Origin: Liolophura sinensis
Lineage: Eukaryota; Mollusca; Polyplacophora; Chitonida; Chitonidae
Assembly (NCBI RefSeq): GCF_032854445.1
Contig: NC_088302.1
Coordinates: 13,761,338-13,825,337, forward strand
Direction: 5' to 3'
DNA: 64,000 nt
Within the stretch, counting starts at the first letter, position 1. Every line of letters starts with the position of its first letter. The notes under the pieces are model-generated. The model had not been told where the DNA came from and searched no databases. It saw nothing but the letters and a program-made list of their open reading frames with translations. Shown in pieces: positions 1-64,000 of the stretch. Both the position numbers and the translations under genes were made by a program.

Positions 1-1759
1 TAATGGATGATTTGGAGCGGTTGAAAGTGCCTTAACATGAGGAGTTTTAAATCATTAATCAAAGAGTACTACAAATCAAGAAATAATTAAAATGAAAAAA
101 AAGTTCAAAATAATCATTTCTGCTTCCAAGAACTTTTGAATGCTGCATTAAATGATGCTGGTTTGTAGGATTACACTGTCGTGTCATCTATTGATAGGTC
201 CATGACATTTGATTCATGCCAGCGAATTGCACCATTACAAAATTTAGGTTTAAATTATATGCCCCGGTTATCTCATGTAGAAAGTTGTTATCTGCTTTAC
301 TTAAAAGACAATGGAAGACAATCCGAGCAGATAATTCTTCAGCTAGTGCCGTATGTGTCAGTTGGGCTATGTGTGATCTTTTGATGGACGTGATCCTCAC
401 ATTTAATTAAAGCAGACACTTTTCCCCGTCTCCTATCATCTTGTCAAGGCAAGCATTATTTCCAAGCTGGATGCAAAACTGGTTTTTCAAACTGACACAA
501 GACCTATTCCTAGTTTTTGCCTTCTACGCAAACATTTGATCTGATACCGGCTGTAAAGATGATTATACATATGTCAGATATAGATGACTTGCATCACAGC
601 TAATTTGGATCTCTTATAAAAGAATTTAAGTGTCCATAGAATGCCTTTCACCATGGTTATTAAACCATGAAATTCTTTTGTTAGAGATCCGACATGGCTG
701 CAAGGGAAAGTCAGCTTCAGAAACATCAAAGTCAGGAATGCTGACACCTTCAAGCTAATGTCAACTTGTGCTAAATACGGATTCTATTTCCGGTTTGTTA
801 GCATTTTTGTCCGACTGACACAGATAGGTATAATAGATAGCTCTATCCGTAACATCTCTGCACAGAATCTGAGAAGGTATTGTTTTTAACTTTGGTCTAC
901 CACTTACCGACTGTTTGGGCGAAACCCCTGTGTATATTGAGTTACCGAATCATTGTCTGATGGCGTTACGTTTATAACCCCCCACCCGCCCCGGGGGCAG
1001 ATCTTTGTTTGTTTCCTTGGCATAGGCGACCACCAGAGAAGAATATTCCTTGGGAGTAGACTCTTTGTAACCCAAGACCATCTGCATCAAGATGTCGGAT
1101 AACTATTGCCCGGGTGCTACATACGAGACCCGTACTTTTCATCGGCGGCTTGTCTGAGATGCTTCATCACGAACAGATTACTTCTTATAGGAACACCTGA
1201 CCGGAACACCTGTCTAAGTAGTCTATTACTTTGTGTATCCACAAAATACTTCCTATAACAGAAAATATGCCGGGACGTCTAGCAGCTACTTAGGGCAAGA
1301 ATTTCGTTGGATCACTCAACATCATCTTGGAAAACTTGCCCACAAGTATTTCATGTATGCTCCTCTTCTGTGCTGAACATGCAATTGGGATGCACAGGAA
1401 GTCAATCAGATGAATAACTATCTTATATCTACTGAATAATGAAACGGCCAACAAACGGTCAAACGGTAGTATCTGAAATTAAATCTCATCTTGATCATTG
1501 GATAAGGCTAGACGATCTTGTTTTTGCAACACCAAATAAAATACAGGCCACATCTCCGTCTCAAAGCTATGACAAAGCTATTATTCTGTTATACAGACGC
1601 GTTAATCTATAAGAACAATGTAATACTAGGCCTATACAAGTACAATGTTATTGCAAATACAATGTAATTCTAAGCCTACAGAAATTGATAGTGTATCACC
1701 AATTTGTAATGTCTGTAGAGTATTACTATCGGATCACTCCCCAGCTCTCCTCAGTTCCA
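1..1759. other. No gene recognised
   Basis: AT-rich spacer with short ORFs in all frames. A coding-like minus-strand stretch at about 945-1095 (QMVLGYKESTPKEYSSLVVA) stands out but is not supported further. Confidence 0.5.
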
Positions 1760-1990
1760 ACGCAGCAGCGTAATGACCCAGAAGTCTCTCACTAATGCGG
1801 TCGCTGTGAGTTCAAGATCAGCTCATGCTGGCTTCCTCTGTGGGAAGGTCTGCCAGCAACCTGCGGATAGTCGTGGGTTTCCCCCGGGCTCTGCCCGGAT
1901 TCCTCCCACCATAATGCTGGCCGCCGTCATCTAAGTGAAATTTTCTTGAGTACGGCGTAAAACATCAATCAAATAAATAAATAAAATAAA
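1760..1990 (+). mobile_element. tRNA-headed SINE, head partly missing
   Basis: It has box B region GCTGTGAGTTCAAGATCAGC, the full body, GAGTACGGCGTAAAACATCA and an (AAATA)n tail. It lacks the box A end. Confidence 0.9.
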
Positions 1991-4383
1991 TCAGTTCCAA
2001 CGTAAATCTTGACCCGAAGTTTGAATCACCTATAAGTTACTAGGATACCCCAATGTACAGTAAACTGGGAGAAAACAAAGTTCTTTGTACTCTCATATAT
2101 ATTTATAAAATCGGTCATAACCGTCGAGGGTGGAAAAAATTTCATGCCTTGTGGTTAAAACTTACCCGTTTAGTTAAGAGGTTTAATGTAAGGTTCCAAA
2201 CATAAAATGAAGGCTCATCCAAGTGTTTACCAATTTTCGAGTGCACAGCTACATGCTTTATTCAGCAGCAACTAGCTTCTTGGGAGGTCGCAATATTTGT
2301 TGTGTCTTGGCTAAGATGTCACCTGTTGAAGCGCATATATACAAATTGTGTTTCAGATACTATGAAGAATGTTTATATGTGTGTTTCAGTGCAGAGAAGT
2401 AACAAATACGTCATTCGATTGTTTTTAGCTGCGACGTTGTGTTGTTGTTTTGTTGTGGATGGTGTTTAAATGCGCGTCACTGCTTTAGAATGCGCATCAG
2501 TCTTCTTTGCTTGTGTTAACTTACAGCGACAAATCTCATTACATTTACAGCGTACAGATAGACGTTACAAGTTCAACTTGTAACTCATAACTTCAAACCA
2601 GAATCGATAAACTAATTGTTGTGAAAGCTACAAGTTACAAGTTTGTATAATTATATGATATTTTAATGAGCATGATATTCTCAAGCTGGATTTATAAAAA
2701 ACAATTTAGAGACATTCGCCAGCCACGTAGGGGAAAAAAGGAAACGACGATATAATGTCTTTTATGATAGAAAAATGCAATTTGATTTTGAAGTCGCGGC
2801 CATCACCTGGCTTAGGTCGTTGGAAAAACAGGTCACCTGTAAACACTGACAAAAACGATAAAATCATTAACCTAAGCCATTAGGAAGAGTATATATTTAT
2901 ACATGTATATCAGTTTTATGATAAGATTCATTGACACTTTCGCTTTTCTTTTCCTTTGTCGTCAAACCTCTCTCTATCTCTATGTATTACTACACTACCA
3001 GCGATTGGCATGCTGAACATTGTGAGCATCACATGGCCAGCTTGGTTAACGGTTTTGGCATTTCTAGTTTCTAACAATTCAGGACAAACTGGGCTATAAC
3101 GGTCCTGGAATGTTTTCCTCCGATGGTTCGACGACCTGGCATCAACAAGAAGCGGGAGGTTTTCCTTAGAATTCCTGGAATGAGAGCTGAATGCAAACTA
3201 TGCATGATTTCGCCACAAATCGCTACCTTGGAGAGCGACTCGATACCAATGTATCGGCGGACGAAACTGAAATGTTTGATGGGGCGACTAGAATCTGCAG
3301 AGAATGGCAGGGAGCAAAATATTCGTACTGAGGCATATACCGCCTCTCGACATCCCCTGGGCGATGTGTTAGGGATTAATAGCTCTATCACTGTTATCAG
3401 CTATATAGAATGTTAGATATTTCCGCTTCTATACGTTACGTGAAAATGCCATTGCGTAATGCGTTAACTAAAGCATTGCATGCATGTACATGTACTTCGT
3501 GTTGAAAGTGGTTTGCCCTTTTCCAACATTCTTTTGTCCTCGGGTACTTACATACTCACTCCTTACCATGTCTCTACCAGCAAGCAGATTCGACACCATT
3601 TCCATTGCTCCAGAGAGAAGGCAGTGACTCTTCCATAAAGGCCATGCGATGAAACGCTGATAAGTAACACGTAAAAAATAAACATAATATGCGCATGCGT
3701 CACTGTATCCGACTCAGCTATATACTCAGTTATAACTGCATGAAGATATTACATGTCTAGTACATAGACATACCCACACGTTTACTTTATCGGATAACGG
3801 CAATGGATTCTTCACCAGAACAATGAGATAAAATATGTGTGAATTTATTTAAATATCACGTGTTAATATCCCTAACCATCGACATGTCATATACCACGAG
3901 TTAACCATGATGCTTGGTAAGTCAAATCCTCTCAAAGTACAACTCGATACCCCAAGGCATTTCCAGGATGCAAATATATCATTACGCAATTTTTGTGTGC
4001 TATATACCATACTGAACTAGAATTATAAGACTGACTATCTGAAAGTTTACTACGAGTGGTTAAATAACTATCAGGACCTGTTTTAGGGATTGAAAACGAA
4101 AGGCCTCTCGTGCGGCATTAACTGCCATCGTTAATGGTATTTCTCTAACATCTTCAGCCAGAAAGCATTTGTATTTTGTTGTTCTCTCTGTCTTTGAAAT
4201 TGAACACAAGGATAAAGGCTTGTAAGAAATGTGCCAATATGTGACACAGAACAGCTTTATTCTGGCATAAGTCCACATCAGCACCGGTAAAATTCGAATT
4301 TGACCATGTCTATTTTTCAAGGTAAAGCATCTTTTGGAAGAAACGTTTTTTAAAGAATGTTTCATTTATACTACCATTATTGT
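1991..4383. other. No gene recognised
   Basis: Spacer sequence. Opposed ORFs at 3071-3416 on both strands are short, mutually antisense and match nothing known. Confidence 0.5.
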
Positions 4384-4505
4384 GGGAGGAAACCGGTCAG
4401 GACCAGGGGAAAACCAGAGACCATCCAACGTACCGCCGGTGAGGAAGCCTGCATAAGCTGGATTTGAGCGGTCAGCGACCGTATTGGTAAAAGATTGTTG
4501 GGTCA
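4384..4505 (-). mobile_element. SINE, diverged internal fragment
   Basis: It has GGAGGAAACCGGTCAGGACC, AGAGACCATCC and GAAGCCTGCATAAGCTGGAT, matching the SINE body and box B region with many changes. Confidence 0.7.
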
Positions 4506-4797
4506 ATGTTCTGCACCAGAGAAACGTTTGAAATAGATTTTACTACATCTAAGTATCATTGTTGGACGGATGTGAAATTATGCAAATATTCTTCTTCTGA
4601 GGGGAAAGCTTGTCAAGACCGATGGTTTATACTTGGGGTAGAAACTTGAAATGTAGAAATGAAAACAGAACCCAAATTATTACAGTGTTAAAATTCACGT
4701 ACGCCTCTTCAAGATATCCAAAGAAAACTTTTAGATAGATCTTCTAATATACATAAGTATCAACAGCGGACGGAGATCAAATTGTACAAATATGTTT

Positions 4798-4846
4798 CTT
4801 CTTATCGAAGACAACTCACAACACCAATGGTTTAACTGGGTCTTTG
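4798..4846 (+). repeat. Left arm of perfect 49-bp inverted repeat
   Basis: The sequence (containing GACAACTCACAACACCAATG) is the exact reverse complement of 5523-5571. A diverged direct copy of the wider unit lies just upstream at about 4527-4660 (TATGCAAATATTCTTCTTCT, GATGGTTTATACTTGGGGTA). Confidence 0.9.
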
Positions 4847-5522
4847 CCGTGAGTTGAAAGTAAGGGTTTATGACGCGTGGTATGCTCGCTACTATGTATA
4901 GCCGAGTTCATGGACTAACGAGAACTGGCGTAAATGGATCCAAAGCACTTAACTCAACTAACGATTGCTGGCTCCTCAGAAACAGATTCCAAACCTTAAT
5001 AAGAAGTGTCAAGTGAAATGCGCAAAAGATTCGGGACTTGTGTCCGAATAAACACCATTTTGCGAGCTAATCTGTGGCATCGGGATGAGCGGTGTGGAAT
5101 CCCAACTATGGGAAATAAACACATACTAATTGTGCAATAAATTTTCGCGTTTTTCCTTCTTTGATTGATTTATTGATAAAATACCACTTGGCTAAACCAC
5201 ATCTGATATACCCTTAACTGTTATGACAGAACCTTCACAACGAGTTTACGTTTCAATTCTTTGTAACTCACTTCCATGCCACGGATTTAAATTAGTGTAA
5301 AAATTATTAACAGATATGGACGAATCCATACCGAACCTATCTGTCTTATATACACTGATATTTTGTGTCACAGAAGGATGTCATATTGAATCTCAGCAGA
5401 CTAATAATAGAATAAGAATAAGAATCGACTAGGCCTAGAAGATAATTAATGTACATTAATCTGAAAGATTCATTTATTGAACATATAGGTGTGACGATTT
5501 CAATAGGCATCGTGGCCTCCGT

Positions 5523-5571
5523 CAAAGACCCAGTTAAACCATTGGTGTTGTGAGTTGTCTTCGATAAGAAG
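5523..5571 (-). repeat. Right arm of perfect 49-bp inverted repeat
   Basis: It is the exact reverse complement of 4798-4846, 676 bases away, and directly abuts a SINE fragment. Confidence 0.9.
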
Positions 5572-5581
5572 GTCTTCTATA

Positions 5582-5728
5582 AGAAGGTCTGCCATCAACC
5601 TGTGGATGGTAGTAGGTGCCCCCAGGCTCCTCCCACCATAATGCGGCTCGCCGTCGTATATATGAAATATCCTTGAGTACGGCATAAAGCAACAATCAAA
5701 TAAATAAATAAACAAATAAATAAATAAA
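5582..5728 (+). mobile_element. SINE, 5'-truncated
   Basis: It starts in the body (GGTCTGCCATCAACCTGTGG) and ends in a long (AAATA)n tail. It abuts the 49-bp inverted repeat arm. Confidence 0.85.
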
Positions 5729-7000
5729 GCAATAGGCATCACACGTTATTACCACATAAACGCCTTAACCCCAAGCTTCCAATGAAAATAATTTTCGTGT
5801 GCGTAAAAATGGAAGGAGTATCCATAATTCCGCTTAACCCATGGGTAAGAGCCAAATAAGTATCGTGTTGATAAAGTATAATCCCATGTGGGATATATGA
5901 TCATCAATCAAAGCACAACGGATATGCATATTTCTGAATATCGAGAAGCAACTTTAAAACTAGCAATGTGCACGATTTAGATACTGCATGATTGAGTGGA
6001 TGCTCCTGGGCCATTTCTGTGTCTTTTGAAAATAAATCTTCAAACTTCAAGCCCCATCCCAACCAGCGGCAACAACATTTGCATCTGTGACCCCAGTCGT
6101 TATCCACAAATAAAATTTCAAGGTAAAATATTTTCGTTAACATTTTGTATAATTGTTAATTATGTATCATTAATCTACCATCAGTGAAACAAGACAGAAT
6201 TTCTCTGATCAGTTTTAGTGTTTTCGAACAAATGCAAAGCATCTTTTGAAACAGGTTATATGTAACAGTCAGTTAACACAATTTCTTGTTTCTTAATTTT
6301 ATTAACATTCTAGCCTAATGAATTAGCTATGGGTCGCCCAAACCACTAATTCAGGGTGAATTTTACAGCAAATTGTGCATGAAGTTTGGAATGTGAATGT
6401 AAAGGGTATATGTTTTCCGGTCGCGATATAGTTTTGAGGAATCCGGTGAAGGAATTTCATATTGGAATGTCCGAGGCAACGCTAAGAGGGGCGGAGCGGT
6501 TAAGAGGGAAGCTAAGAGGAAATGTGTGCCTGCAGCGATAAATATGATCATCATACAAATTCCACGCGTTCTGAAGGAGAGCTGCAATAAAGCTACATCT
6601 CGAGGGTGAGAGGAATTGAGATGTGGGGAAGAGGGACAACGTTATCTCACGAATGAATGAAAGCTTCCTTTATGAAGCTCGGATGTCGTCCGATCGAGAT
6701 GCAATAAAGCTGAAAAGATGCTTCAAACTAAAGAACCCTTAACTATGTGGTAAAAGAGAACTTTCACGACGTTGCTGTTTGGCTTTAAACAGCCCGGGGA
6801 CAAGCGGATTTCTGGTCTGAGATGGGGGATAAAGATACAAAAATTGTGTTACAATATCTAAAACAGAAGATTCTGTAGAACCACAGGCTGCAGAATGTAA
6901 CCGGTTTTGTACATGTAAATATCTATTCCACGTGAAACGTTTTGATGGTAAATTCACCACTAAATATTACAAACTCAATACAAAATCTAGACTTAATCAA
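5729..7000. other. No gene recognised
   Basis: Spacer with short opposed ORFs; no motifs or repeats identified. Confidence 0.5.
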
Positions 7001-7204
7001 CGCCCTCGGTGGCCGCTGGGTTGGCCTGCTAGCGTAGCACAATTGCCGAGGGGGCTCTCACAAATCGCTGTGAGTTCAAGTTCAACTCATGCCGGCTTCC
7101 TCTCTATTCATGCGAAATAAGGTCTGTAACCAACCTGCGGAGTGTCGTGGGTTTTCCTTGAACTGTGCCCGATTTCCTCCCACCATAATGCTGGTCGTCG
7201 TCAG
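7001..7204 (+). mobile_element. SINE, 3'-truncated
   Basis: The head CGCCCTCGGTGGCCGCTGGG, box B GAGTTCAAGTTCAAC and the body to CATAATGCTGGTCGTCGTC are present. The tail is missing. Confidence 0.85.
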
Positions 7205-10034
7205 TTTTCCGCCAGAACTCTATAACTATTTTTTGGGCTAGGGATAAACCACCGACCTTTGGCAACTCACGAATTCTCACGTGTCACACAATATTGGTGG
7301 AAGGCAAGTGGATTTCGCTATAATAGGTGTTTAAGTTTGGAGTGGTATGGTTTGGAGCTGCGAAGCTTACTCACTGAGATACACCTCTCTCATATATTTT
7401 TAATGATATCATTGTTATGTATTACTATTTGCTGCTGATTTCCTGCACCAACAACTTGTTAATTACCCTTCTACATAGGCATACGTACCCTTTATAGACT
7501 TATATCTTCTATATAGACACATGTTTCTTCTTTATATATTGATATACATGTATCAGTCATTCAATTCTTAAAAAAACAAATCGGAGCCTAAAAGCCTTCC
7601 TTTTATGTATTTTTCTTTCATTCACGAGACGGTGGTCTAGACTGATTCAAGCAATGGCAAGAGGAAAACCTTGTTTCATTTAGCGATATCAACGTGGCGG
7701 AACGTGCTTTCGCACGAGTCACGCTGTGAGTTGAACATATTACAAAATGCTGTTGTAAACTTTATTGTTTGGCTTCTTTTTGCATTTGACGAAATGCCCA
7801 CCAACTGGTTGAACTCCTGGATTCGAGCCTTTACCTGTTTCACAGACAGAAGCTTTTCTTTTACCAGGTCTACATATATCTGATCTAAGAGTATATACCC
7901 TTTTCAACCTTTGAAGTATTTATACCCAAGAATATTTAAAGACTTGACATTTGTGAGATTCACTCTGCCCACCTATCAGGAAGGGAAAAGATCTGGGCAT
8001 GCATGCACTGAATGAGTGTGTGCCTCTGTACATAAAAGTGCATATTGATGTAGAATTTTAAATTATTGCTACGGCCAAGAAGACCCAGGAAAAGAAAGAA
8101 TCTGTACACCTGAAGTGTAAGTTTACGCCCTTTCAGCAGTACATATAATTAGGTTACTTTCCATGTCATTTGCCTTGAAAACTGTAATAAAAAGGTTCGA
8201 TGGCTTGGACACTTAATATTATGCGCATAGTCTTTGTCGTTATTTGGACTATCTCATATGTTTATATCTCCGTAAGACAGTTTTAAACGTTTCGGAAAAT
8301 AACTTATAACTCGATTGCATGGTGGATAGTTTCAGACAAGGTGGTAATTTGACATTTCACTCAGTATGTACTCAGATTTAGGTCAAACCGTTTTTACAAC
8401 TTGTAGTACGTGACTCACGAATGTCGCCAACACTTGAACCCTTTGCCAGTGTCTGGGTGGCAGTAACTCATTCAAACCGATCGTCTACTTGAACTCAACT
8501 AAAAACCCATAATAAATCAAAAGGGCTGCTTTTAACTGACATTTTTGACAAAAAAATAAAATGCAACTGATATCGAGTCATGTCTTTTCTTCAAAAGCTC
8601 CAACAAAAACATCTCTCTTGAATGAAAAGGAAAAACTCTTAAACACATCAAACAGATCAAAACTGGCGTTTCTCAAAACAATTATCTGGCCTATAAAAGC
8701 AGTGGCCACACATGCATTGTATACACCCATGCACGCATGCAGTGAACCTGCAATGGCATGTCGCTGAATATGAACTATACGGCACACATGTATCGTTAAC
8801 CAAAAAGCAATCGTACAACAGTGTTGTAGATCGTTACAACGTGTAGAATTAGTAAGCTGGTTTCAAAGAAATTTAAAATCTGGCGACAATATCACATTAG
8901 ACACCATTTCAGGATGAGTGAAAGACCTATATACACAATACATGTTTGACTGTTAATGAATTTGCTTTAAACACTCATGTGCATTGTTTAAATAACATGA
9001 CTGATGTAAACATTGACTGACAAATGTGCAGAAAAGCTGTAGTTCATTAGAATCAATCAATCAATGAATAATTTAATTAACAGTTGAAGCACGATATCAT
9101 GTTAACTCGTATTGAAGTTGCTGACAGAAAATACATCTTTATAGACATCAACTCTTCGTTAGCAAGCACGCTGACATTGCAAAAACGTATGCTTAGAATT
9201 CTTTCAATATTTAGCATTCTTTTACCACTTTAGTATAAGGGCTAATCTGATTAGAACACTGTGGTGTAAGTTCAGAGTTTGTGGCGGTAGAACTGAGGCA
9301 ACATGGCCATGTGATGATGTAAGGCGGCTTTACATCGCCGCACAATCTGGTATAAGCCGCCATGCTACAACCATAAAAAGATACGGTAGAAGTCATTCTC
9401 AAGAGTATCGTGTCGTGTCACATACTTTATAGGCTTGGATGTCATTATATCACGCTGAACAACAGCGAACGTTTTTTGAACTAAGGGTTTCCTCTACTCG
9501 AATCTGACACTTTGTAGGGGTTTACAGAGTTGTTTTACACCCTGTGGACTTGAACTGGTCATGACCTCAAGCACGCATACTCAATCTTCATTTGCTTGCA
9601 CAGAAAAAATGTGAGTGAGAATGATTACTGTATTCAGTTTTTGTGGGAAAATTTATTGTTATGATATAGCTGTATTGAATACAGAAGAATGTAAATGTGG
9701 GTCAACGTAACCCGAACAGTGTAATCTAAAAAGCAAGGAGCCATAAAAAAGTACAATTATTATAACTGTGTATGGCTCAAATACCACTGAAACCAGGACC
9801 CGTTCAAGAAAATACTACTCTCCTTATGTAGAGGACCGTAGCAGTAAGTCTTCTCGACCTCTGATGAAAAGCCCGCACATCTCGCATACGTTGACGTAAA
9901 CATAGCTATTTAACATAATCCTGCCCGACCATTGGAAACGACTCTACTATCTCCTGGCGGGAAGTCGTATACGGTAAATGACAACTGACATGCGCAGACA
10001 CCAATAGATCTATATACGACAATAATGCGATTCG
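7205..10034. other. No gene recognised
   Basis: AT-rich spacer. The last 200 bases are more GC-rich and could hold the promoter of the 90-codon ORF at 10035. Confidence 0.4.
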
Positions 10035-10307
10035 ATGGCCACGCCAAAGAAATGGAAAGATTGTGTGGATTTCAAAGTTTACTGTAGAATTTGTTTAGCA
10101 CAACTAGTATCCAAAGTGAATAATCGTGATGTGACAGTCCAAACGCGTGATTTGAAGACGGAAAGCAAGACTTCTAAGGAGCTCCTGGACGCTCACCACT
10201 TCGTCTTCCCAGACGCTGTTGTGGTAAAAGGAGAGGGCTATGTCTGCATGCCATATTCCGTGAGATTAAATGAATTGAAAACGGCCATTCGGAAAGAGAA
10301 CCTATAG
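10035..10307 (+). CDS. Hypothetical 90-aa protein or first exon, possible zinc-binding domain
   Basis: The ORF begins MATPKKWKDC and contains YCRICLAQLVSK near the start and GYVCMPYSVRLNEL near the end. The spacing of a C-x2-C pair, a middle segment, then a C-x2-x position followed by a helical Leu-rich end resembles the small N-terminal zinc-binding domains of many invertebrate genes. Here the expected fourth cysteine would be a tyrosine (C-M-P-Y). It may be a real first exon, a single-exon gene or a relic. No downstream exons were recognised. Codon use looks coding-like, but nothing else confirms expression. Confidence 0.35.
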   Translation: MATPKKWKDCVDFKVYCRICLAQLVSKVNNRDVTVQTRDLKTESKTSKELLDAHHFVFPDAVVVKGEGYVCMPYSVRLNELKTAIRKENL

Positions 10308-10737
10308 GTTAGGACGGTCTGGTGTAGAGAGACTACAAGCCTACCTAGGTGGCCTCTGGCTTGAAAAAAAAACACCCTCATAAAATTGTATCGACGTCAA
10401 CCCCTGAACAGAAAGAGTTTTTTAGACCACGAAGAAAAATATTCTCGCAATGCTTAATAATTTGGCGAGACGATGAACAGATTAAAAAGTGGACGTTTGA
10501 AAGTATCCATTAAGTGCAGTGGGCAATAAAATACCGTCAGCTCAAAAGTATTTTTAAATCTTTTTTTCTTACAAGAAAAATATGATGACCCCTTAGACAT
10601 ACTGAGGTAGATGCATTCCGTAAGTTTTCTAAAGATATGCTACACACAATAGATGACAATGACATAGGAAAAGCTTATTATGCCTTGTATGCAGATGATC
10701 TTTCCTTTTACATGTGGAGAGTCCTGTAATATGGTGT

Positions 10738-10772
10738 GTTTAACCTGGGACTATGATAGTCCTAGGTTAAAC
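10738..10772. repeat. 35-bp near-perfect palindrome (16-bp arms, 3-base loop)
   Basis: GTTTAACCTGGGACTA, then TGA, then TAGTCCTAGGTTAAAC. A single mismatch breaks the stem. Its role is unknown; it may be the relic of a foldback element. Confidence 0.85.
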
Positions 10773-10990
10773 ATATACATATATGCATTGGTTTAGAACA
10801 AAAGACATCAGAGTGAGAATGCATCTGTAATGTGAAAGTATTGCACTGATAATGTGTACAGGTGAGCTAGGTTTTTTTTCATATGTGGAAATCCAAATGT
10901 TACCAAAGTAAACCGATTTCATATTCGCTGTTTCGTGTTTTCCGTTGTGTCAGTGTCTTCTGTTTATCTAACATTCCCATCCTGTTACTT

Positions 10991-11080
10991 TATTTATTTA
11001 TTGGATTGGTGTTTTATGCCGCACTCAAGAATATTTCACCTATACGACGGCGGCCAGCGTTATGGTGGGAGGAAACAGGG
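10991..11080 (-). mobile_element. SINE, 3' fragment
   Basis: It has tail TTTATTTATTGGATTGGTG, then TTTATGCCGCACTCAAGAA and CGACGGCGGCCAGCGTTATG. It ends at a 30-bp tandem repeat. Confidence 0.85.
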
Positions 11081-11088
11081 TGCCCACA

Positions 11089-11173
11089 GTCCTTGAAAAA
11101 TACAAGTTCGTTTTGAAAGTCCTTAAAAAAGACAAATACTCCTGGAAAGTCTTTGAAAATACTAGTTTGTCCC
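11089..11173 (+). repeat. 30-bp tandem repeat, about 2.8 units
   Basis: The units start AGTCCTTGAAAAATACAAG, AGTCCTTAAAAAAGACAAA and AGTCTTTGAAAATACTAG at 30-base spacing. They directly follow a SINE fragment. Confidence 0.6.
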
Positions 11174-12254
11174 GAACATAAATATTGTCTGCTGACCGCC
11201 GAGTCTGTATATCGGGAACTCGCTGATAATTCTCCCATAATCTGGGCTTCCGCTCGCACTAGCCATTGTCTCAAATTTAGAACAATTTTTAGAAATGGCG
11301 ATAAAATTTGAAAAAATACAAATGTTTTTGGCGAGAAATTTATTTACTTAAGAAAAGATACAAACGTTAAACAAAATCTATCATGAGCTTTTTCTGTTTT
11401 TTTTTTGTCAGATTTTTGCAAGTTTTCTTATGAAATTAATCCACTTACTTTAATTTCGAACGACCTCATCACGGCGAAACAACAACAACAACACAGTTGT
11501 ATGACGACATAAATCTACACAGGGGGTTCAGCATTGTTGCAAGTTGACTTACATTAAATAACGCTTGAAATCATTTTTGTTAAATAACGAATGAGAATTT
11601 TGGGGGATGCCTTTCATCGCCAATTGTAAAAAAAAATTATCAAGGGAAAAAAATCAAGGCAGAGTTACACCTGTAAATGAAGTTACCTCCAATTAAAAAT
11701 TTAAACTTTTCCACTTAATAAACTATTTCTTGGGGATCCGAAGTAAATTAAATGTTTCAGATGTGCCGTTACATAAATGTGTACGCCGTCTGGTTTTCTC
11801 CTGTCAGACTGTGTTACTCCTATGTACTGATCATAGTGTTGCATTTAAATAAACTGAATTTACAAATTAAATTCGTAACAAATTCTTCTGATAGAGGCAG
11901 TTACATTTTACTAGGATCCTACAGATAGGTTGAAAAAAGGATTGATTTTTAAAAAAAAAAAAACACATACACGCCGCCAAGCATTTGTCCATTATATTGA
12001 GGGCAATTGTTCTACATGTAACGTTTGATAGGCTCCAGATATAGCTGGAAGAGACCAAACTGATTCTAGCAGCTACACCAAGGCAGATAAAAACGAATTA
12101 CAGAAGGATATAATTTGCACCATGGTATGCTTGAACTAGCCTTGAAAATGACCAAAAACTCCCGGAAAACTTCTTGAAAACCCCTTGAATTTCGTTTTCA
12201 TAAACCTGTATGAACCCTGGGAAACCTTGCAGAGCCCTGAGGGAACCTACCCAT

Positions 12255-12410
12255 CCTGTTAAAGCAGTCTAAGACCAATTTGTCTTGCACATTTCATGGT
12301 GTGCATTTCAGTGCATCAAATGTGGGAAGGTTTGCCAGCAACTTGCCAAATGTTGGTGATTTACATCAGGCACTTTGGTTTCCTCCACTGTTAAAACATT
12401 CTTCAGTGTG
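12255..12410 (+). mobile_element. Diverged SINE-like fragment
   Basis: GTGGGAAGGTTTGCCAGCAA, CTTGCCAAATGTTGGTGATT and GGCACTTTGGTTTCCTCCAC resemble the repeats at 34790 and, more loosely, the main SINE body. Confidence 0.4.
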
Positions 12411-13357
12411 TCGTTCGAGGGCGGTCAAATACATAAACCTGGTAAAATCTAGTACACAGGTGTTTAATACCGCTTGGTCACGCTGTTTCTCTTTCATGTT
12501 TTCATGCAGTAGCTCATTATTTTCGACACTTGGTTCTGGCAAAGCACTGACCAGAACAATTATACATACATGTAGAAATAAATTATGGCTAAATGAAACC
12601 CTCTCTACAGCGGGTTAATTCCACCTTTACTCCACCCCATCACCAACAGCTTCTACATGTATCAAAGTTATTTTTGACAGCAGGGTACAGGTCATCGCTC
12701 TGTGAGTGATGAACTTCCAATTCCTAGCACATGATGTGGAGGATCAGTTCAGGCTGTTGAGAATTTTCTTGCTTTCATTGTGACAATAAGTGATGCTTCA
12801 AGGGTTCACTGAAGACCACCTGTCTTCTAACTATTTGGAATACAAGCCTGAGAGTAGTTAAGTAGAGTGGTTAATTTCAGGTTTTTTCCAACACTAAAAC
12901 TGACAACTGGCCACTGTACAAGTGAAAACTTTTGAGTATGGTGTTCAAAAATCAATGAAAAATATAAACCTGATACCCACTGATCAGTTCACAGGGTCAC
13001 AAAATATTTGTATAGCTTATGATTTAATTTAAACTACCATAAATACTGGTTCTACTTCGAAATTAAGTAAACCACATACATGTAAATGGGCATACAGTAT
13101 CTGCAGAATATTAGATGGTCTAGACAATTTAGTGAAGCTTAAAAGTTACTCAATCTGGAAAAAGGCCTTACCACCATCGCAATGGTGTTTCTATGCATGC
13201 ATAGTCTTAATACATTAAAAGGTTGATGTTTATTGTACGAAGCCTTAGCCTGATTAATGAATAATTTTCTTCTAGTGTACATGTAAGAGATCAACATGTA
13301 TACCAAAATGCCATAGCTTGAGTTTTATTACAAGAATATTAACTATTTCAAAAAATG
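12411..13357. other. No gene recognised
   Basis: AT-rich spacer without clear repeats. Confidence 0.5.
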
Positions 13358-13700
13358 TTACTTTTGGTGCTGAAACTTTTTATTTCCCAGTAGAATGTGA
13401 TATATAATAATAATAATAATATCTTTATTTATCGAAAAAAAAAGCAACAACATAACCAATAATGCTGTCCGCACAACTTTCCCAACCAGCAGGAGAAGTA
13501 GGGTAGTGGGAGACGGGCCATTACCGACCCCTTCACACACCCCCTGCTGGCTGAAACCCCCTACACACAGTAATAGAGAAGGAACCATGTCAGTGGAAGA
13601 TGGCCCTTTTCCCATCCCATTTGGACTGAACAATGCACATGTGTGCAAGAGTGTTACAGGGACCTATTCTTAAGAAAAGGTTTTCTATAATAATACACCT
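13358..13700 (-). other. Retroposon-like 3' end with poly-A signal and (ATT)n
   Basis: On the minus strand an AATAAAGATATT followed by (ATT)n lies at about 13398-13432 after a moderately GC-rich stretch. This arrangement is usual at the 3' ends of retroposed elements. It may be the tail of the element that carried the helicase relic. Confidence 0.35.
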
Positions 13701-13963
13701 AAGTAAAAATTTGAAAATTAATAAAATAACTATAAATAAAAATGAAAAGTAGCAAAACAATATATATATATTTTAGGTTTAACATATCACATTTAGACTC
13801 TAAACAAGAAAAGTTAAGAGACGGGGGACATCATCCCATGTACCAAGCAAACCCAACACCTTTCTAAAATCAATGGAACTCTCAGAATCAGGAAATATGC
13901 GCAAGTAAGTCATAGACAAAATTTATGGTCATTTAGCACACATGTATAAACCAGAATACATAA

Positions 13964-14227
13964 TTTTTTTTTTTTTTTTTTTTTGATTGGTGTTTTACGC
14001 CGTACTCAAGAATATTTCACTTATACGACGGCGGCCAGCATTATGGTGGGTGGAAACCGGGCAGAGCCCGGGGGAAACCCACGACCATCCGCAGGTTACT
14101 GGCAGACCTTCTCACGTACGGCCGCCAGCATGAGCTGGACTTGAACTCACAGCGACCGCATTGGTGAGAGACTCCTGGATCATTACGCTGCGCTAGCGCT
14201 GTAACCGACTGAGCCACGGAGGCCCCC
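13964..14227 (-). mobile_element. tRNA-headed SINE, full length
   Basis: Read on the minus strand it runs from GGGGCCTCCGTGGCTCAGT (box A: TGGCTCAGTCGGT) through GAGTTCAAGTCC (box B) and a GC-rich body (GGGCTCTGCCCGGTTTCC, CCACCATAATGCTGGC) to GTACGGCGTAAAACACCAAT and a poly-A tail. This is the reference copy for all the fragments listed here. From memory the body resembles the molluscan RUDI/V-SINE type. Confidence 0.9.
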
Positions 14228-14528
14228 TGAGAATACATAATTAGCTATCCCACTGTGGCCATGCAATCATATTATCATGATAATATATTTGTAGATGTGT
14301 CAATATTTAGGACTCATTTCATTTGTTTTTGAGACAAATATTCTGCTGCAGAGAACAATTTAGAGCATTGATGTACATGTATAATACTTTCATTAACCAC
14401 ATATTAGCCATTTGGGCATACGAAACAACATCTAGTCTCTTAGTTCATCAACATCATGAGAATGACCTCTTGGTCTGATGATCCAGAATCTGACGAACAA
14501 ATATCATCAAACATTTCTCGAAACACTT

Positions 14529-14795
14529 TCAAAATCTTTTTGATGAGTGATGAGAACAGACGTTTGATAACTCAACCATGTCCCCATCCACGAAAATTAA
14601 CGAAGAATGGCACATGAGATTATCTATATCAGCTTCCTCAAGTCCCTCATACTCTGCTTGCAATGCATGTAATCGAATGTTGAGATGTTTTCTCTGAGAA
14701 ATTGATACTTTTCGCTGCAAAGTATCTGAATCGTCAACATCTCTCATAATGGAATTTGCCTTCTGCAATATCCTCAAAATCGTAGTCCTCGCCAA
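14529..14795 (-). pseudogene. Minus-strand ORF downstream of helicase relic, unknown
   Basis: This 88-codon ORF overlaps the end of the helicase fragment in another frame and includes a polar segment, SISQRKHLNIRLHALQAEYEGLEEADIDNL, with coiled-coil-like spacing. It matches no family I know. It may be a further part of the decayed gene or chance. Confidence 0.2.
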
Positions 14796-15090
14796 TATAC
14801 GCTGCTGGTATGCCTCTCTTGATTAGGGCTTTCATAAGAGACTTCATAAGGCTCACCAGAAAGACACAACGATAACAATAGTTTTGTTGACGTTGTTGGT
14901 GTTGGCGTAAGGTTACCATTGTCAGCGCCTAGAAGCACAATGATTTCCCTGCTCCAGTCTCCCGGCACACAAAAACATCTTTTCCCTGTGTAATTTCTTG
15001 CAGATACTGTCTCTGATATGTGTGCAGCTCCTTTATCCCGAATTTCAGACAAACAAGAGCCTCGACTTCACTGCTAATTTCCTCGCATTC
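14735..15090 (-). pseudogene. RecQ-like DEAD-box helicase fragment, decayed
   Basis: On the minus strand the reading frame entering at about 15090 gives ALVCLKFGIKELHTYQRQ, then GKDVFVCRETGAGKSLCF, an in-frame TAG, and after a poorly conserved stretch FLVSLMKSLMKALIKRGIPA and AYIGEDYDFEDIAEGKF. This follows the RecQ order: the Q-motif region, motif I (Walker A, GAGKS), motif Ia (normally VVSPLVSLMKDQ) and the following GIPA-x-Y segment. The stop after the Walker motif and the loss of the remaining helicase domain indicate a non-functional copy. Such fragments are often dispersed by transposition in invertebrate genomes, which may explain it here. Confidence 0.55.
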
Positions 15091-15539
15091 GTGTTATCCG
15101 GTCGACATCTTACTTCACACCCCGACTTCAACCAATAAAAATTCTTCCGCGAAGGCTTCTTTTAGCACACGACAGGTTCACAGGAAACTTGACAAGCGGA
15201 AACACACGAGGGGTTGACATAGAACTGGTCCAGAGGAAAAACACGTTCACATGGAAGCTGGTTCATAAGAAACACACGAGAGGTTTATAAGAAACAAGTC
15301 ATAATACTGTCGGAAAGATATGCTGCGCAAATACACAAAACTTTACATAGTAGAACTTTAGGTGTGCCATTTGAAAGGTGCTGAAGTGTCAGATGGGTTG
15401 CCTTCACGGACGGTTGGCCTAATTTTTTCTAATTCCCAGCTGAATAACAGCGCTTATGATTTATGCAAAAAAAAAATCCAGACTTACTAATTTACACGAA
15501 TAATAAGTACATATATATTATCTCAATAGTTAGGTATTT

Positions 15540-15620
15540 AATTGGCATTTTACGCCATACAAATGAATACTTCATTAATGTTACGGCCGTCATTTTTATG
15601 GGAGAGGAAACCTGATGAAG
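15540..15620 (-). mobile_element. SINE, diverged 3' fragment at the edge of the 69-bp array
   Basis: ATTGGCATTTTACGCCATAC, TACTTCATTAATGTTACGGC and GGGAGAGGAAACC follow the SINE order. The sequence then runs straight into the minisatellite. Confidence 0.6.
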
Positions 15621-17040
15621 TCTGTCGGGAAACCATCACATTTTCCTCCATTTTCCGGTCCCATGATGTTGATGGTTGAAGAAACCTGCTATAGACTATA
15701 GTGAAACCCTCAAACTCTTGACAACTTCTTGGGGTTGTTTATGGGTGGAGGAAACGGCCTGCTGTAATGTGCAGTGAAACCATCAGATAATTGATGACGT
15801 TAGGTTAAAGAATAGAAACCTGGTAAAATCTGTAAGCAAACCATTACATTTCCTGAAAGCCTTCTTGCGTTAGATTGGTGTGTTGGAAAAACCTGTTATA
15901 GTATACCGGGAAACCTAAACTTCCTGACAACTTAAAGATATTGGAAAAAACCTGGTAAAGAATGTAGGGAAACCATCACGCGCCTTGACACTCTCATGAC
16001 ATTAGGTTGATGGGTAGAGGAACCTAGGAATAATATAAGATTTTAGATAATATATAATTAAATCTATTGGGAATCCAACATATCTGCTGACAAACCGCTG
16101 ACCTCATTAAGGTAGACGAAACCCGGTAAAGTGTTTAGGGGAAGCCTTCTGACAACCTCTTGACCTTATAAGGGTGAAAAAACCCTAGCAAATTTTATAG
16201 GGAAACCACAAAACCTCCTGACGACATTATGACGTCAGATTAATGAGTGGGGTAAACCTGCTAAAGTGTACAGGGAAGCCACGAAAAATCCTTACAATCT
16301 GATGACGATATAAGGGTTAAGGAAAACTGGTAAAGTGTATAAGGAAACCACAAAGCTTCCTGACAATCTCCTGACGTTATACGGGTGGAAAAAACCTACT
16401 AATGTTTATAGGGAAACCACAAAACCTCTTGAAAACCACATGACGCCAGGTTGGTGAGTGGAGGAAACCTGGTAAAGTGTATAGGGAAACCACAAAACCT
16501 ACTGACAATGTGCTGACGTTATAAGAGTGAAAGAAACCTGGTAAAGTGTATAGGGAAACCACAAAGCCTACTGACAATGTGCTGACGTTATAAGAGTGAA
16601 AGAAACCTGGTAAAGTGTATAGGGAAACCACAAAGCCTACTGACAATGTGCTGACGTTATAAGAGTGAAAGAAACCTGGTAAAGTGTATAGGGAAACCAC
16701 AAAGCCTACTGACAATCTGCTGACGTTATAAGAGTGGAAGAAACCTGGTAAAGTGTATAGGGAAACCACAAAGCCTACTGACAATGTGCTGACGTTATAA
16801 GAGTGGAGGAAACCTGGTAAAGTGTATAGGGAAACCACAAAACCTCATAAAGTTTACAGAGAAATCACAAAACCTCCTGACAACCTTGATGGGTGGAGGA
16901 AACCTGGTAAATGATATAGGATAAGCATCACACCTCATGACAAATTTATAATGTTAGATTTACGGGTGAAAGCTTACGTGTAAATGAAAACTGTCCTAAA
17001 ACGTCTTGACTTAATAAGATGATGGGGTGAAGGAGACTTT
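15598..17040 (-). repeat. 69-bp minisatellite with degenerate flanks
   Basis: The core at about 16440-16850 has near-identical 69-bp units (starting for example at 16504 and 16573) containing GAAACCTGGTAAAGTGTATA and GGGAAACCACAAA. Increasingly diverged units extend on both sides to about 15600 and 17040. A 153-codon minus-strand ORF with a 23-residue repeat is a by-product of the period (69 = 3 x 23). Confidence 0.9.
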
Positions 17041-19333
17041 AAGAAGGTATCCGATTTTTGATAGTATGTAACTTAACGTATTCGGAAGCCATCGTATCTC
17101 ATAACAGCCTTCTGGCATAAGCCCGAAGCCTTCCCACGCAACAATATTCAAACTCTTGACCTAACTGTCTGAGACTCGGTAGAGATTCATACTCATCAGT
17201 TTTTGGTGATTCGAAAAATTTGACATTTAACCTTTATGACAAGCTGAATGACCACGCAGTTCATTATTAATGGCATATAGAACAAATGGATGTAGCAGAT
17301 TTATTTTATTAACAATGTGTAGGCCTATACAGACTGGGATGTAGCTTAGTCACTGTATGACAATGCTGTTTATCGTCAGTTGATTTGTCGCCGTAAAAAT
17401 GTCGTGATTAAATATCTAAGAATAACATTCAGTCTATCCTCTTATAAAATTAATGCGCAGCCTGCCGTCAGAATGGTTAAGTAATTTGCCAAAACCACGC
17501 CAAACAGTCAGATGATTGATTGTCACGCGATATATGCGGAACAGACCGTGCGTCAGACAAACGTTGTCCGACAGGGCAGTCCTGTCGCCGTGATACGCCT
17601 ACGTTTTTGGCCTGATTTAGAACATTTCTCTCCAATTGGTTAGTTTGTGGTCACGTGGCAGCTGTGTCAAGCCATTAGGCTGCTATCAATTAATCTGATG
17701 CCTGGGTAAGGTTATTAAGTATAGGAATTGTCTGTATGTATATGCATCCTTCGACCTTTTGTCTCTGTTAATGGTGAACTGTGGATCAAAATGTGTGATC
17801 GTAAGGTATTATACTACAACAACTTTGTTTCCATTGGTTGCTGAACTCTAACCAATCATAGAGGCCATGCAGGAGGAGTCATGCATGATGCTAAATTGAC
17901 TCATGACAACATTAAAGTTGTTTTAATCACAGAAGCAAACAGACGATAATGTTTAATATAAACCATGCCAAAAAAAACAAAACAAGAACGTTTTATTACA
18001 TTAACCAATGATGACGGCTCTAGTGAAATTGTTCCTTTTGTACTGTTATTCTCACTTTAAAAGGGCAATATTTCTAACAAAAGAAAGTGGTAACAGAGGT
18101 TAATTTCACTACAAGGAGTAAGTAAATTAACAGATGGAGCAGGGATTGGATATGTAGCGGATCAACACACCCATAGCATTCCTGGCGTGCCAAACACATT
18201 GACAAACAAATACACGTAATGATACTGTTGTTTTAACATTAAACACCAGATCTCAGACTTCCGAGCAGTAATTTTCGCCTGCTTGACATCTGAGCATCAG
18301 CTTGATTGGATCAAAGGGCTCACCTGGGTTGAATAAAGGGAATTCCGGTGTGCTGCAGATGGGATGATACAGCTTGGCGGATCCTAACAGAAAGCATGCA
18401 CTCTATACTGAGCGACTATGACTGTGCTAGTCAGACTTTTAGACTAGCTTAAACAGCAGTATTTGATGTATTGGTTCACGCAAGTAGTGCTGCGGGACAC
18501 GTATTGAAATCGTTCCGATTATCATCATTATTTATTCGATTTTGCGTGCCACCTTCAGCCTAGACCGTTTGCAGTATAATATTGCAGTATTATTCCCTGA
18601 TGCTTGAAGTTGTGCACCACGGAGCCTGACCGTTTTGTATGTCAGGTGGTCTGGCGGCCATATTGCATTTTGTATGAAATCGTTCAAACATCTTTTTCTG
18701 AAGAACCGCTGCACCGATTATTCTGAAATTTGATATGCAAGTAGACCGTTGGTAGTTACATTAAGTTTGTTGAAATCGTTGACTTCCAGTAACAACTGTG
18801 GAAGTTCTCCAATAGTTAAAGTCATAACTAGTTTTGAAATTTCATCTTTTTCACCTTCTTTGGTCTATTTCGAGGCGCGGATTCCGAATCTGTTTTTTTT
18901 TTGCATATCTTTGTAACTTTTTGAGATATAGTCAAAAAACTAAGTTTCGTAATTCCAATGATCTGTAACTCGAGAGCTATCGCAGCTAGAAATGTGAAAC
19001 TTGCCCTAAATTGTAGCTCAAGACATGCTCTTTCTGTAATTTGCAACGGATTTGAGCTGCAGCCAATAGTTTTCTCGCTAGAAGAGTTTAAATGACCACA
19101 CCGTTTTATCTTTTAGAAATAGATGTTAATCCTATTGCTTTAACATTGAGTTAGATGGAAACTGGACTAGGTTTATGGTATTTTTTTAATGCTTTCTGCT
19201 CCACTGTCCATGATTTCTCGAAAATCGATGTTGTACGATGACATACATCTGTGCTGTTTTCTATCTGAAGGCGTAGAATAACCACAACAACAAACGACGA
19301 AACTGATTTGCAGTTCTAGTTTATTTAATTCCT
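17041..19333. other. No gene recognised
   Basis: Spacer; nothing coding-like found on either strand. Confidence 0.5.
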
Positions 19334-19450
19334 TTTTTTTTTACACCGTACTCAAGAATATTTCACTTATACAACGGCGGCCAGCATTATGGTGTGAAGA
19401 AACCGGGCAGAACCCGGGGGAAACGGGTTGCAGGAAGACTTTCCCACGCT
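19334..19450 (-). mobile_element. SINE, 3' fragment with internal deletion
   Basis: It has ACACCGTACTCAAGAATATT, AACGGCGGCCAGCATTATGG and GGGCAGAACCCGGGGGAAAC, then a shortened link. Confidence 0.85.
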
Positions 19451-20295
19451 AGACAGTTGTAAGACAGCTAGACAGCGTCTTGGTTACGACGCCATTATAT
19501 GTCATTTGACACAGCGTTTTGTGGTTAAGGAAGTTTATACTTCATATTTCTTCCCCGAAACTTTCTTTGTAGCAAGTAAAAATGTGTTATCCCGTACACA
19601 TGCAGCGTCTCTGCGTTCTTCATCATAATTATGTGTTACTCCACTTAACTGGGCCTGTATAGGGGCTATATATACAAGGACATGGTTTGAGTAAAATCTC
19701 CCCTTGAGTTAACAGTTGCAATCAAAGCTCAATTGAGATACATGATATTTTAAATTTTTTAAAAATTTTTTTAAAATATTTTTATTAAAGATAGATTATA
19801 TAATATACACGGTTCACGATATAAATTTACACTCACGGAGCATTGTGGACTGCTTCTATTTACATAACTCCGTTCTAATTTATTCAAGCAACCAAACGAA
19901 CTACGAAAATGTATAACTGAAAAGCGTTTAGCACAAACCAATAAAGAACAATTTATAAGTGTTGAAAGTTGTTTTGGAAATTTGACTAATGGTTATTGAC
20001 CCGCTGAATTATATGGTTGGTACATGTGTATACATGAATGCGTTACGACTACTACTGCACGTACTTGTGGAGGAATTCTGTCGACAGCATTGCAGCAGAA
20101 TTCTTGTGTTCAGCATTAAAGTCATTTCCTCCGGGAATTGTGCTGCTTACTCGGATCATCCGAAACAGACAACCGGAATGGCTGCCAGCTTCCGACACTC
20201 CTGGAAATGCGGTGGATAATTATAAATGCCAGCTGATGTAACAATAAGAATAATAAGACGTTTTCAAAGAACAAACAAACAACAAGCGATTCTAT

Positions 20296-20510
20296 TGTCC
20301 GGTCAAGAGGATAAACTGATTGTTCGTCTGGTAAGACCCGGGTTCAATTCCCAGTTCCTTCAAGCCGAATCGTGGCACCACCTGATATGGAATGTTGGCT
20401 TAACAGGGGTGAATAGATCAAGTACATATGTATTGATCGACTTGGCCTGTCAAATATGGTGTCTTCGACATGGCGTTCCTGCGAGGCAGCATTTTAAATA
20501 CACTGTGTAG
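20296..20510 (+). mobile_element. Possible tRNA-derived dispersed repeat
   Basis: A box B-like GGGTTCAATTCCC is followed by AATCGTGGCACCACCTGATA and a GGCAGCATTTTAAATA end. A weakly similar end (CAATCAGGCAGCACAAAAAT) is at 59558. It does not fold as a real tRNA. Confidence 0.35.
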
Positions 20511-21704
20511 AATTGGTACCAGACATAATGTCTACCTAGGCCTACATGTTTACACGATTCATGAAGTCGCAAGGTCACTAATTCCAAAGTTTAAGAAGCC
20601 ATAATATTGATAAACTGGGGGACGTGTCTAAGTATAATTACTGTTATCTTCATGCTAGATAAAATTAAAAATGAACCTTGCAACACCCTTGCATAGTGCT
20701 CTACATTACAGCATTACGGGGATGGCACAACAATAGGTGGCCTGTTGTCAGTTATACTGACTATTGCATTGGGTACTTCACTCATTGGGATTTGAAATCG
20801 GACCTCTGTACATTTGTCCAGCTCTCATCTGAGCTATTGGGTATTCCTCGTTTGCCAGTGCTAATACAAGCACTACAAAATGGTCCTATTACACCCTTCT
20901 GTAGGGGCCTGTTAAGGCCATCATCATACCATAGTACTATCTTTTCTCGGTCCTGACACTTTTCAACAACAACAACAATACCGCCTCGAACAAAATACCC
21001 TTTCCCCCAACTATTTAAAAGGACTAAAGATAAACGTGTTTCCATTTTCAATATAGAGGATTAAATTTTTCGAGATACTGGATCTATTTTTTCGAGCAAA
21101 TTTTTTATCTGCAATTATCAGTAAACATCTATTAAAGCTTCTAAATGAGTTGTTTCGTATATCTGCACAACAATTAATTTAATTTAATTCATTTATTTAA
21201 AGCGCCACAAAATACATTGCTGGGGATTTACGTTTGGCCTGTGGTATTTGTTGAGATAAATTGTCGTGTTGAGAAACATAAGTTTCCTTGAGTGTTAAAA
21301 AGTGTTTGAAGCTTGTATGAACATAGAAATTTGCAGCATTCTTTCAGGTTAACGTAAGTTAACTTAATGGGTACCTTTAAGCTCTGTTCGAGAAACTTAC
21401 TAAATTGGTAAGGCGAACATAATCGATAATACGAAGTAAACGTATGTGGTAAACCTATGTAGTTTGTCACGGCACTATGTGTAATGAATAACATCTTAAA
21501 AGCTTCATATAAGACCACATCAATATCGCTAATATATTAGTGAAATACACAGTTTTTTTTACAAGCCTATACATGTGCGTCACATACGTATTAATTAAGG
21601 TGAATTTTAATATTTAGAAAACTTCGTCCAACTTTAGTCACTAAAATGGCGGTTTCATGCAGCGAATGACTCTTACCAAAAATTAAACCAATGTGTAAAT
21701 CAGT

Positions 21705-22078
21705 TCCCGCCTTTGGCGGCCTCGACTGGGTGATCTCCTAGCTTGATCACCTCAACCTCAGACTCGGGAACGGTAGATCCAGGGTCAATCCTGGGTCGAG
21801 TCACACCTAAGACCTTAAAGGAGGAAGTTGTAACTTCCTCGCTTGATGTTCTGCATGAAGGGGATAGTGGAACGACTGATTGGCCCGTATCGGTATAATG
21901 GCTCAGTGGGTGCTCCTTACTTGCCATCGGTAAGGCGTCTCAGTGCAGCAGCACTAGATAAAAGAGCGAAAAAAATCTGTCCTGCTTCAAGGAGGCTCAT
22001 TACATGCTTCATTGTCAAAAAATTGCTAAGTACGACGCTGAACCCCAAGCACTCACTCACTCACTCACTCAACCTCAG
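21705..22078 (+). mobile_element. Retroposon-like repeat with (CACT)n tail
   Basis: A moderately GC-rich segment ends ATTGCTAAGTACGACGCTGA then ACCCCAAGCACTCACTCACT. The tandem CACT tail after an AACCCCAAGCA-type end is, from memory, typical of a common molluscan SINE-like repeat. ORFs in it are not convincing. Confidence 0.55.
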
Positions 22079-22285
22079 ACGGTAACTGTAACTTATTTCC
22101 AGAGTAAGGGCGATAGCACGGCTAACCTCTGGCCAAAGGGACGTAACTTCTGCATACATATACACACATAATAAGTTTATCTACAATGTATCCTGTAACC
22201 CAGGCCACGTGGGTAATGTAGGGGTGAGTTGTAAATTGGTGGCAAACGAACAATAAATGCTCAGTGGTTCGTTCACGGCTAAGTG

Positions 22286-22390
22286 TAAAAAAAACAAAAA
22301 ACAAAAAAAAAACAAAAAAAAAAACGAACAAACAAAAAAAAAAAAAAACAAAACAACAAAAACAAACAAATAAACAAACAAACAAAAAAT
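22286..22390 (+). repeat. A-rich (AAAC)n-like stretch
   Basis: Roughly 100 bases of A runs broken by single C or G and ending in AAACAAACAAA. It looks like the tail of a retroposed sequence. ORFs with Lys or Phe/Leu runs here are artefacts. Confidence 0.85.
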
Positions 22391-22449
22391 ATATAGAGGT
22401 GGACAATACCTGCAAACATGACCTTTGTTCATTTAATTTTAAGTTCATA

Positions 22450-23156
22450 TAAAAATTACGTAGAACAATAATATTACCAACAGTATGACTACATTTAATA
22501 TTTCTATTTGACTTTATGTACAGTTGAAGTATAGAGCTATATGCCTACCTACATGCACATGTACATGTATAATGAGCCTATAGGCTATACGTCGTCATGT
22601 ACCCACACGTATAGGCCCTACGTGGTTAAAACTTCATTTATGCTCTTCTTTTTCTGATGGAACCATAGTTGTTATGTGGAGGGGTTTTTGTCTCTTAAAT
22701 TAAAACTGAAAGGAACATACGTTTCCTGGAGGAAAGGGAAAGACTAAAAACTGCATGAACTTAAATAGCTTTGTTAACTATCTGTCGATCGCCGACTACA
22801 TGCATGTCAGAAATGTCAGAATTGTATGTCAGAAATGATAGCTGCTTCATTGTACCACTGAATTAAAGTATACTGTGTTTTTCTTGATTCTTTACTGTGT
22901 TATCTGATGTTAATTATTCGAACTGAGCTGCACACGCAAGCGGACACATTGAACGCGTTAGTTACGCGGGGGTTAAGCCAGTAGATGTAAGCTACCAAAA
23001 TAAACACACGTGTCATGGGGTTGCAAGCAGTGCGCATGCGGCGAAAACGGAACTGGAGGGACGAAGAAAACATTTCTTTATGTGAGCGGACGTACTGGGT
23101 GCAGTTAAAAAAAGTTTCGTAATGCTGATATAAACAGTGTAAAACGAGCAATCAGT
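22450..23156 (+). promoter_or_regulatory. SERINC upstream region
   Basis: AT-rich to about 22900, then more GC- and CpG-rich (CATTGAACGCGTTAGTTACG, GTGCGCATGCGGCGAAAACG) up to the start codon. This fits a promoter and 5' UTR, but no TATA box or clear initiator is visible. Confidence 0.35.
23122..23133 (+). promoter_or_regulatory. Possible 4-codon uORF before SERINC start
   Basis: ATG CTG ATA TAA lies 24 bases before the SERINC start codon. It would be a minimal upstream ORF if transcription begins upstream of it. The transcription start is not visible from sequence, so this is tentative. Confidence 0.25.
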
Positions 23157-26100
23157 ATGGGAGGCTGTTGTTCGGCCCAGGTAAATAATTTTCTAACCCT
23201 GAAAGTTTTTCAAAACCATGATCGGAGCAGAATGTCTATTGACGTCTATGAAGTCAGCCGAAATGACAAGCTGTTGTTGTTGTAGTAGTGTCATTGTTTT
23301 TTTTTTTTTACCATTGGATCTTGTTAATTTTTTGTAAATGGCAGCTCCGTCCACATTTAATTAGACGCATTATACGAGCGACACAAGACAAACATAGAAC
23401 ATGAACGTAGAATATGAAACTAAGGCAGATGTAATACATACACTGTGGGACTAATGACTGATATTAGTCCTAGGCCCGAAAGTGTCCAACTCCTTTTCTT
23501 ATACTGGCCTACCGTCACGAAGCGAAGGTAACGAAAGTCAATGCCAATTGTCTTTGTTAGTGAACAAGCATCAAAGACCTGCTTTCCGCACCCACTGCAC
23601 GGCCACCATATGCCCCTACATATGCATGCTTTTGCAATAGATTTATTATAGGCATGAAGGCCTCCACGGCCACTGCAGCCATGATGAGCAGGACACTGCT
23701 TCCACTGCTTCCCACTGTTCCACAACGAGCAGGACATGCGTGTTGTTGGAGTCTTGATGCTAGGCCAGTATAAGAAAAGGATTTTTAGTCTCTCAGACTT
23801 ATAAAAGTCCCAGATACACTCTACTTACCTGAGGTTTCTCTGACGATATATTTGACAAAATTCTGCTCTGCCAGAAATGGCCCCAAACCAACATCAGAGA
23901 GTGCCCCATTTAAAAACCTGATGCAGTTACCTGCATGTGTCAAATATATGGAGGCTGTCAGTACAGCCGTTTGCTTTGAGCATCACCATGCGGTCAAAGT
24001 GGATGGTGTGCCAGTGCAGCTTAATGACATGTAGGGCTGAGCCTCTCACCAATGTGGTCGCTGTTAGTTCAAGTCCAGCTCATGGGCTCGTGGGAAGGTC
24101 TGCCAGCAGTCTGCGCATGGTCGTGCCTTCTGCCCAGTTTTCTTCCACCATAATGCTGGCTGCTGTGGTATAGTTGAAATATTTTATGAGTACAATGCAA
24201 AACACCTATAAAATAAATAAATAAATATTTGCTGTGTAATAAAAGTTTTACTTTAAAAGTTTTCATTGAGAAAGTCATTTGTCATGATAAAGAGGTGATC
24301 ACATTAATCATGTGACTGTTTTACTTTGCAAAAAATATGCTTCTGTAGCTTAACAATAAATCTAATTACTGATTGAAAAGATGGTTTCTGTATTTACATG
24401 AGATGTATTTCTCAGAAGTAGGAAAATCATAACCATACAAGTGAAACAACCTGTAAACTGGACTTTTTTGGAAAGAATTTAAATACTCATTAATATTTTG
24501 ACTATTACTTTTGCAGGTGGCCTGTTTTTGTGGCCCGTCCCCGTGTACTCTGTGCTGTCAATGCTGTCCTCCAATCAATGAGTCAACCAGTACTCGGATC
24601 ATGTACACCATCCTGCTCATCATTGGCTTTGGTATAGCTTGTCTCATGCTCACACCACAGTTCCAACACGTACTCATTGAAACTGTAAGTATTTCTTATT
24701 TTATTTGCAGAGAATAACAATTGAATGTGAGGATGGCAATGTTCAAGAGTATTAAATATTTGCTGCTGCAAATTTCACAAATATTGACAACAGATCGCCT
24801 GCTCGCATGGTAGCCTTCAGGCGAGCGTATCATAGATGACAGTTTAAGAAGTCATTATTTAAACTTACTAATTTATTTATTTGATATGAGTTTTGTGCCC
24901 TGCTCAAGAATATTTCACTTAGTTGATGGTGGCCAGCAGGAAGAAACCGAGCAGAGCCCTGATGAAACCCACAACCATCCGCAGGTTTCAGTATGCAAAT
25001 ACATGCATTGTGCTCATTAACATATTTAAACAAATGGAACCCTCTTTACTTTGAGGAATCTATAAATATTATCAGTATTGGGTGTAATAGTTACAAATTA
25101 AATTTTCTCTCTTTCAGATACCCGAGTTCAATGTGACCTGTGTTCAGCTGAATGCAGGGGAGAACTGTGACAAGCTGACTGGATACAAAGCTGTGTACAG
25201 ACTTTGTGCCGGGATGGTAGCGTTCCACTTTGTCTTACTCCTCATAGTGGTTTTACCCTGTATATCCACCAGTAACAGCTGGAGAGCAGAAATACATAAT
25301 GGGTAAGAATTGTCTCCTCCTTTTTTGTTCATGAATATTGCTAAGTTTATGTCATAGGAGAGCAAAGAACACTGCAGTCAGCTTTGCACACAATCCTTTT
25401 CAGTATAAACTTATCCTGTCTTGAATGAATGAGAAAGAAAATGTTTTGTATTCGTGTGTGGAAAAGAAGAACTTTGGTTGCAGTGTTTATTCAAAATCTG
25501 TTGTGTCTTTGTATTACATTTAAATTTCTTGCATACATTACACATTTACAGCATATTTTTTGCACTGTAGATCTTTACATATACTAATGGAAAAAAGTAA
25601 CTGTGCATCACAGAAAATGGGACAAAACAAAAGATGTTTGAAAAGTTATAAACCTAACCGTCAATAAACATTTAGCCAAGCATTTTTCATGAAATGTCAT
25701 GTCACGTATCGCGCGTGGCACGTGCACCTCATGTATAATGACATGACTCACATCCTGCATGATGTTTGACACATGAAGTTCACACACCTGATTTCGAAAA
25801 TTGAAGAACTGTTGATTATTCTTTAGCCTCTAAATGTTGTGGAAAACACGTTAACTTCAACATAAATTGTGCGTACAACATGCCACGGCTTACAGAAAAT
25901 CAGCGTCTCCGCGCCGTGGGTATGCTGGAGACTGGAATGGCCCAGAATGAAGTTGCCAGACATTTTGGTGTCCATCGAAACACGATATCCTCTCTATGGC
26001 GACGTTTTCAACAGAATGGGAACACGAGAGATTTGCCCCGGTCCGGCCGTCCACGTGTGACGTCACGTCAGCAAGACAACCATATTCGGCTGACCCATCT

Positions 26101-29100
26101 AAGGAATCGATTCCAGAGTTCCAGTTTGACTGCTCGGACCATTCCTGACTTACGCCCAATCAGTTCCAGGACTGTACGGAACCGACTGCGGGAGCGCAAC
26201 ATCCGGCCCAGACGTCCTGCCATACGTCCGATTTTGCTCCAACGTCACCGACAGGCACGTCTTGTCTGGTGCAGACAACATCTACGGTACAGGAGACAAG
26301 ATTGGGATGGTGTTCTGTTCACTGACGAGTCGAGATTTCATCTGGACGGCTCAGATGGCAGGGCAAGGGTGTACAGACGTCCTGGTGAACAGTATGCTGA
26401 CGCGTGCGTTGTTCAACGTCGAGCGTTTGGTGGCGGCAGCGTTATGGTATGGGGAGGCATCACATCTCATGGGCGGACACAACTTGTCATTGTGAATGGC
26501 AATCTGACAGGCCTGCGATACAGGGACGAGATCATTCTGCCTCATGTGCAAGCGTTCATTCAAGGACATGGACGTAACATCACACTTCAGCAAGATAATG
26601 CCCGTCCACATGTCGCTCGTGTTGTGACGGATTTCTTGAGACAGCACAACATTCCGGTACTCCCTTGGCCAGCAGTTTCTCCTGACCTGTCCCCTATCGA
26701 GCACGCATGGGATGAAATGGAACGGCGATTACGTCAGGGCCCGAATAAGCCATTGACGTTAGCTGATTTGGGACAAATGTTGCTTCAGACATGGAACAAC
26801 ATTCCCCAAGCTTTCTTCACTCGCTTAGTGTCGTCTATGCGTCGTCGTTGTCAAGCCTGCATCAGCGCCAGTGGTGGACACATACGATATTGAGTTTGTG
26901 AACTGACTTTTGACACCACATCTCTTCGAGGGCGTATCATGATGCCTAGTGTCAAATCATAAAGATTTCGAGATTATCCTGTCAACAGTTAAACAGTGAT
27001 TAAACAGAATACCAAAAATCATATTCTTATCTTAATTCATTAGAGCATGGCATAACTGCAGATGATGCACAGTTACTTTATTCCAGTAGTATATTATTCT
27101 GTTGAATTGGAACCAGGGAAGCTGTTTTTCTTATTGTTGGAGATGGACATGTATGTTTCTCAATACAGCACAGTTTTTCTTACAGAAAACATGACGTACA
27201 TCACTTGTTTTCCATACATCATGTGGAAACAGCACTCTTTTTCCATACATTATGTACATGTACATTCAGAAACAGTGCTGTTTTCCTATATATGTGGATA
27301 CAGCACAATGTTTTCTGTGCATATGGTAACTGCTGTTTTCCAATACATGTGGAAACAGCACTCTTTTTCCATACATTATGTACATGTACATTCAGAAACA
27401 GTGCTGTTTCCCTGTATATGTGGATACAGCACAATGTTTTCTGTGCATATGGTAACTGCTGTTTTCCAATACATGGGGGATACAGCACTCTTTTTCCATA
27501 CATCATGTACATGTACATTCAGAAACAGTGCTGTTTTCCTATATATGTGGATACAGCACAATGTTTTCCATACATATGGTAACTGCTGTTTTCCAATACA
27601 TGTGGATACAGCACTCTTTTTCCATACATCATGTACATGTACATTCAGAAACAGTGCTGTTTTCCTATATATGTGGATACAGCACTGATTGTTTTCATGC
27701 ATGCAGGCACAGCAAGGTTGTGTACAGCTGCAGTTGTATGACTGATATTAAATATAATGACGATGACAATGTACATAAAGTTAATAAGTGGTCAGAAGTA
27801 TATAAGTTATCTGATTATAACATCAGGAGAAATTGTCTGCTCAGTTGAGACGTGTCAGCTCTGAACCCTCGGTTTTAGAGTACAAAAATATGATATTGAT
27901 ATTGCTGTTGAACTGTACTCTTTACTTGTATCAATGCTGGTATATAAGTAGCCTCTGTGTCAGCCAGCAGTCTGGCTGTACAAATACCTTTTCTGATCAG
28001 TGTACTAATGATGTTGACCAATAGTAATGAAAGTCAACCCTGGCATACATACACTTGTATCTGTATAATTGTACTTCCTATACCCTTGGGTGTCAGGCCT
28101 AATGGTCCAATGGCTGGACATTGCCTCTGTATGCAAGGCCATCCTTAAAAATTCTTTGTTGGGTGTAACCCAAGGTTGAGCCTTTCTGAAAAATATGATA
28201 GCCCTATAAATACATAGAGTTTATTTTCTTTTATTATTCTGGCTATTAAATTGATGATGATAGGGATTTTGAAAGAAATTTACATCAGAGAGAAAAATAA
28301 CAGCTGTCTAAATTTTTGAAGTAGGGCTCTCTTTTTTTTTTGGTTGGTCAGGTTAGGCCTAACTAACAGATTTTTTAATGGTGACCCAGTCCACATGGAT
28401 GTTGATTTGTGCTTATCTTTTTCCTCACTGATCAGCTTTACAGATTTTAAAGTGACCTTTAGCTTCAATGTCAGAAGGTTGTTTCTAATAGAGTTCTTGG
28501 AAACAGATCTGTATCACAGTGGATATTAATGCAGGATATATGTGTCTGTGGTTACTGTATCTTCCACTTAATACGTCTGTAATGGTGTGCGTATAAAATT
28601 AGTCTCAGTATGTGTTCAAGAGGATATCACCATTAAGTTGATTTACCCTTGTACTACATGTACTGTAGTCATATTATTTATAATTAAATATGACTATGAG
28701 TCATATTTTTATGAGGTGACATATACTTTTAGCAGTTTCTCAGCAAAGTTACATTAACTAGGAAAAAAACAAACAAACAAAACAAGAACACCCTCCCCCT
28801 CATCCCAATAAATCTGATTTGATAATATGTATTACTTGGAGCAAAAACTCTTACTTGAACAGTACATTACTACATGTATTATGAAAGGCCAGAAGATCCA
28901 AGTTCTGTACAATAGGCATGAATGTGCACACTCATTTGTATGCATGCCACACATATTCTCACAATACATTACTGTATACATTACATGAATCTTTGTTCGC
29001 ATACTGTACGACATATAAACATTTTTTTTTTACGTCCAACATTTCCCTGAACACATAGAATGTGTCAGCTGTGTTAATAAGCAAACTGCTAACTCTAAAT

Positions 29101-31107
29101 GTAATCATGATATTGGAGATGCGAGGTTTATGTTGATAAACATGTATAACATACATGTATCATAAGGTTATATACAGGGGTTGATCTACACACTGACTGG
29201 CACAGCATTCTGATTCACGTGCCTACTGCATACACACAGATCATCACGGGTCGTCAAACATGATAAAATATGATTATACATCTAACTACCCTAAATGACC
29301 TAACATTTCGTCCATGACTAATTTGCTCCTTTTTCTGGATTCTGGGATTTCTGTTAATTTTTGATAGGTGCTTTGAGACGTGTTTGGAAGGTAGGATGAT
29401 ATCATACTGGTGAAAACTTAAATTTTAGCACCAGAGGTGATATCTCATGACATTTATTTGCCTAAAAAAATGCTCTTTTGAGGTAGAATTTTTAGGTCAT
29501 TTAAGGTACATCTAAGTTACATTGGGTCTTTTCTTACATAGAAACTTACACACGAATGTCCACATGGATTTATTTATATATAGACACCTTTTTCTTCTAA
29601 TTTTAGAATATATGTTCTCATCTTTCCAATCAGTCAAAGTCATAATTTATGTAGACGGAGTGAGCAGCGACTCTGTCTTATTCCCAACAATGCATCACTA
29701 TCTTTTTTTCTTCAAGCAGGTGGGCCCATGGTTTTTAGTTGTAATTTTTCTTTTTCGTATATACTGTACTTAATACATGTAATATGCAGAACAAATGGTT
29801 TATTTCCGTGTTCATATCGGCAGTGATGAAATACTACATAGATAAAATTAGATTTCAAAGTCATGGATCCGTTCCAAATTAATGTACAGGAGCTTAGGCT
29901 ATCATACATTTACGTTATTAGTTTTTGTGTGTGAAGCCTCATGACCATAATGATGGCCATCTGCCCACCATCTCAGTATACTTTCAGGCTGATTTCACAC
30001 TTTTTTTTCTCAAAATTTATAGCTCTCTATAAACCATAGGCTGTGTTTGGGGGCATCAAATGTGCTTTATTTGAGATAAGATGAGATATATTTAACATTT
30101 CAGATCAGGTGAGGTTTTAAACACTTTCAGTAACAGCCTGATTTTTTTTTTTCTTAAATTCAAATGTGGATGGACAGATCCCTTTGTTTGCTTCACAGAC
30201 AAATATTCCAGGGCCTGACCTCAGCCGATTTAGAAAACCACATATGTATGTAGGGTTTGGGCGACCAAACAAGCAATCATAACAAGAAATCGATACTATA
30301 TCTGGTATAATTGGTTTCTTTGTGGGGAATTGTTCTTAAACGGCACAATGACAGTCATGGATTTAGTATGTAAAAGTGTTGTATGTAACAGGTATGTGTA
30401 TGTGGAACTCTTTATGCAAACATGGAACTCTCTATGCAAGCCTATGTAACATTGAATGCTAGAACATGTTTTCTGAGCATTACTCATAAAACATTACTTG
30501 AAATTGTTATTTTTTTTTTTTTGTAATAAAATCAAAATATTGTCTGACCAAGTAAATTCTGGGTAAGTTATTGTACAACACATTTCAAATAAAATAATGG
30601 AAAGGAACATCCCAAATTTATTGAATTATTAAAATTTTGACATTATATAAAGTCAAAGATCTCTTCAAGATCACGGGGCTAGTCCTTGCATTGTAACCTG
30701 ATCAGCGGACTGAAGGTTGGATGTTCATAGTAGCTGTCAATCATAAGTCACTGGGTACAGACGTATAGGTGTGGGTGGTACATATATATACACATGCTAT
30801 AACCTGAGAGCTCTAAGATCAAAGGTGTGTACAGTGCTGTTAAATAATTATCATATGTTTTAGAAACAGTGCCTGTTATTTCTGTCCTCTCCAGTACTTG
30901 TAGTACAAAAGATGCCTGTGTAAACCACTTTGCTGTACAAGGCTATTTTTTGTGTATTACACTCTTTTCTGTGTGCACATGGGATATTGTGGTTTTATTT
31001 TGAGGTGACATGAATTTGCTTCTGATTCTGATGTGTCAGGTTCATGAGTAAGTGCAGTGATTTGTATGGAGGAACAGTAATGCTTTGTCAGACTTCCCCC
31101 TCACATA

Positions 31108-31152
<45 letters not shown>

Positions 31153-34100
31153 GTCATGAAATCTTAATGCATATATGTACGGCCTAGCCTTGGCTATTAA
31201 GACATCAAGAATTATAAATGTCAGCTTCTCTCAGATGTTTAGAATCCTCTAACAGTCTTCTGATCTGATCCCTCTTTAATAGATCTACCTATTAGTATAA
31301 TCCAGCAGAAATCCATTACAACTTATCAGTAGCAGATTTTAATGTTTGTACCTCTTTTGTATATGGTCACGCTCACCCAGAATTTACATTATTTTTAAGG
31401 TGCATTTATTGTATTACGTTGGAAATTTCCTGTAATTATGTAAAGTAATTCCTGTTAATTTCTTATTATTTGATGTTGTGTATATATTGGAATTAGCTGC
31501 AGCCTTTATAATTAGGAAACACTGGAGAATCATTTGATGACTGTAATTCTTCAACCTTTTTGGATGTTTGCAAGATGTGTATTTAAGCAAATTCTGAAGG
31601 CATTATTCTCTGTAGAGTGATAAATTTATACTTTTCGAGAAGTCCTGAAATCCGCCAATCCAATCAATGTAGTTCTGTCACCAAAAACAAATCATAGGTG
31701 TGGATAAATTGCTCTGAGAGTTGCTCTTTCATATGCTAAAAGGTTGAGGAATTAGGGTGTAGGCATTAGCAAGATATAGCTACATGTATGTTGCTTTTCT
31801 GTATCACCAGCTTAGAACACAGGTACTGTATATGCACTTCTGAACACAAGCTCTTGGAATTACTTCTTTGTGATAAAAACAACATGATGTGCAGTGACTG
31901 ACAAGCCTTCTCATTTGTTCTGTTTGCACTGTTACGCACCCACTCACTCAAAAACATATGTAGAGACAATTATATCTAGATGATAATGATTTCAATTTTT
32001 GACACAGAAGACTGGACTGATCTATATGGCTCAATTATATACTGTATATCTTTTTTTGTGTTTTTTTGTCACATGTACAAAGTACAGGCCTGGCTTATGT
32101 AGTGCCCGGCGTGGTGTCGGCGTCCAATAACAAGGAAAGCAATGTTAAAGAAAATGTTAGGAGTGGTGTCTCATAAATTACATATGTCAAGCACAATAGC
32201 ATGGTTAAATATTACTGAATTCCTGACTTTGTGTGTTGTATATTTTGAAATCAGTGTTAAACAAAATGTTAGGGGTGGTATCTCACTGCATTTGCTGGGC
32301 TCAGGGCTTACACACATGTAGAGCACAATAGCATGAGGGGGATATTCCATCGTTGGTACACTGTGTGCATGTGACATACCGTAAATTACTGAATTCCTGT
32401 ATTATGTATTAGAATCAAGGTAATCAAAATGTTAGGTGTGGTATTTCAAAAAGTACTGCATTTATTGTCCTCAGGGTTTACACACATGTAGATCACAATA
32501 GCATGAGGGGGGATATTCCATCGTTGGTATGCTGTGTACATATTAAATGCCCAGAATAACTGAACTCATGACTTAATGTATTGTGTATTAGAATCAAGGT
32601 AAATGAAATGTTAGGAGTGAGATCTCAAACTGTACAGAATGTATTGACCTGAAATTTTACATGCATATGAAGCCCAATGACACAAGGGGGATGTTCCATT
32701 GGTGATGCTCTGTGTGCATATTAATACCGTAAATTACCAAATTCACGATATCAGCACTTCATGTAATGAGCTGAAGTTTTGCATTCTTGTGCCTCCTACA
32801 GGCGAGCTCTTTGGTAGCCTAGCTACCAAATCAAATTTTTCTTTTGTTTGTAAATTTGCTTTATATTATAGTATTTGTTGACATTGTACATGGAAGGTTT
32901 ATGGTGGAAAAGGAAGGAAAGGCTTGTGTCAACTTTACCACCCAGGACTATCATCGTCCAATAACTCTGTTCTGGAAATCAAACATTTCCATACATTTAC
33001 GGTGTATTTCTAATCAGGAAAATTTGAGAGGCAAATGGTAATGCATGTATATGTAGTTCATGTGGTTCGCAGGCTTCTGATTTCATTTCATGTTGTGGTT
33101 GTGTTCTACTATAGAGAAATAGATGAAATTTCTGTCTCAGCCTAATTTTTGTCATCTTTTCTGCTCTGTTCAAAAGGTACTGGTTGTTCAAGTTTGTGGG
33201 GATATGTGCTTTGTGTGGTGGAGCTTTCCACTTACCAATCAACTTTGGGCTAGGTAAGACACATTGCTAATATGAAAACATAATACATGTACATATGTAC
33301 GTGTCTGTTGGTGCTGTGGTGAGAAGTAGCCCTGTGTGTGTTCATCTGTGTGTGGTGGTAAATGGTATCACATATATATGTAGTTGTACCATGCACCATG
33401 CAATCTGGCTGTAGACTGGGCAGCGACTGAGAGAGGGAATAACGTGCCTACCTGTCATTTGCTGGGTATACAAGGTGCAGGTTCAAAACCAGTGTTGGAC
33501 AGGGAATTTGGGGATTCCTCCTCTCACACTAATTATTGTGGTAATTTGGTGACACTAACCTGTCCACAATGCTCATGGGGCCGTCTGCATATTCTAATGT
33601 TCATTAAAGTCCACTTGTCTGCCACGGATATTGGTACATGTATTCATGTCGCACTTTAATAGAAAAGTTCATAAAACACTTTCGTTGGTTTAACCCGGGC
33701 TCTCCAGCAACCTGCGGATGGTCGTGGGTTTCTCCCAGGCTCTTCTCGGTTTCAACCCACCATAATGCTGGCAGCCATCATATAAGTGAAATATTCTTGA
33801 GTACAGCATAAAACACCAATCAAACAAATAAATGCTGATTCATGATTTTGTACTGAGTACTGTTACAAACTAAAATTAAGTGGGTTTGCTGTGATTTGAA
33901 AATACATACATGCCCTTAACGATATATGGGTATATGCCCATCTACAGTACCTGCAAGATGAGGAACACATGCAGTCATTAGAGTTACGAATGTATATTCA
34001 GTGAGATTAGCCAGGGAATTTTATAATTAAATTAGTGGTTTATCTTTGTTTTATTTGAAACTGAAATACAATTCCTGGGCTGTCCAAGAGGGTTGACACC

Positions 34101-37100
34101 CTTAATACCCCCTCCATAAATATGCCAACAGAAATATAGGGTAAATCAAGAAACCTCAATGCCTCTGTAGCCCTTACGTGAAAATTCTGCTTGGCTAGTT
34201 TTGTATTTAGTTCCAACGTGACAGGTTGTTCATGAAGTAGTTATGCGCCTTTTTTTCATTTTAAAAAAAGGCGATTTTACCTGCATATGTATGGATTGAG
34301 GTAAACGAGAAAAAAACAAAGGAAAAATGTGATTTTGAGTTGAAAATATGTATGCTATGAGTTATCCTCTAGCACTTATTATGTCAGGTACAGGTTAAGT
34401 GTGTGACTATATTAAAATTTATATGTATGTATAGATTTATTCTTGATATGATTTATGTATAAGTGGACTTAATAGTATAAAGTGTGTGCTTGTCTGTTTC
34501 AGTGTGGATGTATGTAGGGATGGTTGGTGGGTTTTGCTTCCTCATATTGCAGCTTATTTTATTGGTGGACTTTGCCCATTCCTGGAATGCCAGCTGGTAA
34601 GACAAATCGAGTTCTGTATTATACATACATAATATGATATTTATGACTGATACATACACACAGTGCAGACTGTTATTTTATTGCTACACTTTGCTCATTC
34701 CTTGAATGCCAACTGGTGAGAAAATCCAGAAAAATAAATTATGTAGGCCTATTTTTGTGAGAGGTCCTGACACAAGCAGTGTAGACTATGATATTTATTG
34801 TGAACAAACACAAGTGTTTAGAGGTTTAAGACCAGAGTGTGGTACACATAGTTGTGTGCTACTCGCCAATCCCAGCCTTGGACAGGAAATTTGTAGATTT
34901 TTCCTTTAACTTCGTAGGGTCTTGCTGAAAATAAGCATTGGATGACAGTTGTAAGACCATTTGCTGCGTCTAATGGCTTGGTGAAGACCACTTGGGTGAG
35001 GATATCTGTGCATAATATGTGGGAAAGTTCATCACAAACTTGCCAGAGTCTGGTGGATTAGGCCAGACATTCCAGCTTTAAAATTTCAGCTCCACACTTA
35101 AAAAAAACTGACAGCCGTGGTGTATGAAGTGAAAAATTTTTGAAGTGAAGTAATTGTTGAACAACAATCAAGCACATGTGCATGTAAAGATATCAGCCAA
35201 TCAACCCCCAGGAGTGTAGCTGTTGTTGAGGGGGATGTGGGCGTATCAGTATTCAGGCGTTTCATGTACATGTATATCACTGTGATGCATGAGCTCCCAC
35301 ACCCTACACTTCATATACAGAATCAAAACTTGTCTATAATTTACAGCTTTATTTTCGCTCTAATGTCTACTTTATCATTAAAATATTGTGGGGATTTCTT
35401 CTCTGCACTACAAGAGTTACAAATGTCATGAATGTGTATGGAAATCAACTCTTGATCTTTACTGTTATTTTTTCTTGAACAGGACTGGCAGCAGGCATGG
35501 GCGGAAAAATAATTTAGGATTTGCAGGTACGTGCATTTTTGTTTAAATTTGTATTTAAATATTTTGTATAGGTTGTCTATCCAACTTTAATACAAATAGT
35601 AAATTGTATTTATGCTTAGTAAATACAGATATAACGAAAAAAGATATGTGTATTTGATTTTCCGTTGTTTGTGCACATGTATAATAAGTTTTCATGCATA
35701 TGTATAGGATGGTAAGCTTAAAGTGTTTAAATCAAATACATGTATAAGTATTAACATTTCTGGTTATCTGTTGTTGTATGACCATTGCTGTCTCATGAGC
35801 ACAGACTGTCCTGTTTTATTTATATAAAGGTTGAGACTGCAGTGGAATGCAATGTGCAACAATGTAGAAAATGTAGATTTTTTGATTGTATCCACTGTAT
35901 ACATGTGTACACCTATATTTAGATTTAAAGGTGGAGAAAACATAAAAATGACATAAAGTTCAAATGAAAGAGTGTGAAAAGTTATTTCTGAGTGTGGCCT
36001 TCAAGATTTTTTCCGATTTTTCCTTAAGGAGAAAAAGACACTTGAAAATAATGTTTGAACAGTGGGTATTTGGGACCACCTTTTGGTATTTATAGTCTTT
36101 GTTTAATAATGTCATAAATGAGGATGTAACACAGGTTTAATAAATATTTTGTACTAGAATTTGATCTTTTCAGCTAACAAATGCATTAAACCTCAATTTG
36201 GATCATATTTATATTTTTAATATGTTCCTAAATATTATCATTATTTAGGTTAAATGCATATATTTCGATATAAACAACAGATTTACATTCAAGCAAATTT
36301 ATTAGACAAGCATCACATTTTTATTTAGAACATTATCATGCAACAACGATAAATACCAAAAGTTGGTCCCAAATACCCACCATACAAAAATATTTTCAAA
36401 CACTCTTTTCTCTTGAAAAAAAAATCCCCCAAAATATTAAAAGATCATATTTCCAAATAAGTTTTGACACTCTTTCATCTGATTTTGGCATCATTTTTAT
36501 GTTTTCTTCTCCTTTAAAGAAGAAAATGTACCACAGTACCAGATGTAATATGTATTTAGTGTTTTACTGACGATATTATCACTACCTCTTTACAGGGACC
36601 ATTCTATGTTCAGTGTTTTTCTTCATGGCCTCCATCGTTGGCTCGGTGTTATTGTTTGTATTTTACACCCGCCATGATGGCTGCGAAACCAACAAAGTGT
36701 TTATAGGAGTAAATGCTGGGCTATGTGTTGTCATGACCTTCCTCACCTTAATGCCCTGCACACAAACTAGTAAGTACATCTACAACATTACATTTAATAG
36801 TGACAGTAAATTATAGTAAGTTAACGGATACATGTTAGGATACATGAGTTTTGAGTTCAAACACTTTTGTTGTTAAAGGTAAAAATATTCCTTCTATATT
36901 ATATGACTATATCATGTGAAGTTCAAGTCAAGATCATGCCTGTTTTCTTCTCCAGCCGTACGTGAGGAGATCTGTCAGCAACCTGCGGATGGTTGTGGGT
37001 TTCCCCCCGGGGTTTGCTTCATTCTCTCCCACCATAATGCTGGGCACTGTTGAATAAATAAAGTATTCTTGAGTACTGCGTAAAACACAAATCAAATAAA

Positions 37101-40100
37101 TAAATAAATCAACTGACTTGTTAAAAATGTTAGTTAACTTTTTTTGACATTATTTTACACACAGATGACAGGAACTTCTTGAGCTTACAAACACTTCTCA
37201 ATTTTTTTATCTTTCCTCAACTCTAAATGACTTTTTGTGAAATTTTTTTTTCCGGTGCCCATGTTATAGTGAATGCAATCAAAAATAGTTGCCTAATATT
37301 TGTGAAAGGTCACATCGTTCAGTAGGACCTTTTTTACCTTCAGCGATGGAAGAGTCAGATCAAGATACTCTCATATTAGTTTACATTTCTTTATATGCAG
37401 TAGTATTCATATGTTCAGCTATTTCTTGCTGGTCACAAATGACAGACATCATTTTCATGTAACAGTTATCATGTTTGTTATCTAATGTGTTTCAAAGCTG
37501 CCAACTCATTTTAGTATCAATATTGTGTTACATTTGTATACGTATGTTGTAATGCTGCTTGTCATGTGTTACAGATGTGTCTGTGGTGTATATTTGCAGC
37601 TAACCCCAATGCCAGTTTCCTGCAGGCTTCTCTCATCAGCTTATATGTTGTCTACCTCACCTGGTCCTCTCTATCCAGTGAACCACCTGAGGAAAGTGAG
37701 CGACATTATTATATCCCCTTTAATAGTCTGAATGGTTATTGGTTTAAGCCATATTATGCTCAGGAAAGTTTCATTTCAATGATGGCAGTTTGGGCCTAGT
37801 GAGGTTATTGCTGTTGGCTGATCAGCCAATCAGCCAATCAGCACCTATGGAAATGACATGTGAGTTCATACAAGATGGAGGCTACATGTACCTAAGATGT
37901 AACACAACTTTTTGAGGTCACATGATGACTTTGAACGTATCGTGTGACCGTCTTCAAAAATGGACAGCAAATGTTGCTCAAGTGTGGGTAATTTATATTG
38001 CAGGTCATTTGACACTGGGATCTAAAAGTCTTATTTTCAACAACTACATGTAATATTGTCCGTGTGTCCGGCTTTAAGGGTCATTAAGCTGACTGTAATC
38101 AGTCTTTGGAAAGAATTGACCAGGCTTTTACAAAAGTAAAACTGTGTAAAGCTTAGCCAGCTTATCATGGCTTACCCTGTTGGCTGTTTGGCTGTTCTGA
38201 TTTGCAGCAAACTGATTTGTAGAAGAATTCATGATGATAATTGTTCAATTGACTTGAAAATATAAATAAATTAAGCTACTGTGTATAAGTATCACAGAAA
38301 GATATTTTCTTCTTCATTTTCGTTTATGACAAAGTTGATAAACGAAGGGCGATAACTCTCACAAGAGACAGTCAAACCAAAACAACAGATGCCTGGTGCG
38401 TTTTCAGCTTTAAAATGACCTTCATTTGCTGATTAAAGCTGATTTATTCTTATTTTTCCAAAATCAATAAATAAACTTTCTAAAATGGGACTGATAACAC
38501 TTTTAAAGCCAAATTTGTTTCCTTGTACATGTCCAAGCCACACATGAGGATTAAAGGCTTTCGGGCTATCCTTCGAAATCTAAGACAAAAAGCTTTAGTC
38601 GCTAGCCAAATATTTTCTTTGGTGAAAAGGGGTAGTCAAAATTACTAGTCGTCTAACTGAGTTAGCCATCTAAGCTTAGCTTGGAGACTTTTTGCGAGAC
38701 GCGTCCCTGTGCCTATTGGTCATCAGTGGGAAAGACTAATCCAACTACTTGTACATGTAGCTCTCATTCTCCACTTTGTTCGTCTCTTTTTCCCAGTGAC
38801 AGCTTTCAATAACATACAGGCTAGCGCTTCAGCACAAACAGCTGGTACCAAGAAGCCTATGTCCATCTCTGGACCGGGCCAGTCATTCACCACGTTAAAC
38901 ATGACAGGTCACATGTGTCGCCCGGCGCCTTCCTTCGCCCACGGTGACCTCATCTCAGCCTATGCTGGACTACTAATAATGTTCATTATGGCCATATATG
39001 CCAGGTAGGCTCATTGATTTTTATTTTATAATGCAACCACATTGCACAGTAGAAGAAAAAAAAACATTGATCAGTTGTATTATATTCTGCTCAGAAGCAT
39101 GGTAAATATCCATGTTTGTTGTTTTTATATATTTCTTTTGTGAATAACTTCATTCAAAATTTTTCTTTCATCATTTATTGCATACATGCAGTGCGTTTTT
39201 AAAGGTAAAAGAAGAGTTTTCTGTGTTTCATTGTTGATCTGGCACTCATTCTGTTTATGGTTGTCATTGATCTGCTTGTGCAATAATTCAGAAATGTATG
39301 CAAGGCACTGGATAATGACATGTGTCACTGTAATGTAGAGTATTGTCTTTCATCTAAAGTCTAACATTTTTCAGTTCTCAGATTTTGCTTGATTCTGATC
39401 AATTCACATCAGTTTTTTTGTGAAATTTGATTAACTTTGAATGAGAGAACGTCAAGCGTTTGCATCAAAATTATTATTTTAAGGCGTTTATGTGCGTTCA
39501 AAAATCTGATACTTTAGGTGAAATATAATGGTCCAAATTATGACCAGGACTAATATGACATTAATTAAGATTTTTGTAAACGATCATCTGTGTATATTAG
39601 TATGGCGGCTCTAGCTATTTTCTTTTATTTCCTGCATTCAGTCTCCGGACATCCCATGAAGCTCACAAGTTAGGCATTCCCAGACGTAGACAAGTGGTAA
39701 GTTTTCTTCTGCATTATACATCACTGCGCTTCTGTTGTACAAAATATTTGGATAGACTGCCCCTCTGTTTTGTAAAGTTGATTACAGTCATTATATGTGT
39801 ACATTGTTTTGTATAAGGTTTCAATACAGTTTCTGTTATAAATTTAATAGTCTAATTAATTTGTAGGTTCTTGGAATGATAGTTTGTTGACCAAAAAAAA
39901 AAAAAAAATTGATTCTTTCTTTGTTTCACTTCTCCACAGATAAACACCTGCTGTTGTTGTTGCACTATAACCAAACGTACGTATCAAAGTTTAAATAAAT
40001 GGCTGCATTTGATGAGCCATGTACTATTTGATTGTTTTTCTACATTGAAGTTATTAAGATAATTTGACTTTTACTGTGCTGCAGTGGTCAGATTAGCGAA

Positions 40101-43100
40101 GTTTACCAAGGGACAGTGGATTTTAAGAAATCTGATGACTAAAACAGCAGGTATAAAACCAGTGGGTGCTACCGTAATGACCCGAAATATTTGACCGAAA
40201 TGTCAGCCAACCAACGCTTCCCCGGTTGTCTGAAGTTTACCAGCTACATTGTATCAGTGAATGCACAACACAGAAGACGTTTTTTTTCCGTTCACAGCCC
40301 CATAAGTGTTGTCTTTATCACCTTTGACAACTTCGTAATTTATTTATTTTTTAAATATTTGAGTACGCTCGCTTGGCTACAGTTTGACACCTCCTCACCT
40401 AAATTTCCACACAATGTTATGTTATTTTTTAAAAATTCTGTGGGGCAATACAGTGCAAGATACAATCATTTCAGCAGTATCTTGACATAAATTTACAAGT
40501 GACTATATTTTCTGGAATGGAATTTAAATGTTTTTGTACTTTATAATCTCATTCGTAAATGTCACCAGACATGTACTTCCAGATTAGTTTTTGGGGAAAA
40601 TACTACGGTTGGAAAGTAGACGCTAAGAGCAGCAGATCGTGCAGATTATTACTGCAACTGAGTGAACATATCGTAAATAACATGAAAGATAGAATGGCAA
40701 GTTCGCAAAACCCACCATCTCCAAGGACGGCAGAGAATAGCTTAACCCAACAAGTTTTCCCGATATAATTTTCCAGTAAAGGCGGGTTCTCTGCACACTG
40801 TTGACATTATGCTAGATAGGCCTACATTGGTTCTTCAGGTCAGTCAATGTCTCGTTGAACAGCGACCAGCAGTACTTTCATACTGTGACAGTACAGATTA
40901 AATTCACACCGGGAGGAAATTGCAGATATCTATTGATGATTTCCAGTGGTCAGTTATTTGGGTGGTCAGTGTTTTGTGGTCATTACGGTATGCATAGTTA
41001 ATAAGGACCATATCCAGCCATCGGTTTATATTCACAGTTAAGAAAATAATATGATCCCCAACTTCAATGGTACAAAGCTTCTTCATTTTAATTCACAATT
41101 TCCCCAGGCTGTCACCAATGACATCACATATACATATCTCATATTCTACACCTAGAAGCACAACTATAAACATCCAGTAGTTTCCCGTAAATCTGTTTTT
41201 ACCGTCAAAACCTGACCAGTGTAAAAGGGACATGCTTGACTCCATACGAAATCATGCAAGCAAGTTTAAATATATCTGTGCTCTTCATTAGGAAGTTCAC
41301 CAGAATTAATGCATATAATTGTTAATGAAGCAGTAACTTTTAAGGGTTTGTTTTGTTGTTCATATGTATTTGCAAATTACAAATTACTTGGGCCCTGTTC
41401 CAGAAATAAAGCAACCACAGGCTGTTGAAGTTCACTGGGTATACTGTTGCAACATGGAGTCATTATTGAAACATGTCTTCTTGTAGCTACAATCAACTTT
41501 AATTACCTGTGGCTGTTTTGCCAGTGCTCTAACCTATATATTATGAAAGTCGGATCTAATGGATTTTTCAGGTGACAATCCATCAGAGTTAGGGGGCCAG
41601 AGAGTGATCCTTAATGAGGTGGAGGGAGTGGTCTACAACTATGCCTTCTTCCATGTGGTCTATTTACTGGCAATATTATATGTCATGATGCAGCTGACCA
41701 ACTGGTACAGGTAAGCCTTTCTGTGTGTCATGATACAGCTCACCAACTGGTATAGGTAAGCCTTTCTGTGTGTCATGATGCAGCTGACCAGCTGGTACAG
41801 GTAAGCCTTTCTGTGTGTCATGACACAGCTGACCAGCTGGTACAGGTAAGCTTTTCTTTGTGTCATGATACAGCTGACCAACTGGTACAGGTAAGCCTTT
41901 CTGTGTGTCATGATACAGCTGACCAAACTGGTACAGGTAAGCCTTTCTGTGTGTCATGATGCAGCTGACCAACTGGTACAGGTAAGCCTTTCTTTGTGTC
42001 ATGATACAGCTGACCAACTGGTACAGGTAAGCCTTTCTCTGTCATAATACAGCTGACCAAACTGGTACAGGTAAGCCTTTCTGTGTGTCATGATACAGCT
42101 GACCAACTGGTACAGGTAAGCCTTTCTGAGTGTCATGATGCAGCTGACCAACTGGTACAGGTAAGCCTTTCTCTGTGTCATAATACAGCTGACCAGCTGG
42201 TACAGGTAAGCCTTTGTGTGTGTCACAATACAGCTGACCAACTGGTACAGGTAAGCCTTTCTCTGTGTCATAATACAGCTGACCAACTGGTACAGGTAAG
42301 GCTTTCTCTGTGTCATGATGCAGCTGACCAACTGGTACAGGTAAGCCTTTCTGAGTGTCATGATGCAGCTGACCAACTGGTACAGGTAAGCCTTTCTGAG
42401 TGTCATGATACAGCTGACCAACTGGTACAGGTAAGCCTTTGTATATGTCATAATACAGCTGACCAACTGGTACAGGAAAGCCTTTCTGTGTGTCATAATA
42501 CAGCTGAACAACTGGTACAGGTAAGCCTGTCTGTGTATCATGATACAGCTGACCAACTGGTACAGGTAAGCCTTTCTCTGTGTCATAATACAGCTGACCA
42601 ACTGGTACAGGTAAGCCTTTCTCTGCGTCATAATACAGCTGACCAGCTGGTACAGGTAAGCCTTTCTGTGTGTCATGATGCAGCTGACCAACTGGTACAG
42701 GTAAGCCTTTCTGAGTGTCATGATGCAGCTGACCAACTGGTACAGGTAAGCCTTTCTGTGTGTCATGATACAGCTGACCAACTGGTACAGGTAAGCCTTT
42801 CTGTGTGTCATAATACAGCTGACCAACTGGTACAGGTAAGCCTTTCTCTGCGTCATAATACAGCTGACCAGCTGGTACAGGTAAGCCTTTCTGTGTGTCA
42901 TGATGCAGCTGACCAACTGGTACAGGTAAGCCTTTCTGAGTGTCATGATGCAGCTGACCAACTGGTACAGGTAAGCCTTTCTGTGTGTCATGATACAGCT
43001 GACCAACTGGTACAGGTAAGCCTTTGTATGTGTCACAATACAGCTGACCTACTGGTACAGGTAAGCCTTTCTGAGTGTCATGATGCAGCTGACCAACTAG

Positions 43101-43512
43101 TACAATTAGTTGTGATTATTATTATTTTCTTTGTTTTTGTTTATATTACAAATTATTACTAGTAGGATAACTACGTATCACTCCTATATACAGTATAAAT
43201 ACTTTCTACTGCATGTGACTATGTTGTTGTTGTTGTATTTTTTGCAGGCCTGAGGATTCTGACATTAACCATTTTGGCCTGAACTGGTCAGCTGTTTGGG
43301 TGAAGATAGCCTCCAGCTGGGCATGTATACTCATCTACACATGGACACTATTTGTGCCGCGGTGTTGCCCCGGGAGAGACCTGCGCTTCTTGCACTCACC
43401 CCCTCAGTCTGAAGTGGAAGCGGCCGTGGATGCAAGGGACCCTCTGGAAGCAGAAGAGCTACAGACCAGACAGCCTGGGGTGCCATCTCCAAGCCAAGAA
43501 ACAAACGTGTGA
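23157..43512 (+). CDS. SERINC5: SERINC5-like serine incorporator, 13 exons, complete
   Basis: SERINC proteins are ten-helix membrane proteins linked to serine incorporation into lipids and to lipid scrambling; vertebrate SERINC5 is also an antiretroviral restriction factor. Exons with GT-AG borders: 23157-23180, 24517-24684, 25118-25302, 33177-33253, 34503-34596, 35483-35526, 36596-36769, 37600-37695, 38797-39004, 39642-39696, 39940-39976, 41572-41710, 43248-43512. All phases agree, giving 1566 nt and 521 residues. Family landmarks are MGGCCSAQ followed by [10 protein letters not shown] and STRIMY, then [65 protein letters not shown] and [19 protein letters not shown]. The Cys-rich start and the RCCPGRDL near the end favour SERINC5 over SERINC1-3. 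Exon 9 adds a long polar loop (about 70 codons) and exon 11 carries five consecutive cysteines. The C-terminal tail after the last helix is about 45 residues and acidic. The SERINC family call is very secure; the paralogue number is inferred. Confidence 0.93.
24036..24228 (+). mobile_element. SINE in SERINC intron 1
   Basis: It has box B TTAGTTCAAGTCCAGCTC, body GGTCTGCCAGCAGTCTGC and tail AAATAAATAAATAAAT. The head is truncated. Confidence 0.85.
24872..24990 (-). mobile_element. SINE fragment in SERINC intron 2
   Basis: It has TTTATTTATTTGATATGAG, CTCAAGAATATTTCACTTAG and AACCCACAACCATCCGCAGG, diverged. Confidence 0.8.
25584..27089 (+). mobile_element. Tc1-like (DD34E) DNA transposon, apparently intact
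   Basis: The element is bounded by 27-bp terminal inverted repeats at 25584-25610 and 27063-27089 that match at 25 of 27 positions. Each is flanked by a TA dinucleotide (25582-25583 and 27090-27091), the usual Tc1/mariner target duplication. It encloses one uninterrupted transposase ORF and lies in SERINC intron 3, in the same orientation as the host gene. The near-identical ends and the open ORF suggest a fairly recent insertion. Confidence 0.92.
25880..26893 (+). CDS. Tc1-like transposase, 337 aa
   Basis: This is a cut-and-paste DDE transposase that would bind the terminal repeats and move the element into TA sites. Residues 1-50 form a helix-turn-helix ([17 protein letters not shown], then [16 protein letters not shown]). 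A GRPR hinge motif is at 56-59 and a second helix-turn-helix lies at about 65-110. The catalytic domain shows FTDESRF (D149), a glycine-rich [11 protein letters not shown] box, QQDNARPH (D239) and [11 protein letters not shown] (E274). There are 34 residues between D239 and E274, the DD34E spacing of Tc1. The length of 337 is normal for the family and no stops or frameshifts are present, so it may still be functional. It has no role in SERINC; it is an intronic passenger. Overlapping ORFs in other frames are shadows. Confidence 0.95.
   Translation: MPRLTENQRLRAVGMLETGMAQNEVARHFGVHRNTISSLWRRFQQNGNTRDLPRSGRPRVTSRQQDNHIRLTHLRNRFQSSSLTARTIPDLRPISSRTVRNRLRERNIRPRRPAIRPILLQRHRQARLVWCRQHLRYRRQDWDGVLFTDESRFHLDGSDGRARVYRRPGEQYADACVVQRRAFGGGSVMVWGGITSHGRTQLVIVNGNLTGLRYRDEIILPHVQAFIQGHGRNITLQQDNARPHVARVVTDFLRQHNIPVLPWPAVSPDLSPIEHAWDEMERRLRQGPNKPLTLADLGQMLLQTWNNIPQAFFTRLVSSMRRRCQACISASGGHIRY
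27198..27690 (+). repeat. 126-bp minisatellite in SERINC intron 3
   Basis: Nearly four copies of a unit of about 126 bp, with sub-motifs such as GGAAACAGCACTCTTTTTCC, TACATGTACATTCAGAAACA and TGTGGATACAGCACAATG. Internal half-copies (ATACAGCAC, AACAGTGCTG) show that the unit itself grew from a shorter one. It begins about 110 bases after the Tc1 element. Long ORFs on both strands arise from the period. Confidence 0.9.
31112..31150. repeat. (TA)n microsatellite
   Basis: About 39 bases of uninterrupted TA in SERINC intron 3. Confidence 0.97.
31544..31754 (+). mobile_element. 211-bp TIR MITE, copy 1 (SERINC intron 3)
   Basis: The copy starts TAATTCTTCAACCTTTT and ends AAAAGGTTGAGGAATTA, a 17-bp inverted repeat with one mismatch. 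The interior includes CTGAAGGCATTATTCTCTG and TTGCTCTTTCATATG, shared with the copy at 45160. Confidence 0.75.
32130..32760 (+). repeat. Degenerate tandem repeat of about 175 bp in SERINC intron 3
   Basis: The marker ATATTCCATCGTTGGTA recurs at 32343, 32514 and (as ATGTTCCATTGGTGATG) 32692, giving periods of 171 and 178. The shared blocks AAAATGTTAGG, CACACATGTAGA and CACAATAGCATGAGGG also extend upstream to about 32130. Confidence 0.8.
33400..33660 (+). mobile_element. Second tRNA-like dispersed repeat, SERINC intron 4
   Basis: A box B-like GGTTCAAAACC lies in GGTGCAGGTTCAAAACCAGT, followed by TTGGACAGGGAATTTGGGGA. Related sequence occurs at 34790-35080. The repeat runs up to another SINE at 33696. 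Confidence 0.5.
33696..33832 (+). mobile_element. SINE, 5'-truncated, SERINC intron 4
   Basis: It has CAGCAACCTGCGGATGGTCG, CACCATAATGCTGGCAGCC and tail CAATCAAACAAATAAAT. Confidence 0.85.
34628..34728 (+). repeat. Partial tandem duplicate of SERINC exon 5 end and donor
   Basis: Sequence at 34672-34715 repeats the last 44 or so bases of exon 5 with a few changes and is followed by GTGAGA, so a second donor lies at 34716, 119 bases after the true one at 34597. In the SERINC frame the copy reads [14 protein letters not shown] against [14 protein letters not shown]. Intron sequence around it is duplicated too (a segment near 34630 recurs near 34780). No strong acceptor precedes the copy, so it is probably not a cassette exon. 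Confidence 0.8.
34790..35080 (+). mobile_element. Second tRNA-like dispersed repeat, SERINC intron 5
   Basis: It shares CCAGCCTTGGACAGGAAATT with the 33400 copy (CCAGTGTTGGACAGGGAATT), then continues into TGTGGGAAAGTTCATCACAA and CTTGCCAGAGTCTGGTGG. Confidence 0.45.
35934..36518. mobile_element. 585-bp foldback MITE in SERINC intron 6
   Basis: The two halves are imperfect inverted copies. TTTAAAGG, GAGAAAACATAAAAATGA, AAATGAAAGAGTGTG and TATTTGGGACCA in the left arm (35934-36092) meet their complements in the right arm (36350-36518), and weaker complementarity continues to the centre near 36225. The ends are TTTAAAGG and CCTTTAAA, which fits a TTAA target duplication (35935-35938 and 36514-36517) of the piggyBac/Kolobok kind. 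It has no coding capacity. Confidence 0.8.
36955..37110 (+). mobile_element. SINE, 5'-truncated, SERINC intron 7
   Basis: It has GTCAGCAACCTGCGGATGG, CTCCCACCATAATGCTGG and an (AAATA)n tail. Confidence 0.85.
41391..41520. mobile_element. Diverged hairpin foldback element in SERINC intron 11
   Basis: It begins GGGCCCTGTTCCAG. The left arm CAACCACAGGCTGTTGAAGT and the right arm TAGCTACAATCAACTTTAA, TTACCTGTGGCTGTTTTGCC are complementary with mismatches. The right arm shares TACAATCAACTT with the hairpin at 59033-59161, so both probably belong to one family. Confidence 0.55.
41685..43100 (+). repeat. 45-bp minisatellite built from SERINC exon 12 end plus 5' splice site
   Basis: Thirty-one tandem units plus a degraded final one start inside exon 12 and fill the first 1.4 kb of intron 12. 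Each unit holds CAGCTGACCAACTGGTACAG, the last 20 bases of the exon, then GTAAGCCTTTCTGTGTGTCA and a short link. Donor copies start at 41711, 41756, 41801, 41846, 41891, 41937, 41982, 42027, 42071 and then every 45 bases to 43061. The copy at 42476 reads GAAAG, so 30 of 31 donors keep GTAAG. Because 45 is a multiple of three, long repetitive ORFs appear on both strands and should not be taken as genes. Confidence 0.97.
42612..43061 (+). repeat. 225-bp higher-order repeat within the 45-bp array
   Basis: The order of unit variants (CTCTGCGTCATAA, then CTGTGTGTCATGATG, CTGAGTGTCATGATG, CTGTGTGTCATGATA and one more) occurs twice in succession, starting near 42612 and 42837. This implies that a block of five units was duplicated as a whole. 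Confidence 0.8.
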
Positions 43513-44117
43513 AAGTTAAGTGGTGGGCAAACATTTGTGAAGAGTATACAATCAGATCTGACAACCTTTAGGTTTTTAGGTTTGTGAAAGCGGCAAGTAT
43601 ATAGGCTAGTGAACGCATGTAAGTTTTGAGGAAATGATTATACTTGCTTTAGGACCAATTCTACCTTTCTGATAAAACATGTTTGTTAACATGTATGCCC
43701 CGTACATGCACATGGTATCATATGGTGATGTACTGTAAATATTGTGACTACAGTACAAGGTGATTCTCATGCATTAAAAGTATTGTACTTCAAGCAAGTC
43801 TTGCATTCTGTAACAATCCCAGAAGTGGTGTGAAGTGCTGGGCGGGCAGCAGTCAGTACGAGCAGAAATGGTAATGCTGTGAAAATTCAGAAACAGGACG
43901 AATCTGGAATGCACTGAAGTGTGACTTGTCTGTTCATGTGCATTTCAAGCACCTGTATCTGTACCATTGTTATCTATACATGTATTTGTTCTGAATTAAA
44001 CGGTTTTGTTAAGTCTACATTCATGTACATGTATACATGTAGTACATTAGTTTTAAAATGTTGCAGCCACTTGCATCCCATTTGTATATTCATCTCAAGT
44101 TTGATACCTAAAGATAC

Positions 44118-44525
44118 ATCATGTGGTTGACACCTGCATGTATTAGACATCGGGTTAACACCTACATGTATTAGACATGTGGTTGACACCTGCAGATATT
44201 AGACATGTGGTTGACATCTCCATGTATTAGACATGTGGTTGACACCTGGGTGTATTAGACATGTGGTTGACATCTGCATGTATTAGACAAGTGGTTGACA
44301 CCTGCATGTATTAGACATGTGGTTGACACCTGCATGTATTAGACATGTGGTTGACACCTGCATGTATTAGACATGTGGTTGACACCTGCATGTATTAGAC
44401 ATGTGGTTGACACCTGCATGTATTAGACATGTGGTTGACACCTGCATGTATTAGACATGTGGTTGACACCTGCATGTATTAGACATGTGGTTGACACCTG
44501 CATGTATTAGATGTGTTGTTGACAT
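44118..44525 (+). repeat. 28-bp minisatellite, about 14 units, downstream of SERINC
   Basis: The unit ATGTGGTTGACACCTGCATG plus TATTAGAC is repeated in tandem. The central units are identical, while the outermost ones carry substitutions such as CGGGTTAACACC. It lies about 600 bases after the SERINC stop, in the possible 3' UTR or just beyond. Confidence 0.95.
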
Positions 44526-44883
44526 GTAGAAGTATACGTGTGATCCCTATAAGTTTATGTAGGATCATTAACAATTAAAAAAAATAATTAAATTCATTGG
44601 AACTGGTGTAGGAAGATGTTCTCTTTGATATAAAATTTGCAGGTATGTGCCATACAAATCTCCACAATAGATTTAAATTCAAGTGCTATTTTATCCTTGA
44701 CATTAGAGAAAAAAGCTTGTTTTTTGAGAAGCATGTGGTTTGGACAGGTTTAGTTACTTATAGACCAAGGACTGATAATATCTTGATTTATTAACATCTT
44801 GTCCATCTGGCTGGCGATCTGCAGCATCTCCCTCGTTATAACACACTTCATTACAACACATGCTTAAATAAAACGCCTCTGGC

Positions 44884-45024
44884 CATATGTGGAAAGGTCT
44901 GCCAGTAACCTGGAGATGGTCATGGGTTTCCGGGCTCTGCCTGGTTTCCTCCCACCATAATACTGGCCACCGTCGTATATGTGAAATATTCTTGAGTATG
45001 GTGTAAAACACCAATCAAATAAAA
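44884..45024 (+). mobile_element. SINE, 5'-truncated, downstream of SERINC
   Basis: It has GTCTGCCAGTAACCTGGAG, TTTCCTCCCACCATAATACT and AACACCAATCAAATAAAAC. Confidence 0.85.
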
Positions 45025-45159
45025 CACAGTCTCATGTGTCACCCATATTTTTCACACGTTAAAAAATTTCAATATGGGAAACCTTCAGAGATTGTAAATT
45101 GTTGCCACTTAGAAGCTTGTTTATCATGTAATTAGTCAATGAAAACTATGGATTGTATA

Positions 45160-45374
45160 TGTTGATTTGGCTTACAGTTACCATCCAAGGTGTCTTTTTC
45201 AAGCATTTTTTGAAGGCATTTTTCTGTACAGACTGATACAATTACATGTACACTTTTTGAGGCCCTGAAATTGGCAAACCCAACCAAAGAAGTTTTGTCT
45301 CCAAAATCAAATTACAAAGGAGCGTAAATTACACCGAGTGTTGCCCTTTCATATGCGAAAAGGTTGAAGAATTA
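45160..45374 (+). mobile_element. TIR MITE, copy 2 (downstream of SERINC)
   Basis: It shares TGAAGGCATT, CTGTA-AG-CTGATA, CCTGAAAT-GGCAAACCCAA, TTGCCCTTTCATATGCG and the end AAAAGGTTGAAGAATTA with copy 1. Its left terminal repeat has diverged beyond recognition. Confidence 0.65.
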
Positions 45375-45735
45375 CAGTACAGGTATGGCTGTATGTACCA
45401 GTATATGTCACAGGCTATCAGCATCTATATTAACAAACTTCACATAACTCATGTGGCTTATAACACATTAGCCTGAACAGAAGCATTGTTATTTATGAGG
45501 GGGAGGTGTATTGGGCGTACATATCATGTCTTAGCTGTGTCAAAATTTACATCTACTATCATTACAGGGGTATGTGGTATTTCCAGCCGAAGATGTCGTC
45601 CCTGAATAGGTCTTTTTTGATGAAAAATACATGTAATTTATGATGATAATTAGTTCAGTGATGCTTATGCAAGTTTCACACTTGTATAAGTAAACACTGT
45701 GTTCACTTAATACTTGTGTATAGGGGCCTATACTG

Positions 45736-45947
45736 TAAATCTTCAACCTTTTCAACCACTAAAGCACTCTTTTCAGTGGAATTTATACATACTGTTATAA
45801 TGCAAATGATGCTAAAAATGATTTGTTTGTGTGATTAAAAATGCAAGCTTTATAAAAACAGTGCAAAGTATTTTTCTACATACCATAGCTCTCCCAGAAA
45901 GTTTCAAAATGTTGGTAGCGGAGGCAGTTAAAAAGGTTGAAGAATTA
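45736..45947 (+). mobile_element. TIR MITE, copy 3 (downstream of SERINC)
   Basis: It starts TAAATCTTCAACCTTTT and ends AAAAAGGTTGAAGAATTA and is 212 bases long, matching copy 1 in length and ends. The interior is more diverged. Confidence 0.65.
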
Positions 45948-46569
45948 GACCTGTGGAGTATGTGGAGGTCAAATTTATTGAGGGCATTTGTGTTGTGAAA
46001 ATTGTTTGTGCTACTATACGTGTATGTGAAACACACATGTAGCGTATTTCTCAGCGGCTGAAAATAGTCTACCCTGTAAATTCATCTCTTTTCACGATGA
46101 GTTAAATTGGGTGAAAGTTAATTTTTTTTGCATGGTAGATGCATGTTTGAATTTTGATGATATTTGTTTTTGATTAGAACATATTTAGCAGTTTGGTTTT
46201 TGATTTTTTTATTGTCTTTTGCTTACCACATTGTTTAGCCTTTTCTTACGGTCAAGTTTGGTGCTTTTATACATGTATTTCACGCAAGTCTGTGTTTTAC
46301 GTGGCAGGATACTGTTGTGTATGTGTATTTTGAATTGTACTGATATAACCAGATACTCTATTTTGAATGGATTGATGCTGGCATCCCAAGTTGTATGAAT
46401 ATTTTTTCTTACCTTGTATACTTGTACATGATACAATCATTCCATTTTCTGAACCCTTGTTATAATGTCTATCCACCTATAAATCCGTACATGCATATAT
46501 TTAAAGCGTGTGTGCATAGCTGGAACTGTTTTGTATCTTTTGGGGCTTTCCTTTGGGAACAGTACATTC

Positions 46570-47175
46570 ATCACATTTTTGTATTCCAATACAGGGGTTA
46601 CTGTATTGACAATACTTGCCTGTACCAGTCGTGTCATTGTATGGGTCAATGTCCTGATAACAGTACAGTATATGGATTTACTGTATTGACTAGACTTGCC
46701 TATACCAGTACAGGGGTTACTGTATTGACTACACTGGGCTGGTACAGGGTTATTGCATGTACTAGAATTGTGATTACCATTTGTATGTTTACTGCACTTT
46801 TTTTTAACAGTGTAAGAATTTTGCATTGACTAAACTTTAGGTCTACCAGTGCAGTGATTCTGTATTGACTACATGTGCCTGTATCAGTATACTAGGTACT
46901 GTTTTGAACACACTAAATGTAGAAAGTACAGTGATACAGGAATGGCCATACATGTGCTTGGTTGTACATGCACCAGTTCATGGATGTTATACTGACTATA
47001 TTTGATAGAAGTACTGCATTGATAGCGGATGTGTGTACCAGCACAGGGGCATTGTGTTGACTACATTTACATGTACCTATGTACAGGTAGAGAGGTAATG
47101 CATTTTAATACCAGACCTTCTTTTACCATACTGGGGATACGGCATTGACTACACTTGCCTTTATCAGTATAGTGT
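46570..47175 (+). repeat. Degenerate minisatellite (TGTATTGACTACACTTGCC type)
   Basis: Motifs such as CAGGGGTTACTGTATTGAC, ACTTGCCTGTACCAGT and their variants recur irregularly every 40-60 bases. The array is old and uneven. Confidence 0.6.
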
Positions 47176-47465
47176 TTACATGCAATCATCTCTGTAATAT
47201 AATTAAGACCTGTAGTCTAGAGGAAAACTAGAGAACAGTGACAATAGTGTGATAGCTTGCAAATTGTCAAACGTGACTGGTGAAATACGCCCTCTATTTA
47301 CCGCAGGGTTTTATTCCAACTGTTCATATAAATGCATGAAGAGTAGCAAATTACACACCCCCTAGCACCATGGCTGGATTAGAATTGGGTTAAAAAATGC
47401 AGTGGTGTTAATTGTTGTGTATTGGATGTCACTGATTTTGACTTATAGTATGCTGTGTAAGGCAC

Positions 47466-47770
47466 AGGGACAATGTATTGCCTTCCCTTCCCTGTCACAC
47501 AGCACAGGGATATTATATTGACAATATTTTTGTGTGCCAGTACTGCAGTTACCACACATTTGCCAGTAAAACAAGTAATGCTTGGACTACAGTTAATTTC
47601 TTGTAGAAGGTACAGGGACACTGTATTGCCTTCCCTTACCTGTCACACAGTACATAGATATAATATTGACTATATTTGTGTGTGCCAGTACTGCCGTTAC
47701 CACACATTTGCCAGTAAAGCACCACACATTTGCCAGTAAAACAAGTAATGCTTGGACTACAGTTAATTGC
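47466..47770 (+). repeat. Tandem duplication of about 160-170 bp
   Basis: Two copies share TGTATTGCCTTCCCTT, CTGTCACACAG, TGTGCCAGTACTGC, ACCACACATTTGCCAGTAAA and GTAATGCTTGGACTACAG. The second copy has a further 20-bp internal duplication of the ACCACACATTTGCCAGTAAA block. Confidence 0.85.
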
Positions 47771-47898
47771 CTGCAGAAGGTGCAGACATACTGTATTTGG
47801 CTACATCAGTCTCTGCCAGGGAAGGGATACTACATTGACTGTACTTTATACCCGTGTTGTCTGCACTTTCCTGTACAGATACAGGGATACACAAATGA

Positions 47899-47985
47899 CT
47901 GAACTACCCCACACCTGTACTGAACTACCCCACACCTGTACTGAACTACCCCACACCTGTACTGAACTACCCCACACCTGTACTG
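47899..47985 (+). repeat. 21-bp tandem repeat, 4 units
   Basis: The unit CTGAACTACCCCACACCTGT plus A is repeated four times without change. Confidence 0.95.
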
Positions 47986-48486
47986 GGATACTCAATCCAT
48001 TACTTTCATCTTTAGTACATGGGCACTGGTACTGTACATTTGCCTGTACTGGCACATGGAAGTCTTAATTTACCATCAGTCTTAACTCATCTCAACTATT
48101 TCATACCAGTCACATGCTTTCATATTTATTACAAATTTATACGAAAAAGACAAAAAATGATTCCATTGCCAGCCTTTAAGTTTAGATGCTTAGAAAGTTA
48201 ACGCAGTCAATTGTTTCATGGTGGATTTGTCATTACATACTTCTGGTACTCGGCTTGTTGCGATGTGTTTACAAAATGTGCAGATTTTGATGAAAGTTGC
48301 TGTGATGATGTTCATGTATGAGGCATTGGTCTAACTTTCAGCGGTTAACAAACCGTGTTTGAACCATGTGAACTAAAGCGATCATGAACTGGAATGTTAT
48401 ACAGCGGTTGTTGCATATTTCTAGTTAACATGTGGTACTTTGTGAACCACAAAGTGTTTTACAGTTAGGATCATACTATTGTATCA

Positions 48487-48710
48487 TGTATTTATTTATT
48501 TATTTATTTATTTGATTGGTGTTTTACATCACACTTAAGAATATTTCAATTACACACCGGCAGCGAGCATTATAGTGGAAGGAAACCAGGCAGAGCCCTG
48601 GGGAAAACCACGACCATCCACAGGTTGCTGGCAGACCTTCCCACTAACAGCCGGAGAGGAAGTCAGCATGAACTGGACTTGAACTCACAGTGACCGCATC
48701 GGTGAGATTG
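48487..48710 (-). mobile_element. SINE, nearly full length
   Basis: A (TTTA)n tail is followed by GATTGGTGTTTTACATCACA, the body, and box B complement GGACTTGAACTCACAGTGAC. The box A end is missing. Confidence 0.9.
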
Positions 48711-51700
48711 TAACATGTAGGTAAAGATGTAGCTTACATTACCGTCAGTTTAATGTGTCAATCTGTGAGCATCTATTAAATTATATGAAGTACCCAAATA
48801 CATTGGCATCTATGTTTTGTGCGTATATATATCGTTATCCATTATTCATCCCAAATTATCCAAGTGAACCTTAAGAATCAGTAGCTAGAAAAAAAACATG
48901 AACGTAAAGGATAACCTTTTCTAATATTGCCATACATGTACTGTAGATTTATATTGTTATGCATGTTCTAGCTTTTTAGTGCTTGAAAAGGTATAAAATG
49001 TTTACCTCGAAGTCAAAATCAAAATAGTTCTTAAATGTATTTTCTTAGTGATGTTTTAAGTTTTTCTTAGTGGTAAAGTTATTGTGATGATGTTGGCTTC
49101 AGTTCTCATCAAGAAATAAGGTCACACCTGTCATGTACACCATTTGTAATTTTTGTCTTTTCTTTGACAGTGTTAAAACACACCATAAAGTGGCTGTTAC
49201 AAAGGTCAAAAAGAGATGACAAGTCTCATTTTTTATTATAAGAACTAGAATCTTTCTGTTTCCTTGCTGAAATGTTTATCAATGGCAGATATCTTTACAG
49301 GGCATTGAGACTATCATATTTAAAGGCTAGACATATTCCGATCACATTTCCAGAAAGAGTTTTTTTTATAGCTAAAAGCTTTAATTTTCATGTTTTTGAA
49401 TGGTAAAGTGTTATTCTTGGCCTGTCTTGCCTGGGTTAAATGCGCTTCGCTCACACCTCCCTGTGGTCTCTTCTCCTGACCAAAGAGAGTGCTGATGATT
49501 GGTTCAGGACAGCTTTGACATTGTGACAAAACTATGCATTGATTGACCCTTAATAATGAAGTGAACAGTGAAGAAAAAAAAAAGTCAAGTGAAAATTTCA
49601 GGGAAGGGCCTACTTGTTGCATTGTTTAAGCAAAGTATGTGGTAAAATATAAGGTGTAAGAAATTAGAACAAAAATGTCGAAAATGAAAATGAAAAATGC
49701 TGAAATGAAAGTTGAAAGGTTACACAAAAGGTTAAAGGTGCGTGAGATATTACACGGAAACATTAGACATTTATTCAAGTTACAAGGCCTTAATGGGTAT
49801 TGTTCTGTTTTTTGAAACAATGACTGTCAACGTAAAAAGCTAAATGTAAATACATGTTGGAAGAAACATACGTGTGTTGTTTATTTTTGGACAGAATGAC
49901 AAGATCGGTTCGAGTTGTTGTACTGCAGTAGAGGTGTTACGTGTTCGAACTCTTTTTTTTCTCCCAAGGTTAAGAAATAGCCTACTGTCTTATATGACGT
50001 GTCAAAATATTATTCATCTTTTGTTGACATTGATTTACCGATTTCCCTTTTCGCTGTGTTCCGGCAGTACAAAAGACATCACATTCCTTCATGAACTTCT
50101 TAAGTTCACAAACCATTAGCTCCTCAGTTTTGCCCATCTTGCGTCTACTCTTTTTAAAATAGTCTAAACTTATTCCGAAGCGTTTTCCTGACGCCCATGT
50201 ACTTGTACCAAAAAAAAAATGCCTCACATTTTTGACTGGTCACATGGTTCATTATAGGAATGTTTTTACCTTTATCGATAAAAGATTTCAAACTCTGAAC
50301 TCTTGTATTGGTTTTTGAGTAAGTAATTATACATGCACGACCAACGACTGAGCAGCTGTCCAAGAAATGAAATGTATGTTGTGGTCTTCAAAATCTATTA
50401 TAATGTATACATACACTGTACACTCTATCTTGAGGAAGTTCGCCATCGTATGTTAGGCTAAGTTAATTGTAGTATCACATTGAATATGTGTACAACAGTG
50501 ATATAATAGGATATTGTACCTAGGAGATTTTGTTTCTTGAGGCAAATGTGTTTTGGATAGTTGAACATGTCAGGTTGAACATTATTATACTGTGAAGTAC
50601 CAAACTGTTCAGAGTTTCGAATAATATACATATATGCTGTTATTGTATGAACAAAGGACTGATAAGCGTAATTGGTTGTTACTTGTCCAAATGCATTGCC
50701 ATGTGTCGAGTATTAATTGTTACAAATGTACCAAAATGGAATGCTGTCTTAGCCAATGGCATAAATGGGAAATCCTGAGTGCACGGAGAGTTGAATCCAG
50801 GATTCAGAAATGAACACTAAATTTTGTCAACGTGTCAATTTTTGACTAATTTATTAATTTTTGACCACTTTACTGTCAGAGTTACGGTTTATTCTGTACG
50901 GGATTGAAACGCAAAACTTCAACAAATTTAAATAGTCGAGTCAACCCTCTGTACTTTAAGTTACTGTGTAATCATGTGCATATGTGTAACTGATTTCATG
51001 TTCTGGTTCCTACTGTGTAATATTTCAGTATTGAAGACAGTATTTCTAGGTTTGTAATCAGGTGGTGACAAGGTGGAACTGTTTATTCCATTTGGCGTAT
51101 GATGTTGAGAATGGCCGTATTAATTGTTCTTGTTAATACGAATATCTGGGACCAAAATGTTTCATCCCGATGACAAAAAATAAAGGAAAAAGTTTTATCC
51201 TGAGAGAAATGCGTATTTTGTTTAGATTGATGCACATTTATGAGCTGTCTATCATTGAGAAGAAGGGGTGGGTCTTGGTTCAGTCCCAGCCTGCGGCAGT
51301 AAATTTTCGAGATGTTTTTCTTAATACAGAATGTATGATGTGGCCTAACATATGAAAGTACAACAAAGCTTCTCTTCTTGTGACTTAAAACATGGCTTTA
51401 GTCTACAGTTTTTGTTAGGCGCCAACGGTCAGTCCGAAAATAAATAAAGTCTGCTTTGGTGACGTCAGCGGTGCTAGGTGTCAAACCAGTTTTAATTTTG
51501 GGTGAGAGCCGTTGTTCCCGTCGATGACGTAACTTGAGAAAATGGACGGAAAGTACTTATGAAATAGAAGGGTTATAAGAAATATCAAAATAGTTCAAGA
51601 ATGAAATTCTTTTATTTTCTCTATTGGGATTCATTTTTTTAAAACCATGCTCTTTTTTTGAAGTACCACATAGTGTATCCTTAAAAGTTGATTTGATTAC

Positions 51701-52912
51701 TTGAAGTTGTAGATCACTTGCTTGGGTCAATGTCGCAAACACATTGGGCTCACACTGGAAAGTTCTTCGGTGTCTTGCCAAAAGGGCGATGGTTCAGTCC
51801 AGGCCCTTCAATTTGTCCCTGCTATATAAGTGCACAAGCTAGGTAAAATTGCAGTCAAATAAAGGTTAACCTCTACAGTGCACAGTCGTATACAAGCATT
51901 AGCTCAAAAAATGGGGAGTGCCACTTTCCATACGAATAAAAAAGAAATAAAGCCAAAGAATTTCGCTGGTGTGACTACAAACCTTAGACGCATGCATGTG
52001 GTCGCATGTTCAAATCCGTCTCTCGCTGGATCGACTACAGCTGTGCGTCAAATGGTTTCTCAAACATTGTAGAAAACAATATTTCTTCCTGTGTTACTAA
52101 AACAGGTGTGTGGATTTGACCACAAAGCTACTTCTCACTTACGTCAGAATTTGGAATACAATTTTAGAGCTTATTTTTGGACTTTAAGAGTTAAACATAG
52201 AATATCTCATCAATGTAATCTTAAGACAAATGTGTTCAAATTTCAACTACCTATACCTGAAACTAAGTGTTGCGGTGAGGTTCTAAATTTTTAACCAAAG
52301 GCTGACCATGCTTTATTAAATTTCCCCCAGGTTTTCAATGTAGGAGACAAAATCATGTGGAAATTGAAGAGTATCGCTTTCAACTGGCTTCCACTTAATG
52401 ACAAAACACTACAAAAACAAGAAAAAAGTCAAGATCTTAGCCCCCCAGCGGTCAATGCCGGACACTAGGATTTTATCCACAAATAAAATGTCCATCGTTG
52501 TATAAGGGAAAAAATCTTCATTCCCGATCCCGCATCGATCCCGCATAAGAAACGCTTAATGCTGTCGTTAAAGTACATCTTGATGAAATACCATGTGGGT
52601 ATGGATATTTATGATGGCTTATTTGTACTTTGTGCATCTAAAGCAAATGTATGCATTTTAAACTCGGGTGTTGATAAAAAAAATTATGTGTACAGTATTA
52701 TGTGTGGAAGTATTAAACTTCTGTTTCACTTTTTTTTTAAACAATGTTTTATTCAAACAAATGAATTGGAGTGACGAACAGGCTGAGCCTTTAGATATAA
52801 ATGTCTCTCCACACAGGATAATATTCACAGCAAACACGAAATACAATTTGACTGATTGGAGTTCAGTAATACATTACTGATAACAGAAATAGTAAATGTT
52901 TCTGGCCTATAC

Positions 52913-52914
<2 letters not shown>
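48711..52914. other. No gene recognised
   Basis: AT-rich spacer. A perfect box B-like GTTCAAATCC at about 52008 may mark an old SINE head. Confidence 0.5.

Positions 52915-52993
<79 letters not shown>
52915..52993. repeat. (TA)n microsatellite
   Basis: About 79 bases of pure alternating AT, just beyond the 3' end of the LINE. Confidence 0.97.
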
Positions 52994-52996
<3 letters not shown>

Positions 52997-53669
52997 TATA
53001 TATTTACTATTTATACATATGCACACACACATACACTTGCATACACGTGCAAAGATAATTTAATACAGTAATGTGCCATGTCCAGATTTGCAAGGCAATG
53101 AAAAGTGGGGAGGGAGTAAGAAGTAAGGGGCTACAGTAAGAAGTACTCGGTAATTAAATACTTTCATTGCAAGAATAAAGTCTTGTACTTTGTCAAATAT
53201 TGCACAAATTTTCATATGTTGATAATAAACGATTATCGCAAAGGAGGCTTTCTACGTCTGGAATAGTCTCCCTAGGCCCGAAAATATCTAATATACATGC
53301 TGCATACATAGGGCGCTTGTGAAAGAAATGTAAACAATTTTCGATTGATGTCCACAGGCGCTACATGCAGAGTCAGATATGTGTCCTGCAAACGCGTGCT
53401 TTTAGCTGGGAACAACTCAGACGAATTTGCGCGTGGATAATCTCGACTTCTCTGTTAGTAATATTTTGGAACCATAACGTCATCTTTAAATAGTGACCTA
53501 CAAAAATCACGAAAAGTACTTATCCAAATATCAAAGGGAAGATTATTCCGCATTCGAGCAGATCAAATGAATTGGCGAATAAAGATGTTCGGCAATGGGG
53601 GACTCGCAGGTCTTGCGAGCTTCTTAGATTATAATGTAGTGTGACTACTGACAAGGGTACAAGTTGGCT

Positions 53670-54162
53670 TCAATAACATGGAGATGTATTATGGAACATT
53701 TTATAAAAGAGCTTTAACATAAGTCTACTTTGTGCTGATAGTGGAAGAATCCCAGTTTCAGTGTATAATAAGTTATGACTAGTACCACGAGTACAGCCAG
53801 ATATGGTGCGTAATGCATCTAAATGAAGATTTTCTAATATTTCAGCTTGATATGCAAAACAGTTATCCCAGACAACATCGGCATAGTCAAAATAAGGCAG
53901 AATAAACGACTGATATAAGTGCTCCAGTGACTGACGCAAGAGCCGGTATTTCAAGCTTCTAAAACAATTTATCATGGGGTAAATTTTTACAACCAGATTG
54001 TTTAAGTGGGCGTTCCACCTGCAGATGATTCAAAGGTAAGGACGAGGTGCTGATGTGAATAGATATCCGAGATGCGATTGCCTTGCATAAACAATATTGG
54101 ATGAGACTGCGTTGAGCTTATGTGAAAAGACAAGAGAAACATGTCATCAGCAAATAATCTAA
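53670..54162 (-). pseudogene. LINE RT motif C and thumb region
   Basis: The minus strand at 54141-54162 encodes LFADDM, the catalytic motif C of reverse transcriptases. A separate 101-codon frame at 53670-53975 follows, reading LRQSLEHLYQSFILPYFDYA, DVVWDNC, then LHLDALRTISGCTRGTSH, the post-RT segment common in jockey/CR1-like LINEs. Stops separate the two parts. Confidence 0.75.
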
Positions 54163-54251
54163 CTTGATCCCCCTAAATCGCACACAATATCAATTATGTA
54201 GACAAGGAACGGGATCGGTCCTAAAAAACAAACCTTGTGAAACCCCATTCT

Positions 54252-55025
54252 TTAAGATTTTCTGAGCAGAGGTTTCCCATATATAACAACTGATATTTTT
54301 CTGTTAGCTAAATAGTCATTAAACCACAACAGAAGATTCCCCTTTACACCAGCTTTATCGAGTTTGTAAAGTAAACCTTTGTGCCAAACACGATTTAATG
54401 CCACAAAACACAGCACGCACCTATTTCCCACTATCAAGGGCAATGAATATATAGTTGTAAGTATCCACCAGTTTGTAAACTGTACCGTCACCAGAGCGAA
54501 ACCCAGATTGTAACTTACTAAGTACACTATTATCAATCATGGAATTGTAAAGGTGTTTGTGGATGCACCTTTCAAAGACTTTAATCACTCCTGAGCGAGA
54601 TAGGCCTGTAATTTTCAATGTCGTCAACACAGCCTTTTTATGGATGAGAGTGATATTTGCTTCTTTCCTGACAGGTAGCAACAGACAAGATACAGATTAA
54701 AGAGTCTATATAATACTGATGCACAGGCCTTTAAAACTCGATTGTGAATCCCGTCAGGTCTAACGGATTTCGACACGTCTAAGCTGGAGACAATGCCCTC
54801 AACTTCTTGAGATGACATCGTGACAAATTCTATAGTGTTATTGGCCATGGGCGGGGAAGCAGGCAGGACAGCATTACCATCATCCAGTTCTTTCTGGCTG
54901 GTAAAGTATATGTATTCATCAAATGCATTTTGAATATACTGTGACTCAGTGTATATATTACTGTTAAGCTGCATAGAGCATAACCCAGACGATTTGCCTT
55001 TGTTTTGGCCAAGAGATTTAATCAA
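54252..55025 (-). pseudogene. LINE reverse transcriptase, fingers and palm, frameshifted
   Basis: Three overlapping frames carry successive RT blocks. 54624-55025 has EVEGIVSSLDVSKSVRPDGI and HNRVLKA; 54421-54681 has ANITLIHKK, IKVFERCIHKHLYN and LQSGFRSGDGTV; 54252-54536 has NRVWHKGLLYKL and LLLWFNDYLANRK. The motif A aspartate expected before RVWH is replaced (ALNRVWH). Together with the frame changes this shows the enzyme is dead. Confidence 0.85.
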
Positions 55026-55341
55026 CGTCCACCAATTTTTCGAGCCAAATGTTTCATTAGAAATATCAGCATCTAAGCCTCTATTATAGTTCTCTCTAGA
55101 TCTTTAATCCAGGGTTATGGTATCATTCCTACCTTGTATGAATTTGCCCAATCTGCCGCACTATTTGACCTCGTGGCTTTTTTATGCGCTATATTAGTTT
55201 GCGCAAGGACAGACGGAGTTCATTAGTTACCCAAGGCTTTTCACGAGGTCTGATAATGACGTATTTATTTGGGATAAAGATATTACAAACTTCTGAGATA
55301 TACTTGGCTATATCCTCAATTATTTTACTGGCATCAGGCGA

Positions 55342-55740
55342 TTAAAAAGAAAAACGAGTCCAGTTTGTCTGGGTAAAATAGTTTTTAAGATCATCCCTGT
55401 CGATTTGATCAAAAGACCATATGCGCCGTTTAAAAAGTGAATTAAGTGGTATATCAAAGTCAGCGACTGTCACGCTAGTGCCATGGCGGTCACCAGAAAA
55501 AGGGGCAATGACCCCCGATTGCAAGATATTGTGTGGACAAGAGACCATTATCAAATCGGTCAGTGATTTGGACGTTGTAATAATCCGGGTAGGTTGTGTT
55601 ATTATTTGTTTTAGCGTAAATACGTGTTCAATTTGGCAAATTTTAGAATCAGGGCTTTATAAGCATTCGACATTAAAATCACCGACAACCACGCATTTTT
55701 ATGGACATATGCGAGCGAGCTGCCAGAGTATTTATTAATC
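55342..55740 (-). pseudogene. LINE endonuclease C-terminal part
   Basis: The minus-strand segment reads LTDLIMVSCPHNILQSGVIAPFSGDRHG in the frame ending at 55342, then a tail including RRIWSFDQIDRDDLKNYF. The SGDRHG segment corresponds to the conserved SDH region at the end of APE endonucleases, here with a Gly-Asp-Arg variant. It lies between the endonuclease start and the reverse transcriptase, as expected. Confidence 0.65.
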
Positions 55741-55893
55741 ATGTCCCAGTAATTAGAAGGTGCTGAAGGTGTCCTGTAAAAACACCAAGGAGAAGTTTAT
55801 TATTTCTAGACCTAAGCTCATACCAAATAGTTTCCGAGACAGGGAGAGAAAGGTTCTGTCTTTCAAAGTAGATTAGAGTTTCTTAAATATAAA

Positions 55894-56490
55894 CTAAAAC
55901 CCTTCCTCCAGGCCAAGCATCATTTCGGTCTTTTCTGACACGAGGAGCATATGATAACCTGGGATTTTGATGGTGTCATTTGATACAGTTTTATCTAGCT
56001 TTGTTTCCGAGACAGCAATGACATCAAAATTGACCAGCTCGGCATAAAGTAAATCAGTTTTATGAGGCAGGCTGTTGACCTTAATGTGAGCAATAGATAG
56101 ATTAGAAGGACCCGGATTTAGTTTAACATCACCACACATAAGCAGAGCAAAAAAGACATAAGCAAAACTTGAAAATATAAAAGCTTCATGGGAACAGTTT
56201 GACCTTGATATAATCTCGTAGACATGCGGCTTGATACATGTAAGTCGGCAAAATGAAAGGAAAGGCCTGCCTATTACTCTCAGAGCAATAGCGAGTGCCA
56301 CAGTGCCACGGATAAGTGTGCGACAACCGACATTTTCGATTAACTTGTTACGTTGCAATGCAGCCTTTGGCCATGCAACAATAGTGCATGATGTATACCG
56401 ATTAGATTTAGTAATTGCATTCTTCACTTTAGCATGACAAGCCCGATTATAGAATAACCCCACCACCGGTGTGATATTGCTGAATATCAC
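55894..56490 (-). pseudogene. LINE N-terminus and endonuclease start, with 2A-like motif
   Basis: A 198-codon ORF starts at 56490. After about 100 unremarkable residues and a hydrophobic stretch (FIFSSFAYVFFALLMC) comes GDVKLNPGP at residues 120-128. Next is the endonuclease start, including HKTDLLYAELVNFDVIAVSE and TKLDKT, where the SET-like Glu is the metal-binding residue of APE endonucleases. The frame is lost after KIPGYHMLL: the rest (SEKTEMMLGLEEGF) is out of frame relative to a typical endonuclease. The protein is therefore truncated. Confidence 0.75.
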
Positions 56491-56871
56491 ACGTCATGTT
56501 ATACCTTGAGAAACCCAAAGGACTAAGAGGAGGGTCGAAAAGGAATTCGGTTCATACCTGGAGACATGGGTACACTTGAAATATACTAAAATCGGAGCAG
56601 GTAGTCACATACACACCATGCATACATATATTTGATGAACATAGTTCAAATTAAACAAATCGTTAAAAAAGAAACAACAAAAAAAGACTGAGGAAAAATA
56701 TTAGGCAATGTGCAATAAAAACACAAAACATATCAAATCTGCTTTGTTTACACGTGCGTACTTCATTTTTCTGCTCATTGTCAAATTGGTTAATATAAAC
56801 CTGCTCTTTTCAACGACAAATACCATTATATGTTACACAATTAAACCATTTAATGGGAATACATATCGTTT

Positions 56872-57129
56872 TTAATCAAGAATAGTAAATTCTTGACAGA
56901 CGTGATGGTATAGACCTACAAAGGTGTCGGAGAGTTGTTCATTTTCAAAATTTAAGAAGTAGTTAAACCCATAATTACTGATGCATTCCCTCAAATATGC
57001 AAAAATCAAGTTCACATTGTATTGTATCCCAATCTTGGTGATGTGTAATCTTATTTCAAATAGTCGGTTATCATTACGTGCCGTCAAAGACTGAATAAAT
57101 AAGGATCGATAATTGAATAAATTAGTCAT
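56872..57129 (-). other. 85-codon minus-strand ORF upstream of LINE, unknown
   Basis: The reading includes RNDNRLFEIRLHITKIGI and ends QEFTILD. It has the same orientation as the LINE and lies about 380 bases before its endonuclease ORF. It could be a piece of the LINE 5' part or chance in an AT-rich stretch. Confidence 0.15.
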
Positions 57130-57139
57130 AATTAATAAT

Positions 57140-57170
57140 TATCATCATCATCATCGTCGTCGTCGTCGTC
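57140..57170. repeat. (ATC)n(GTC)n trinucleotide run
   Basis: A short run of ATC repeats passes into GTC repeats. Confidence 0.9.
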
Positions 57171-57871
57171 ATACCGATTTATAATTAAATAATATTGTGA
57201 TTAAATCTGTCTTTTCTGTCGAAATTGAGGACGCCGTCAGCTAGTCTTCGTGAAAACGTACTAAGCATTTCAAAGTTTCGTGACATTGTTTAACAGTGCG
57301 GAACACGGATATCAAAAAGATTAGTTCAACTTTACACAGCAAAATGCCACCATGTACTGTATGCAAGCTGACTTGGGTCTGTCAAGTGCAAGATGCCTAC
57401 CCAGCCTGACCTGGTTTTGTGAAATAGCAAGCACTGCTAGCAGTGCATGGTCATTTACCAGTGTGCTGGTTATGATAAAACACAATTTACATCTGACCCA
57501 AGAACTGACATGTTGTCACACATACACGCCAGCAACTTAGTTTCAAACAATCCTTTTCATCGCTTGACTTGGGGTTTGATGGTAATAAAGGGGGAGTCCT
57601 TCATATAAACTACCTTGTGGTTTGACTGTTCTTCGCTAGGCATGTTTCATAATTTTTAAGTCAGTTCATACCGTAATTTCGAGAGCACTGGGGGTAGATC
57701 GGGAACAGTGTTCTAGCCAGTCCCCCTGTTTAGCTTTCTTGCTGCCGCTAACACACACTCAGTTGAGCAAACCTGATAATTGTGTTGTTCTTCCCGTCAG
57801 ACGCATTTGATAGCCTGTGTACAGCCTGAAATAATATATAATCGGCAGTCTGTCTATCCTATTTGCGTACC

Positions 57872-58334
57872 TCAACAAACATGTCTCTTTATTTTTTGTC
57901 TGTAGCCCGCTATTCCTTCACTAAGTTTACCAGAAATGCCTTTTACAATCAAGTTCCACATTCTTCCACACAACTCGAATATAATTCGCTCATTTGTTTC
58001 ACGTTCAATGTTTTCGTGGATTTTGGGCAGGGAATGTTCATGAATTTCGGTAATGTCAACACCCATATGCTCAAGTTTTTTTCAAACCACTCACTTTTTC
58101 TGTATAACCGTCATATGTTCCGAAACAGAACGAAGTTCGCTTTCGAAAACCAGATACAGTTTAGCGAAACTCGGCTGGAACAGGCACTTGATAAGCTTGC
58201 GTTGGAGCATTGTGTTCCGCCCAAGTCTCTGTCGGGCTCGACATGTCCTGGTCAGCATGGTCAACGGTAGTCATTTTTGCCAGTTCTGTTTTTCTTTCAA
58301 TATCCGTAAACTTTCTCTTTTCCCTTGAACTCAT
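57872..58334 (-). pseudogene. Minus-strand coding-like fragments, unknown family
   Basis: A 57-codon ORF (58161-58334) begins MSSREKRKFTDIERK after a purine-rich leader and breaks in the middle of what looks like continuous coding. A second frame gives FAKLYLVFESELRSVSEHM up to about 58090, and a third (57872-58066) gives HENIERETNERIIFELCGRM. The sequence around 58090 on the minus strand (AAA|GTGAGT) also looks like a splice donor, so a spliced gene is possible. I do not recognise the family. It could be a small gene with introns or a decayed one; the plus-strand ORFs here are shadows. Confidence 0.25.
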
Positions 58335-58570
58335 TTAGAAAATAAAGTCCCGTTTCAACCAATTTCCTTATTACATGTCTAGTTAGCTGCAAATCGTAGA
58401 ACGACGGCTTTCTCAGACAGGAAATTTCAACACATTTTACGAAGAGCACATTTTCCCACACCGCACCGCTACGCCATCTTGTGTACTTATTTCACGTCAA
58501 GTGACAGGTCCGTGGGTGTTGTATACATAAAAAAAATTCGGCACTGCACGGTTGCCGCATTGTACCTAGC

Positions 58571-58830
58571 AGGGCCCCCTGTAGCCTGGTGGTTAGCCTG
58601 CTAGCGCAGTAACAATAAGCCAATATCCTCTCACCAAAGTCATCGCTGTGAGTTCAAGTCCAGTTAATGCTGGCTTCCTCTCCGGTCATACGCTGTAAGG
58701 TCTGTCAGTAGCCTACGGATGGTCGTGGGTTTCCACCCGGCTCTGCCCGGTTTCCTCTTACCACAATGCTGGCCGACGTCGTAGAAGTAAAAATATTTTG
58801 AGTTAAACGTAAAACTCCAGTCAAATAAAT
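58571..58830 (+). mobile_element. tRNA-headed SINE, near full length
   Basis: It contains a GGGCCCCCTGTAGCCTGG head, box B GAGTTCAAGTCCAG, body GGATGGTCGTGGGTTTCC and tail TCAAATAAATAAAT. The central link and the 3' segment have diverged. Confidence 0.9.
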
Positions 58831-59032
58831 AAATTCTTTACAGTGCACAAAGGTTTCCGCACAGCACTATCTGCGATATTGTATTATACTATAAGGCTGA
58901 CAACAATATTAATCTAAGACCCCAGTGACTGCAATATATACTTGCGGCAATTCAAAGCACTGTGTACAGACATGAAATTGCCACATTAACGGTCAACTGA
59001 TGCACAAAAATATCTACCCTTTTACTTTTCTG

Positions 59033-59161
59033 GGGCCTCGTGCCTAAAACGATCGTACGTTTAAGTTAATTGTAACTACCATGGCAACATATGTTTTTTA
59101 ACATTTGTCGCCGTGGTAGTTACAATCAACTTAGCCTACGATCGCTTTGTGCACGCGAGCC
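59033..59161. mobile_element. Hairpin foldback element, about 130 bp
   Basis: The left arm GATCGTACGTTTAAGTT, ATTGTAACTACCATGGCAAC pairs with the right arm GTCGCCGTGGTAGTTACAAT, CAACTTAGCCTACGATCG around a short T-rich loop near 59097. About 42 of 49 positions match in the inner arms. The outer parts (GGGGCCTCGTGC and GCACGCGAGCC) also pair. Confidence 0.8.
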
Positions 59162-59608
59162 GTAAGCAGTATCGCTCGGAACAAATGCGGCCAAACACCG
59201 TGCGGTCAAGGTTTACATGTTTAGTACCGCAAAAGAAATAAAAACAGGGTAATGAATGTCGTGTGAGTATCGATTGACCAGCCTATTATGGTCATTATCA
59301 CCAAATGATTTAAAAGCTTTTGTTTTCTTGAGGGTACTAAAGTGGAGCGTGTCTAAGAGCCTTTGTGGCATGTCGTTCAAATAAAGTTACTTACTGTTTA
59401 TTCGGTACATCAGCCTAATCGATCATGACTTTGATTTCAGGATTAATAATCTCGGCAGTTCCTCGCTTCACACTTGTGGAAAGATGAAGTACTTGCGACA
59501 CACTGTCAACGAAATGATTTGGTGGGACTTCAAAACTGATCTCTTTGACATGACATTCCAATCAGGCAGCACAAAAATATGTAGGCATCGAAACCTCCAG
59601 CCCTTTTT

Positions 59609-59685
59609 TTGAATCTTTTTTATTTATTTGTTTTTTTTCCGCCATACCTAAGAGCTTGTCACTTAGTGAGCGGCGGTCGTGGGTC
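59609..59685 (-). mobile_element. SINE, diverged 3' end
   Basis: TTTATTTATTTG, CCGCCATACCTAAGAGCTTG and TCACTTAGTGAGCGGCGGTC correspond to the SINE tail and 3' end. Confidence 0.5.
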
Positions 59686-62600
59686 CGTTTGCCCAGCTTT
59701 ACGTTTGTTGAAGCTAAGAGTCCGACTATCTGGCGCTCCCTTCTGCTCGTTACGAGTAGGAAAGTTCATCCGTAACCCGTTACAGTGTTCTGACCAGTGA
59801 AGCCGTATATTCGAATTCAGCTCTCCATTCAGAATTTGTGGGTTTCTTTAGGTAAGACAATTCTGCTATCTTCCACTGGAACTTCTCCACATGTATTTGT
59901 TTTAGTCGCGGGGAGAAAATATCCCAGGGTTCAATCAATAAATTGAATATGTTAAGCAAAATTTTAAGTAAAGTGTTGGTCTGTTTTGTCCAATTCTTTC
60001 TTTAAACGTTTGGTCCAGCAGCTATAGTATGGTATCTCCCACACAATTTTCTAATAATCAAGTACACATTGGGTGAATTTTGTGTCTTTTCGTTCATTTT
60101 CTCTGGTGTCAGTATGTCAAAGTTATATAATTTAAGGCCTCGTGCTTCAAAATATGTATCAATATTTTAGATATTGAATACTATTCCGGCGAGCTAAGTA
60201 ATTAATTTCAAAAGTGAAAGTGCTCTTTCGAAATAGAATCCAAGGTACGTGACCCTGCATAGTTCATACAATATAGAATTATTTCTAATTAATCAGCTGT
60301 TGTTATTAATATTATTATACTAGATCAATACTTAATTGAGACTTTCATGTACAAAATATTTTTTCGGACGAAGTTAAGAAAATGATCTGATGTAAGTATG
60401 ACTTATCACTATTTTCTCAGTCATGACAACGAGGAGTGATTAGGTGTGTGAACATATACTGTGTCAGGACGATGCACCCCCCCCCCCCCAAAGTGTTGCC
60501 ACCACTGAACTCATGCAGATGACATTAGCCATAATACCAAACCCTGTCATATTGTACTGACAATGGGCCATCCAGTCCTGTTTCTTAACTCTAGCCTCTC
60601 AGTGCTTAATGCCAAGAGAGCCAGCAAGAAGTACCATTCTGAAGTCTTTAGTTTGACACGAACAGGGTTTGCTCCTAGGTCTCCTGACTTCGAAGAAGAC
60701 GCTCGAACCATTCGTCCATTGAAGCTGTCAAGAACAAAGTATTTACACAGCCTAATGTGCAGTGAACATCCGTTGTTATATGTTCAAATTATGTCAAGGG
60801 GATGTAATGATCTCTTGGTGTAAAAGTTAGACGGGTGATCAGTAAATTAATGTCACCAAAGGTTGGGTGGCATTTTTCATAAATCACATGACACAATAGA
60901 GCTGTTTTTACCTTTGACGACAGAAGAGTTCCGACTCGAAACTTCCCGATTGAACAGAATCAATATACATTCCCTAGTCGACCAGTTAAGCGGGATTAGA
61001 CACAGTCAAAAAGTTGAGCACCAAAGTATTTTGGATGCCCTGTCCATATTGTTACGATCCCCGTCTTTAAACAACGTATTACATTTTTTAGATTTATTCC
61101 CCGAGTCATTGTCTGACCTATATTTTCCGATTTGTTAACGTTACAGCTTGCATTATAATTCAGTCCAACGTTCTCGAGGCTTCGGTATTTATGTGTTTAT
61201 TATCGTTGTACAAAGGGTGTACATTCTGGAAATTTGTGTTGTAAACATTTTTACGATCAGACCATCCAGAATTTTCTTTTACGTTAGTCTTTAAATTTGG
61301 ACGACAATGGTGAAGCTCTCATGCATTTAAGGGCAGTCATTCATTCAAGTCCACTTGTGAGCAGTTATTTACTGCAGTCCATCTGAGAGCAGTCTCATTT
61401 ACTGTCATTCACGGTTTTTGCTGGGTTTGGAGATATCGGCTTTCACGCCATTCAACATTCGTCATTTATACTCTATCTACTGTACAGAGTACTTTGGAGT
61501 TTGTATCGCTCATTGTCTCTTTGTGCGATTAGCTACATTTCTTCCCAGTTTACCTGAAAGTGACTTTGTGTACGTTTCCGAGGAAACATACATCGACGCT
61601 ACTGCCAACCCGTCCGCCCTGAGAAGTCACACATTCACAGGCAGTTGGGGAATAAACCAATTATCGGACTATCATCCGTAGGTTGAATAATTCATCTTAA
61701 CTTTGGATTCAAGACTGACTTGACTTTGGAAGCCAGACTATTCCATCCGGATTTGGACGCTGTAAGATACTATGTATGTGTATATATATTATATTGTTTT
61801 TAGTTGTATTATTTGTCTACTTTTTTAAAACATATGTATCGAACTTATTCAAGCGTCTTCGTGTTATTTGTTTGATCTTGTGTAAGATCATCTTATGATG
61901 CTGATTCAAATCGCCACACATGACAATGACAGTGCTGTTATTTTTAATCGTCCTGTAGTGAAACGAATGACGAATTTCAATCGACTCAAAGCTGCTGTAA
62001 TTACTGCTCAGAAAAGTATTGAGGATATTTCTGATCCTTTTGATATTTTTTGGAAATATGACACACACCAATTTAGTGCAGGCGTTCTTGGATGCCATCC
62101 ACGTGAATCTGTTTGGGATGCTATTCGAAATTTGCTTTCAAGCTTAGCAAGTCAGTTTCCATATATTTGATTGATTAATCCGTGTGTACTTATCGTTTCT
62201 TTCATCACATGTCTCTGTGTTATCGATGAAATGTTTATCTGATTAAAGATATTGAATATTAATAGCTGGTATTTTTATATAGAATATCCCCCAATGGGTT
62301 CAAATGGTATATTCCGTTTAATCAGTCCCAAGGGTTCTATCACTGTCTACGGATTAATCACATGACCCATTTTAACCAATCGTAAGGCAGAACATTTGAG
62401 CAGACCTCTCCTTCATATAACAACACAGGGTGAGAATTATTAGGATTACATAACTATGTTTCCGTCATCGAAATACGCAACGTAGACGATGATATACTGA
62501 CTTTGATAGAAATCAAACGTGCCTTGAAAGCTTTGTCTAAATACACACAGATCACATCCCTCTTGTGTACGTAACTACAATCTACTCACCAGGCTGTTAG

Positions 62601-63019
62601 CGCTGTGTGCCGCCAGAGGCGTTGATCTGTCAGATAATACTATAGTTGTTTAGCCCAAAGTCACCCACGGATATGTACTAACTGAACTCCGCCCATGTAC
62701 AGCCCGGGGTTTATGTGGTAGGCGTTCAGTGTGTCCACGGCACGCCAGCCTCTAGTCAACTAGCCGGTGGTCATGACGTCACACACCGAATTGTCATAAT
62801 GGAACGGTTTCACAATGGAACAGTTTAACTTATCAGTCAATATTCCGATAGATGAGCTCGCATGCGATGCCACTGAACTTCGTGGAACGATATAATTTCC
62901 CTGTAACGCCCAGTGTTAAAGACGTACATGACCACTGCTTGATGATTGAGCCGACAATGTACTAAAAGCTCGCTCTTCCGTGTGGAGAGAAACTAATAAA
63001 AGACCCGAAAGCTGTAGAG

Positions 63020-63021
<2 letters not shown>
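59686..63021. other. No gene recognised
   Basis: Spacer with several 85-93 codon plus-strand ORFs (60563, 60863, 61418, 61895). The one at 61895-62170 reads protein-like in part (RLKAAVITAQKSIEDISDPF), but none matches a known family and none has supporting splice sites. A poly-C run lies at about 60476-60489. Confidence 0.4.

Positions 63022-63098
<77 letters not shown>
63022..63098. repeat. (TA)n microsatellite
   Basis: About 77 bases of pure TA, roughly 430 bases before the GPCR start codon. Confidence 0.97.
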
Positions 63099-63101
<3 letters not shown>

Positions 63102-63527
63102 TTCTATGACCATCTTTACCTGCTTGAAAAGTCGTTTGCAAGCTTTCATCACGTCGTTCCTTATCGCTGACCTGAACCGCTGCGCCTGATAATGTGTTCA
63201 CCATACCCGTAGGCCAGCGATTCACACGTCAATAAATAACGTTTAATAGAGCGAATAAAAGTGAACGTGCAATCGACATGTCAGTGTCTGCATTAATTGG
63301 TTGAGCGAAGACTTGACCAATTAAGAATGCTTTTAGTTTTCGACCAGTCAATGTTTTATGGTAAAGCCATCAAGATTGCTAACAGAACAGGTACAAGACT
63401 CCCAGAATGCTGTGCGACTATATAGCGTAACACCGTCAGGTATCACTATTGTGCCCGATTCCAACTGTCAGCTGGTGAACATTTGCCTCCGAAACAAATT
63501 CTCAAACTGCTGAGAAACCAAAGCAAA

Positions 63528-64000
63528 ATGATTTCAGATTCAACTGCAGCCTCAACAGCTAACGAAACAATTGACGGCGAAGATTCTGAGAGTGACGTGT
63601 TTGCCAACCTGGACAAATATGATTCCTGCAGTATCCTCGCTGTCATCGTCGTCATCGGACTCTTTGGGGATGTTTTTTGTCTCCGGTATTTGACGAGAAA
63701 GAGGCTTCGCGAAAAATCTTACGCTGTGTACTTCATCACTCTCGCCATTACGGATATCGTCACACTTCTGTGTACCGGGCTTCCAGTAATTCTCGAATGG
63801 TTCTTTCATCAGTCATGGCGACTGGACAAAACGGTGGAGATTTGTATCACATTTCATTGCATCCTGGAAGTCTCGGAGAACCTTTCCTCGATGCTGATGC
63901 TCGCCATTGCCACAGATCGTTTTATTGCCGTTGTCCACCCGTTGAGGAGAAAGGTTATGTGCACGTCCAGACGAGCTCTGTGGACAAGTGTGGTTCTTAC
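63528..64000 (+). CDS. Class A (rhodopsin-like) GPCR, N-terminal part, cut by window end
   Basis: The ORF starts at the first ATG after an in-frame TAG at about 63423 and stays open for 157 codons to the window edge. Residues 1-34 are an acidic, Ser/Thr-rich extracellular N-terminus with an NET glycosylation site at residue 12. Helix 1 spans about 35-54, helix 2 about 66-90 with the LAITD motif (the conserved Asp is residue 76), and then comes WFFHQSW in extracellular loop 1. Helix 3 spans about 104-128 and ends in ATDRFIAVVHP, a DRF version of the DRY motif followed by the usual basic loop. At the helix 1 position where class A receptors carry a near-invariant Asn, this protein reads GLFGDVF with Asp at 48. 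The pattern resembles invertebrate peptide receptors, but the ligand cannot be told from this fragment. Confidence 0.87.
   Translation, partial: MISDSTAASTANETIDGEDSESDVFANLDKYDSCSILAVIVVIGLFGDVFCLRYLTRKRLREKSYAVYFITLAITDIVTLLCTGLPVILEWFFHQSWRLDKTVEICITFHCILEVSENLSSMLMLAIATDRFIAVVHPLRRKVMCTSRRALWTSVVL

Follow-up and report, generated by a model that had tools for sequence, protein, structure and literature searches.

A minisatellite covers the end of exon 12 of a SERINC5-like gene and repeats its splice donor about 30 times, which raises the question of how the spliceosome chooses among so many near-identical sites and how such an array can be tolerated. All coordinates of this gene are positions within the window, the whole 64,000-nt stretch of DNA analysed, and the assembly comprises 609 Mb in 632 contigs. 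The gene is intact in the window: the joined exons 2-13 form 513 codons with zero stops, while exon 1 was not found there. Among the 120 protein matches listed, the best are SERINC5-like proteins of molluscs, with identities of up to 54%; PF03348 is the precomputed domain of the SERINC homologues listed, and a query with a partial exon set matched the SERINC3 structure 7ru6 in the PDB at E 1e-69. In alignments, exon 13 corresponds to the C-terminal part of SERINC3 and TMS1, and from the topology it presumably carries the last membrane helix. Additionally, intron 3 contains a plus-strand open frame of 362 codons (25805-26893), which we take to resemble a Tc1/mariner-type transposase, and a SINE-like fragment, presumably mollusc-typical, lies at about 36950-37110 and ends in ATAAATAAATAAAT; similar text is present in loci such as L039 and L053.

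Features of the SERINC gene and its donor array (window positions), and array loci elsewhere in the assembly with their exon assignment.
Feature	Position or locus	Strand	Basis or remark
SERINC exon 2	24517-24684	+	homology, exon edges, open joined frame
SERINC exon 3	25118-25302	+	homology, exon edges, open joined frame
SERINC exon 4	33177-33253	+	homology, exon edges, open joined frame
SERINC exon 5	34503-34596	+	homology, exon edges, open joined frame
SERINC exon 6 (small)	35483-35526	+	homology, exon edges, open joined frame
SERINC exon 7	36596-36769	+	homology, exon edges, open joined frame
SERINC exon 8	37600-37695	+	homology, exon edges, open joined frame
SERINC exon 9	38797-39004	+	homology, exon edges, open joined frame
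SERINC exon 10	39642-39696	+	homology, exon edges, open joined frame
SERINC exon 11	39940-39976	+	homology, exon edges, open joined frame
SERINC exon 12, 139 bp	41572-41710	+	end inside first array unit (LTNWY AG/GTAAG)
SERINC intron 12, with first donor used	41711-43247	+	exon edges
SERINC exon 13, C-terminal stretch	43248-43512	+	acceptor TTTTTTGCAG/G, score 8.1
Tandem array, 45-bp unit, 31 full copies and a stub	41681-43104	+	TRF, unit list
First donor GTAAG, sole one yielding the conserved protein	41711-41715	+	
Copy 2, two private changes, weakest GT donor	41726-41770	+	TAG/GTAAG, -9.4
Copy 18, donor destroyed	42446-42490	+	GAAAG at 42476
Copy 32, truncated, without donor	43076-43104	+	
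ERI2	L045		58 units, 56 with GT; PDB 7n8v E 1e-26
RPC1, i.e. POLR3A	L048		homology E 3e-9
USP deubiquitinase	L047		best match USP8 E 1.2e-5; without Pfam support
Diacylglycerol kinase (DGK)	L049		PF00609 E 1.7e-9; no PDB match
GH31	L050		PF01055 E 3e-13
GTPBP6	L054		E 5.1e-9; Pfam hits only weak
Roc GTPase (weak case)	L063		E 1.2e-4; Pfam Roc below cut-off
TSP1/ADAMTS-like exon (weak case)	L046		PF19030 E 3.5e-4, below cut-off; PDB: one unrelated match, E 0.21
DERA-like, ninth, outside the eight	L051		TIGR00126 E 0.0023, far below cut-off; nothing in Pfam or PDB

The initial annotation had described a roughly 31-fold tandem amplification of the donor at the end of exon 12, and TRF finds just this, with a period of 45, 31.6 copies and 92% matches. 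Its composition of the unit, exon end plus intron start, is likewise correct, except that copy 1 is split into the final 30 bases of exon 12 and 15 bases of intron rather than 26 and 19. Read directly, the unit edges share a short microhomology that blurs the boundary. The 31 units comprise 23 distinct sequences with a mean pairwise identity of 0.924, and exact duplicates unite copies 1, 24 and 29 as well as copies 15, 16, 23 and 28; since copy 1 is among these identical units, the coding end of exon 12 itself looks like part of a homogenising array. As had been counted before, 30 of the 31 units keep the GT donor (GTAAG, from 41711 to 43061), with CAG/GTAAG at 29 unit boundaries and TAG/GTAAG at one; the exception is copy 18. 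The array starts at a real exon end with a donor per unit in 30 of 31 copies, as donor-containing minisatellites of the IFI6/ABCA7 type do.

These donors are strong. The consensus CAG/GTAAGC has a pairing energy of -11.0 kcal/mol with the 5' end of U1. Beyond the array, just 3 of the 4011 GT sites on the plus strand reach this value, which argues that the array donors are not due to chance. The consensus exceeds the six other donors of the gene that were tested (of ten; -4.6 to -10.7), and donor 1 is itself slightly surpassed by the donor of copy 14. Five arrays in the window have a period of 20 or more and over three copies; plus-strand sites at -9 kcal/mol or better number 30 in the SERINC array versus 1 in total in the four others scored. 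A minisatellite with a 28-bp unit repeated 14.5 times lies just downstream of SERINC (44120-44524), and further minisatellites lie at 16142-16846, 27206-27685 and 47898-47985. The unit has only 10-14 base matches elsewhere in the window (E about 1 or more), a search of the 609-Mb assembly reported one match, and no Rfam family matched the window at the gathering threshold.

The choice of donor determines the product. Only donor 1, joined to 43248, reads NWYRPEDSD, and NWYRP at this junction is common to most molluscan relatives compared among the matches listed, with exceptions that include Bulinus and Biomphalaria (YSP), Octopus (HRP) and Patella (YRSVIK). The annotated SERINC protein of Patella caerulea (P0034) ends NWYRSVIK directly after the same exon end, either through a gene model error or as a true truncated form. 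All 29 later donors give NWYR-stop, as retention of intron 12 would, and lose the C terminus encoded by exon 13. The annotation's claims that the correct product needs the first donor and that every later one stops right after exon 12 are thus confirmed, and so is the loss of the C terminus; its further statement that the last helix goes with it rests on membrane topology. The 50-base decay rule is a vertebrate rule, from which Drosophila and C. elegans depart. Measured against it, the stop lies 41 nt before the junction with donor 2 but 86 nt with donor 3 and 1346 nt with donor 30, so that, as previously proposed, a stop more than 50 nt upstream arises from the third copy on, which is the arrangement of a splicing-coupled decay switch.

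Arrays of this kind recur in the same genome. We searched the assembly for three CAGGTAAG spaced 15-45 bases apart, with the one-base variant CAGCTAAG as control together with reversed-letter controls. Such triples numbered 989 for CAGGTAAG and 197 for CAGCTAAG (318 and 34 for the reversed-letter controls), and the first 6.9 Mb of C1 held 14 array loci against 2 for the control. We claim no over-representation of donor arrays from 989 versus 197, because 8-mers differ widely and real donors add CAGGTAAG. Besides SERINC, 32 array loci were examined among the matches listed in three listings, in batches of 14, 4 and 14 (the third listing held 18 places, one cluster being counted as one; L039 had been included previously and three were not taken in). 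In eight of these 32, the array begins where an exon identified by homology ends. After these and the poorly supported DERA-like ninth, six loci (L036, L042, L052, L059, L061, L062) have an exon-like stretch without a supporting family match, and the remaining 17 of the 32 show no clear exon. L057 and L060 gave no match in the family search. The same or a similar donor-motif unit occurs at distant places (C2:109362, C2:176885, C2:2909094; C1:93.91-94.05 Mb), which indicates that the CAGGTAAG arrays include dispersed repeats without a link to exons.

With the first donor of the ERI2 gene, LTGITQ runs on into AQVEDG, collinear with solved ERI2, and all four later donors translated lead to a stop. 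The ERI2-like array (L045:3814-6908) also carries a second GTAAGT inside the exon-derived part in 51 copies, the coding copy reading GTAAGC, and the DGK array (L049 and G000:C3:23271051-23273786) appears to hold about 100 units of 44 bp if it is continuous. The first donor is not always the strongest: that of POLR3A (-8.3) is weaker than 12 of 22 downstream AG/GT sites and stronger than 9, with copies reaching -13.7, and that of GH31 (-8.3) is weaker than all five later copies in the stretch examined, which reach -12.1.

Two readings had been offered for the SERINC array, an expansion hidden by first-donor preference and a length-variable tuner of SERINC output. Since the structure recurs in unrelated genes, the former fits best, and we put at about 0.68 the probability that these minisatellites were seeded by duplications across donors and are tolerated because the spliceosome uses the first one. 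The SERINC array would have originated when a short segment spanning the exon 12 end was duplicated in tandem, and it may then have grown by slippage or unequal exchange until the pre-mRNA presented a series of about 30 near-perfect U1 sites. The spliceosome would pair the exon 12 acceptor with the first downstream donor; with such pairing the 41711-43248 junction is proposed to dominate, the remaining copies leaving as intron, and occasional use of donors 2-3 would give SERINC without the last helix. This genome appears to have repeatedly acquired arrays of this type at the ends of exons and to tolerate them. As a rough thought, random seeding alone should put some arrays over donors if the genome is as rich in minisatellites as the window.

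The simplest mechanism would be exon definition in which the acceptor upstream is paired with the first donor, aided by the order of transcription. Exon 12 measures 139 nt with donor 1 versus 1489 nt with donor 30, and this too should favour early donors. Random choice among 30 donors would make the correct SERINC mRNA rare, and the gene is nonetheless intact. The same argument extends to ERI2, DGK and POLR3A if those genes work, and under that assumption, which we make for the other array genes, position must beat strength in POLR3A and GH31, where the first donor is weaker than copies. Classical experiments with competing equal donors favoured the intron-proximal one, which counts against first-donor use. 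The weakness of the nearest competitor, copy 2 being the weakest of the 30 GT donors, is only suggestive as a single instance (n = 1). RNA structure was rejected as the cause of the choice, as accessibility gives donor 1 no advantage (ranks 28 and 16 of 31); the first ten units fold somewhat better than shuffled sequences (z -2.58, 3 of 100 as good). Bolder, and doubtful in our judgement, is a near-absolute first-donor rule that overrides strength throughout the gene set, with re-splicing in some genes and array length acting as a slow dial of leakiness.

A point absent from the initial annotation is that the units run GT...AG, so that copies could in principle be spliced out between themselves. 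The array would then correct itself through dual-specific splice sites, an error at a distal donor being removed by a second splice from donor 1. The geometry allows it, since joining any donor to the end of a later unit recreates CAG/GTAAG, and CTGAC stands 13 nt (SERINC) and 14 nt (ERI2) upstream of the unit-end AG. Scored with a simple matrix, however, the unit-end acceptors are weak in SERINC (median -1.2, versus -0.4 to 8.1 for the 12 real acceptors of the gene) and ERI2 (-1.0), while those of POLR3A (-5.5) and the DERA-like gene (-4.5) are very weak. The USP array has strong ones, with a median of 8.8 versus 8.1 for SERINC exon 13, and each of its 45-nt units is a complete candidate mini-intron, which makes it a strong candidate for recursive or dual-specific splicing; 24 perfect donors follow from position 743 of this locus (G000:C2:22245800-22248300). 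Given the poor acceptors in POLR3A and SERINC, re-splicing is unlikely to be a general rescue or the common reason for tolerance; it may help in some genes. We consider the self-correcting array improbable. A mid-unit AG was also considered as a microexon acceptor and set aside, such sites being mostly weak (-3.4 to 1.9).

Somewhat less probable still is the tuner, in which distal donors lead to decay or to a truncated unstable protein and copy number sets SERINC output. It accords with the identical stop from every distal SERINC donor, with human SERINC5 isoforms lacking TM10, two of which are described as rapidly degraded (PMC5735641), with the lower expression described for longer ABCA7 arrays (PMC5954066) and with Hps1, where a downstream donor is described as setting decay (PMC4222953). 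The TSP1/ADAMTS-like gene, by contrast, has a read-through that stays open for 369 nt, and a built-in early stop is thus not common to all array genes. Nor are the donor columns of the SERINC unit clearly more conserved than the rest (2/8 versus 17/37 variable, p 0.25; 14-column block permutation p 0.18; p 0.064 for 2/8 versus 23/37 when the units are cut in a different phase). Pooling SERINC, ERI2, USP and DGK gives 8/32 versus 64/155 variable columns (p 0.06); three of the arrays lean to conserved donors, and DGK does not (2/8 versus 8/36). Per cell, donor bases vary in 11/1232 cases versus 280/6111 elsewhere, lower in all four arrays, which is a hint at most, given the dependence among cells and the use of perfect donors to find the arrays. 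Some constraint on later donors could exist, selection on them is not established at a borderline p of 0.06, and the tuner is accordingly unsupported.

Alternatively, the array could serve as a U1-recruiting platform, its many sites strengthening exon 12 definition or blocking premature polyadenylation in the last intron. The 30 strong U1 sites are consistent with this, as are the absence of AATAAA and ATTAAA from intron 12 and the described stimulation of factor binding at an upstream acceptor by a downstream donor (PMC8724738); a single site would suffice, however, and nothing favours more, which leaves this role highly improbable. An assembly artefact is scarcely credible: tandem repeats can be misassembled, yet this array has 23 distinct sequences among 31 units and one match in the whole assembly.

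The choice of the spliceosome among equal donors has been studied with constructs of few sites. Several unrelated genes in which one exon is followed by tens of near-identical donors provide a natural test of this choice. Should the use of the first donor be confirmed, donor strength must rank below order and exon definition in array genes, and were the near-absolute rule true, the gene set would be a natural library for 5' splice site choice. Our data also suggest that in invertebrate genomes rich in repeats, donor-spanning minisatellites may be common and survivable.

Single cases of such arrays are already known, and it is the recurrence over several genes of one genome, with exon sequence in the unit, that looks new; a literature search covering few subscription-journal papers found no description of exon-end donor arrays recurring within a genome. 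The minisatellite of human IFI6 (6-16) reportedly has a 12-nt unit. Like the SERINC array, it is an exon-end minisatellite supplying multiple donors, and two downstream units are described as used besides the first, giving three mRNA species (PMC4526556). Its extra units are described as yielding isoforms, whereas every later SERINC donor yields a stop. The VNTR in ABCA7 intron 18 similarly consists of 25-bp units, the first GT of which serves as the donor of exon 18, and it is described as length-polymorphic, with retention of a single unit (PMC5954066). It concerns a single human gene and starts at the GT, its first unit being without exon sequence, whereas the first SERINC unit includes exon. 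Human SERINC5 short isoforms are described as losing TM10 through alternative splicing, and the accessible part of the paper mentions no donor array (PMC5735641). Internal tandem repeats at human exon-intron boundaries are reported to alter introns, with 27 intron modifications; these are primate segmental duplications, and donor amplification is not singled out in the accessible text (PMC2812944). Tandem duplication of AGGT segments is described as a model of intron gain (PMC4974935). Finally, the dual-specific splice sites described for the UBC and VCX3A repeats, a human precedent for re-splicing between unit boundaries, resemble SERINC in their tandem AGGT at these boundaries; the UBC units are coding, with introns spanning them, while all SERINC units but the first lie inside an existing intron (PMC10809524).
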